Below, piece by piece: positions 1-34,996 of a stretch of 34,996 bases of DNA (positions within the stretch are counted from its first letter, which is position 1; every line of letters begins with the position of its first letter). The notes under the pieces were generated by a model that was not told the DNA's origin, ran no database searches, and was given only the letters and a program-made list of their open reading frames with translations. Source of the DNA: a virus; the IMG/VR virus record IMGVR_UViG_3300009085_000059, positions 1-34,996 of that record; one strand, 5' to 3'. The position numbers were made by a program, and so were the translations under genes.

Positions 1-80
1 ATATGTGCCAACCCCGTTCTATACTTATGTTCAGCGTTTTTAACCTGTTTTCGAAAGTTTTTACTTTGTGACGAAAACAG

Positions 81-88
81 TATCTTTG
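81..88 (+). promoter_or_regulatory. Late-module promoter -7 element (TATCTTTG)
   Basis: TATCTTTG matches the Bacteroidota -7 consensus TAnnTTTG exactly and lies 21 bases before the ATG at 110. The -33 region is poor; no TTTG sits 16-23 bases upstream. Its position argues that the first gene starts at ATG 110 rather than GTG 68, which would lie upstream of the transcript start. Positions 1-80 hold no gene that I can see. Confidence 0.55.
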
Positions 89-109
89 TTTTCATTTAGA
101 CCTACAACT

Positions 110-766
110 ATGCAGTTTTTTTCGTCACAAGAGATAGGGGACATGATCGGCCAAAGCCGGCAATATATCAATGTTTATAAGGATCGCGGCGTTTTGATAC
201 GAGATGAAACGACCAAGAAATTCGACCTTGATAACCCTATCAATAAGCAGTGGTTTGATCAAATGCGTAAAAGTTATATTGAGAAATGCGCTGATCCAAA
301 CTACATACCTCAAAAGACTGAGAAAATAAAGAAGGTTAAAGAGGTTAAAACTCATTTTCTTGCCAGCACAAGCCCGCACCCATCGCAACGCATGGTTAAC
401 GACGATGAACCCGATGATGAACCAACAGGCAATCGATCAAATCTGCAAGAAAGAAAATTACAGGCGGAGGTAACGCTAAAGGAGTTGGGGATTAAGAAGG
501 CTAAAATAGAGATTGAACAAAAACAAGGCAAGCTACTGAACATTGACACCGCAAAAGGAATTGTGTCAGCATACATGAGCAGCTACTCAAAGGGTCTGTT
601 TCGCGATATTGAAACATGGATGCACCGGATTTTGGATATCCATAAAATATCACTGGAAGACAAAGCCGAATATATTGCGATGCTCGAAGGGTTAATGAAC
701 GCAGCAAGCGGTAGAACAATTAAAGAACTTGAGGTTAAATTAAAAGACGAAAATACACAGTTATGA
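110..766 (+). CDS. Putative terminase small subunit
   Basis: This 218-residue protein sits directly before the large terminase and is probably the DNA-recognition subunit of the packaging motor. The N-terminus (about residues 1-45) reads like a helix-turn-helix: SQEIGDMIGQSRQYINVYKD. A lysine-rich linker follows, then a charged helical stretch (LQERKLQAEVTLKELGIKKA) typical of small-terminase oligomerisation regions. The frame is open back to GTG at 68, but ATG 110 is preferred because a -7 promoter element covers 81-88. It overlaps the next gene by 4 bases (ATGA), which supports co-translation. The assignment is from gene order and architecture; I see no diagnostic signature of a named family. 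Confidence 0.65.
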   Translation: MQFFSSQEIGDMIGQSRQYINVYKDRGVLIRDETTKKFDLDNPINKQWFDQMRKSYIEKCADPNYIPQKTEKIKKVKEVKTHFLASTSPHPSQRMVNDDEPDDEPTGNRSNLQERKLQAEVTLKELGIKKAKIEIEQKQGKLLNIDTAKGIVSAYMSSYSKGLFRDIETWMHRILDIHKISLEDKAEYIAMLEGLMNAASGRTIKELEVKLKDENTQL

Positions 767-2787
767 GTACACTAAATAAAAGTCTTGACTTTTTATCCTC
801 AATAAATACGACCGTATCAAGGATCAAACCGTCTGAATTTGCAGAGCAGAACCGGTATATGGGTACAGGTGAAACGCGTTGGTCAGGAAAATACTCTTTT
901 GATTTAACCCCTTATTTACGCGAGCCGCTTGATTGCTTGATGGCCGAAGTACCGGTTACTAAGATAGCAATTATGAAAGCTGCTCAAATAGGTTTTTCCA
1001 CAGGAGTAATTGAAAACGCAATCCCTTGGATCATAAGCCAATCACCATCAAACATATTATTGATGGCCGCTGATGATGAATTGGTCAGGACTGCAATGAC
1101 ACAAAAGATAGATCCTGCAATTGATTCAATGGGAGTTCGTCATTTGATTGGAGCTCATAGCGGGGCAAATAAGCAAAAGAACCAGAGGACTGGTGACACT
1201 GAAAAGATGAAAGAATTTTACGGGGGGCGGCTGTTGGCCACATCTGTAAAGGCTGCGCATAAGATGCGTCAATTTTCCGCAAAGTATGGTTTTCTCGATG
1301 ACTTAGATTCTGCAAAAATGGCCGATGAAAGGGAGGGGTCGCTGGTTAAATTGGTTGATGGACGTTTTACAACGTTTGGAGACACAGCCAAAATCTTTTA
1401 TATATCAACCCCTGTAACAAAGCAAACATCCGTTATTGAGCCTTTGTTTTTAAAGGGTGATCAAAGATATTACTTTCTCCCTTGCCCCATGTGTGGCGAA
1501 TTTCAGCGGCTGCAATGGTCGGTTGACGTGGATAAATCAATCATCAAAACAGGGAAAGCCGGCATTGTTTACGAGCAAAATGCAGATACAGGGATGGTTT
1601 ATCCTGAATCAGTAGGCTATGTCTGTGAGCATTGCGGCGGGTTTATTGATGAGAAGCATAAATATAAGATGAATCTGCATGGAGAATGGAGACCAACAGC
1701 CACGGCAAAAGCTGCACACTTTAGAAGTTATCACATATCCGGGCTATATGCACCCCCAGGGGCGTATAGTTGGGCGCAATTCGCACAGGATTGGTGTGAC
1801 GTTTGGCCGAAAGAAAACGGCGGGAAACCTATAATACACTTATTGAAAACCTTTAAAAACATTTGCTTGGGACAGACATTTGAAGAATTAGGCCGGAGCG
1901 TAGACGTGACCAGCTTAGCAGTTAACACGCGTAATGAGTATCGAATTGGCGTAGTGCCGAATAAATTGGCACAAGAAGACGGGAACGGGAACATAGTATT
2001 AATCACTATTGCCTGTGACTTGAACGGCACTGTGGATGATGCTCGCTTGGATTACCTAGTTGTGGGATGGTCTGAGACCGGCACATCTTACGCAATAGAC
2101 CACGGATCAATTGGTAGTTATCAGGGGCGAAGATCAAAGGCTGAAGACGAACGGGAAATACTAACTTATCGCAATGAGGCGCGTAACTGTGTTTGGGAGC
2201 CGTTCTGGCATGATGTAGTGGATCGGGTGTGGCAAACTGATGATGGGAAGCAAATAAAAGCCTTGATAACAGGCGTTGACACCGGCTTTCACACCGTATT
2301 TGCTTATGAATTTATGAAGCGTTCGCCGTTGATTGTTGGATTAAAAGGTCAGGAGGATAACAAATACACCCCTTATGACTCCAATTTAGCCCTATTCAAA
2401 GAGAGTGCAGAACGCGGCGGACTGTATGTTTTGCAATCAAACCGGTTAAAAGATATTTTGAGCGAACGGATTGGGCTTGCATGGCATGATAAGGAAGGGG
2501 CGCAGCCGTTTGGATTTATGAATTTTCCACAGCCTGAAGGGGGAAAATTTACTTTTGACTTTTTTAACCAATATGGAGCTGAACGACGGGACGTGAAAAT
2601 TAACGACGATGGAACAGCGGTCGCAGCGCGTTGGGTGAAAAAACATTCAAGCGCACAAAACCACTTTTGGGATTGCGAACTATATAACATGGCCGTCCGG
2701 GACATCTTTGTTCATTTGGTTTGTGCTGAACAGAAAATTAGGAAGCCAACTTGGCATACCTTTGTTTCGATTGTGATGGGAAAATAA
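763..2787 (+). CDS. Terminase large subunit, GpA type
   Basis: The packaging ATPase/nuclease that drives DNA into the prohead. The 674-residue length fits the lambda gpA family. Visible features: an atypical Walker A-like segment, KAAQIGFST (about residues 72-80), which resembles the lambda form; a Walker B-like run ending in Asp-Asp (FLDDLD, about 177-182); two cysteine pairs, CPMC (241-244) and CEHC (288-291), a zinc-ribbon-like insertion usual in GpA proteins; and a later ACDLNG segment (about 417) that could start the nuclease domain. The order small terminase, large terminase, gpW-like, portal copies lambda. It overlaps the preceding gene by 4 bases. Confidence 0.93.
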   Translation: MSTLNKSLDFLSSINTTVSRIKPSEFAEQNRYMGTGETRWSGKYSFDLTPYLREPLDCLMAEVPVTKIAIMKAAQIGFSTGVIENAIPWIISQSPSNILLMAADDELVRTAMTQKIDPAIDSMGVRHLIGAHSGANKQKNQRTGDTEKMKEFYGGRLLATSVKAAHKMRQFSAKYGFLDDLDSAKMADEREGSLVKLVDGRFTTFGDTAKIFYISTPVTKQTSVIEPLFLKGDQRYYFLPCPMCGEFQRLQWSVDVDKSIIKTGKAGIVYEQNADTGMVYPESVGYVCEHCGGFIDEKHKYKMNLHGEWRPTATAKAAHFRSYHISGLYAPPGAYSWAQFAQDWCDVWPKENGGKPIIHLLKTFKNICLGQTFEELGRSVDVTSLAVNTRNEYRIGVVPNKLAQEDGNGNIVLITIACDLNGTVDDARLDYLVVGWSETGTSYAIDHGSIGSYQGRRSKAEDEREILTYRNEARNCVWEPFWHDVVDRVWQTDDGKQIKALITGVDTGFHTVFAYEFMKRSPLIVGLKGQEDNKYTPYDSNLALFKESAERGGLYVLQSNRLKDILSERIGLAWHDKEGAQPFGFMNFPQPEGGKFTFDFFNQYGAERRDVKINDDGTAVAARWVKKHSSAQNHFWDCELYNMAVRDIFVHLVCAEQKIRKPTWHTFVSIVMGK

Positions 2788-2797
2788 AAAATAATTG

Positions 2798-2805
2798 TAT
2801 CTTTG
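2798..2805 (+). promoter_or_regulatory. Promoter-like -7 element before the head-joining gene
   Basis: TATCTTTG is an exact TAnnTTTG match, 21 bases before the ATG at 2826, the same spacing as the element at 81. A TTG at 2771-2773 is 24 bases upstream, slightly longer than the usual spacer. It could give extra transcription of the portal and capsid genes. Confidence 0.45.
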
Positions 2806-2825
2806 CTATCAACTATTTAGATCAA

Positions 2826-3140
2826 ATGGCATTATACGAAAGCGAATCATTTTACATTGCAGCTACAACGGATGATCTGGCTCGCCTTGACAGGCTGAAA
2901 CAGATCATTGTTGCGCTTGAAAATCAAATGATTATTGCGGCTGGTGATGTCAATATAGCTGATTACTCATTAAATGATGGTCAAGTGACCATCAGAACGG
3001 CCTATCGTGACCCGACTACAATAGCCAGAGCGATAGACCGTTTCGAATTTATCTATAATAGGCTCGCATCACGATTATCAAACACCAATATTGTATCTCT
3101 AAGGGATGCCAAATCGTTTAATTTACGACAACGTTATTAA
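2826..3140 (+). CDS. gpW-like head-tail joining (head completion) protein
   Basis: A 104-residue protein between large terminase and portal, the place of gpW in lambda. It has an N-terminal helical part (TTDDLARLDRLKQIIVALEN) and a central beta part rich in short strands (DGQVTIRTAYRDPTT), as in the gpW fold, which plugs the portal after packaging. The frame is open from 2751 inside the terminase gene, but ATG 2826 removes a Cys-rich stretch that is only terminase sequence in another frame and fits the promoter at 2798. Function is inferred from size, layout and position. Confidence 0.6.
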   Translation: MALYESESFYIAATTDDLARLDRLKQIIVALENQMIIAAGDVNIADYSLNDGQVTIRTAYRDPTTIARAIDRFEFIYNRLASRLSNTNIVSLRDAKSFNLRQRY

Positions 3141-3141
3141 A

Positions 3142-4743
3142 ATGAAGTTCCCTAATCCTTTTAGTAAAAAACAACCTACTCACGCTGAGTTACTTGCAAA
3201 AAACATTGCAAGTGGCGAAATGCAGGCTTATGGCGACTACTCACATAAACCCTACCCGTCCGTTTACGATAGTTGGGATGGAGAGCGAAATTATGGTGAT
3301 TTAGGGTTCCCGATAAATTACACCCCCGATTTTCGCAATCTGGCAATAAGGAGCTGGCAATCATTTTACGAAAGCGACATCACACAGATAATCATCAAAA
3401 ATTATCTGTTATGGGTTGTCGGTAAAGGGTTAACGCTCAATTCAGAACCACTCGAAAAATACATCAAAAAGATATATCCCGATTTTAGCCGTGATAATTT
3501 CACGGATGAAATTGAGGATATGTGGCAATTATTTGCATCATCCAAACGGGCATCATTTTCCGAAATGCAGGACTTGCACCAAATCGCTTTTGAGGCTTGT
3601 TTAAATGCTATTGTTGGGGGTGACGTCCTTGTAATCATGCGTTATGATGGCAATTATCCAACCGTTCAACTAATTGACGGGTTGCACATAATGAATCCAA
3701 CATCGGGCGTTTGGGCTGAACAGGCGCGAATAGCTGGCAACACCATCAAAGAAGGTGTTGAGGTGGATAAAAAAGGCAAACATATTGCCTTCTATGTGCA
3801 GGATGATAAAGGTGGATTTGAGAGGATTGCAGCATTTAACACCAAAACAAAACGCCCCATGGCGTGGCTGATGTACGGGTTTAAATACCGGTTAAATGAC
3901 AGGCGTGGGATGCCTCTTTTTGCTGTTGTATTGGAAGAGCTAAAGAAGTTAGGCCGGTACAAGGATGCAACCGTTTCAAGCGCTGAGGAGAACGCAAAGG
4001 TAGCTTTTACTATTGAACATGATAAAGATGGATCAGGTGAAAACATTTTCACCAATGCAGTTAAGCAGGCTTCACTAAGCGGACAGCCAACCGTGCCGGA
4101 GTCTTCTCGTGGTACGGGTGATACATTAGCTACACGCATAGCAATGACAACCAATAAACAGGCATTCAACTTGCCTCCCGGAGCATCGTTGCACGCACAC
4201 AAAAACGAAGCTGAAATATCATTCAAAGATTTCTTTTCAACAAACTTTGACATCATTTGCGCAACCATGGGTGTTGCACCCGAAGTTGCGATGAGCCGTT
4301 TTAATAGCAATTACTCAGCGTCTCGAATGGCATCAAAGATGACTGAGTTTAAATTTAGAGTTGACCGTGATACTTTTGCAAAGGAATTTTACAAGCCAAT
4401 TTATGAATTTTGGCTTGACACGCGGGTGTTATTGGGTAAAATAAACACACCCGGTTATATCACCTCAATGATTAAAGGTGATTACGAAATGATCGCAGCC
4501 TTTAAGACATCAGAGTTTATCGGTGTTAATATGCCACACGTCGACCCTGTGAAAGAGGTTAATGCAGAGGTATTAAAGATAAACAACCTCTTGACAACAA
4601 GGGAAAAGGCCGCCCGTGATTTGGGCGTGGGTGATTGGCACCAAAATATTGAGAATTTGAGGCAGGAAAACGAAAAGGCAAAAGATTTATTGCCACAACC
4701 AAATAACGAGCAAAATGGACAAACCACAACTGGCAAAAAATGA
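3142..4743 (+). CDS. Phage portal protein, lambda gpB type
   Basis: A 533-residue portal, the dodecameric ring through which DNA enters and leaves the head and on which the neck assembles. The family call rests on length, position between gpW-like and protease genes, and typical portal segments such as NYLLWVVGKG near residues 90-100, a central GDVLVIMRYDG and a conserved MGVAPEVAMSRFNSNYSASR segment near residues 380-400. ATG 3142 follows the preceding stop by one base and is preferred over ATG 3106, which lies inside the preceding gene. The last 29 bases overlap the protease gene. The C-terminus is Asn/Gln-rich and probably disordered. Confidence 0.9.
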   Translation: MKFPNPFSKKQPTHAELLAKNIASGEMQAYGDYSHKPYPSVYDSWDGERNYGDLGFPINYTPDFRNLAIRSWQSFYESDITQIIIKNYLLWVVGKGLTLNSEPLEKYIKKIYPDFSRDNFTDEIEDMWQLFASSKRASFSEMQDLHQIAFEACLNAIVGGDVLVIMRYDGNYPTVQLIDGLHIMNPTSGVWAEQARIAGNTIKEGVEVDKKGKHIAFYVQDDKGGFERIAAFNTKTKRPMAWLMYGFKYRLNDRRGMPLFAVVLEELKKLGRYKDATVSSAEENAKVAFTIEHDKDGSGENIFTNAVKQASLSGQPTVPESSRGTGDTLATRIAMTTNKQAFNLPPGASLHAHKNEAEISFKDFFSTNFDIICATMGVAPEVAMSRFNSNYSASRMASKMTEFKFRVDRDTFAKEFYKPIYEFWLDTRVLLGKINTPGYITSMIKGDYEMIAAFKTSEFIGVNMPHVDPVKEVNAEVLKINNLLTTREKAARDLGVGDWHQNIENLRQENEKAKDLLPQPNNEQNGQTTTGKK

Positions 4744-5707
4744 GATTTTAGTTTATACCCAGTTTTACAGCTACACGGCTGAATGGCTGGTTAGTCAGAT
4801 CAATAATTTTGCAGATGATGCAGAATTAAAAATGAGAATGCACACGCCCGGAGGTGGTGTTATGGATGCTTTTTCTGTGTTGTCGCGCTTGTCTGATCGC
4901 AAAGGGGCAACCACTATTCACGTCGATGGATACGCGTACAGCATGGGTGCATATTGTTGTTTATATTCAAACAACGTAATAGCCAATGAGCAGTCACGCT
5001 TTATGTTCCACAAGGCTGCTTTCCCATCTTATTACGATGCCAGCACGGATGAACAGGAAGATTGCAAGCAAAAAAACGCTGTTCTGAAGGCAAAAATGAA
5101 AGCTCGATTGAACGACACTCCGGAGGCCGCCGCGCTAATCGCTAAAGTATTTGAATCAGACGTTAGAAATGACGTTTACTTGTCAGCAAAAGAGGCTAAA
5201 AAAGTAGGTTTAGTAACTGAAATTCAGCCTTTAAACTTGGAAGTAAAGGCCATTTTAGAGGAACAAACCCGTATTTCGGCCATGTGGGCAAAGAATCAAG
5301 AAGAAAACGCTACATTTGTAGCTAATAATCAAATAAATAATGAAAAGATGACAATCGAACAAATCAAAGCTGAACACCCAGCCGTATATTCGGCTATCAT
5401 GGCTTTGGGCGAGGGCGTCGGAATTGCTAAAGAGCGTGACCGCGTTGGGTCATACTTGGCATTTTTAGAGGCTAGCCCCGAGGCTGTAAAAACTGGCATT
5501 GCATCAGGCGTTGCAATGACTGAGACACAACGCAGCGAATTTGCTGTATCTGCTTATAAATCAATGATTAATAAGACAGAGTCAAGCGAAAACCCCGTAG
5601 CCGTAGCAACACCAGCGGCTCCAACCGCTACCGAAACAGCTACTGATAAGGCAATGGCCGAAATCAACGCGTCTTTGGGCAAAACCGATTTAACCTTAAA
5701 AGCGTAA
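4715..5707 (+). CDS. ClpP-like prohead protease fused to scaffold domain
   Basis: A 330-residue capsid maturation protease. The N-terminal ~190 residues are a ClpP/S49-like serine peptidase: the oxyanion region is THTPGGG-like (HTPGGGVMDA near 43-52), the nucleophile Ser76 lies in DGYAYSMGAY, the catalytic His99 in MFHKAA, and YLSAKEAKKVGLV (about 157-169) is the usual ClpP closing segment. After a low-complexity linker, residues from Met212 form a charged, Ala-rich helical region like scaffold domains, so the gene matches lambda C with a nested Nu3. The gene is followed by decoration and capsid genes, as expected. Confidence 0.88.
   Translation: MDKPQLAKNEILVYTQFYSYTAEWLVSQINNFADDAELKMRMHTPGGGVMDAFSVLSRLSDRKGATTIHVDGYAYSMGAYCCLYSNNVIANEQSRFMFHKAAFPSYYDASTDEQEDCKQKNAVLKAKMKARLNDTPEAAALIAKVFESDVRNDVYLSAKEAKKVGLVTEIQPLNLEVKAILEEQTRISAMWAKNQEENATFVANNQINNEKMTIEQIKAEHPAVYSAIMALGEGVGIAKERDRVGSYLAFLEASPEAVKTGIASGVAMTETQRSEFAVSAYKSMINKTESSENPVAVATPAAPTATETATDKAMAEINASLGKTDLTLKA
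5311..5318 (+). promoter_or_regulatory. Possible internal -7 element before the scaffold start
   Basis: TACATTTG fits TAnnTTTG and lies within the palindrome-like GCTACATTTGTAGC, inside the protease gene. No good -33 partner is seen. Listed because it falls at the right distance from ATG 5348. Confidence 0.25.
5348..5707 (+). CDS. Possible nested scaffold protein (Nu3-like internal start)
   Basis: In-frame ATG 5348 would make a 119-residue product equal to the C-terminal scaffold part of the protease. In lambda, Nu3 is made exactly this way from the end of gene C. Support in the sequence: the ATG follows an A/T-rich stretch like other starts here, and TACATTTG at 5311-5318 is an exact TAnnTTTG match 29 bases upstream. 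It starts MTIEQIKAEH, a plausible native N-terminus, just after the low-complexity linker. No -33 element is visible, so production could depend on translation only. Confidence 0.4.
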   Translation: MTIEQIKAEHPAVYSAIMALGEGVGIAKERDRVGSYLAFLEASPEAVKTGIASGVAMTETQRSEFAVSAYKSMINKTESSENPVAVATPAAPTATETATDKAMAEINASLGKTDLTLKA

Positions 5708-5710
5708 ACG

Positions 5711-6151
5711 ATGAGTACACTATCAACACGCAACGCAACTGACAACATGATCACTGCGGACACCGATAGAGCAAAGTGCTTTATTTGGAACAACGAATTC
5801 AAAACCGGCACCTTGCTTAACGCATCAGGAGCTGAGGCTACTTTTGCGCTGGGCACCGTTTTGGGACGTATTGCAGCATCAGGCAAATTAGTGCCATTAA
5901 CCACCGCCGCCGAAGACGGTTCAGCCTTTCCGGTTGGCGTATTGGCGCAAACAGTGACTTTGGGTATTGCAGGCGAAGACACCGTGACATTTGCTATTTC
6001 GGGTGACGTGAATGAAAGCATGATCATTTTGGATGGTGCTGATACACTTGCAACCGTTATCGCATTACGGACAATTGGCGACCGTTTAATGAGTGACACA
6101 AAGGGCATTCGCACCGTTGTTGTTACGGATTCAACCTTTAACGACAACTAA
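5711..6151 (+). CDS. Head decoration protein, gpD-like
   Basis: A 146-residue protein between protease/scaffold and major capsid, the place of lambda gpD. The sequence fits the gpD-like decoration family: a short disordered N-terminus, then small beta strands with Gly/Thr-rich turns (LGTVLGRIAASGKLVPLT, FPVGVLAQTVTL) and a C-terminal strand region. Such proteins bind capsid three-fold sites as trimers and stabilise the expanded head. It starts 3 bases after the protease stop. Confidence 0.85.
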   Translation: MSTLSTRNATDNMITADTDRAKCFIWNNEFKTGTLLNASGAEATFALGTVLGRIAASGKLVPLTTAAEDGSAFPVGVLAQTVTLGIAGEDTVTFAISGDVNESMIILDGADTLATVIALRTIGDRLMSDTKGIRTVVVTDSTFNDN

Positions 6152-6164
6152 AAAAACAAACAAG

Positions 6165-7247
6165 ATGGCTATACCAGCTTCAGAAGTTAGAGGACTTTTC
6201 ACAAAATACATGGTTGAGAAATTGGAAATCACTCCATCTCCAACCTCTTTTTTAAAGTCCTTTTTTAAAACAAAAACAACCTCTGCCAAAAATGTGAGCA
6301 TTGAGGTTAAACGACATGGTGAACCGATCGCGGTTGACGTGATGAGAGGTGCCGAGGGCAATCTTAACAGTTTTGCAAAATCAACTGAAAAGATTATGAC
6401 ACCACCTTATTTTGCTGAGCGTTTCAGTCTTAATGAGTTGGACGGTTATGATCGCATCTTTGGCGACATGCAGGAGGTTAGCGGTGATTCGTTCGCAATG
6501 GTTTTGGATGAGGCAGCTCAGAAAATCCAGTTGCTGAAAGACAAAGTCAACCGCCGTTACGAATTGATGGCCGCTCAGGTTTTGCAGACCGGTATCATCA
6601 CATTGGTGAATGGTGACAACATTGATTTCAAGCGTCATGCTGATTCAAAAGGAGTGTTAGGGGTTGGCAACTGGTGGACTGAGGCCGCAATCGATCCCGA
6701 CACAACCCTGCAAGAAGGTGCAAAATTCATTCGTACACAAGGCCTTTATGCCGGTGGTGAATTTAACGTGATTTTCGGATCAAAAGCATGGAATGCGTAT
6801 TTGAACAACACAAAAAAACAGGCCAAAAGCGATATTAAAGACTGGAAGCTTTCCGACATCGTTTCTCCTGTTCAGTTTGGCGTGGGCTCAACCTTTTTGG
6901 GTCGTACCTCAACCGGTGCATATAACTTCAATTTGTGGGGTTATGAGCAGTTTTATAACCCTGCTGGAACCGACAAAACTGGTAAAGTGCCCTACGTTGC
7001 ACCCGAACAAATCATTATCCTGCCAAACGATATGTCGTTTAGCTTTGCTTATGCCGGTGTGCCTCATTTGAAGCGCAACCCATCAAGCGTGGCTATGCCC
7101 GAATATATCGCTTATGCGCCGGGTGAATTTTTTATCGACAATTTCGTTGATATGCGTGTTGCAAATCACGAATTTATTGTGAAATCTGCCGGCTTGCCTA
7201 TCCCAACTCAGGTTGACGCAATTTTCAACAAACAAGTTGTTGCATAA
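6165..7247 (+). CDS. Major capsid protein, gpE-like
   Basis: A 360-residue shell protein of the lambda gpE family. N-terminal segment SPTSFLKSFFKTKTTSAKNV, a central domain, and a C-terminal half with FAYAGVPHLKRN and EFFIDNFVDMRVANHEF are consistent with this family. ATG 6165 follows an A-rich leader (AAACAAACAAG), 13 bases after the decoration gene stop, and is preferred over an open frame back to 6093 that lies inside that gene. Its stop overlaps the next start (TAATG). Confidence 0.92.
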   Translation: MAIPASEVRGLFTKYMVEKLEITPSPTSFLKSFFKTKTTSAKNVSIEVKRHGEPIAVDVMRGAEGNLNSFAKSTEKIMTPPYFAERFSLNELDGYDRIFGDMQEVSGDSFAMVLDEAAQKIQLLKDKVNRRYELMAAQVLQTGIITLVNGDNIDFKRHADSKGVLGVGNWWTEAAIDPDTTLQEGAKFIRTQGLYAGGEFNVIFGSKAWNAYLNNTKKQAKSDIKDWKLSDIVSPVQFGVGSTFLGRTSTGAYNFNLWGYEQFYNPAGTDKTGKVPYVAPEQIIILPNDMSFSFAYAGVPHLKRNPSSVAMPEYIAYAPGEFFIDNFVDMRVANHEFIVKSAGLPIPTQVDAIFNKQVVA

Positions 7248-7474
7248 TGAGACGGTTTAAATGCACCTGCATTCAGATTAGTGGTAAAGGTAAACTCCTG
7301 TTCAATTACGGGCAGGAGTTTACCGAATCTCAAGTAAATGATTGCGAAGAGCTGTTAAAGGATGGCGCAATCATTGAGATCGAAGCACCAGTAGAGATCG
7401 AAGCACCAGTAGAGATCGAAGCCATAACGCATCCCGATATTATCGTAGAGAAACCGCGTAAACAAGCGAAATGA
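7247..7474 (+). CDS. Small protein after the capsid gene, with EIEAPV repeats
   Basis: A 75-residue protein of unknown function. The N-terminal half has two cysteines (CTCIQ) and a short beta-like stretch. The C-terminal half carries the hexapeptide EIEAPV repeated about 2.6 times, encoded by 18-bp DNA repeats (7376-7422), then a basic end. The place corresponds to Mu gp35, between capsid and neck genes. It overlaps both neighbours by 1-4 bases, so it is translated in the operon. Confidence 0.7.
   Translation: MRRFKCTCIQISGKGKLLFNYGQEFTESQVNDCEELLKDGAIIEIEAPVEIEAPVEIEAITHPDIIVEKPRKQAK
7376..7422 (+). repeat. In-frame 18-bp tandem repeat, about 2.6 copies
   Basis: The unit GAGATCGAAGCACCAGTA occurs at 7376-7393 and 7394-7411, with a partial copy at 7412-7422. 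The copies are identical, so expansion is recent, and the unit is a multiple of three, so copy changes keep the frame. Confidence 0.95.
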
Positions 7475-7848
7475 GCATTGACAGAGCGATAAGAGACGCA
7501 CGGAATATTGTCACTAAAGGGGGTTTTAACACGTCAATTGTGTTAACCCCCGTTGGTGATATTGACCCGATAACCATTCAGGGGGTGACATCGCGTCACC
7601 ACATTGAATTTAATCAAGATGGTTATCCAGTTAATGCAACAAACGCGCACATCTTATTGTCGGAAAATGACTTAAAAGCTAACGGGTTGATCACACGTGA
7701 TACGCGGGGGAATGTTGCGCTTGACGCGTGGCTTGCTTCATGGGTTGATGGCACCGGCGAAAGTCGGACTTACAAGATAGTTCAGACCAAACCATCCGAA
7801 ACATTAGGGTTAATCATTTGCACCGTTGGAAGATATGGCACGAATTGA
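7471..7848 (+). CDS. Putative head-tail connector (neck) protein
   Basis: A 125-residue protein, position of Mu gp36 / lambda FII, thus probably a head-closure or connector ring protein. It begins with a helix (RAIRDARNIVTKGG), followed by beta segments (TSIVLTPVGDIDPITIQGV) and a strand-rich end (ESRTYKIVQTKPSETLGLIICTVGRY cut here into parts), which is the layout of small neck proteins. Starts with a 4-base overlap and ends 14 bases inside the next gene. I do not recognise a specific family. Confidence 0.5.
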   Translation: MSIDRAIRDARNIVTKGGFNTSIVLTPVGDIDPITIQGVTSRHHIEFNQDGYPVNATNAHILLSENDLKANGLITRDTRGNVALDAWLASWVDGTGESRTYKIVQTKPSETLGLIICTVGRYGTN

Positions 7849-8431
7849 CGAAGCGTTAGGGAAAGATGTCTTTCAGCAAGTTAGAGATAAAATTGCTGAA
7901 ATATTACTTGATGAATTGGCAAATCAAGCCACTTTATCAGGGAATACAGACCTTGAATATGGCATTATTTGGATGGAAAGGCGCAGGCCATTCAATCTTT
8001 CAGAGGTGCCGGCCATTAACCTTTCTATTTCTGGCATAAATTACAACACTAAGTTCCGCCACCAACGGCAACCAGATGTCACTTATACAATTGACATCTA
8101 CAACACTAAGAATCACACGGAGGATGATGCAGATGAGTTGGTTATGGATAGTATTTGGGATGTCTCACGTACAGTTCAATATATTTTAGACCATCCGCAT
8201 TATGCATCATTGGGGCTGAATCCATTGATTTCTCATTCGGAGGTGGTTAAAATCACATCTGGGGAGGCTGAAATGAGCGACGGCGCCCGATGTGGTATCT
8301 TACGGGTTGAATTTAAGGTTAATATGATCAGCGTTGAAAACCCATTTGATCAAATCGCGTTAGAGCTAAGCAGCACGTCTGTAAAAATTGAACAGACAGA
8401 TAAGGGGTATTTTTACCAATTACAAAACTAA
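7835..8431 (+). CDS. Putative tail terminator / tail completion protein
   Basis: A 198-residue protein just upstream of the sheath, where Mu places gp37. It has an N-terminal helix (QQVRDKIAEILLDELANQA), then alternating strands (YGIIWMERRRPFNLSEVPAINLS split by turns), a middle segment with VTYTIDIYNTKNH and a helix before the C-terminal strand. That alpha/beta mix is seen in tail terminator proteins that cap the tube and sheath. ATG 7835 is chosen over TTG 7826. Confidence 0.5.
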   Translation: MARIDEALGKDVFQQVRDKIAEILLDELANQATLSGNTDLEYGIIWMERRRPFNLSEVPAINLSISGINYNTKFRHQRQPDVTYTIDIYNTKNHTEDDADELVMDSIWDVSRTVQYILDHPHYASLGLNPLISHSEVVKITSGEAEMSDGARCGILRVEFKVNMISVENPFDQIALELSSTSVKIEQTDKGYFYQLQN

Positions 8432-8441
8432 ATTATTTAAC

Positions 8442-9974
8442 ATGGCAGACATATCGAATGCAGTAGGCAAAGAGAGAATCAGTCGGGTCGTTGGGTACAA
8501 GATTACCAAAGGGGCATACACCGAAGGAGGCCAGAATTTGCCAATGCGAATCGCAGTTTTAGGAGCCGCAAACCATGCCAATCAAGCAGGTTTAGGGCTT
8601 GCGCCTGAGCCAGCCACAATCACAAGCGCAAATGAGGCGGGTGAATTGTATGGTTATGGGTCGCCTTTGCACCAAATGGCGCGTATTTTACGGCCTATTT
8701 TTGGGGGTGGAATCGGTGGTATCCCTACCGTATTTTACCCACAACTAGAGGGAGCCGGCTCAACCGTTACGACTATCAACGTGACAGTTACCGGAACACC
8801 TACCAAAAACATCGCACACCGCCTTGTAATCAATGGCCGTGACAATGTTGATGGTGAGTATTATGAATTTGTTGTTGCATCAACAGATGACGCGGCGGCC
8901 ATTCACGCAAAAATCATTGCAGCGGTTAACAACGTGACCAATTCACCTGTTACAGCGGCGTTGGGAACAGGCACCGTAACTTTGTCGACAAAATGGTATG
9001 GCGCAACTTCAGCAAATCTGAATGTATCGCTTTACACCAACAATGACAGTGCAGGGTTGACATACACTGTTGGCGCAAAAGTATCAGGTGCCGGAACAGA
9101 ATCAATCGCAGCCGCTTTAACCGCTTTCGGAAACAACTGGAACACAATTGTTATCAACCCTTATGGCGAGAGCGTATTTTCGCAACTGGAAATGTTCAAC
9201 GGAACACCTTCCGCAACTACTCCATCAGGTCGTTATACCGGCATTGTATTTAAACCGTTTATTTCGTGTTGGGGATCAACCGAGAGCGATAAGGACACCT
9301 TGATCGCAATTACGGGAGCCGCCGCGCGAATGAATCAAGTGACACATGTACTTTGCCCCGCTCCAAAATCAGCAGGTTTTCCATGGGAAGCAGCCGCAAA
9401 TGGTGTCCGCTTGATCGCGCGCACTGCACAGGATACGCCACACTTGGACGTAAACGGACAATCATATCCTGATATGCCAGTACCATCAGATGGCCTGATT
9501 GGTGATATGGCAGATTACGAAAACCGTGATTTGCTTGTAAAAAATGGCGCGTCAACAGTTGATTTTGTCAATGGCGTGTACGAGGTTCAGGACATGATTA
9601 CAACCTATCGACCAGCTGGCGAAATCCCCCCCCAATTCCGTTATACTCGAAACCTTATTTTGGATTGGAATATCCGTTATGGTTATCTGTTGTTGGAATT
9701 GACAAACGTAAAAGACAAAGCAATCGCAGCGGACGAAGATTTCGTATCAGCCGCCGGAGTGATTAAGCCAAAGCAGTGGAAATCAATCCTTTATGATTAT
9801 TTCGATCAATTAGCAAATCGTGCGTTAGTATCGGGTTCTGATTTTTCAAAAAATTCATTGGTGGTTGCCGTTGCTGACTCTAATCCTGACCGTTTGGAAA
9901 CGTTTTTTCGCTACAAACGAACTGGAACTGTGCGTATTGCGTCAACTGATGCAGAGGCTAATTTTGCATTTTAA
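8442..9974 (+). CDS. Contractile tail sheath protein
   Basis: A 510-residue sheath subunit, which shows the tail is contractile. It resembles Mu gpL-type sheaths: an N-terminal domain beginning RVVGYKITKGAYTEGGQNLP, the ATITSANEAGELYGYGSPLH segment usual in this group, a Gly/Thr-rich inserted middle domain (about residues 110-225), and a C-terminal core with NRDLLVKNGASTV and the LILDWNIRYGYLLLELT segment. ATG 8442 follows an A/T-rich leader 10 bases after the previous stop; an upstream start at 8388 would lie inside that gene. Confidence 0.9.
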   Translation: MADISNAVGKERISRVVGYKITKGAYTEGGQNLPMRIAVLGAANHANQAGLGLAPEPATITSANEAGELYGYGSPLHQMARILRPIFGGGIGGIPTVFYPQLEGAGSTVTTINVTVTGTPTKNIAHRLVINGRDNVDGEYYEFVVASTDDAAAIHAKIIAAVNNVTNSPVTAALGTGTVTLSTKWYGATSANLNVSLYTNNDSAGLTYTVGAKVSGAGTESIAAALTAFGNNWNTIVINPYGESVFSQLEMFNGTPSATTPSGRYTGIVFKPFISCWGSTESDKDTLIAITGAAARMNQVTHVLCPAPKSAGFPWEAAANGVRLIARTAQDTPHLDVNGQSYPDMPVPSDGLIGDMADYENRDLLVKNGASTVDFVNGVYEVQDMITTYRPAGEIPPQFRYTRNLILDWNIRYGYLLLELTNVKDKAIAADEDFVSAAGVIKPKQWKSILYDYFDQLANRALVSGSDFSKNSLVVAVADSNPDRLETFFRYKRTGTVRIASTDAEANFAF

Positions 9975-9992
9975 CCATTAAAATAAAACAAC

Positions 9993-10406
9993 ATGGCATA
10001 TACAGGTGGTGATTGCATTGAGGTGACTTGTAACCATCCAACGCTCGGGTCATTACGACTCGATCCAAAGGGGTCGGAGGATACCGAAATAGATTTTGGC
10101 GGGTATGTGGTTGCTGATGGTGATGATAGTGTCACTGGTTCGGGAACCAACATTAAGCAAATGAACCGCAAACGATGGAGTGTATCCGTTCCCCCTTGTG
10201 GTTGGTCTAAAGACCCTGACACGTTGCAGAAATTGCAGCTGATTCAGGACGACTTAAACGAAGCCCCTTGGACATTTACGTTTATCGATGGCAGCGTGTA
10301 CAAAGGTACCGGCTCAATATCAGGTGATTTGAAGGGTAACAAGAACGCCGCAACAATCAACGGGTTTAAGGTTTCCGGAGGCGGAAAATTAGAACCAATT
10401 GCGTAA
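9993..10406 (+). CDS. Tail tube protein
   Basis: A 137-residue protein immediately after the sheath, the invariant place of the tube subunit in contractile tails. Beta-rich sequence with GDCIEVTCNHPTLGSLRLDP at the start and an end (ISGDLKGNKNAATINGFKVS) like the tube beta-barrel. It is followed by a terminator hairpin, consistent with a highly expressed structural gene. Confidence 0.85.
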   Translation: MAYTGGDCIEVTCNHPTLGSLRLDPKGSEDTEIDFGGYVVADGDDSVTGSGTNIKQMNRKRWSVSVPPCGWSKDPDTLQKLQLIQDDLNEAPWTFTFIDGSVYKGTGSISGDLKGNKNAATINGFKVSGGGKLEPIA

Positions 10407-10413
10407 CTTTAAG

Positions 10414-10449
10414 GCGGGGATGATTAGTTTTATCCCCGCTAAATTTTTT
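10414..10449 (+). terminator. Internal rho-independent terminator after the tube gene
   Basis: GCGGGGAT (10414-10421) pairs with ATCCCCGC (10432-10439), a perfect 8-bp stem with a 10-base loop, followed by TAAATTTTTT. It lies in the 63-base gap between tube and chaperone genes, inside the late operon, so it likely lowers transcription of the chaperone and tape measure relative to sheath and tube. Confidence 0.8.
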
Positions 10450-10469
10450 ACAAATTAAACAGCAAAAAA

Positions 10470-10871
10470 ATGAGTAAAGTATCAAATGACCAGGCAGTTA
10501 AAGACATTGAAAGATGGCTTGACGCAAAGAAAATTAAAGATCGCAAACGCGAACAAAATGCGGACTCAGAGGCCGTATTGGTTGACGCCATTATGGATGG
10601 TGATCTGATTGTCAATGATGATAATTCGTTGACGTTGAAACTAATTTGGCCAACTGCTGAAGGTCAGGGGGTTAGCACACTAACTTTCAAATCACGGTTG
10701 ACGGTTGGCGAACGACAAGAAGCAACTAAGGGCATCAAGCCCACGGATGCAGAAGGCCGTTTGATCGGTTACGTTGCCGTGTTGACAGATCAGCCCGTTG
10801 GTGTTATTAAAAAATTAGAGTCCGGTGAGGACTACGAACGCGCATCCTCAATTGCTGTTTATTTTTTGTAG
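10470..10871 (+). CDS. Tail assembly chaperone, short form (G/E-like)
   Basis: A 133-residue protein between tube and tape measure, the place of tail chaperones such as lambda G and P2 E. It has an N-terminal Asp/Lys-rich helix (QAVKDIERWLDAKKIKDRKR), a beta middle and a helical end. Its last codons contain the slippery heptamer T TTT TTG, followed at once by the TAG stop, so most ribosomes should end here and some shift to make the long form. The start follows an A-rich leader (CAGCAAAAAA). Confidence 0.8.
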   Translation: MSKVSNDQAVKDIERWLDAKKIKDRKREQNADSEAVLVDAIMDGDLIVNDDNSLTLKLIWPTAEGQGVSTLTFKSRLTVGERQEATKGIKPTDAEGRLIGYVAVLTDQPVGVIKKLESGEDYERASSIAVYFL

Positions 10872-11041
10872 GAGAGGCCGAACACGGATTTGACAATGTG
10901 ATCAGATCCGTGGTTCGGTTTTACAAGTGGCCGCCATTCGTGATAAACCGCCTTTATATTGACGATGAAGATAATGACGGGCTTTATTATTGGTATGATG
11001 ACCTACTTGATTACAATAAGCAATTGAAAAGTAAAGAATAA
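10470..11041 (+). CDS. Tail assembly chaperone, -1 frameshift long form (GT-like)
   Basis: A -1 shift at T TTT TTG (10862-10868) moves reading past the TAG into an open frame from 10868 to the TAA at 11039-11041, adding 57 residues (VGEAEHGFDNVIRSVVRF... to LKSKE) for 190 in total. The extension has no start codon near its beginning and is acidic and aromatic-rich, ending 3 bases before the tape measure start. A bulged 12-bp stem begins 9 bases after the heptamer. Frameshifted chaperones with this layout are known from lambda, P2 and Mu; I recall the P2 E/E' site as also T TTT TTG. The long form would bind the tape measure. Confidence 0.85.
10862..10918 (+). promoter_or_regulatory. Programmed -1 frameshift signal (slippery site plus stem-loop)
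   Basis: Heptamer TTTTTTG is in the X XXY YYZ phase of the upstream frame. CCGAACACGGAT (10878-10889) pairs with ATCCGTGGTTCGG (10906-10918), 12 base pairs with one bulged G (10912), loop of 16 bases. The spacer of 9 bases is in the range of known stimulatory structures. Confidence 0.85.
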
Positions 11042-11044
11042 ACG

Positions 11045-13021
11045 ATGTCAGTATTTTCAGCAGTCGCAAGATTTTCAGCCGTTGACCGTTTTTCATCCGT
11101 ATTACAGCGAATGGAAGACCGAAACAAGCGCTTCGCAGCTAGTTCGTCGACCGCCTTTAAAAAGGTAGAGTCGGATGCAGAACGGTTGCGCGGGCGCGTG
11201 GCTGGGTTGTCTGGTCAATTCAAAAGCTTGTTAGCTGTTGTGTCAGTTGCGTCGGTTATGACAATTGGCGCAAATGCAGTTTTGGAATATGAAAAATCGC
11301 TTGCGTCACTGAGTGCCGTAACAGGCGTATCGGGCGAAGCGTTGGAAGCGATGGACAAGCAAGTTATGTCCATCGCTACTTCCACAAAAAAATCAAGCTA
11401 TGACGTAGCCAAAGGTTTTGAGGTTGTCGGGTCTGCAATGTCGCAATACTTGGAAGATCCAAAGGCGTTAGGGCAAATAACAGAGGCCGGTATATTATTA
11501 TCCAAAGCCTCAAAAATGCAACTCGAACCCGCATTGCAAAGCTTGACGGGGGCGATGAATCAATTTAATTTAGGGGCTGAATCAGCCGCCAAAACGGTCA
11601 ATATTTTAACGGCTGGTGAAATAGTAGGACAGGTTAGCACTGAAAAATCTGTTGAGGCGTTGTCCAAATTTGGCGCCGTGGCAAACTCTATGAACACCAC
11701 ATTACCCGAATCTATTGCACTCATTCAGGTGCTGGGTAAAAAACTGCCAACCGAACAACTTGGAACCGCATCCCGTAACTTGCTTTTGTTCATGGACACG
11801 TCAAAAGGCGCATCGAAAGAGGCGTTAAAGGCGTTTTCCCGAAATGGTGTTAGCTTGGATGTGCTGGGGGATAAGACATTAACGACAGCAGAACGATTGC
11901 GCGAATTGAGCAAGGTTCAAAATGACGCTGTTGCGATGAGTGATATTTTTGGTAAAGAAAATATCACAGCAGGGAAAGTTATTTTTGATCAAATAGATAC
12001 CTATGAAAAATGGGTTAAAGAGATTGGCGCAACAGAGGCGGCGCAAGCACAAGCAGCAAAAAACACAGCTACAATATCCTCAAAATTTGGTGAATTAAAA
12101 TCAGCCTTTGAGAATGCAGTGATTGGGAGTACAAATGGCTCGATTGGAATGCGTATTTTTTCAGGTGTGTTGAGTGTTTTTGCCGATAATATTGGATGGA
12201 TAATCAGTTTAGTGTTGGGGTTGGCCGCGGTTTTAATCCCCGCATATTTAGCATATAAACTAATAACAGCCGTTACACTGCTTTGGAATATCGGATTAGC
12301 TGCACAAGCTTTGATATTAGGTAAAGGGGCTATTGCGCTGAAAGGTAATATTATTGCACTGAAAGCATATAGGGCAATGGTTTATATGGCAACCGCTGTG
12401 CAGTGGGCATGGAATGCTGCATTAACAGCCAACCCAATTGGTTTAATCATCGTCGCAATTGTTGCTATTATTGCAGTTATTGCCTTGCTTGTAAAATATT
12501 GGGATACCATCAAAGCAAAATTCGAAGCAGCCCCAACGTGGGTTAAAGTCGCAATGATGCCTTTTATTTTTATGCTATCACCCATTTTGATATTAGTCAA
12601 TACAATAAAGAAATTCATAAATGCGTGGGATGGCATCAAAGCTGCTTTCACGGATGGAGGAATTGCGGCCGGAATGCAGAAATTAGGGGGTGTTTTATTG
12701 TCCGCATTGATAGACCCGTTAGTTTTCTTTTTGAAACTATTGGCAAAAATACCCGGATTAGGTTCAATAATCGACCCTTTAGTTTCAAAAATAGAAGGCT
12801 TTCAAACCAACGCAGAGGGTGGATTTGGCGTTGATGAAGATATTGCAGCTAAGAAAGCGGTCAATACTGAAGCCACACAAAATCAGGTACAGTCAGAAAT
12901 TGTGAAAGAGAACAAACAAACTGTTGACATCAGTGTTAATGACCCTGCGAATAGACTGAAAGTAAACAGCGGAACTGGTGCAGTGCCGGTAAAAGTAAAT
13001 GGGACAACAGGGAAATTTTAA
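11045..13021 (+). CDS. Tail tape measure protein
   Basis: A 658-residue protein that sets tail length and is ejected with DNA. It starts with an Ala/Ser-rich helical region (ARFSAVDRFSSVLQRMEDRN), a TP901-type tape measure core (ASLSAVTGVSGEALEAMDKQ near residue 80, then AVANSMNTTLPESIALIQVL), and three hydrophobic segments (about 378-425, 455-485, 500-520), typical of the membrane-inserting part. The C-terminal region is small and polar. At about 1.5 angstrom per residue the tail would be near 100 nm, an inference. The gene directly follows the chaperone frameshift. Confidence 0.88.
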   Translation: MSVFSAVARFSAVDRFSSVLQRMEDRNKRFAASSSTAFKKVESDAERLRGRVAGLSGQFKSLLAVVSVASVMTIGANAVLEYEKSLASLSAVTGVSGEALEAMDKQVMSIATSTKKSSYDVAKGFEVVGSAMSQYLEDPKALGQITEAGILLSKASKMQLEPALQSLTGAMNQFNLGAESAAKTVNILTAGEIVGQVSTEKSVEALSKFGAVANSMNTTLPESIALIQVLGKKLPTEQLGTASRNLLLFMDTSKGASKEALKAFSRNGVSLDVLGDKTLTTAERLRELSKVQNDAVAMSDIFGKENITAGKVIFDQIDTYEKWVKEIGATEAAQAQAAKNTATISSKFGELKSAFENAVIGSTNGSIGMRIFSGVLSVFADNIGWIISLVLGLAAVLIPAYLAYKLITAVTLLWNIGLAAQALILGKGAIALKGNIIALKAYRAMVYMATAVQWAWNAALTANPIGLIIVAIVAIIAVIALLVKYWDTIKAKFEAAPTWVKVAMMPFIFMLSPILILVNTIKKFINAWDGIKAAFTDGGIAAGMQKLGGVLLSALIDPLVFFLKLLAKIPGLGSIIDPLVSKIEGFQTNAEGGFGVDEDIAAKKAVNTEATQNQVQSEIVKENKQTVDISVNDPANRLKVNSGTGAVPVKVNGTTGKF

Positions 13022-13024
13022 CAT

Positions 13025-13594
13025 ATGGACATAGGCATTTACGAAACATTAAACGGCGGTGATATGTCACTACAAAACGGTGACATATGGGCAACCATGA
13101 GCCTGTGGAATCAGATATATATCGGGTTGTTCGGTGGTAATGTGGCGCAATTAACCGATGACAATGCCGGCAAGGGAGAGCAGCGAAAAGACTGGTGGGG
13201 AAATCAGTTTTTAAAAGCCAGCCCGGGCGAATATAACAATTCGACAACCGAACTAACATTAAACACGGTTCAATTAAACAGTTCAGGACGGGTTAAGATT
13301 GAGCAAGCGGTTAAGAGTGATTTGGCTTTCCTTTCGAAATTGGGCAAAGTTGACGTGTTGGTTTCAATTCCTGCAATTGATTCAGTGTTAATTGAAATAG
13401 GGATAACAGAGCCGAATAATATTGAAGATAAACGTTTCCGATTGCTTTGGGATGGCACGCGCTCAACTGAAATAACAGGTGTTGATACTGACATAAACGG
13501 GGGTATAATTTCGCAAATGTGGATTTTAAGAAATGGCATTTGGGATGATTTTGGTAAATGGTTTGATAACGAATACTGGCAAGACAACGCATGA
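13025..13594 (+). CDS. Baseplate protein, Mu gp46-like
   Basis: A 189-residue baseplate wedge component. It has the NGD-[IL]-W start (SLQNGDIWATMSLWNQIYIG) and the RKDWWGN segment near residue 58 common in GP46-family proteins, whose C-terminal half resembles the T4 gp25 fold (SDLAFLSKLGKVDVLVSIPA). It is followed by gp47- and gp48-like genes with 4-base overlaps, as in Mu. Confidence 0.82.
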   Translation: MDIGIYETLNGGDMSLQNGDIWATMSLWNQIYIGLFGGNVAQLTDDNAGKGEQRKDWWGNQFLKASPGEYNNSTTELTLNTVQLNSSGRVKIEQAVKSDLAFLSKLGKVDVLVSIPAIDSVLIEIGITEPNNIEDKRFRLLWDGTRSTEITGVDTDINGGIISQMWILRNGIWDDFGKWFDNEYWQDNA

Positions 13595-14742
13595 ACACAC
13601 CTAAACTAAGCGAATTACAAGCCTCTTTGATGAGTGCTTTTGAAACAAGATTTGGAACTATCAACAGGGGATTAAAGGCCGTATTCCGCACGTTATCGCA
13701 GGTCGTCTCGGGTGAAATACGCCTTGTTTATTTATACGGGGGAGAGATTCAGCGCAATGTATTTCCTGATTTGGCCGAATCGGAATTGAATGGGGGGACG
13801 CTTGAGCGCTTTGGTCGCGCTCGATTAGGCCGCGACCCATTCCCACCATCGCAGGGGCTTTATTTGGTTGACGTGACAGGTGTGTCAGGTGGTGTAATTC
13901 GCGCTGGCATAACGTTTAAGGCTGCCAACGGTTTGAATTACTCGAATGAAAACGCATTGACATTAACCGGCACAACAGGTCAAATCACATTAAGAGCATT
14001 GACTCCCGGGTTGACGGCGCAATTAAAAACAGGTGATAAACTTAATTCAACCGAACCGATGCTAAACGTTAGTAGCGTTGTAACGGTTGCATCTGAATTA
14101 TCAACGCCGTTAAACGCTGAAACAATTGAGGATTATAGGGATAAAGTTTTGCAATCATTCAGAACTGAATCACAAGGGGGCGCGGCGGGTGATTACCGGC
14201 TTTGGTCTTCAGACGCTCAGGGCGTTGAGGAGGTTTATCCATTTACCGGAATGCCGGGCGAAATAAATCTTTTTGTAGAGGCAACAGAACAGGACTCGAC
14301 CGACGGCTTTGGCACCCCTTCCCAGACGATATTAGACGCCGTTAAATCGGTTGTGGAGTTAGACCCGGACGATAGCAAGAATATAAACGATAGGGGAAGG
14401 CTTCCAATGGGTGTTTTTGAAATAAGCTATTTGCCTGTCACGCCCGTACCTGTTGCCGTTTCCGTGTTGGGATACACCGGTAATACGTCGGAAGCTCAAA
14501 CGCTTTTAGGAGTTGCTATTAAGGACTATCTAAAAACAGTTCGGCCGTATGTGGCCGGTGCTGATCCTGTTGATTTATCCATGTTATCAGTTCAGCGATT
14601 GATAGGAGTTGTTTCCGATGCTTTACCAGTTGCCTATAATTTCACAAGTTTGGAGGTGCGAATAAATGGCAGCCTTATTTCTATTCGCAAATTTTTGAAT
14701 GGTGATATACCTATTCCTGGAACAATAACAGTAACCGCATGA
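13591..14742 (+). CDS. Baseplate J-like protein, Mu gp47-like
   Basis: A 383-residue wedge protein of the baseplate J family (P2 gpJ, Mu gp47, T4 gp6-like core). Typical features are a helical start (LSELQASLMSAFETRF), the Gly-rich GVSGGVIRAGITFKAANGLN beta domain, and the NAETIEDYRDKVLQSFRTES then GAAGDYRLWSSDAQGVEEVY block, which is characteristic for the family. Four-base overlaps with both neighbours. Confidence 0.9.
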   Translation: MNTPKLSELQASLMSAFETRFGTINRGLKAVFRTLSQVVSGEIRLVYLYGGEIQRNVFPDLAESELNGGTLERFGRARLGRDPFPPSQGLYLVDVTGVSGGVIRAGITFKAANGLNYSNENALTLTGTTGQITLRALTPGLTAQLKTGDKLNSTEPMLNVSSVVTVASELSTPLNAETIEDYRDKVLQSFRTESQGGAAGDYRLWSSDAQGVEEVYPFTGMPGEINLFVEATEQDSTDGFGTPSQTILDAVKSVVELDPDDSKNINDRGRLPMGVFEISYLPVTPVPVAVSVLGYTGNTSEAQTLLGVAIKDYLKTVRPYVAGADPVDLSMLSVQRLIGVVSDALPVAYNFTSLEVRINGSLISIRKFLNGDIPIPGTITVTA

Positions 14743-15428
14743 ACCTGAACAAACTAACGCGTCAACTATACCCAACAGGGCGGGCGTTCCGTTTTCCGCA
14801 TGGCAAGAATGGGTACTTGGTGCATGATGCAATAAACGAAAGTGTTGGAACGTGTGTTAGTGAATTGCACAGCATACTTGACACCATTTTGCCTGATAAC
14901 GATAACTTCACATCATCTGATGCAGCGATTTGGGAGCGTCGATTAGGCTTGCCGGCTGGCACTGATCTGCAAACTCAAAAGCTGGCAATCATGCGAAAAT
15001 TAAACTATCCGGGTGGATGCCTTGGTCGTATGTCATTGTCTTATTTTCAATCACAACTACAAGCGGCTGGCTTCAATGTCTTTGTTTTTGCGAATAAATT
15101 TCCCGATGGGATGGGGGGTTACACCGTGATTAATCCGGGTGATGGTTCAGGTAGTTATACGCAACATGGGATAGGAGTTCACGGGGTTAGTGTGCATGGA
15201 ACTACTGGTTTCCCGTATGATTCGGTGATAAGCAATCACACTGACAAAACATTAGAACCAGCACCCGCATTTAATGACTCGCAACTTCGCGCGACTTTCT
15301 TTATTTGCGGATCCTCATTCCCAAATATGGCAGCGGTTCCTGCTGAAAGAGAAGAAGAATTTAGAAAATTAATACTAACTTTGAAAGGCTCACATCTAAC
15401 GGGCTTTTTATTAATAAATTACATATGA
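14739..15428 (+). CDS. Tail protein, Mu gp48 / DUF2313-like
   Basis: A 229-residue protein following baseplate J, like Mu gp48 (YmfQ/DUF2313 family). The start LNKLTRQLYPTGRAFRFP and the SSDAAIWERRLGLPAGTDLQ segment fit the family, in which the protein links baseplate wedges and fibres. The C-terminal part is beta-rich and Gly-rich (NPGDGSGSYTQHGIGVHGVS). Overlaps the next gene by 4 bases. Confidence 0.75.
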   Translation: MNLNKLTRQLYPTGRAFRFPHGKNGYLVHDAINESVGTCVSELHSILDTILPDNDNFTSSDAAIWERRLGLPAGTDLQTQKLAIMRKLNYPGGCLGRMSLSYFQSQLQAAGFNVFVFANKFPDGMGGYTVINPGDGSGSYTQHGIGVHGVSVHGTTGFPYDSVISNHTDKTLEPAPAFNDSQLRATFFICGSSFPNMAAVPAEREEEFRKLILTLKGSHLTGFLLINYI

Positions 15429-16321
15429 GACCTTTATCCGTAGTTCCAAATATTGGCACTCCTTCTTCGGCTTATCCTGATGGCAGAATTATTGATCAGG
15501 CCGGAGTAATACCTGGTACTGCATTGACAGAGATGTTGTATGGTGATTTAATTCAGACGATTCACAAAATAATAAGAATAGCAAGTATTAACCCAAATAA
15601 CCAGCCAGATAACGAAGCTAACGGATTTCAGTTGTTGACTGGTATTTTTAAAAATTTAATTCCCCAATGGAAAGGTGATACATACGGAATCGACTATTCT
15701 GGAATTAAATTTGTTGTGTATATAAATGGGGTGTATTTTCATAAGACAACTACGAATACATCCAACCCACCTAATATGGACACCGTTAATTGGGCTCTAG
15801 TATTTTACTGGAATGGACTAAAAATGGTGTTTGCAGATGAAGATCGTATTGCAGCTATTGAGGCTAAGGATACGGCTCAGGATGTAGAAATTACAAACAT
15901 AAAAACTAAAAATACATCCCAAGATACGGCCATATCTGATAGGTACACAAAATTAGAAACAGATACGATTATTGAAAATTATGATGTAGATAATTTAAGC
16001 ACATATATGTCAGTTCCTACGTCTGTTTATTTTTCGCTCATATCTGTTAGATTGTGGAGAGTTGGCTTAATGGGCATGTTAACAGGGGAATTCATCCCAA
16101 GCACAACCTTCACCCCGACTGATCCGTCGTTAGGGCTGGGAATTTGGCAGGCAAATAATGGGGATAATCCTGATTCTGATATTTATGGAGTGGCTTCGGC
16201 CGGTGGTTCTCAGACGTGTAAGATTAGTTTTAGAAATGTAGATGGTTATTTTAGAATTCACTCAACAGTATCTCCAGGCACATATTATTTCTCAATCCCA
16301 GTTATTTTTAATTCACTTTAA
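15425..16321 (+). CDS. Putative tail fibre protein (Mu gp49 position)
   Basis: A 298-residue protein in the place where Mu has its fibre gene. The N-terminal 70 residues look like a baseplate anchor; then a domain with YSGIKFVVYINGVYFHKTTT; a predicted coiled coil around residues 139-180 (heptads in IAAIEAKDTAQDVEITNIKT); and a beta-rich C-terminal domain. The gene is more A/T-rich than its neighbours. Receptor binding is inferred from place and architecture only. Confidence 0.6.
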   Translation: MRPLSVVPNIGTPSSAYPDGRIIDQAGVIPGTALTEMLYGDLIQTIHKIIRIASINPNNQPDNEANGFQLLTGIFKNLIPQWKGDTYGIDYSGIKFVVYINGVYFHKTTTNTSNPPNMDTVNWALVFYWNGLKMVFADEDRIAAIEAKDTAQDVEITNIKTKNTSQDTAISDRYTKLETDTIIENYDVDNLSTYMSVPTSVYFSLISVRLWRVGLMGMLTGEFIPSTTFTPTDPSLGLGIWQANNGDNPDSDIYGVASAGGSQTCKISFRNVDGYFRIHSTVSPGTYYFSIPVIFNSL

Positions 16322-17035
16322 ATGCCCTACTCCATAACCATCGACACAAAGGAAATAACCAAGCTGACCGATGCCATAAGGGGGTTACATCGGTCAGCTT
16401 TCCCTGTTGCTGTTCGCCAAACGCTGAATGATTTAGCGTTTGAAACGAAACAAAAGCAATTGATACCGATGGCGAATAAGACATTTACCGTTAGAGATTC
16501 AAACTTTTTCAAAGCATTTTCAAAGGTCGACAGAGCGGCCGGCCTAAATGTTGGTGCAATGACAGCAGATGCAGGGATGTTAGATAAAGGGGCGGCGCAA
16601 ACATTTGATGAGCAGGAAAAAGGTGGTGATTATACGCACGAATATGTCCCCAATACGCAGGCAAGATCAGGGGGAAACAACAAGGCGAAGATAAACAAGG
16701 CCAATTATCGCGGCAATGGCAAGATGATTGACAGGTCTTTAAAGACTAAAAATAGGTCGCGCAAATCTCAATTTACGGCTGATGCTGCAATGGGTTTTAA
16801 ATTGAAAAAACTGATCAATCATAACGGCACAATTTTTAAAGTTCTGAAATTCAGTAAAGACGAATACGGTATTAGAATTAAGTTGAAGCCACTTTACGAT
16901 GCAGAAAACAACCGAAAAGTATCGGTAAAACCAACCCATTTTATAGAAAAAACAGCAACTAAGGCAGCCGAAAAAACGGAACGATTTTACAAACGAGCTG
17001 CAAACCAACAGTTCAAAAAGTATTTCAGAGACTAA
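16322..17035 (+). CDS. Putative minor tail / tail completion protein (gpZ-like)
   Basis: A 237-residue basic protein. Its beginning (AIRGLHRSAFPVAVRQTLND) resembles the start of minor tail protein Z / tail completion proteins that act at the head-proximal end of the tail. The middle is Lys/Arg/Asn-rich (NNKAKINKANYRGNGK), the end again basic and helical (EKTATKAAEKTERFYKRAAN). Its place between fibre and gp43-like genes is unusual. ATG follows the previous stop without a gap. The family call is tentative. Confidence 0.45.
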   Translation: MPYSITIDTKEITKLTDAIRGLHRSAFPVAVRQTLNDLAFETKQKQLIPMANKTFTVRDSNFFKAFSKVDRAAGLNVGAMTADAGMLDKGAAQTFDEQEKGGDYTHEYVPNTQARSGGNNKAKINKANYRGNGKMIDRSLKTKNRSRKSQFTADAAMGFKLKKLINHNGTIFKVLKFSKDEYGIRIKLKPLYDAENNRKVSVKPTHFIEKTATKAAEKTERFYKRAANQQFKKYFRD

Positions 17036-17046
17036 AACCACACGCA

Positions 17047-18279
17047 ATGAGTTGGATAGAGCAATTAAGTAATGTTGAGGTAGAGATAATCACAGGCGAC
17101 GGAAAACGCTTTAAGCCATTGTGGAAAGAGGCGAAGCGGTCAAAAAACTACAACACATCAGCCTATAATTTTATTAACGTTGCCGGCACATTGATCGACC
17201 GACAGTTGCCGGAGGGATACCAATACGATACTACAATTATATTTCAGGGTGAAAGTCATTTAGCCGTGTCTGATGAGTTTCAAATGTCAGCAGATGATCG
17301 CAGGTTTTGGACTATTATTCACCCGTACTGGGGTGAGATAATGGTGCAGCCAATGAGCATTGAGGAGGACAAAACGGTACTAAACATAACCGCATTTAAA
17401 ATAAAGGTTTGGGAAACTATATCATCCGATTACCCTATCCAAAAGCAGCTGTCAAATGACCGTGTTGCAGAGCTGAATGATGAGGTTAACGAGATGGCCG
17501 CGCAATCATTCGAGGCGCAAATACCCGAATTAGACACGGAGGTCAGAGCCGCGCTGATGGAGACGGTTGAGATTGCAGATGTTGAGGTGACTAAACTTAT
17601 GAAGCTGAGTGAAGATTTTGCAAAGTTTAAAGGCAAGGTTTCAGCCGCAAAGGCAAGAATTAACGACGCAACTCAGTCGGCTATTGACGTAATGCGAACA
17701 GTTCAGGCCGTTATCAATTACCCCGTTCAGGTGATTCAATCTGTTAAAGATCGGATTGCAGTTGCGATGGAATTAAAAAATAAATTGACCGCTATCTTTT
17801 TTCGCAAAGCATCGAAAAAAGATTTGGTAATGTACGAATCCATCATATCCGGTGTTGTCGCGATGATGGCCACATCTGCCATTGATCCGGGCGAAGAAGA
17901 CTATCAACTGCGAACTGAGATAGTTGAGACCGTGGATAACGTGCGCACCAGCTATGAAGACTACTTAATGCAACTCGACAATACGCAGTCCACGCGGTCA
18001 GATGATGTCGACGGTTTTACGCCTGACCCTGATGTTTCAAACGCGCTAAACGCGGCCATAATGGAGGCGTTGGCTAATGTTTACGATTACTCATTTGGCG
18101 CAAAACAGGAAAGAATAATCATGTTGGAAGAGGACTCAAACCCTATTTTATTGACTCATCGTTTTTACGGGCTTGATGCTAACGATGATAATTTGGCGTT
18201 CTTTATTCGGACAAATGCGTTATCTTTGGATGAGCTATTTGAGGTCAGAAAGGGAAGGCGAATATCATATTTTGTGTAA
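17047..18279 (+). CDS. Mu gp43-like (gpN, 'DNA circularization') baseplate protein
   Basis: A 410-residue protein of the DNA_circ_N / Mu gpN group, needed for baseplate hub assembly; the historical family name comes from another phage. Features are a beta-rich N-terminal domain (EVEIITGDGKRFKPLWKEAK; residues about 70-95 FQGESHLAVSDEFQMSADDR), a long helical middle (about 140-250), and the C-terminal segment THRFYGLDANDDNLAFFIRT close to the end, typical for the family. Followed by gp44- and gp45-like genes. Confidence 0.78.
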   Translation: MSWIEQLSNVEVEIITGDGKRFKPLWKEAKRSKNYNTSAYNFINVAGTLIDRQLPEGYQYDTTIIFQGESHLAVSDEFQMSADDRRFWTIIHPYWGEIMVQPMSIEEDKTVLNITAFKIKVWETISSDYPIQKQLSNDRVAELNDEVNEMAAQSFEAQIPELDTEVRAALMETVEIADVEVTKLMKLSEDFAKFKGKVSAAKARINDATQSAIDVMRTVQAVINYPVQVIQSVKDRIAVAMELKNKLTAIFFRKASKKDLVMYESIISGVVAMMATSAIDPGEEDYQLRTEIVETVDNVRTSYEDYLMQLDNTQSTRSDDVDGFTPDPDVSNALNAAIMEALANVYDYSFGAKQERIIMLEEDSNPILLTHRFYGLDANDDNLAFFIRTNALSLDELFEVRKGRRISYFV

Positions 18280-19325
18280 TGCTAAAGATTAAGATAAACG
18301 GTCGTAACTATTACAATTTTAATAACGTGAATCTTGATTTGCGTTATGATTCGCTTGCCTCAACATTTTCATTTGATGGGTACTTTGATCCTGACAATAT
18401 CGAACACCGAAAATTGTTTAGGCCGTTATCATATCATTCGATTCAGATTTGGGAGGAAAACGTTTTGTTAATCAGTGGCTATATCCTTTCTCATAAATTT
18501 TCAGCCTCATCTAAAAACAACCTTGTTCCCGTGTCGGGATATGCAAAGACCGGAATACTGGGTGACATTTCAATACCGACATCCCTTTACCCACTCGAAA
18601 CGAACAAAAAAAATCTCAAAGAAATAACCGAAAGGCTTATTGAACCGTTTGGTATTGGCCTTGTGATTGATTCGGATGTTGAGGAAGACGCTCTGAAATT
18701 ATATGATAAAAGCAATTCGGATGGCAAAGATACTATTGGGGGTTACATTTCCGAATTAGCTTGTCAACGCAACATCATTGTCACGCACACCCCCGCGGGT
18801 AATTTGCGATTCACGCGCCCTCAGAAGGTGGGTGCGGCGGTCGCTATTTACGATGAAAATATGCCGTCTATTCAGATGGACATTGAATTTAACGGACAAG
18901 GATTACACTCACATTTAACCGTGTTGAGACAGGGTACAGTAGGAAGCGATATAGAGGCCGATGTTGATAGCGTCAATCCGATGGTGTTACAGTACCGGCC
19001 ATTGGTTAAAGAGCAAACCAAAGGGGCGGCGGGTGATGCCGACAAGGCCGCAAAAAATGCTTTGTCAGATGAATTAAAAAACATCGTTTTGACAATTGAA
19101 ACAGACAGATGGACATGGAACAATGACAGGGCGCAAATAGTAATGAGGCCAAATAATTATATCACTGTATCATCCCCAAAATGTTTTCTTTCAACGCCTT
19201 CCAACTGGTTCGTTCAATCGGTTGTTTTATCGGAATCATCAGAGGGTAGAAAGGCCGTGATGACGTGCGTAATGCCTGAGTCTTTCAACGATGATTCTCC
19301 AAAATCAGTTTTTGACAATGATTAG
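18279..19325 (+). CDS. Baseplate hub protein, Mu gp44-like (gpP)
   Basis: A 348-residue hub protein of the gp44/gpD type, which trimerises around the spike at the base of the tube. The start (NVNLDLRYDSLASTFSFDGY) and the central ITERLIEPFGIGLVIDSDVE then GGYISELACQRNIIVTHTP block, followed by GNLRFTRP, are the usual hub segments. Start overlaps the preceding stop (TAATG) and the end overlaps the next gene by 8 bases. Confidence 0.85.
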   Translation: MLKIKINGRNYYNFNNVNLDLRYDSLASTFSFDGYFDPDNIEHRKLFRPLSYHSIQIWEENVLLISGYILSHKFSASSKNNLVPVSGYAKTGILGDISIPTSLYPLETNKKNLKEITERLIEPFGIGLVIDSDVEEDALKLYDKSNSDGKDTIGGYISELACQRNIIVTHTPAGNLRFTRPQKVGAAVAIYDENMPSIQMDIEFNGQGLHSHLTVLRQGTVGSDIEADVDSVNPMVLQYRPLVKEQTKGAAGDADKAAKNALSDELKNIVLTIETDRWTWNNDRAQIVMRPNNYITVSSPKCFLSTPSNWFVQSVVLSESSEGRKAVMTCVMPESFNDDSPKSVFDND

Positions 19326-19809
19326 AATTGCAAAATATAACGGTGAAATAATAGAGGCTGGCAGGCGAATAATCAAGTCGTTTGTCAAGTCAAAAAAAGA
19401 CGTTCACACATCCTTTCAATCCGCGTGTTGGGGTGATGATTCAACGCCAATCGCGGGGGCTGATGTGATTCACGCACAAACGGCAACCGATGACACAGTT
19501 ATTTTAGGAGTTATCAATGTTTCACAAAAAACAACGGCGGGCGAAAAACGCATATTTGCAACGGACACATCTGGAGCGGTCGTATTTGACATTTGGCTTC
19601 GGGCTGATGGCACAGTTGAGATAGGTGGGGATTCAGATTTTGCCGTGAAATACATACCTTTAGACTCCGCATTGCAGTCATTTGCAGGGCTAATAAATGC
19701 TGAATTAGTAAAGATTGCGGCGGCCATAACGCCTGCGGGGGCATATGTGCCAACACCCGTATCGGTTAATATTTCAGGATCAAAAAACGCAAAAATAAAA
19801 ACTATATAA
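19318..19809 (+). CDS. Baseplate spike protein, Mu gp45-like
   Basis: A 163-residue protein following the hub, the place of the membrane-piercing spike. It is beta-rich with the expected strands (VIHAQTATDDTVILGVINVS, GAVVFDIWLRADGTVEIGGD), the latter like the beta-helix needle, and an alanine-rich end. ATG 19318 overlaps the hub stop; a start at 19291 would add nine residues read inside the hub gene. Confidence 0.75.
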   Translation: MIRIAKYNGEIIEAGRRIIKSFVKSKKDVHTSFQSACWGDDSTPIAGADVIHAQTATDDTVILGVINVSQKTTAGEKRIFATDTSGAVVFDIWLRADGTVEIGGDSDFAVKYIPLDSALQSFAGLINAELVKIAAAITPAGAYVPTPVSVNISGSKNAKIKTI

Positions 19810-21924
19810 ATGGCTATCAACTATATAAGCAATTTAGAGCAAGGTGCGTCGGTACGGGAAAAGCTAAACGAGGTAATAACTAAAACCAACCTTGTCCCCA
19901 ATAAGGTTGATAAAATACCCACGGCTCAACCTGGCAATGTTGCCGTGTGGGGTGAGGGTGGTGTGTTGCTTGATAGCGGAGTAACCCCCGGCGGTGGAGC
20001 TGGTTCAAACGTTCCGGATTGGGAGACTGTTAGATATGATCCTTTGCCCATTGATTATGTTGTCCAGTTTTCGGGGCGGTTATTTACGTCAAAAGTAGAG
20101 GACAACCTTAATAACATGCCCCCTATTGAAGGTGATGAAAACGATTATTGGAAGCTAACGACCGAAAGCAAAGCCACGGGCGCACCTGTTTGGGAGGCCG
20201 GCACTTTTTTGATTGAAAGATCAGAAGTATTAAAATTAAATATTTCAGACAACAAATATTACAAGTACATATTACGCGCACCTGTTCCGTTTATTTCCGA
20301 GGATTTTTATTTGGAATTATTGGCAGGTAGTTGGCAGATTTTAGGATCAGATGGCAATAGTTCGGGTTCGTCGTGGTTATCGGTTCATGTTGATAGTGCA
20401 TTGATTCAAGAGTTTATAGCGTTGCCTTATACTGTCTACACTATCGACGCGTCTGCAAATCCGGTATTGGCAAAGGTGCCTGATGCCGTGCTTGGTAATA
20501 CTGATGAGTTTAAATTTAAGTTAAACATTGATACCCATAAAGTAACCATTACCACGGTTGGCGGGACTCAATTAATAGGTCTGGGCACATCGGTGATAAT
20601 TCCGACCATTGGCGCATCCGTGCAACTAAAAGCTGACAACGACCACTATGGCATAACAGACGATACCCGTCAACTCGCATCAATTGTTACTATCACAGCC
20701 AACCGCGATTTTTCAACCGACGGTTTTGAGAACAACATTATCTATCAGATACACCCTAACGGCGGCGAAATAACCATCTTGTTACCAACTGCATACGTGT
20801 TATCAGACAACATCGTTATTCGGTCTCACTTTGAGCAGATCGGATCAGGGCGGGTGAGTATCGGAGCCGCTACGGGGTTAATAGGCGGTGAATCAACGAT
20901 AGTTTTAAATGACAATAATCAAGGGCTTGATATTATTTGGGCTGGCTTGACATATACCACGGCCAACGATTCGCGGCCTAAGGCTTTAACGGCTTCTTTC
21001 ACCTCTTATCCGGTGTCAGAAAACAGCACCATCAACGACACTGTAACCGGTACTTTTTTTAAGCAACGCGTATCGACAATTGAGGATCCACGCTTTGACA
21101 AGGTTACGGCCGTTGAAAGCAGCGTTGTTGTGACGGCCAATCCTACCGACCCTTACCAAGTCATCTCAAGCTCCATCACCGATGCGGGGGTGTTGATTGG
21201 GGAAATAGCGGAAGGGTCAATTAATATTTTGGCAAATCTACGGCGTACAGGGGTTAATTTGAACGTCTATTTTACATACCTAAAACGAACAGCGGCGGGT
21301 GTTGAAACGTTGATTGCAACGTCTTCGGTTATCCCTGTCACATCTGATACAACGTTGCAGTACCTTGCATCATCGGTGCATGCCGCGTTCGGCATGCTTG
21401 TAACTGATCAGTTGATCGTTAGGATGTATGGCCGCAAAGCTACAACAGGAACAAACCCGACAGCATTCTGGTCGGTTGAGGGGGTGAATGCTACGCGGTC
21501 AACTATTGAGGTGGCAGCGGGTACGATTGCGCATAATACATTGGCGGGGAGAAATTTGATGGGAGCGCATGAGGTGGTAGCGGTAACAGGCGCAGTGTCT
21601 GGTATCGAAAGATCGTTGTCTATATCAACCAATAATATTGACTTAGATTTTAATAATTATTTTCAATTAGTTGGATCTAACCGTGTGGCTATTTCGGCAA
21701 ACACAACAATAAGTTTTGCAAATGCAACAAATGCAAGATTTGCTACGTTTAAAATATTAATTACTAATTTATCTACAGTTACGTTTCCAACTGGGACAAT
21801 AAGCGGAGATTCAAGGATTGCCAGTAGAATTTTTACCCCTCTTTTAAATGGTAATTATACTGTTTCTATTTTTATAACATCATCTGATAATGAAGTAGTT
21901 ATCTCTCAACAACCATCAATATGA
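19810..21924 (+). CDS. Putative tail fibre / receptor-binding protein
   Basis: A 704-residue fibre-like protein, starting without a gap after the spike gene. The N-terminal 60 residues (LEQGASVREKLNEVITKTNL, then AVWGEGGVLLDSGVTPGG) look like a trimeric anchor; long beta-rich, Thr/Val-rich repeats follow; from about residue 605 the composition changes to Asn/Ile-rich with A/T-rich codons, a likely tip domain. Its stop overlaps the next start, so the two could form one fibre. Host range role is inferred. Confidence 0.7.
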   Translation: MAINYISNLEQGASVREKLNEVITKTNLVPNKVDKIPTAQPGNVAVWGEGGVLLDSGVTPGGGAGSNVPDWETVRYDPLPIDYVVQFSGRLFTSKVEDNLNNMPPIEGDENDYWKLTTESKATGAPVWEAGTFLIERSEVLKLNISDNKYYKYILRAPVPFISEDFYLELLAGSWQILGSDGNSSGSSWLSVHVDSALIQEFIALPYTVYTIDASANPVLAKVPDAVLGNTDEFKFKLNIDTHKVTITTVGGTQLIGLGTSVIIPTIGASVQLKADNDHYGITDDTRQLASIVTITANRDFSTDGFENNIIYQIHPNGGEITILLPTAYVLSDNIVIRSHFEQIGSGRVSIGAATGLIGGESTIVLNDNNQGLDIIWAGLTYTTANDSRPKALTASFTSYPVSENSTINDTVTGTFFKQRVSTIEDPRFDKVTAVESSVVVTANPTDPYQVISSSITDAGVLIGEIAEGSINILANLRRTGVNLNVYFTYLKRTAAGVETLIATSSVIPVTSDTTLQYLASSVHAAFGMLVTDQLIVRMYGRKATTGTNPTAFWSVEGVNATRSTIEVAAGTIAHNTLAGRNLMGAHEVVAVTGAVSGIERSLSISTNNIDLDFNNYFQLVGSNRVAISANTTISFANATNARFATFKILITNLSTVTFPTGTISGDSRIASRIFTPLLNGNYTVSIFITSSDNEVVISQQPSI

Positions 21925-23420
21925 TAGGTCATTTCCATGCATTATTAGGCTTCGCATTGAGTCCTATTGATAATTATATTTTATCAGGAACAGGAACAAA
22001 TAGGATGGTTAGATCGACATCGGGAACATCTGGGTTCGTGAATATTGACACTAATAATATAATGACATCAGGGTTTGTCGCCAGATGGTGTAATGATCTT
22101 TTCCTCCTAGGAGGCAATGCTTTTGGTTATTCCGCAAATGGGATAAACATAATTGAATCTCCTCAGTCAAAGGTATTATTTACAAATAATGTTTATGACT
22201 TTATTTATTCTCAAAATGGCTTCTATCTTGCTGGAGGATATGGTGGCTCCTATTCAATTGCTTGTTCGTCAGATGGTAAAAATTGGGCAGGCTGTAACAA
22301 TTATCTTAATATATATTGTTTATCATTTATAAATGTTAATGGGACTATTTGGTGTTTAGGTCAAGGGAATACAGATACAGTATTAACTACATCAGATGGA
22401 GTTAATTTTACGAAAAGAGGTAAAGTGTCAAACACTTGGTCTGACCAAGTATGTTTTGGAGGTGATTATCACAATGGCACTATAGTGATTGCAGGTGAGG
22501 GAACACGTACCCTTTCTTGGTCGACAGATGGGGGTACCACTTGGTATGGCAATAAAACAATATTTTCAACCCGAGGAAGAGATGTTAAATATGTTCCATT
22601 TTTAGACAGGTGGATTGCGGTGGGATACGGAACAAACAATATTGCAATATCAACTGATAATACAGGAACATCATGGACGGGATTAGGCAGTGTTGTATTT
22701 GCGGGAGGAGGGAATTATGTTATTCCAGCAAGCGATAAGGTTTTGATAACCGGTATCGCCTTAGCAAGTGGAGATAATACGGTCGCATATTCTACAACTG
22801 GAACTGATTGGACAGGACTAGGACAAACAGTTTTTTTAAATAATGGGCAAAAAGGGACATTTAATAGACTCCCTGGTATTGCAACTGCCGTGCCGATGTG
22901 GAATTTTTTAGGAGACTCAATAACAATACAGCGCAAATGGACAAATCCACTCGCAAAATTTCAACAGATTTACAATACAAATTACGGCGTTTCAGGCCAC
23001 ACATCTACTAATTTATTAACTCTTTTAAATTCCGGAACATTCCCATCGAAAAAATCTTCAGATGAATATGTTTTTGTTTCAATTGGAACAAATGATGTGA
23101 GGACTAATGTTTCATTGTCTACATTTACTTCAAATATTAACGCTATAATTGCTAAACTTGTTAGCATGGGGTATGATTATTCAAATATAATACTACCAAC
23201 AATATACTATCTTAGTGATTATGGGAATGGAAATTTTGCATTATTGCAAAGTTACAACTCAATGATATCAGGGAAATGGTCTAGTTTATCAATGGTTATT
23301 CAACCTGATGTTTATACTTATATGGCAAACAATGGGGGGGGATCATTGTTGTCCGATGGCATTCATCCTACCGATGCAGGTGGATTAGTAATTGCCAACT
23401 ACTACAATTCTATATTATAA
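21921..23420 (+). CDS. Tail fibre tip with beta-propeller-like repeats and SGNH hydrolase domain
   Basis: A 499-residue protein. Residues about 20-320 have repeated Asp-box/kelch-like units (SSDGKNW, TSDGVNF, STDGGTTW, STDNTGTSWTG, STTGTDWTG), as in BNR beta-propellers. The last 170 residues are an SGNH/GDSL esterase: FLGDS with Ser333, NYGVSGHTS with Gly356/Gly359, IGTND with Asn391, and DGIHPTDAG with Asp479 and His482. Such domains remove acyl groups from sugars. As a fibre tip this would recognise and deacetylate a host surface glycan. The gene is clearly A/T-richer than the late genes before it, suggesting transfer. Confidence 0.85.
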   Translation: MIGHFHALLGFALSPIDNYILSGTGTNRMVRSTSGTSGFVNIDTNNIMTSGFVARWCNDLFLLGGNAFGYSANGINIIESPQSKVLFTNNVYDFIYSQNGFYLAGGYGGSYSIACSSDGKNWAGCNNYLNIYCLSFINVNGTIWCLGQGNTDTVLTTSDGVNFTKRGKVSNTWSDQVCFGGDYHNGTIVIAGEGTRTLSWSTDGGTTWYGNKTIFSTRGRDVKYVPFLDRWIAVGYGTNNIAISTDNTGTSWTGLGSVVFAGGGNYVIPASDKVLITGIALASGDNTVAYSTTGTDWTGLGQTVFLNNGQKGTFNRLPGIATAVPMWNFLGDSITIQRKWTNPLAKFQQIYNTNYGVSGHTSTNLLTLLNSGTFPSKKSSDEYVFVSIGTNDVRTNVSLSTFTSNINAIIAKLVSMGYDYSNIILPTIYYLSDYGNGNFALLQSYNSMISGKWSSLSMVIQPDVYTYMANNGGGSLLSDGIHPTDAGGLVIANYYNSIL

Positions 23421-23465
23421 ATACGGTTATTAAATGCATGGCTAACAAATTGTAAAATTAATCAC

Positions 23466-23473
23466 TATCTTTA
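23466..23473 (+). promoter_or_regulatory. Possible promoter before the lysis region
   Basis: TATCTTTA is one base off TAnnTTTG, in the A/T-rich gap 23421-23526 after the fibre genes. A TTG at 23450-23452 is only 13 bases upstream, short for a -33 element. The gap holds nothing else that I can see. Confidence 0.3.
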
Positions 23474-23526
23474 TCACTCTAATAGTTGCATTTTGCAGCG
23501 TAAATTAACAACTAAAACAAAACATC

Positions 23527-23589
23527 ATGACATCAGTTCGTGTTTCTACGCCCGCAACGCCAAAGAAAAAAGGCACTAAAGGTAAGTAA
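23527..23589 (+). CDS. Very small basic protein, 20 residues
   Basis: MTSVRVSTPATPKKKGTKGK: a short Thr/Pro stretch with a Lys/Gly-rich end. It is preceded by the A-rich leader (AACAAAACATC) seen at other late starts, and its TAA is followed without a gap by the next ATG, which argues for translation. Function unknown. Confidence 0.5.
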   Translation: MTSVRVSTPATPKKKGTKGK

Positions 23590-23982
23590 ATGGAGTTAGC
23601 AATCGACAAAAGGACATCAACAGCCATTTTCATTGTGATCGCTTTATACATATGCTCATCACACATTTATTCAATGGGGGAGTATATGGGAATGGGTGGA
23701 TCAGATGAATTTTGGAAGGCATTTGATAAGTGCAATGATCGCATTCTGGCCATTGGCCTTTTGTCGATTGCCTCCTTTTGTTTTGTTGATTTGCGTACCC
23801 GTTTGCTTTGTTACGCGTCAATGTTTTATGTGGCGGTTCGGTGCTTGCTTGAGGTGATTTATATCTATGATAATTTCGGTGATTATGATGTGTACTGGAC
23901 ATTAAGCGGTTTATATTGCGTTTTCGTTATGCTTTCTTACTCAATAACATCTATCTATGACGCCCGCCGTAGAAAACTTTAA
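23590..23982 (+). CDS. Multi-pass membrane protein, possible lysis-region protein
   Basis: A 130-residue protein with about four hydrophobic segments: AIFIVIALYICSSHIY (12-28), ILAIGLLSIASFCFVD (52-67), a third around 73-92 (LCYASMFYVAVRCLLEVIYI), and SGLYCVFVMLSYSITSIYDA (106-125). It begins immediately after the 20-residue protein and precedes the endolysin by two genes. A holin role is possible, but nothing in the sequence proves it. Confidence 0.6.
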   Translation: MELAIDKRTSTAIFIVIALYICSSHIYSMGEYMGMGGSDEFWKAFDKCNDRILAIGLLSIASFCFVDLRTRLLCYASMFYVAVRCLLEVIYIYDNFGDYDVYWTLSGLYCVFVMLSYSITSIYDARRRKL

Positions 23983-24289
23983 AAATGGTTGGATAACCAT
24001 GACAGCAACGTTTGCAATCTCTATGATTACGATCATCTTTGCATCAAAATTAGGCGCAATTGACACCGATAAAAGGGAGACGGAGCAAGAAAAAAAAGAG
24101 TTTCAAATCGAACTTGATGCAAGGTTTGAAAAGAAGGCTGATAAAACATGGGTTATCGAGCAAGTTACAACCGTTGAGGCAAAGAGTGCGATTACAGACG
24201 TATGGGTTAAAGATATGTTAAATAAAATATATCAGCAAAACGTGGATAATACAAAACGAATTGATGATTTTATAAAAGCTAGCAAATGA
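23957..24289 (+). CDS. Small single-pass membrane protein with coiled coil
   Basis: A 110-residue protein with one N-terminal membrane segment (TATFAISMITIIFASKLG, about 16-33) and a long charged helix (DKRETEQEKKEFQIELDARF onward), probably coiled coil. The topology recalls spanin-like or holin-accessory proteins in lysis regions. It overlaps the preceding gene by 26 bases and the endolysin by 4. A start at 23999 is an alternative. Confidence 0.55.
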   Translation: MTPAVENFKNGWITMTATFAISMITIIFASKLGAIDTDKRETEQEKKEFQIELDARFEKKADKTWVIEQVTTVEAKSAITDVWVKDMLNKIYQQNVDNTKRIDDFIKASK

Positions 24290-24711
24290 AAAAAGCAAAG
24301 CACTTCGGGATTAAAGAACTAGTATCGCGCGCGTGTTACGAAAAGGTTGGGGAGTCAGCATGGCAGTTTTTTGATGGAAAAGCAATTGACACACTTGATT
24401 GGTTCCGCGAAAAAATTGGGCTGCCAATCACCGTCAATGATTGGGCGTGGGGTGGCCAATACCAACACCGCGGCTTTCGATGGGATGATTGCGCTATCGG
24501 TGCTTCAAAATCAGCACATAAGGAGGGCAAAGCGTTTGATTTTAGCGTTAAGGGGATGACAGACAATGAGGTCAAGGACTGGATAGAAGAGAATGAAAGC
24601 GAATTGCCATATCGAATCAGGATTGAAGAAGAAGATACTAACGCAAAGGTGCATTTCGATACACGGCGTCTCGATACAGATGCCGAAAAAATTAAATATT
24701 TCAGACCATGA
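24286..24711 (+). CDS. Endolysin, peptidase M15-like
   Basis: A 141-residue zinc peptidase that probably cuts peptide cross-links of peptidoglycan at the end of infection. The M15 metal site is clear: SAHKEGKAFDF, with His78 and Asp85, and VHFDTR with His123. The rest fits the short single-domain phage enzymes (SRACYEKVGESAWQFFDG; ITVNDWAWGG). No signal peptide or wall-binding domain is present, so release would need a holin. The genes around it encode small membrane proteins, a lysis cassette. Confidence 0.88.
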   Translation: MKKAKHFGIKELVSRACYEKVGESAWQFFDGKAIDTLDWFREKIGLPITVNDWAWGGQYQHRGFRWDDCAIGASKSAHKEGKAFDFSVKGMTDNEVKDWIEENESELPYRIRIEEEDTNAKVHFDTRRLDTDAEKIKYFRP

Positions 24712-24902
24712 CATCAAATTATTACGCTCCAACGCCCAAGAAGTTACGCCAATTGGGCGACAGCCTGCTCAGTGTAGGTGCATTCGTTGGCAGTTATGCC
24801 GCTTTCGAGGAAATGAAATGGGTTGCAATCGCGGCTTTTGCGTTAGGTGCAATCGGCAAGTTTTTAACCAACTTTTTTAAAGATGATACTCAACCTTCTT
24901 AA
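24708..24902 (+). CDS. Holin-like small membrane protein
   Basis: A 64-residue protein with two hydrophobic segments (LLSVGAFVGSYAAF, 20-33; WVAIAAFALGAIGKFLTNFF, 38-57), a basic start and a charged end. Size, topology and overlap (4 bases) with the endolysin fit a class II-like holin, which would open the inner membrane to the enzyme. Based on architecture only. Confidence 0.6.
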   Translation: MTSNYYAPTPKKLRQLGDSLLSVGAFVGSYAAFEEMKWVAIAAFALGAIGKFLTNFFKDDTQPS

Positions 24903-25107
24903 AAAAATCGCTTTGGCCGTCTGGTCTATTCTGTGCGTGGCATTTGGGGTGTTCGTAGCACTCAAATTTAAGGATCCGGAAACGGTTGTGAATAACTCAA
25001 TAGGTAAAATCAAGGGTCAAAATGATGTGACCAACACCCCCACTACAACTGTTGCTGTTGGGAAAAAGAAGTTTAGGTTGTTTGGGAAACGAAAAAAGGA
25101 GGGTTAA
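24883..25107 (+). CDS. Small membrane protein with basic tail, last gene of the late module
   Basis: A 74-residue protein with one membrane segment (IALAVWSILCVAFGVFVALK, 9-28), a polar stretch and a strongly basic end (KKKFRLFGKRKKEG). It overlaps the holin-like gene by 20 bases. It may be an inner-membrane spanin-like or accessory lysis protein; no family recognised. Its stop codon lies in the loop of the bidirectional terminator. Confidence 0.55.
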   Translation: MILNLLKKIALAVWSILCVAFGVFVALKFKDPETVVNNSIGKIKGQNDVTNTPTTTVAVGKKKFRLFGKRKKEG

Positions 25108-25116
25108 ACCTCCTTT
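25095..25116. terminator. Bidirectional terminator with both stop codons in its loop
   Basis: AAAGGAGG (25095-25102) pairs with CCTCCTTT (25109-25116), 8 bp, loop GTTAAA. TTAA (25104-25107) supplies the TAA of the rightward gene and the TAA of the leftward gene. Six A's (25092-25097) give a T run for leftward transcripts; the rightward tail (TTTAGCATTTTAG) is weaker. Confidence 0.8.
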
Positions 25117-25328
25117 AGCATTTTAGTGATCTCATCCTGTTGCTCATCCGATATTAATTCATAGATATTAACCCCGTCTGCAAAGATGTCGTGAATGACA
25201 TACATCTCTGGACTACCAGGATGCCCCGGGTCACCGTTTCGATAAGTGTGTACTTCTTTTTCGGCCGGCTCGTACTCGTAATGTACGGTCAGATCGACGC
25301 CTTGATAGGTGATTTCTTTTGATTGCAT
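25104..25328 (-). CDS. Conserved-looking small phage protein of unknown function
   Basis: A 74-residue acidic protein with strands (EITYQGVDLTVHYEYEPAE), the turn-rich DPGHPGSPEMYVIHDIFADG, and a C-terminal helix (SDEQQDEITKMLKEV). The arrangement resembles small early proteins of phages from Bacteroidota, but I know no function. Last gene of the leftward region. Its start lies inside the upstream ORF by 98 bases. Confidence 0.65.
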   Translation of the reverse strand: MQSKEITYQGVDLTVHYEYEPAEKEVHTYRNGDPGHPGSPEMYVIHDIFADGVNIYELISDEQQDEITKMLKEV

Positions 25329-25704
25329 ATGTCAAAATGTTTAATAGTTTAATTTGTTTTTCGTCGTTATCAACTTTTTCGATTACCGATAACATCAGCT
25401 TGTCCAGAAATGCAAGGTCTGAATAAAAGGCCGCTTCATCACGGTTTAAGGTCTCATCCGTGTACTTTGTCACCAACATTAATTTTCCGGTCGCGTGTTT
25501 GATTAGCGTTTTTAGCTCCAAATTCCAGTCGCCTGAGTCTTTTAGGATCTCTTCGCTGCGTGCCATAAAGGTATCTGACAAATGAGCTAGCAGCAGCGCG
25601 GTGTTGATGTACTTTTTAAATGCCTGCTTTTGCTCATCGGTAAGGTTTAATTGTGCTACTTGTTTTTGCACCTTACGGTATCGCTTTGGGTCTAGTTTAT
25701 CCAT
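25231..25704 (-). CDS. Helical protein of unknown function
   Basis: A 157-residue, largely helical protein (KVQKQVAQLNLTDEQKQAFK; DEAAFYSDLAFLDKLMLSVI). The start at 25704 carries the shared leader ACTACTACAATGG. The last ~32 residues (from about 25328 on) are Arg-rich and overlap the next gene in another frame, so the natural end may be partly a by-product of that gene. It follows the SSB-tip protein across a hairpin. No family recognised. Confidence 0.6.
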   Translation of the reverse strand: MDKLDPKRYRKVQKQVAQLNLTDEQKQAFKKYINTALLLAHLSDTFMARSEEILKDSGDWNLELKTLIKHATGKLMLVTKYTDETLNRDEAAFYSDLAFLDKLMLSVIEKVDNDEKQIKLLNILTYAIKRNHLSRRRSDRTLRVRAGRKRSTHLSKR

Positions 25705-25719
25705 TGTAGTAGTATTTAA

Positions 25720-25741
25720 CCCACTGCCATGTGGCAGTGGG
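25720..25741. terminator. Hairpin between two leftward genes
   Basis: CCCACTGCC (25720-25728) and GGCAGTGGG (25733-25741) form a perfect 9-bp stem with a 4-base loop. The leftward side has no T run but TTAAATACTACTACAATG, i.e. the leader of the next gene. It may be an attenuator or an mRNA-stabilising end rather than a full terminator. Confidence 0.55.
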
Positions 25742-25750
25742 TGTGAGTGG

Positions 25751-26068
25751 TTAGAAAGGTAGATCCTCTTCAGGTTTTGCGGCGGGTGCAGGTGTGTTAC
25801 TTGGCGTTGATGGCTGCTGTTTTGGCGCAACAGGCGTAACCCCCTCTGACCAAACAACTTTTCCATTTGCAACAAAGTAGCGTTCTTTTTTTGCTTCTTT
25901 TTGCTCTTTTGTCTGAGATACCCACGCGCTGACATTTTGCCCGTAATTATCCATTTTATCCCCCTGCGAAACGGTTAATGATACTCCTTTTTCGCTTTTT
26001 TGCTCAACTGTTGAGAGCAATGTTTTTAGTGTTTCGGCCTTAATCCAAATAGTTGAAAGTGTTGACAT
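25751..26068 (-). CDS. Small protein with SSB-like acidic tip (EEDLPF)
   Basis: A 105-residue protein. Residues 1-75 contain IWIKAETLKTLLSTVEQKSE, then GVSLTVSQGD and NVSAWVSQTKEQKEAKKERY; the C-terminus is a Pro/Ala-rich linker ending EEDLPF, very close to the DDDIPF tip by which single-strand binding proteins recruit partners. It lies 3 bases after the exonuclease gene in a recombination operon. It lacks an evident full-length SSB OB fold, so it may be a small or divergent DNA-binding partner. Function inferred. Confidence 0.65.
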   Translation of the reverse strand: MSTLSTIWIKAETLKTLLSTVEQKSEKGVSLTVSQGDKMDNYGQNVSAWVSQTKEQKEAKKERYFVANGKVVWSEGVTPVAPKQQPSTPSNTPAPAAKPEEDLPF

Positions 26069-26071
26069 AAT

Positions 26072-26842
26072 TTATTTGTTTAGTGTTGTTGATATTGGAA
26101 CTCCTAATAATAGATAATCATTGATGGCCTTTTCACCACGCTCGACACGGTCGTAAAGCCAGTCAATGTAAGAAGTATCACGGTATATCTCAGTGAAAGC
26201 GACATCTTTGGGGCTTCGCCTGCGTGGGTCAAATGATCCGAAGAGGCAAAAATCAGCATCCTCATTATTCATCAAGTGCGCCTGCCATTGTGGATAATAT
26301 TTGTGTTTGGCATCAATGCCTCCCGTCAATATCATCTGCACATTTTTTTCGTGTATCAGCGGATCAGCAGGGCATTTAATTTCAGTGACAAACTTTTTCT
26401 TTTGCGCTGTCAACACGCCAACTCCGTCAACAGACCCCCCGAAATATGGTATTTTTGGATTGATTGAAAAACTGGTTTCTGATATTTTCACACCAAATAT
26501 TTCGCTTATCCGTTCACGTGCAACGGGTTCGTTTTTTTCGCCCCATTGGCACTGCCAAAACTCCTTGTGCATAATTGAGTCCAAATACATCTCAATACCC
26601 TCATCAGTCATTGACCGTTCAACGGCCAATTTTGCAAGGTAATTGATCGCAGTTACGCCAAATTCAGCCCCTTTAGTCCCTGCGGTGACGTAATCAATCA
26701 TCCCTGAGGCAGTAAATTTTCCCAGCCGCGACTGGAACCATTCGCGGCTCTTTTGTTCAGCCTCAACGCGCTCAACTGTTTTTTCAGATGGTTTTGCGGT
26801 GGCTGCGAGGTCGGTAAGATAATCATCAAATAACTCGCTCAT
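26072..26842 (-). CDS. Lambda-type exonuclease (YqaJ-like recombinase)
   Basis: A 256-residue 5'-3' exonuclease of the YqaJ/lambda Exo family, which resects double-strand ends to feed an annealing protein. Motifs: SREWFQSRLGKFTAS (residues 32-46), the helix with GEKNEPVARE (101-110, Glu105), GGSVDG (Asp139) and EIKCP (Glu154, Lys156), the D-ExK active site. It overlaps the annealing protein gene by 4 bases, a pairing known from Red-like systems. Confidence 0.92.
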   Translation of the reverse strand: MSELFDDYLTDLAATAKPSEKTVERVEAEQKSREWFQSRLGKFTASGMIDYVTAGTKGAEFGVTAINYLAKLAVERSMTDEGIEMYLDSIMHKEFWQCQWGEKNEPVARERISEIFGVKISETSFSINPKIPYFGGSVDGVGVLTAQKKKFVTEIKCPADPLIHEKNVQMILTGGIDAKHKYYPQWQAHLMNNEDADFCLFGSFDPRRRSPKDVAFTEIYRDTSYIDWLYDRVERGEKAINDYLLLGVPISTTLNK

Positions 26843-27465
26843 GATAGCATTTCTTTGAGTTCTTTCAACATCTGCATAGCACGCTCATTTGTTGTGAACA
26901 ACTCTTTATTTAGCCTATGCAGGTCGTATAATAGGCCAACACTTGACCGGCTTTTGTTGCAAAAATTATTCAGGGCATCAACGTCGTATTTATTGATCGA
27001 TACCTTGCCGTCCTCAGATTTGTAATCGCTACCTGAAACAACCATTTTTACCGATTGCATTTGGTCAAGATGACGTCCAATGCCCCAGTTTTTTGAAGCA
27101 CGGGTAAATGCATTTGATGCAGTTGTTTTGTCGTAATGTGATTTGCGCTCAATGTCAGATGATTTTTCCCTAACGGTTTTGTTCATCTCCATTGCGCCGC
27201 CTGCGTTTTGCTTAAACACCCAATCAGATTCAACATTGAGTCCAATTGTGCAAAACAAAATGCCTCCCAGATTGGCATATTCGCAGCTCCATCCGTCAAC
27301 TTCGCACACGTGATCCAAAATCTCTTTACATTGCCCATGCTCATAATAAGGGATAAAGATTGCCACGCCTGCATTTACAGTTTGAGGCTTCCAACATGGT
27401 TCGATCCCTAAGCTAGCGTGAAAGCTTGGATCAGACAACTTGCCTAAATCTTTTTTTTCCATCAT
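26839..27465 (-). CDS. Rad52/Sak-like single-strand annealing protein
   Basis: A 208-residue protein whose core matches the Rad52-like phage annealases: a segment ILDHVCEVDGWSCEYANLGG (49-68) forming the beta-hairpin region, and KTTASNAFTRASKNWGIGRHL-type helix (113-133), a hallmark of the family. It would coat resected ends and anneal them. The exonuclease gene overlaps it. The leader is AAAAACTACT directly before ATGATG. Confidence 0.82.
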   Translation of the reverse strand: MMEKKDLGKLSDPSFHASLGIEPCWKPQTVNAGVAIFIPYYEHGQCKEILDHVCEVDGWSCEYANLGGILFCTIGLNVESDWVFKQNAGGAMEMNKTVREKSSDIERKSHYDKTTASNAFTRASKNWGIGRHLDQMQSVKMVVSGSDYKSEDGKVSINKYDVDALNNFCNKSRSSVGLLYDLHRLNKELFTTNERAMQMLKELKEMLS

Positions 27466-27509
27466 AGTAGTTTTTAACGCCCGTTAGACCGATAGCGCAG
27501 CCGTGTATT

Positions 27510-27689
27510 TTAACAATCGTAATGCCTTGCAACAAATGCGGCAAACATCATCAGCACACCTAACACGGCTTGCCATGGGTTGACACCGGATGCCAGAAAG
27601 CAAACGATTGAGATAATGAAGAATAATACTGATAAATGCGTCATCGCGTATTTGACGCACATTATTAAAAAGTCGAGTAGTTTGATCAT
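27510..27689 (-). CDS. Small two-segment membrane protein, 59 residues
   Basis: A 59-residue protein, MIKLLDFLIM... to ...HYDC, with hydrophobic parts around residues 17-33 (THLSVLFFIISIVCFLA) and 40-53 (QAVLGVLMMFAAFV). Its ATG overlaps the TGA of the upstream gene (ATGA), and the leader AAAAACTACAACAATG before it is read in the upstream gene as its last codons. The next gene starts 44 bases on. Function unknown. Confidence 0.65.
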   Translation of the reverse strand: MIKLLDFLIMCVKYAMTHLSVLFFIISIVCFLASGVNPWQAVLGVLMMFAAFVARHYDC

Positions 27690-28081
27690 TGTTGTAGTTT
27701 TTCGAGGTTTGCAGCTAATAAAATGACATCATCCTTGTGGTAATGAACTAATCTCGCATGTACTTGCTTAGTTCTTACTTTTGCTTTACTTGCCAAAATA
27801 TAGAACTTGTACGCGCTAATTTTCAACACATTCAATACCTGAGCAAGTGTAAGCCATGTATTTTGGCTGTCTAATTCCGTTTTTATCTCGGTAATTACCG
27901 AGCTTGATGATTTAATTTCAAGCGGGCTTCTTAGTTGGTCAAATTGTGATTTTGCTTTGAAATAAAGGTCTTTAATGTCTTGCCCTGTCATGTCGATAGC
28001 CTCTGATTTGCCGTCTAAAAAGCCGGTTATTTCAAAGATGTGATCTTCAAATAGATTTGCTTTTTTGATTTTTACTTCCAT
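27686..28081 (-). CDS. HTH-containing early protein of unknown function
   Basis: A 131-residue protein. N-terminal part (FEITGFLDGKSEAIDMTGQD) and a helical middle; residues 76-125 look like a DNA-binding helix-turn-helix of the HTH_17/excisionase type (WLTLAQVLNVLKISAYKFYI, then VHYHKDDVILLA). It may be a regulator or a DNA-replication accessory. Leader AAAACTACAACAATGG. Confidence 0.55.
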   Translation of the reverse strand: MEVKIKKANLFEDHIFEITGFLDGKSEAIDMTGQDIKDLYFKAKSQFDQLRSPLEIKSSSSVITEIKTELDSQNTWLTLAQVLNVLKISAYKFYILASKAKVRTKQVHARLVHYHKDDVILLAANLEKLQQ

Positions 28082-28146
28082 TGTTGTAGTTTTAAGTTAT
28101 ATTTGTGTTGTAGGTTTACCTAGTGTATGCCACCTTCAAAGGTTTT

Positions 28147-28171
28147 GGGGGCTGAACCCGAATCAGCCCCC
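28147..28171. terminator. GC-rich hairpin within the recombination operon leader
   Basis: GGGGGCTGA (28147-28155) pairs with TCAGCCCCC (28163-28171), 9 bp, loop ACCCGAA. A T-rich tail (GTATTTTTATG) follows only in the rightward direction; leftward it is followed by AAAACC. It could end stray rightward transcripts or stabilise leftward mRNA. The 96-base gap (28082-28177) also has TAGGTTTACCTA at about 28113-28124, an inverted-repeat operator candidate. Confidence 0.55.
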
Positions 28172-28177
28172 GTATTT

Positions 28178-28369
28178 TTATGCTAAAATTAAGTTTGACA
28201 TTTTGCAAACCATTTGATCCATTATAGGGCTGCTTAGTGAGTCTTTTGTTAATTTGTGCCACATGCTTTCATCTGTTGTGCAAGTGGCCACAATGCCCCC
28301 GTGAATAGATGTAATGGTGTGGATTTTATTTCCTGTGTTTACGTGTTTAACTTTGCTTCCGATTTCCAT
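28178..28369 (-). CDS. Small SH3-like protein of unknown function
   Basis: A 63-residue protein beginning MEIGSKVKHVNTGNKIHTIT, the pattern of a small SH3/KOW-like beta barrel (G-x-V-x-H...), with an end rich in Met. First gene of the leftward recombination operon, about 30 bases after its promoter. Leader AAAAACTACAACAAATGG. Confidence 0.5.
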   Translation of the reverse strand: MEIGSKVKHVNTGNKIHTITSIHGGIVATCTTDESMWHKLTKDSLSSPIMDQMVCKMSNLILA

Positions 28370-28400
28370 TTGTTGTAGTTTTTAGTGTTTTTCTATACTT

Positions 28401-28445
28401 CAAAGATACACCAAACAATAACACCAAAGAGTTAACTAATGTTAA
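28401..28445 (-). promoter_or_regulatory. Early promoter P1 with paired GTTAA operator
   Basis: Reading leftward, TTTG (28428-28425), a 16-base spacer and TATCTTTG (28408-28401), an exact Bacteroidota -33/-7 pair; a 'GTGTATCTTT' context and TATAGAAA follow. Upstream, GTTAA occurs on the plus strand at 28431-28435 and 28441-28445, one helical turn apart. The gene start is about 31 bases downstream. Confidence 0.75.
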
Positions 28446-28467
28446 AAGATTTGGGTTTGGTGTTAAA

Positions 28468-28567
28468 AATATCCCAAACACCGCCCTCGTCTAAAGCGAT
28501 GGATCAACCTTTGTTTAACGTCGGTGTCGAGCGTTCCCGATTACTAGATATTGGCATTTGGGATATT
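28468..28567. repeat. Spaced 11-bp inverted repeat in an early intergenic region
   Basis: AATATCCCAAA (28468-28478) and TTTGGGATATT (28557-28567) are exact reverse complements. A further TTTGGG at 28450-28455 can pair with CCCAAA 28473-28478. The stretch 28370-28690 between two leftward units otherwise holds promoter P1, a terminator and two short rightward frames (see below). Confidence 0.7.
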
Positions 28568-28592
28568 AAAAAAAGGGGTGAAAAGCACCCCT
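28568..28592 (-). terminator. Rho-independent terminator, leftward
   Basis: Leftward, AGGGGTG (28592-28586) pairs with CACCCCT (28580-28574), 7 bp, loop CTTTT, followed by seven T's (28574-28568 on the plus strand A run). It ends the transcript of the upstream small-protein operon before promoter P1. Confidence 0.8.
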
Positions 28593-28607
28593 CCTAAACC
28601 TACTACA

Positions 28608-28679
28608 ATGAAGAAATCCAAAAAAATCACGCATATAGACACGCGCTTTAATCTTATCAAATGTAGTAAATGTTTTTGA
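28608..28679 (+). CDS. Possible rightward 23-residue peptide with shared early leader
   Basis: MKKSKKITHIDTRFNLIKCSKCF, a Lys-rich peptide ending in Cys-x-x-Cys. It is preceded by AAACCTACTACAATG, the same leader as the leftward early genes, but on the other strand. No rightward promoter is visible, so translation is uncertain. Confidence 0.3.
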   Translation: MKKSKKITHIDTRFNLIKCSKCF

Positions 28680-28690
28680 CACGTGCAACT

Positions 28691-28894
28691 TTAAAGTTCG
28701 TTAATTACACCATCACCAATAATTAAGAGCCTGTCTTCATCAAAATACTGTTTTTCTGGTAGTTTACCGTCTTTGTCAATAACAGGTTGAACCCCGTACT
28801 GGTCACTTCCTGTTAAATAGATGTGTTTTGATTCTGCGATTCCATAGAAGCCAGACACTTTGTCCTTAACCTCTCGTCCTAAAATTTTTTCCAT
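28691..28894 (-). CDS. Small early protein of unknown function
   Basis: A 67-residue protein with GREVKDKVSGFYGIAESKHI followed by QYGVQPVIDKDGKLPE and a closing FDEDRLLIIGDGVI. The layout resembles a common small phage protein seen in many genomes, with no known function that I can name. Ends the leftward unit before its terminator. Confidence 0.65.
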   Translation of the reverse strand: MEKILGREVKDKVSGFYGIAESKHIYLTGSDQYGVQPVIDKDGKLPEKQYFDEDRLLIIGDGVINEL

Positions 28895-28936
28895 TGCATT
28901 TACTGGGTTTTACAAAGCCGCCCAAGGCGTATATTA

Positions 28937-29134
28937 TCAATCTTCAAAATAAAAGTTGCCTTCTTTATTTGGTTTGATTGGGCGAGTTGTAAAGCAGTGG
29001 TTAACGCCTGACAACTGGCTGATCTCGTCACGCAATAACTCGATACCTGTTATTTCAGCTTCTGATTCTTCAGCTTCAAATATGATCGACGGGTGTGATG
29101 ATATCGTGGTGCATTTTGTAATATAGTGGTTCAT
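28937..29134 (-). CDS. Small early protein of unknown function
   Basis: A 65-residue acidic protein (EAEESEAEITGIELLRDEIS). ATG 29134 is chosen because it overlaps (ATGA) the TGA of the preceding membrane-protein frame; longer starts at 29146 and 29167 would run into that frame. No family recognised. Confidence 0.55.
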   Translation of the reverse strand: MNHYITKCTTISSHPSIIFEAEESEAEITGIELLRDEISQLSGVNHCFTTRPIKPNKEGNFYFED

Positions 29135-29272
29135 CGTGCGTCGCATTGATGGTAAAGGGCTTCCCAATTATGGGCGGCGGCTTCGGCTGCTTTGGCTCTA
29201 AGAACTAATGAGACAAAGCAAGTAATTATTATGACGCAAAAAATAGCGGTAATAACAATGTTTTTTTTTCAT
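29131..29272 (-). pseudogene. Membrane peptide gene split by a nine-A run (46 codons if one A is removed)
   Basis: ATG 29272 overlaps the stop of the upstream gene (ATGA), and the frame ending at TGA 29131-29133 overlaps the next ATG (ATGA). The two parts are out of frame by one base at AAAAAAAAA (29261-29269 on the plus strand T run). With eight A's the product would be a 46-residue single-pass membrane protein, MKKNIVITAIFC... then VSLVLRAKAAEAAAHNWEAL and ...HQCDAR. As read, the frame stops after 24 residues. Sequencing error, true mutation or slippage are all possible. Confidence 0.6.
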
Positions 29273-29700
29273 GATTTCAAATTTTTAGTTGTGTAAAATT
29301 CAATTCCTATGTGATGAGGTATGCACTGGCAGATGAATCCGTATATTTCCGCAAACACCTGCACATCAATAGCGTGCAACTTGTCACCGTTTTCGAGCAT
29401 AAACTCATTGACATACATAGCGTCTTCGGTGGCGCGTGGGTCGAGTGTGCGGGCTACAAGGTCGCCCATAATAAGACCTAACAACCTAATGTGTGAGTTG
29501 ATGGTGTCTTTTATCCCATCTCTTAATCTATTGCGCAATGGTTCGGTAGAGATCGGAAATTTAACCGATCGATCTAATCTGCCAAGCAATTGATAATAAT
29601 TTAATCTGATTGGTGTTGCAGTTGGAACTAAGGCAAATTTTCCGTCAAAAGGTACACCGTCTAAGTTTTTAAGGGGACAAGCGTCTGAATTGTTTTTCAT
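29269..29700 (-). CDS. Early protein of unknown function, 143 residues
   Basis: A 143-residue mostly helical protein: LRDGIKDTINSHIRLLGLIM, then LDPRATEDAMYVNEFMLENG and IYGFICQCIPHHIGIEFYTT. No catalytic motif is visible. It sits 5 bases after the 66-residue gene and overlaps the split membrane-peptide gene. Function unknown. Confidence 0.6.
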   Translation of the reverse strand: MKNNSDACPLKNLDGVPFDGKFALVPTATPIRLNYYQLLGRLDRSVKFPISTEPLRNRLRDGIKDTINSHIRLLGLIMGDLVARTLDPRATEDAMYVNEFMLENGDKLHAIDVQVFAEIYGFICQCIPHHIGIEFYTTKNLKS

Positions 29701-29705
29701 GGCAG

Positions 29706-29906
29706 TTAGTCTATATATGCGTTAATTTCCATGATCCAACCGCGCGAATCTGTATCGTCGGCAAACCATTGTTGAATGGTTTTGTTTTCGGGGTCAAGAG
29801 CGCTAATGTAGTACCCGCGCTCATCTTCCAATTTGTAAATATCATTCATAATCATTGACCCGACAGGGGCAAAATTGAAAATCTGGATAAATCGTTCTTT
29901 TGTCAT
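29706..29906 (-). CDS. Small early protein of unknown function, 66 residues
   Basis: A 66-residue acidic protein: FAPVGSMIMNDIYKLEDERG then NKTIQQWFADDTDSRGW. Clear leader AAAACCTACTACAATG. No family recognised. Confidence 0.6.
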   Translation of the reverse strand: MTKERFIQIFNFAPVGSMIMNDIYKLEDERGYYISALDPENKTIQQWFADDTDSRGWIMEINAYID

Positions 29907-29967
29907 TGTAGTAGGTTTTGATAGTTATACCTCAAAAAAGGGGGTTAGGTTGCGTTTAAAGTGTTAA

Positions 29968-30234
29968 TTATTGTGAAATGATTTGGCCTTCTCCAAGAAC
30001 CACTTTTCTATTGTTTGGTAAAAATTTTACCAGTACTGATTTAGCTTCGCAGTTGTCGTATCGCTTTAGAAAAACGGCTTCTTTAATTCCCCTCGTGGTT
30101 GACACGTGGATAATATCCCCAGCCCTCAAACCATTCAAATACTTCTTTCTCTTCTTCAAATAATTCCTTTTCCCAATCCAAAGCCCAATCCCTAGTATTG
30201 CGCAAAATGTCAAAATAGTTACAAATGTTGTCAT
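29968..30234 (-). CDS. Membrane-anchored protein with SH3-like domain
   Basis: An 88-residue protein with an N-terminal membrane segment (TFVTILTFCAILGIGLWIGK), a basic stop-transfer (RNYLKKRKKYL) and a small beta domain (GDIIHVSTTRGIKEAVFLKR) like KOW/SH3 barrels. Its start overlaps the VRR-NUC stop (ATGA). Function unknown. Confidence 0.6.
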   Translation of the reverse strand: MTTFVTILTFCAILGIGLWIGKRNYLKKRKKYLNGLRAGDIIHVSTTRGIKEAVFLKRYDNCEAKSVLVKFLPNNRKVVLGEGQIISQ

Positions 30235-30641
30235 GATTCTAAGATTTTATCAATTATTGATTTAAACATTTCAAAGTCTTCATTTATCTTGTAATAAATT
30301 GCCCCGTGTGCTTCCATCTTTAAACGCCATTTTTTTTGTGCTGTTGAAAGGGAGCCTGTTACGGTCTTCATTTCAAGGCAATAAAACTGGTTTTTCCAAA
30401 ACATTTGCAAGTCACTAACGCCTGCAATTACTCCTAACGCCTTGTTTTTAGCACCTTCGCGCTTGTTTTTTGAGTTGTTATTTATTGCCCAAATATGATC
30501 TTCAGTTTCCGGCCTTTCATTATGTGCCCAGAATATACATTTGGCTTGAAAAGAAGCCTCGGCATATACACGGGGCTTCTTTTCTCTTATTGCTTGCTGT
30601 TGAGCGGGGGTGATCGTTACTATAGCTGTTTGGCGTTGCAT
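30231..30641 (-). CDS. VRR-NUC domain nuclease
   Basis: A 136-residue nuclease-like protein. The VRR-NUC core is clear: GVSDL (74-78), a hydrophobic strand, then LEMK (Glu90, Lys92), followed by TGSLSTAQKKWRLKMEAHGA and IYYKI, as in G-x-P/S-D...ExK-LS-x-x-Q proteins. Such single-domain enzymes in phages act on branched or ended DNA in recombination and packaging; target here unknown. Start overlaps the preceding stop by one base (TAATG). Confidence 0.85.
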   Translation of the reverse strand: MQRQTAIVTITPAQQQAIREKKPRVYAEASFQAKCIFWAHNERPETEDHIWAINNNSKNKREGAKNKALGVIAGVSDLQMFWKNQFYCLEMKTVTGSLSTAQKKWRLKMEAHGAIYYKINEDFEMFKSIIDKILES

Positions 30642-30817
30642 TATTTAGATTCTTCTATAATTGTTGTGTACTCTAATTTAAACCCTTTTGTATTGCCAAA
30701 CTTTTTCTTTAATTGCGCCAAGCATGCTCTTTTTGTTTTATCATAATACGAATAAACTTGCCCGTTGTAATACTCAGCTCTTAACTTGATTTCAGTGTTT
30801 GTTTTTGAAGTTGTCAT
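30641..30817 (-). CDS. Small early protein, 58 residues
   Basis: A 58-residue Lys/Tyr-rich protein starting MTTSKTNTEIKLRAEYYNGQ and ending TTIIEESK. The leader is ACTTACTACTATG, and its stop overlaps the VRR-NUC start, so it is first in that operon, 35 bases after promoter P2. Function unknown. Confidence 0.65.
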   Translation of the reverse strand: MTTSKTNTEIKLRAEYYNGQVYSYYDKTKRACLAQLKKKFGNTKGFKLEYTTIIEESK

Positions 30818-30851
30818 AGTAGTAAGTGTTTATTTGTTTATTTCTATATTG

Positions 30852-30897
30852 TAAAGATACACCGGATTTACATACCGTGAAAGTTAATAAATGTTAA
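30852..30897 (-). promoter_or_regulatory. Early promoter P2 with paired GTTAA operator
   Basis: Leftward TATCTTTA (30859-30852) in the same GTGTATCTTT context as P1; TTTC 19 bases upstream stands for -33. GTTAA repeats on the plus strand at 30883 and 30893, again 10 bases apart and at the same distance as in P1. TATAGAAA lies downstream in both. Confidence 0.7.
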
Positions 30898-30906
30898 TAA
30901 TACAGT

Positions 30907-30941
30907 TAACTATATCCTTCCGGATTAGCTGGATATAGTTA
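30907..30941. terminator. Hairpin downstream of the cassette-like block
   Basis: TAACTATATCC (30907-30917) pairs with GGATATAGTTA (30931-30941), 11 bp with a 13-base loop. It could terminate leftward transcription from the accessory genes before P2, though no T run follows; it may also be part of a degenerate recombination site (GTTAAC at 30905-30910, GTTAGCT at 30958-30964). Confidence 0.5.
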
Positions 30942-30957
30942 TTGATGTTATATTGGT

Positions 30958-30966
30958 GTTAGCTGC
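30958..30966 (-). repeat. Cassette-like end E1 (GTTAGCTGC)
   Basis: The stop of the HAD gene lies within GCAGCTAAC (leftward), similar to the end of the other accessory genes. A partner copy at the other side of this gene was not found, so this end is a weak case. Confidence 0.35.
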
Positions 30967-31525
30967 AACCGCAAGAAAGCACCTCGATAGCTTTGTGCGT
31001 TTGTTCGAGAGTTAAACCTTCAAATGAATCACAGCAGATAAAATTGTCTTTATGTTCTAAAAGCATATCGGAATCATCATCTAAAATTACATAGTTCCAG
31101 TCTTTGCCTAATTTCTTTCTATTCCAATCTTTGCCGTTATTTGAATGAATATTGGTGTCAATCCATTGTTTAATCTCAACGCCTCGTGGAATTGATAAAT
31201 GAATACCTTTTTCAATATAATGGTAAGCTCGAATAGTTATACCTACAATTTCATCACAGAATTTAAAACCATGTTCTTTCATGTGTTCAATTGTGCTTTC
31301 CAAAGTATGTTTTCGCCAGCTACTACTAATCACTATTTTTGCACCTGTTTTTTCAATTATCATTCCGAGTAAATCTTGTTTTTCAGGTGTCAATCCCCAC
31401 ATACCATCTTCTAAAGTATTAGGTGTAGCAATTACTCCGTCAATATCGAGAAAGATAAAACGGCAGCAGCTAACACCGTGTATAAAACATGGTGGGGTTT
31501 CTGCGTTATTTAAAGTTTCGTTCAT
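30959..31525 (-). CDS. HAD-like phosphatase (HAD_SAK_1-like, RNA repair related)
   Basis: A 188-residue protein of the HAD superfamily. Motif I FLDIDGVIAT (Asp nucleophile, about 29-38), motif II ISSSWR (about 66-71), and a C-terminal VILDDDSD (acidic motif, about 146-153). This compact set fits the HAD domain of 'Swiss Army Knife' RNA-repair proteins, often found alone in phages, where it may remove terminal phosphates. Accessory gene in the cassette-like block; A/T-rich. Residues 1-25 are Cys-rich and may be start-choice noise. Confidence 0.72.
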   Translation of the reverse strand: MNETLNNAETPPCFIHGVSCCRFIFLDIDGVIATPNTLEDGMWGLTPEKQDLLGMIIEKTGAKIVISSSWRKHTLESTIEHMKEHGFKFCDEIVGITIRAYHYIEKGIHLSIPRGVEIKQWIDTNIHSNNGKDWNRKKLGKDWNYVILDDDSDMLLEHKDNFICCDSFEGLTLEQTHKAIEVLSCGCS

Positions 31526-31569
31526 TCTATTAAGTTATTTGTATTTTGATAGTTAGATGGTTTCTATCC

Positions 31570-31599
31570 CACCACGTTTCATACACAACACGTTGTGCG
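31570..31599 (-). repeat. Cassette-like site E2, half-site (GTTGTGCG end)
   Basis: GTTGTGCGTA (31592-31601) is the reverse complement of TACGCACAAC at 31868-31877, so the ends around the gene between them match. The left half-arm (ACACAACACGTTGTG and CATACAC-like part) resembles E3, but the second half of the palindrome is missing. Confidence 0.5.
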
Positions 31600-31877
31600 T
31601 AATTAAACAGAATCGCCTAACGTCAGAAAACACTTACCATACATTTCGTCGCTGGACTCAACAAAACGATTATTCCTGAAATCTTTGAAATCCCATCCAT
31701 CACCTGAATCTGCATCTTTTAAATCCAAAGTCTCAAATTCAACCGCTCCATAACTTTCATAGTTACCAGCTTTTTGTTGAAATCCGACCTCGATTATAGT
31801 TTCTTCGGGAAACCTATCCAGCCACTTTTTAAATTCCTTTATTGTTGCCATTTTGATTAAAAATAACTACGCACAAC
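31592..31877 (-). mobile_element. Putative gene cassette beta (one small gene)
   Basis: A 286-bp unit with inverted ends GTTGTGCGTA (31592) and TACGCACAAC (31868-31877), carrying the 82-residue gene. The end at 31870-31877 is the outer part of site E3, while the remainder of E3 belongs to the next unit, exactly how integron cassettes share attC sites. Confidence 0.55.
31603..31851 (-). CDS. Cassette gene, acidic protein of unknown function
   Basis: An 82-residue protein: FKKWLDRFPEETIIEVGFQQ, then EFETLDLKDAD and DFKDFRNNRFVESSDEMYGK. The closing segment (FRNNRF...YGKCFLTLG) resembles small proteins common in Bacteroidota genomes, with no known function. Sits inside a unit with matched ends. 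It stops 3 bases before the GTTGTGCG end, as cassette genes do. Confidence 0.65.
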   Translation of the reverse strand: MATIKEFKKWLDRFPEETIIEVGFQQKAGNYESYGAVEFETLDLKDADSGDGWDFKDFRNNRFVESSDEMYGKCFLTLGDSV

Positions 31878-31960
31878 ACAGTGTATAAGCCATGCGCAGA
31901 TAGTTTCGAGCCGTTTGAAAGGTAGTGCAATGCGCACGGCTCATACACGCATCGTTAGCC
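31870..31960 (-). repeat. attC-like palindromic site E3
   Basis: Outer ends CGCACAAC (31870-31877) and GTTAGCC (31954-31960). Inner arms GTGTATAAGCCATGCGCA (31881-31898) and TGCGCACGGCTCATACAC (31931-31948) pair at 16 of 18 positions. The 91-bp site is near the usual length of attC sites. The two outer ends do not match each other, but each matches the far end of its neighbouring gene's unit. Confidence 0.65.
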
Positions 31961-32472
31961 ACAATTTAAAGAACCCGAAAATCTGATGATATTTTCATTG
32001 TTTTCATCTCTTTCAATTGAATAAATATATCCTGATTCAACTAATTTTATAGCTTTGTTTTTCAATTCTAAATATTTTTCCTTTTCATCTTTTTTTATTT
32101 TTGCTTCCATTTCTATTTCAAAATCAGCATCCCAATTAAAGCCTTCAATATCTTTAATTAGAATATCCCATCCTTTTTCAGATAAACTTTTTAATTCAGA
32201 TACTTTTATTGCTTTGAATTTTAAATTCCAGTAGCAAGTATCTAAATATTTTATCCCTTTTTCTGCTTCTTTTAAGGTCTTAAAGGTATTTTCACTTAAC
32301 ACTGCATTTCTCGCACCTCTTCCACATCCTGTTATGCTCACTGAAAAAATAGAACTATCATCTACATCGTAAACGACTTTCTTTTCATCTCCATCAACAA
32401 CTATAATATATTTGTCTAAAATGGATTCTAATTTTATTTTTGTTTTCATAATAATTAAAAACTGTGGCTAAC
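31954..32472 (-). mobile_element. Putative gene cassette alpha (one gene)
   Basis: A 519-bp unit with a perfect 10-bp inverted end pair, GTTAGCCACA (31954-31963) and TGTGGCTAAC (32463-32472), carrying the 164-residue gene. The gene stop falls inside GGCTAAC. Confidence 0.6.
31955..32449 (-). CDS. Cassette gene, Lys-rich protein of unknown function
   Basis: A 164-residue protein: KIKLESILDKYIIVVDGDEK, a Cys/Gly segment (VSITGCGRGARNAVL), a Trp-containing middle (KGWDILIKDIEGFNWDADFE) and a charged helix (EMEAKIKKDEKEKYLELKNK). Distinctly A/T-rich relative to the phage's structural genes. No family recognised. The gene is bounded by cassette-like ends on both sides. Confidence 0.65.
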   Translation of the reverse strand: MKTKIKLESILDKYIIVVDGDEKKVVYDVDDSSIFSVSITGCGRGARNAVLSENTFKTLKEAEKGIKYLDTCYWNLKFKAIKVSELKSLSEKGWDILIKDIEGFNWDADFEIEMEAKIKKDEKEKYLELKNKAIKLVESGYIYSIERDENNENIIRFSGSLNCG

Positions 32473-32557
32473 ACGGTATATATGCCATGCGCCAATTAGT
32501 GCCGTGCTATTATTTAAGTTTATCGTGGGCGCACGTCACATATACCCAAAGTTAGCC
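32466..32557 (-). repeat. attC-like palindromic site E4
   Basis: Ends GGCTAAC (32466-32472) and GTTAGCC (32551-32557) are inverted copies. Arms GGTATATATGCCATGCGCC (about 32475-32493) and GGGCGCACGTCACATATACC (about 32527-32546) pair imperfectly. The left part shares GCCATGCGC and TATA blocks with E3, so both sites are related. The helicase stop is 7 bases beyond the site. Confidence 0.65.
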
Positions 32558-32563
32558 GTAACG

Positions 32564-34996
32564 TTAAAATGCCCTCCCATCATCCTCGACTATCACCGCA
32601 TTAACCCCACTTGAAAACTCGCACAATTTACCGGCCGAACCGCATTTAGGATTAAATAACCAACCGTTGTAATCAGCGTAATTTTTGAGCATGATAGTGA
32701 ATTTATTAGCGGCCATCCATCGCGCGGCGGCTTCGTTTTCGGCTTGCAAGTGGGCTTTAAATGACTGGTAAAGCGTTGATTTGATATAGCGATTATCCAC
32801 CGTTATTGCCTCTTCCGCCCACTCAATAAACTCGATTCCCACCTGGGCGCGTAGCTTGTTGAGTTTCAATGTCACGTATTGAGGGCGTATTAATTTCCCC
32901 AAAAGAAATTGCTTCAAACACAATACCATGAAGTTATCAAATCTGAACCATTCGGCATCCTCCCATCCTTCAAATGGCAGCCTTCCAAATTCGTCGATAA
33001 TGTTGTGTTTTGAGCCAAAATGCTTGTGAATCTCAATCTCAAATAATCGACGGTCAAAACTACAACTATTTTCTGCTTTAGGTGGATAATTTGACGAAAA
33101 AGCAAAGGACGGAATGTCTTTAAAAGGTATATATAATTCTGTAACCCCTTTTTTGTTGACCGGGAGTCCGGTTGTGAGTATTGAAAACATTTGAACAACA
33201 GGGAAGCCTTCGGCCAAATCATCAATTGCGACAACCTGCGTGTCATGTGATACCCTCTGCCATGGGAAGCCGCTTTTTAAATCCAATGATTTACCGTCAA
33301 TCCAAACCGTTTTTTTTATCTTTGAAACCATCATTATACCTAATGTCTTTCCGCTTCCCCCTGCCGGCTCAGTAGATGTCGTTTCGTCCAAAAATCCGAT
33401 CATCGGGCATTCGGTCGGGTTGCGATATCCGTGCATCAAGTAGCCTAACGCACTGACATACGCCGCCATCCGATCATCTTTGCCGTTCGAAACGATGTTC
33501 GCAAACCGGTAACTATCAGCCTTCTCAACCTCCTCATCACTCAACTGCTTAAAGTCTCTATCCAAAATCTGACTTTTCCAAATCATCCCGGCCATCTTCG
33601 CGAATGGTACCAGCTCGCAACCATTTGATGTGACTTTTAACGCCGTGTTGCGATAATATAGCCATCCGGTTTTGATGTCGTCCTTTAACCACTTAATCTC
33701 AATTACCTTCATGGTTAACTTTGACTTTTTGAATTTATCGGAGTCGTTGATCTTGTTGTAGATGTCTTTATCATCGATGTTGTCGATCACGTGTTTTAAA
33801 ACAAAATCACGAATCTGATCAAAACAGACCTCCTCAACCACGTTGTTTATAACACGGACAAAGATATATTCAAGCGGCACCGATTCATAACGGAAAAACC
33901 CGTATGACTCAAGAAATTCAGCAAGAGAGTAATGATCAATGTAAAATGATCCTCTATCACCCATGTACCAAAAATTTCGAGTGTCTTTACCCGCGACGGC
34001 CGGAACCTCAACCACTTTAGGTATTGGCTTGTCCTGCTTCCTTTTCGGCATGTTGAACTTTTCCGCAACCGCTTTGGCCGCTGCTGCGTAATCACCGTTA
34101 AACTCCAACCGTGTTAAAATATCAAACGGCTTATAAACATACCCATTGCCACTTTTTGCAGGACTGTCAGTAAAAGGATGTGCGTTTTCAGAGTAGTTGA
34201 AAAACACATTTTCAGCAACATAGCCAAATGTGGCCGATGGTGACCCGTCCGATTTACCTGGGCGTCTCCAGTTTTTTGATGTTAACTGAGTCCAACCGTG
34301 TTGTTTTAACAAGCGCTTCGCCTCTTCGATGCATCTGTCATTATAGATGTCACCGGGGCGTTCGTCGTCATTAATTTTGTCGTGTGATGATACGCGGGGC
34401 GCTGGGGTGATTATTTCGGCAGGGATGTCAAACGAGCGGGCGTAACCGATTAATATGTCGCGGTCTTTTGGCGGGATGGTGGGGATTTGAGTAAGGTCGC
34501 CTTGGATGAGAGTGTAGCCTTTAGTGGGGGCACAAACGAGCAACCCCCCATCAGCCTTGGTTTCGATTAGCGCGAATTGCAGGCACTTCTTTCCGTTTCG
34601 AGTCCTTACCTGCTCATCCTTACCATTAAAATGATAAAGCTCGTTTTTTTGCCCTTCGAGGGAAAAGCATTTTTCAGGGTCTGGAATCTCGTACCACTCA
34701 TAAGCCAATTTTCTGCTTCCATCAATTTTTTCGGAGCGATAGTAGATGTGATAACCTCCTGACTTCGTTGTCTCTATCGGACATGTGTAATTCTCCAAAA
34801 TTCTTGCAACATCTTCAAAGTTGGTGAACTCCTCAAATGCCTGTTGTGCATTACCCAAATGGTTGTCGAAATCAATGCCCTCCAAATTACCAGACACAGC
34901 ACCACCGATAATGCCTACCCCGTATGTCTCCTCATCCTTGTAATTGCGCCACAGTGCCACATCCGATGATGTTGGCATTTCATCCATGTATTTGCG
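32564..34996 (-). CDS. Primase-polymerase / SF3 helicase fusion, 5' end outside the window
   Basis: At least 810 residues; the frame is open to the window edge (RKYMDEM...), so the true start lies upstream and ATG 34987 is probably internal. N-terminal Prim-Pol domain: GIDFDN with Asp39/Asp41 (from Met 34987) and SGGYH with His80. A middle DNA-binding part follows (residues about 210-315). C-terminal SF3 helicase: Walker A GGSGKT (about 543-548), Walker B-like VVAIDD (about 583-588), sensor SSNYPP near 650. This replication protein starts DNA synthesis and unwinds the template. Last gene before the cassette-like block. Confidence 0.85.
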   Translation of the reverse strand, partial: RKYMDEMPTSSDVALWRNYKDEETYGVGIIGGAVSGNLEGIDFDNHLGNAQQAFEEFTNFEDVARILENYTCPIETTKSGGYHIYYRSEKIDGSRKLAYEWYEIPDPEKCFSLEGQKNELYHFNGKDEQVRTRNGKKCLQFALIETKADGGLLVCAPTKGYTLIQGDLTQIPTIPPKDRDILIGYARSFDIPAEIITPAPRVSSHDKINDDERPGDIYNDRCIEEAKRLLKQHGWTQLTSKNWRRPGKSDGSPSATFGYVAENVFFNYSENAHPFTDSPAKSGNGYVYKPFDILTRLEFNGDYAAAAKAVAEKFNMPKRKQDKPIPKVVEVPAVAGKDTRNFWYMGDRGSFYIDHYSLAEFLESYGFFRYESVPLEYIFVRVINNVVEEVCFDQIRDFVLKHVIDNIDDKDIYNKINDSDKFKKSKLTMKVIEIKWLKDDIKTGWLYYRNTALKVTSNGCELVPFAKMAGMIWKSQILDRDFKQLSDEEVEKADSYRFANIVSNGKDDRMAAYVSALGYLMHGYRNPTECPMIGFLDETTSTEPAGGSGKTLGIMMVSKIKKTVWIDGKSLDLKSGFPWQRVSHDTQVVAIDDLAEGFPVVQMFSILTTGLPVNKKGVTELYIPFKDIPSFAFSSNYPPKAENSCSFDRRLFEIEIHKHFGSKHNIIDEFGRLPFEGWEDAEWFRFDNFMVLCLKQFLLGKLIRPQYVTLKLNKLRAQVGIEFIEWAEEAITVDNRYIKSTLYQSFKAHLQAENEAAARWMAANKFTIMLKNYADYNGWLFNPKCGSAGKLCEFSSGVNAVIVEDDGRAF

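Follow-up and report, generated by a model that had tools for sequence, protein, structure and literature searches.

A Three-Cassette, Integron-Like Array in a Phage Genome and a Candidate Recombinase Encoded beside Related Arrays

Integrons, CALINs and Insertion-Less Recombinases

Classical integrons are arrays of one-gene units with matched AAC/GTT end boxes, in which each gene is followed by a site that folds into an imperfect hairpin, with an R stem, an L stem and a variable loop, while a platform site lies beside a tyrosine-recombinase gene and exchange takes place between G and TT. Clusters of at least two of these hairpin sites (attC) with no integrase nearby are known as CALINs. Both integrons and CALINs were reported in phage genomes by Qi et al. 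in 2023 (PMC9892861), the complete phage integrons using the classical integrase IntI; that study describes no other dedicated phage recombinase, no reversed gene orientation, no attI-like site of the kind presented below and no natural shuffling. Two years earlier, Smyshlyaev et al. (2021; PMC8138268) had described integron-like tyrosine recombinases in which the insertion typical of IntI is not conserved. No paper assigning cassette arrays to such insertion-less enzymes was found, and neither was a prior description of the system presented here (preprints and subscription journals lay outside the search). Phage integrons and CALINs were thus previously known, and what appears to be new is an IntI-independent array system with a recombinase, here called REC, of its own.

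The locus described below resembles the classical integron in its arrays of one-gene units with matched end boxes, in its hairpin sites and in the platform site that related arrays hold next to a tyrosine-recombinase gene, with exchange at the same G and TT bases, and it resembles the phage CALINs of Qi et al. in being a cassette array without IntI in a phage genome. The system works like an integron, yet it departs from the classical one on several defining points that concern its enzyme, its sites and the orientation of its genes.

The Cassette Array

The window, meaning the whole stretch of 34,996 nucleotides analysed (positions 1 to 34,996 of IMG/VR record IMGVR_UViG_3300009085_000059), contains an array of three cassettes that belongs to an integron-like recombination system. 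Read along the minus strand, on which all its elements lie, the order is the stop codon of a primase/helicase-like gene, site E4, a 164-aa gene, site E3, an 82-aa gene, site E2, a HAD gene and an attI-like sequence. The primase/helicase-like gene (32564..34987; phrog_28855, 5e-65; phrog_19930, 8e-23) flanks the array on its far side, with a stop codon that abuts E4, and runs off the contig end. Unit A (31955..32551) comprises E4 (32463..32560; R'' GGCTAAC, R' GTTAGCC) and the gene at 31955-32449, whose 164-aa product had no Pfam match above cut-off and no PHROG match. Unit B (31593..31954) comprises E3 (31868..31963; R'' GGCTAAC, R' GTTGTGC) and the gene at 31603-31851 (82 aa; phrog_14647, E 4e-6), and unit C (30959..31592) comprises E2 (31465..31601; R'' GCACAAC, R' GTTAGCT) and the gene at 30959-31525, which encodes a 188-aa HAD protein (HAD_SAK_2 in Pfam, 1.5e-19; phrog_1818 in PHROG, 3e-26). 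Neither the 164-aa gene nor the primase had a close relative among the viral contigs, tblastn of the two small cassette genes gave no matches and that of the HAD gene gave distant homologs only; an Rfam scan matched nothing. Positions 26072-30641 form an early-operon recombination cluster with a YqaJ/RecE-like exonuclease, an Erf-like annealing protein and a VRR-NUC protein.

A preliminary description of this DNA, made from the letters alone, had proposed mobile single-gene cassettes on the grounds that two genes lie between perfect inverted ends. Both pairs are present, namely GTTAGCCACA at 31954 with TGTGGCTAAC at 32463-32472 for unit A, and GTTGTGCGTA at 31592 with TACGCACAAC at 31868-31877 for unit B, each matching over 10 bp. 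E3 and E4 do have the blocks GCCATGCGC and TATA in common, and the mismatched outer ends of E3 are each identical to the far end of the adjacent unit, as had been claimed. The description stopped at two units, and missed E2 and the HAD unit, whose ends also match (GTTAGCTGC / GCAGCTAAC). Across the whole window, only 3 of 11,675 GTT/AAC pairs lying 150-900 bases apart match perfectly over 10 bp; two of these are the ends of units A and B, and the third stands isolated at 1446/1860. The window cores GTTAGCC, GTTGTGC and GTTAGCT depart from GTTRRRY, a misfit already pointed out for the first two, and the R boxes of the wider site family likewise differ from those of classical integrons in not strictly following this consensus.

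Folding of E3 and E4 as single strands had been suggested as a check. The sites do fold, always better on the gene-sense strand, yet the z-scores on that strand (-2.6, -1.8 and -1.9 for the three sites) are of modest significance, and the support for the window sites comes from comparison rather than from folding. The short hairpin E1 (30908..30940, no strand assigned) has a fold z-score of -2.6, overlaps the end of the attI-like site and is unmatched by the covariance model introduced below; it is a terminator-like hairpin and no cassette site.

A Site Family of Bacteroidota and Their Phages

Near-copies of E4 were recovered at full length and about 84-90% identity from four further contigs (L002, L003, L004 and L005), of which two are viral and two come from Bacteroidales MAGs, each copy lying between different genes and mostly carrying different end boxes, with L004 presenting an array of some ten one-gene units with matched ends. 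A DNA pattern for E4 gave only three viral matches, of which the one on L001 was dismissed for lying inside coding sequence, and blastn of E4 against INPHARED returned no match. A covariance model (R2), derived from 14 sites outside the window, matches E4 (73.5 bits, E 1.2e-14), E3 (60.1 bits, E 2e-11) and E2 (53.0 bits, E 1e-9), all on the minus, gene-sense strand. The covariance search that had been proposed found sites in Bacteroidota and in phages: in a sample of 395 genomes of the phylum to which the L004 MAG (titled Bacteroidales) belongs, 122 have them, and so do many phages.

The sites of this family present R and L stems, a variable loop and AAC/GTT boxes, with a core of typically 117 bases and a shorter class of about 77. 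In 88 sites of the chromosomal set, 94.7% of cells pair (65.1% when shuffled) and covariation reaches 0.688 (0.159 shuffled); for 150 phage sites, pairing stands at 96.4% (63.8% shuffled) and covariation at 0.753 (0.157 shuffled). Of 252 intervals, 156 have ends that agree at 6-7 of the 7 variable positions. Unlike classical attC, the window sites and most family members lack extrahelical bases in the L box, and they present instead a near-invariant G.U (in DNA, G.T) wobble pair, found in 84/88 chromosomal-set and 143/150 phage sites.

A second model, R1, describes attC sites linked to IntI. Its matches to the R2 family are weak and lie antisense to the phage genes; in the window, where three sites lie with no integrase nearby, it recognised E2 alone, with a low score (14.1 bits, + strand). 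The sites of Polaribacter phage Freya score weakly with R2 (29.9 bits, E 3e-4). R2-family sites are also present in phage P12002L (L009 32217-32287, 38029-38096, 38873-38942 and 39116-39251), which suggests, from sequence, that one of the CALINs of Qi et al. belongs to this family. The same genome has a palindrome at L009 39509-39716 with a small ORF within its loop and a weak R2 score (12.9 bits).

The Candidate Recombinase

The preliminary description left the enzyme as an unknown or host recombinase. No recombinase gene is present within the window, and a strong candidate now comes from related arrays, many of which adjoin a gene for the tyrosine recombinase REC. With the best few candidates per genome being scored in the site and enzyme searches, a profile of REC (A5) matched 121 of the 395 genomes, and R2 sites and REC were found together in 79 genomes where 37 were expected (Fisher p 6e-22, OR 10), a p value that is optimistic because the genomes are phylogenetically related. 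In this sample, 20 REC genes lie less than 5 kb from an R2 site. Among viral contigs the profile found 78 REC relatives; R2 sites accompany 47 of these loci, where all 150 sites share the strand of REC and 147 lie upstream of it, and many phages hold array, attI-like site and recombinase together. Co-occurrence, position and the natural junctions described further on make REC a strong candidate for the recombinase of these sites.

REC differs from the classical integrase. NCBIfam places it between XerA and IntI, with 217-237 bits to NF040815 and about 200, at most 203, bits to TIGR02249, whose cut-off is 265. Its KDR-to-HxxRH spacing of 58-65 aa, compared with 106 aa in IntI, indicates that the IntI-specific (alpha-I2) insertion is missing. 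Its best solved relatives are XerA proteins (PDB 5hxy and 4a8e; 196 and 195 bits), followed by IntI4 (PDB 2a3v; 180 bits in two stretches), which likens REC to the insertion-less recombinases of Smyshlyaev et al., with the difference that the REC-type enzymes considered here sit with integron-like arrays. The REC of Freya is a divergent one, scoring 146 bits to NF040815. In a tree from which long branches had been removed, and whose deeper order is uncertain, 34 of 36 viral enzymes formed one clade (100/96), separate from the IntI (99/99) and Xer (100/100) clades. The recombinases encoded on viral contigs L237 and L245 group with true IntI, on long branches. Many chromosomal REC proteins (for example L110 12258-13766 and L112 14441-15616) are lengthened at the N terminus, to 391-502 aa for the whole protein, by extensions with one or two repeats of a module of about 60 aa (VRWSS..NRWYIP); these are absent from the phage versions.

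The alternative that survives best is that the array is an ordinary CALIN, whose cassettes, with classical attC sites, were acquired from an integron of the host chromosome and are mobilised by the IntI of the host. CALINs have been published in phages, including Polaribacter phage P12002L, for which IntI1 acted in E. coli on one of the two sites assayed (PMC9892861); full-length classical IntI is common in the phylum (107 of 395 genomes, about 27%, several with two or three copies), and several sites outside the window match R1 at E < 0.05. Since P12002L carries R2 sites, one of which may be the site assayed, this positive IntI1 result is relevant here, and some sites of the family could be substrates of IntI. 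However, R2 sites co-occur with REC and not with IntI (27 genomes against 33 expected), the attC sites of IntI-linked arrays in the same phylum are of the classical kind, having extrahelical bases and other L boxes, the phage genes are reversed relative to the site, and in phages REC stands beside the array, so that the capture of a host CALIN is improbable. IntI was also dropped when considered as the enzyme of the family, R2 sites lacking co-occurrence with it and the top IntI loci being mostly without arrays, the others lying beside classical attC.

The attI-Like Platform Site

In the viral loci, the end box of the first unit matches the R' box of the last site and is followed by a conserved platform, AAC continuing directly into TATTATATRTA, 36-94 bases before the REC start. 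A second phage form, in the same range of distances from REC, has AAC followed by ACCCC..; in Freya, AAC is followed by ACCCCTATAACAACAATAAGTAT. The window array ends (30935..30960, minus strand) in a sequence of this kind, AAC followed by ACCAATATAACATCAATAACTAT at 30960-30935, which is identical to the Freya site at 22 of 26 bases and is the best of 1,493 AAC-anchored window positions compared with it. In a position-weight model of the attI-like site from all phages, the window site ranks second of 756 on its strand, which is only suggestive; the direct Freya match is much stronger. No recombinase gene follows the site, and this, together with the platform match, means that the platform was kept and the enzyme was not. 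The array in the window, on a contig that is itself a fragment, has either lost its enzyme or relies on one provided in trans; its own cassettes may be immobile today, or may still be mobilisable.

Natural Recombination in Relatives

Precise presence or absence of units at the predicted junctions, the comparison asked of related phages at the outset, is what the relatives display. Two contigs, L167 (93% identity over 90 bp) and L135 (89% over 63 bp), share the 3' end of the HAD unit, with homology that breaks off precisely at the AAC box (30958), after which these contigs have a cassette site where the window has its attI-like site. The L135 copy (740-860) is a remnant of the HAD cassette, reduced to its last 30 or so codons with the cassette site still attached. 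A site with 93% identity to E2 lies in L158 (9990-10102), where it has other neighbours. Related phages L207 and L208 have recombinase blocks 98.8% identical and distal flanks 99.4% identical, and four cassettes that L207 has in common with L208/L205 (97.7-100% identity) stand in permuted order, every junction of the reordered L207/L208 cassettes being at AAC.

The public genomes of Polaribacter phage Freya, which are Illumina assemblies (Freya_1, _2, _5, _6, _8 and _10: MT732463, 64, 67, 68, 70 and 72), are more telling still. Freya_1 equals Freya_10 over 43,978/43,978 bp except for one exact array excision of about 4.94 kb adjoining the recombinase, Freya_8 is Freya_10 minus exactly one 902-bp cassette, Freya_2 and Freya_5 have ends at other cassette boundaries, and Freya_6 has an additional cassette at the attI-like site. 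Cassette gaps aside, Freya_1, _2 and _8 match Freya_10 over the full length with 0-4 mismatches, and the gaps adjoin a gene annotated "integrase". The isolate paper (PMC8776804) mentions neither cassette variation nor integrons. The L207/L208 and Freya junctions fix the unit as the stretch that begins right after one AAC, with the site and then its downstream gene, and closes with the next AAC.

Phage mosaicism, with homologous recombination at conserved hairpins through a phage RecE/Erf-type annealing system, could be thought to produce such patterns, given that the window encodes YqaJ/RecE-like and Erf-like proteins and that near-identical E4-type sites occur in several phages. Yet the Freya junctions join unlike sites with few common bases around AAC, in most of the Freya genomes compared, the cassettes lost, and the one clearly gained, lie next to REC and the attI-like site, and the ends match within each unit and not between neighbours, all of which render mosaicism highly unlikely. 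The weakest reading, in which the palindromes terminate or attenuate transcription between phage operon genes and the matched ends are incidental, can appeal to hairpin folds between co-directional genes. As the principal explanation it is refuted, although the palindromes may affect transcription secondarily: E2-E4 have no T-runs, near-identical sites lie between unrelated genes, the AAC box marks the exact limit of homology, dozens of arrays obey the end-matching rule, and cassettes are exactly gained, lost and reordered between otherwise near-identical genomes.

Proposed Mechanism, Cargo and Significance

The interpretation that very probably applies, judging from sequence comparison, is that of a three-cassette integron-like array, built on sites found both in Bacteroidota and in phages of these bacteria and driven by REC wherever REC is present; it agrees with the original proposal of integron-like mobile cassettes of a non-classical system in a phage operon, to which every test that was run lent support. 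The sequences show that a unit consists of a hairpin-forming site followed by one small gene, that units join at the AAC of the first box of the site (between G and TT on the other strand), and that the array terminates at the attI-like sequence. In the proposed mechanism, REC would act at the AAC box, both between two sites and between a site and the attI-like sequence, and so would excise, reorder and insert units, outcomes that are seen in the genomes. Exchange probably takes place on one folded strand, as in integrons, and the choice of strand may be read from the G.T wobble that replaces the extrahelical bases of classical attC.

The cargo hints at a purpose. At least 11 of 75 phage cassette proteins match DNA methyltransferase families and one matches the Thoeris anti-defence Tad2 domain, most of them matching nothing, and this combination points to a likely role as a reshufflable bank of counter-defence and modification genes. 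A broader reading is favoured with rather less assurance: the system may constitute a second, IntI-independent integron lineage in Bacteroidota, with a phage branch that has its own recombinase clade, flipped genes, sites used as 5' leaders and start-codon donors, and active reshuffling of counter-defence genes during propagation. If true, integron-style shuffling would be possible without IntI or its signature insertion, phages would own such systems beyond borrowing host cassettes, insertion-less IntI/XerA-like recombinases, annotated only as "integrase", would gain a function, and the cargo would point to adaptive phage banks of counter-defence genes. Freya_1 to _10 offer a ready culture system for measuring cassette gain, loss and shuffling directly, and phage Leef and Cellulophaga phage Ingeline are further candidates.

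Gene Orientation and Start Codons

In classical integrons the gene has its site at the 3' end, an arrangement that holds in the chromosomal arrays and is reversed in phages: genes lie on the site-sense strand in 198 of 203 phage cases and in 1 of 44 chromosomal ones, the other 43 being antisense. As R1 sets the classical polarity on the antisense strand, it is the phage genes that are flipped, and, again in contrast to the classical integron, REC is co-directional with them. The single-gene cassettes first proposed are therefore retained with a changed layout, the phage unit being a site plus its downstream gene, the reverse of a classical cassette. The site is located at the 5' end of the phage gene and sometimes provides the start codon. 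This is the case of the HAD gene, which starts inside the E2 loop, with no in-frame ATG, GTG or TTG between the E2 R' box and the catalytic DxD motif. In the L158 copy of the E2 loop the start codon is also present, and the frame it opens closes shortly past the junction.
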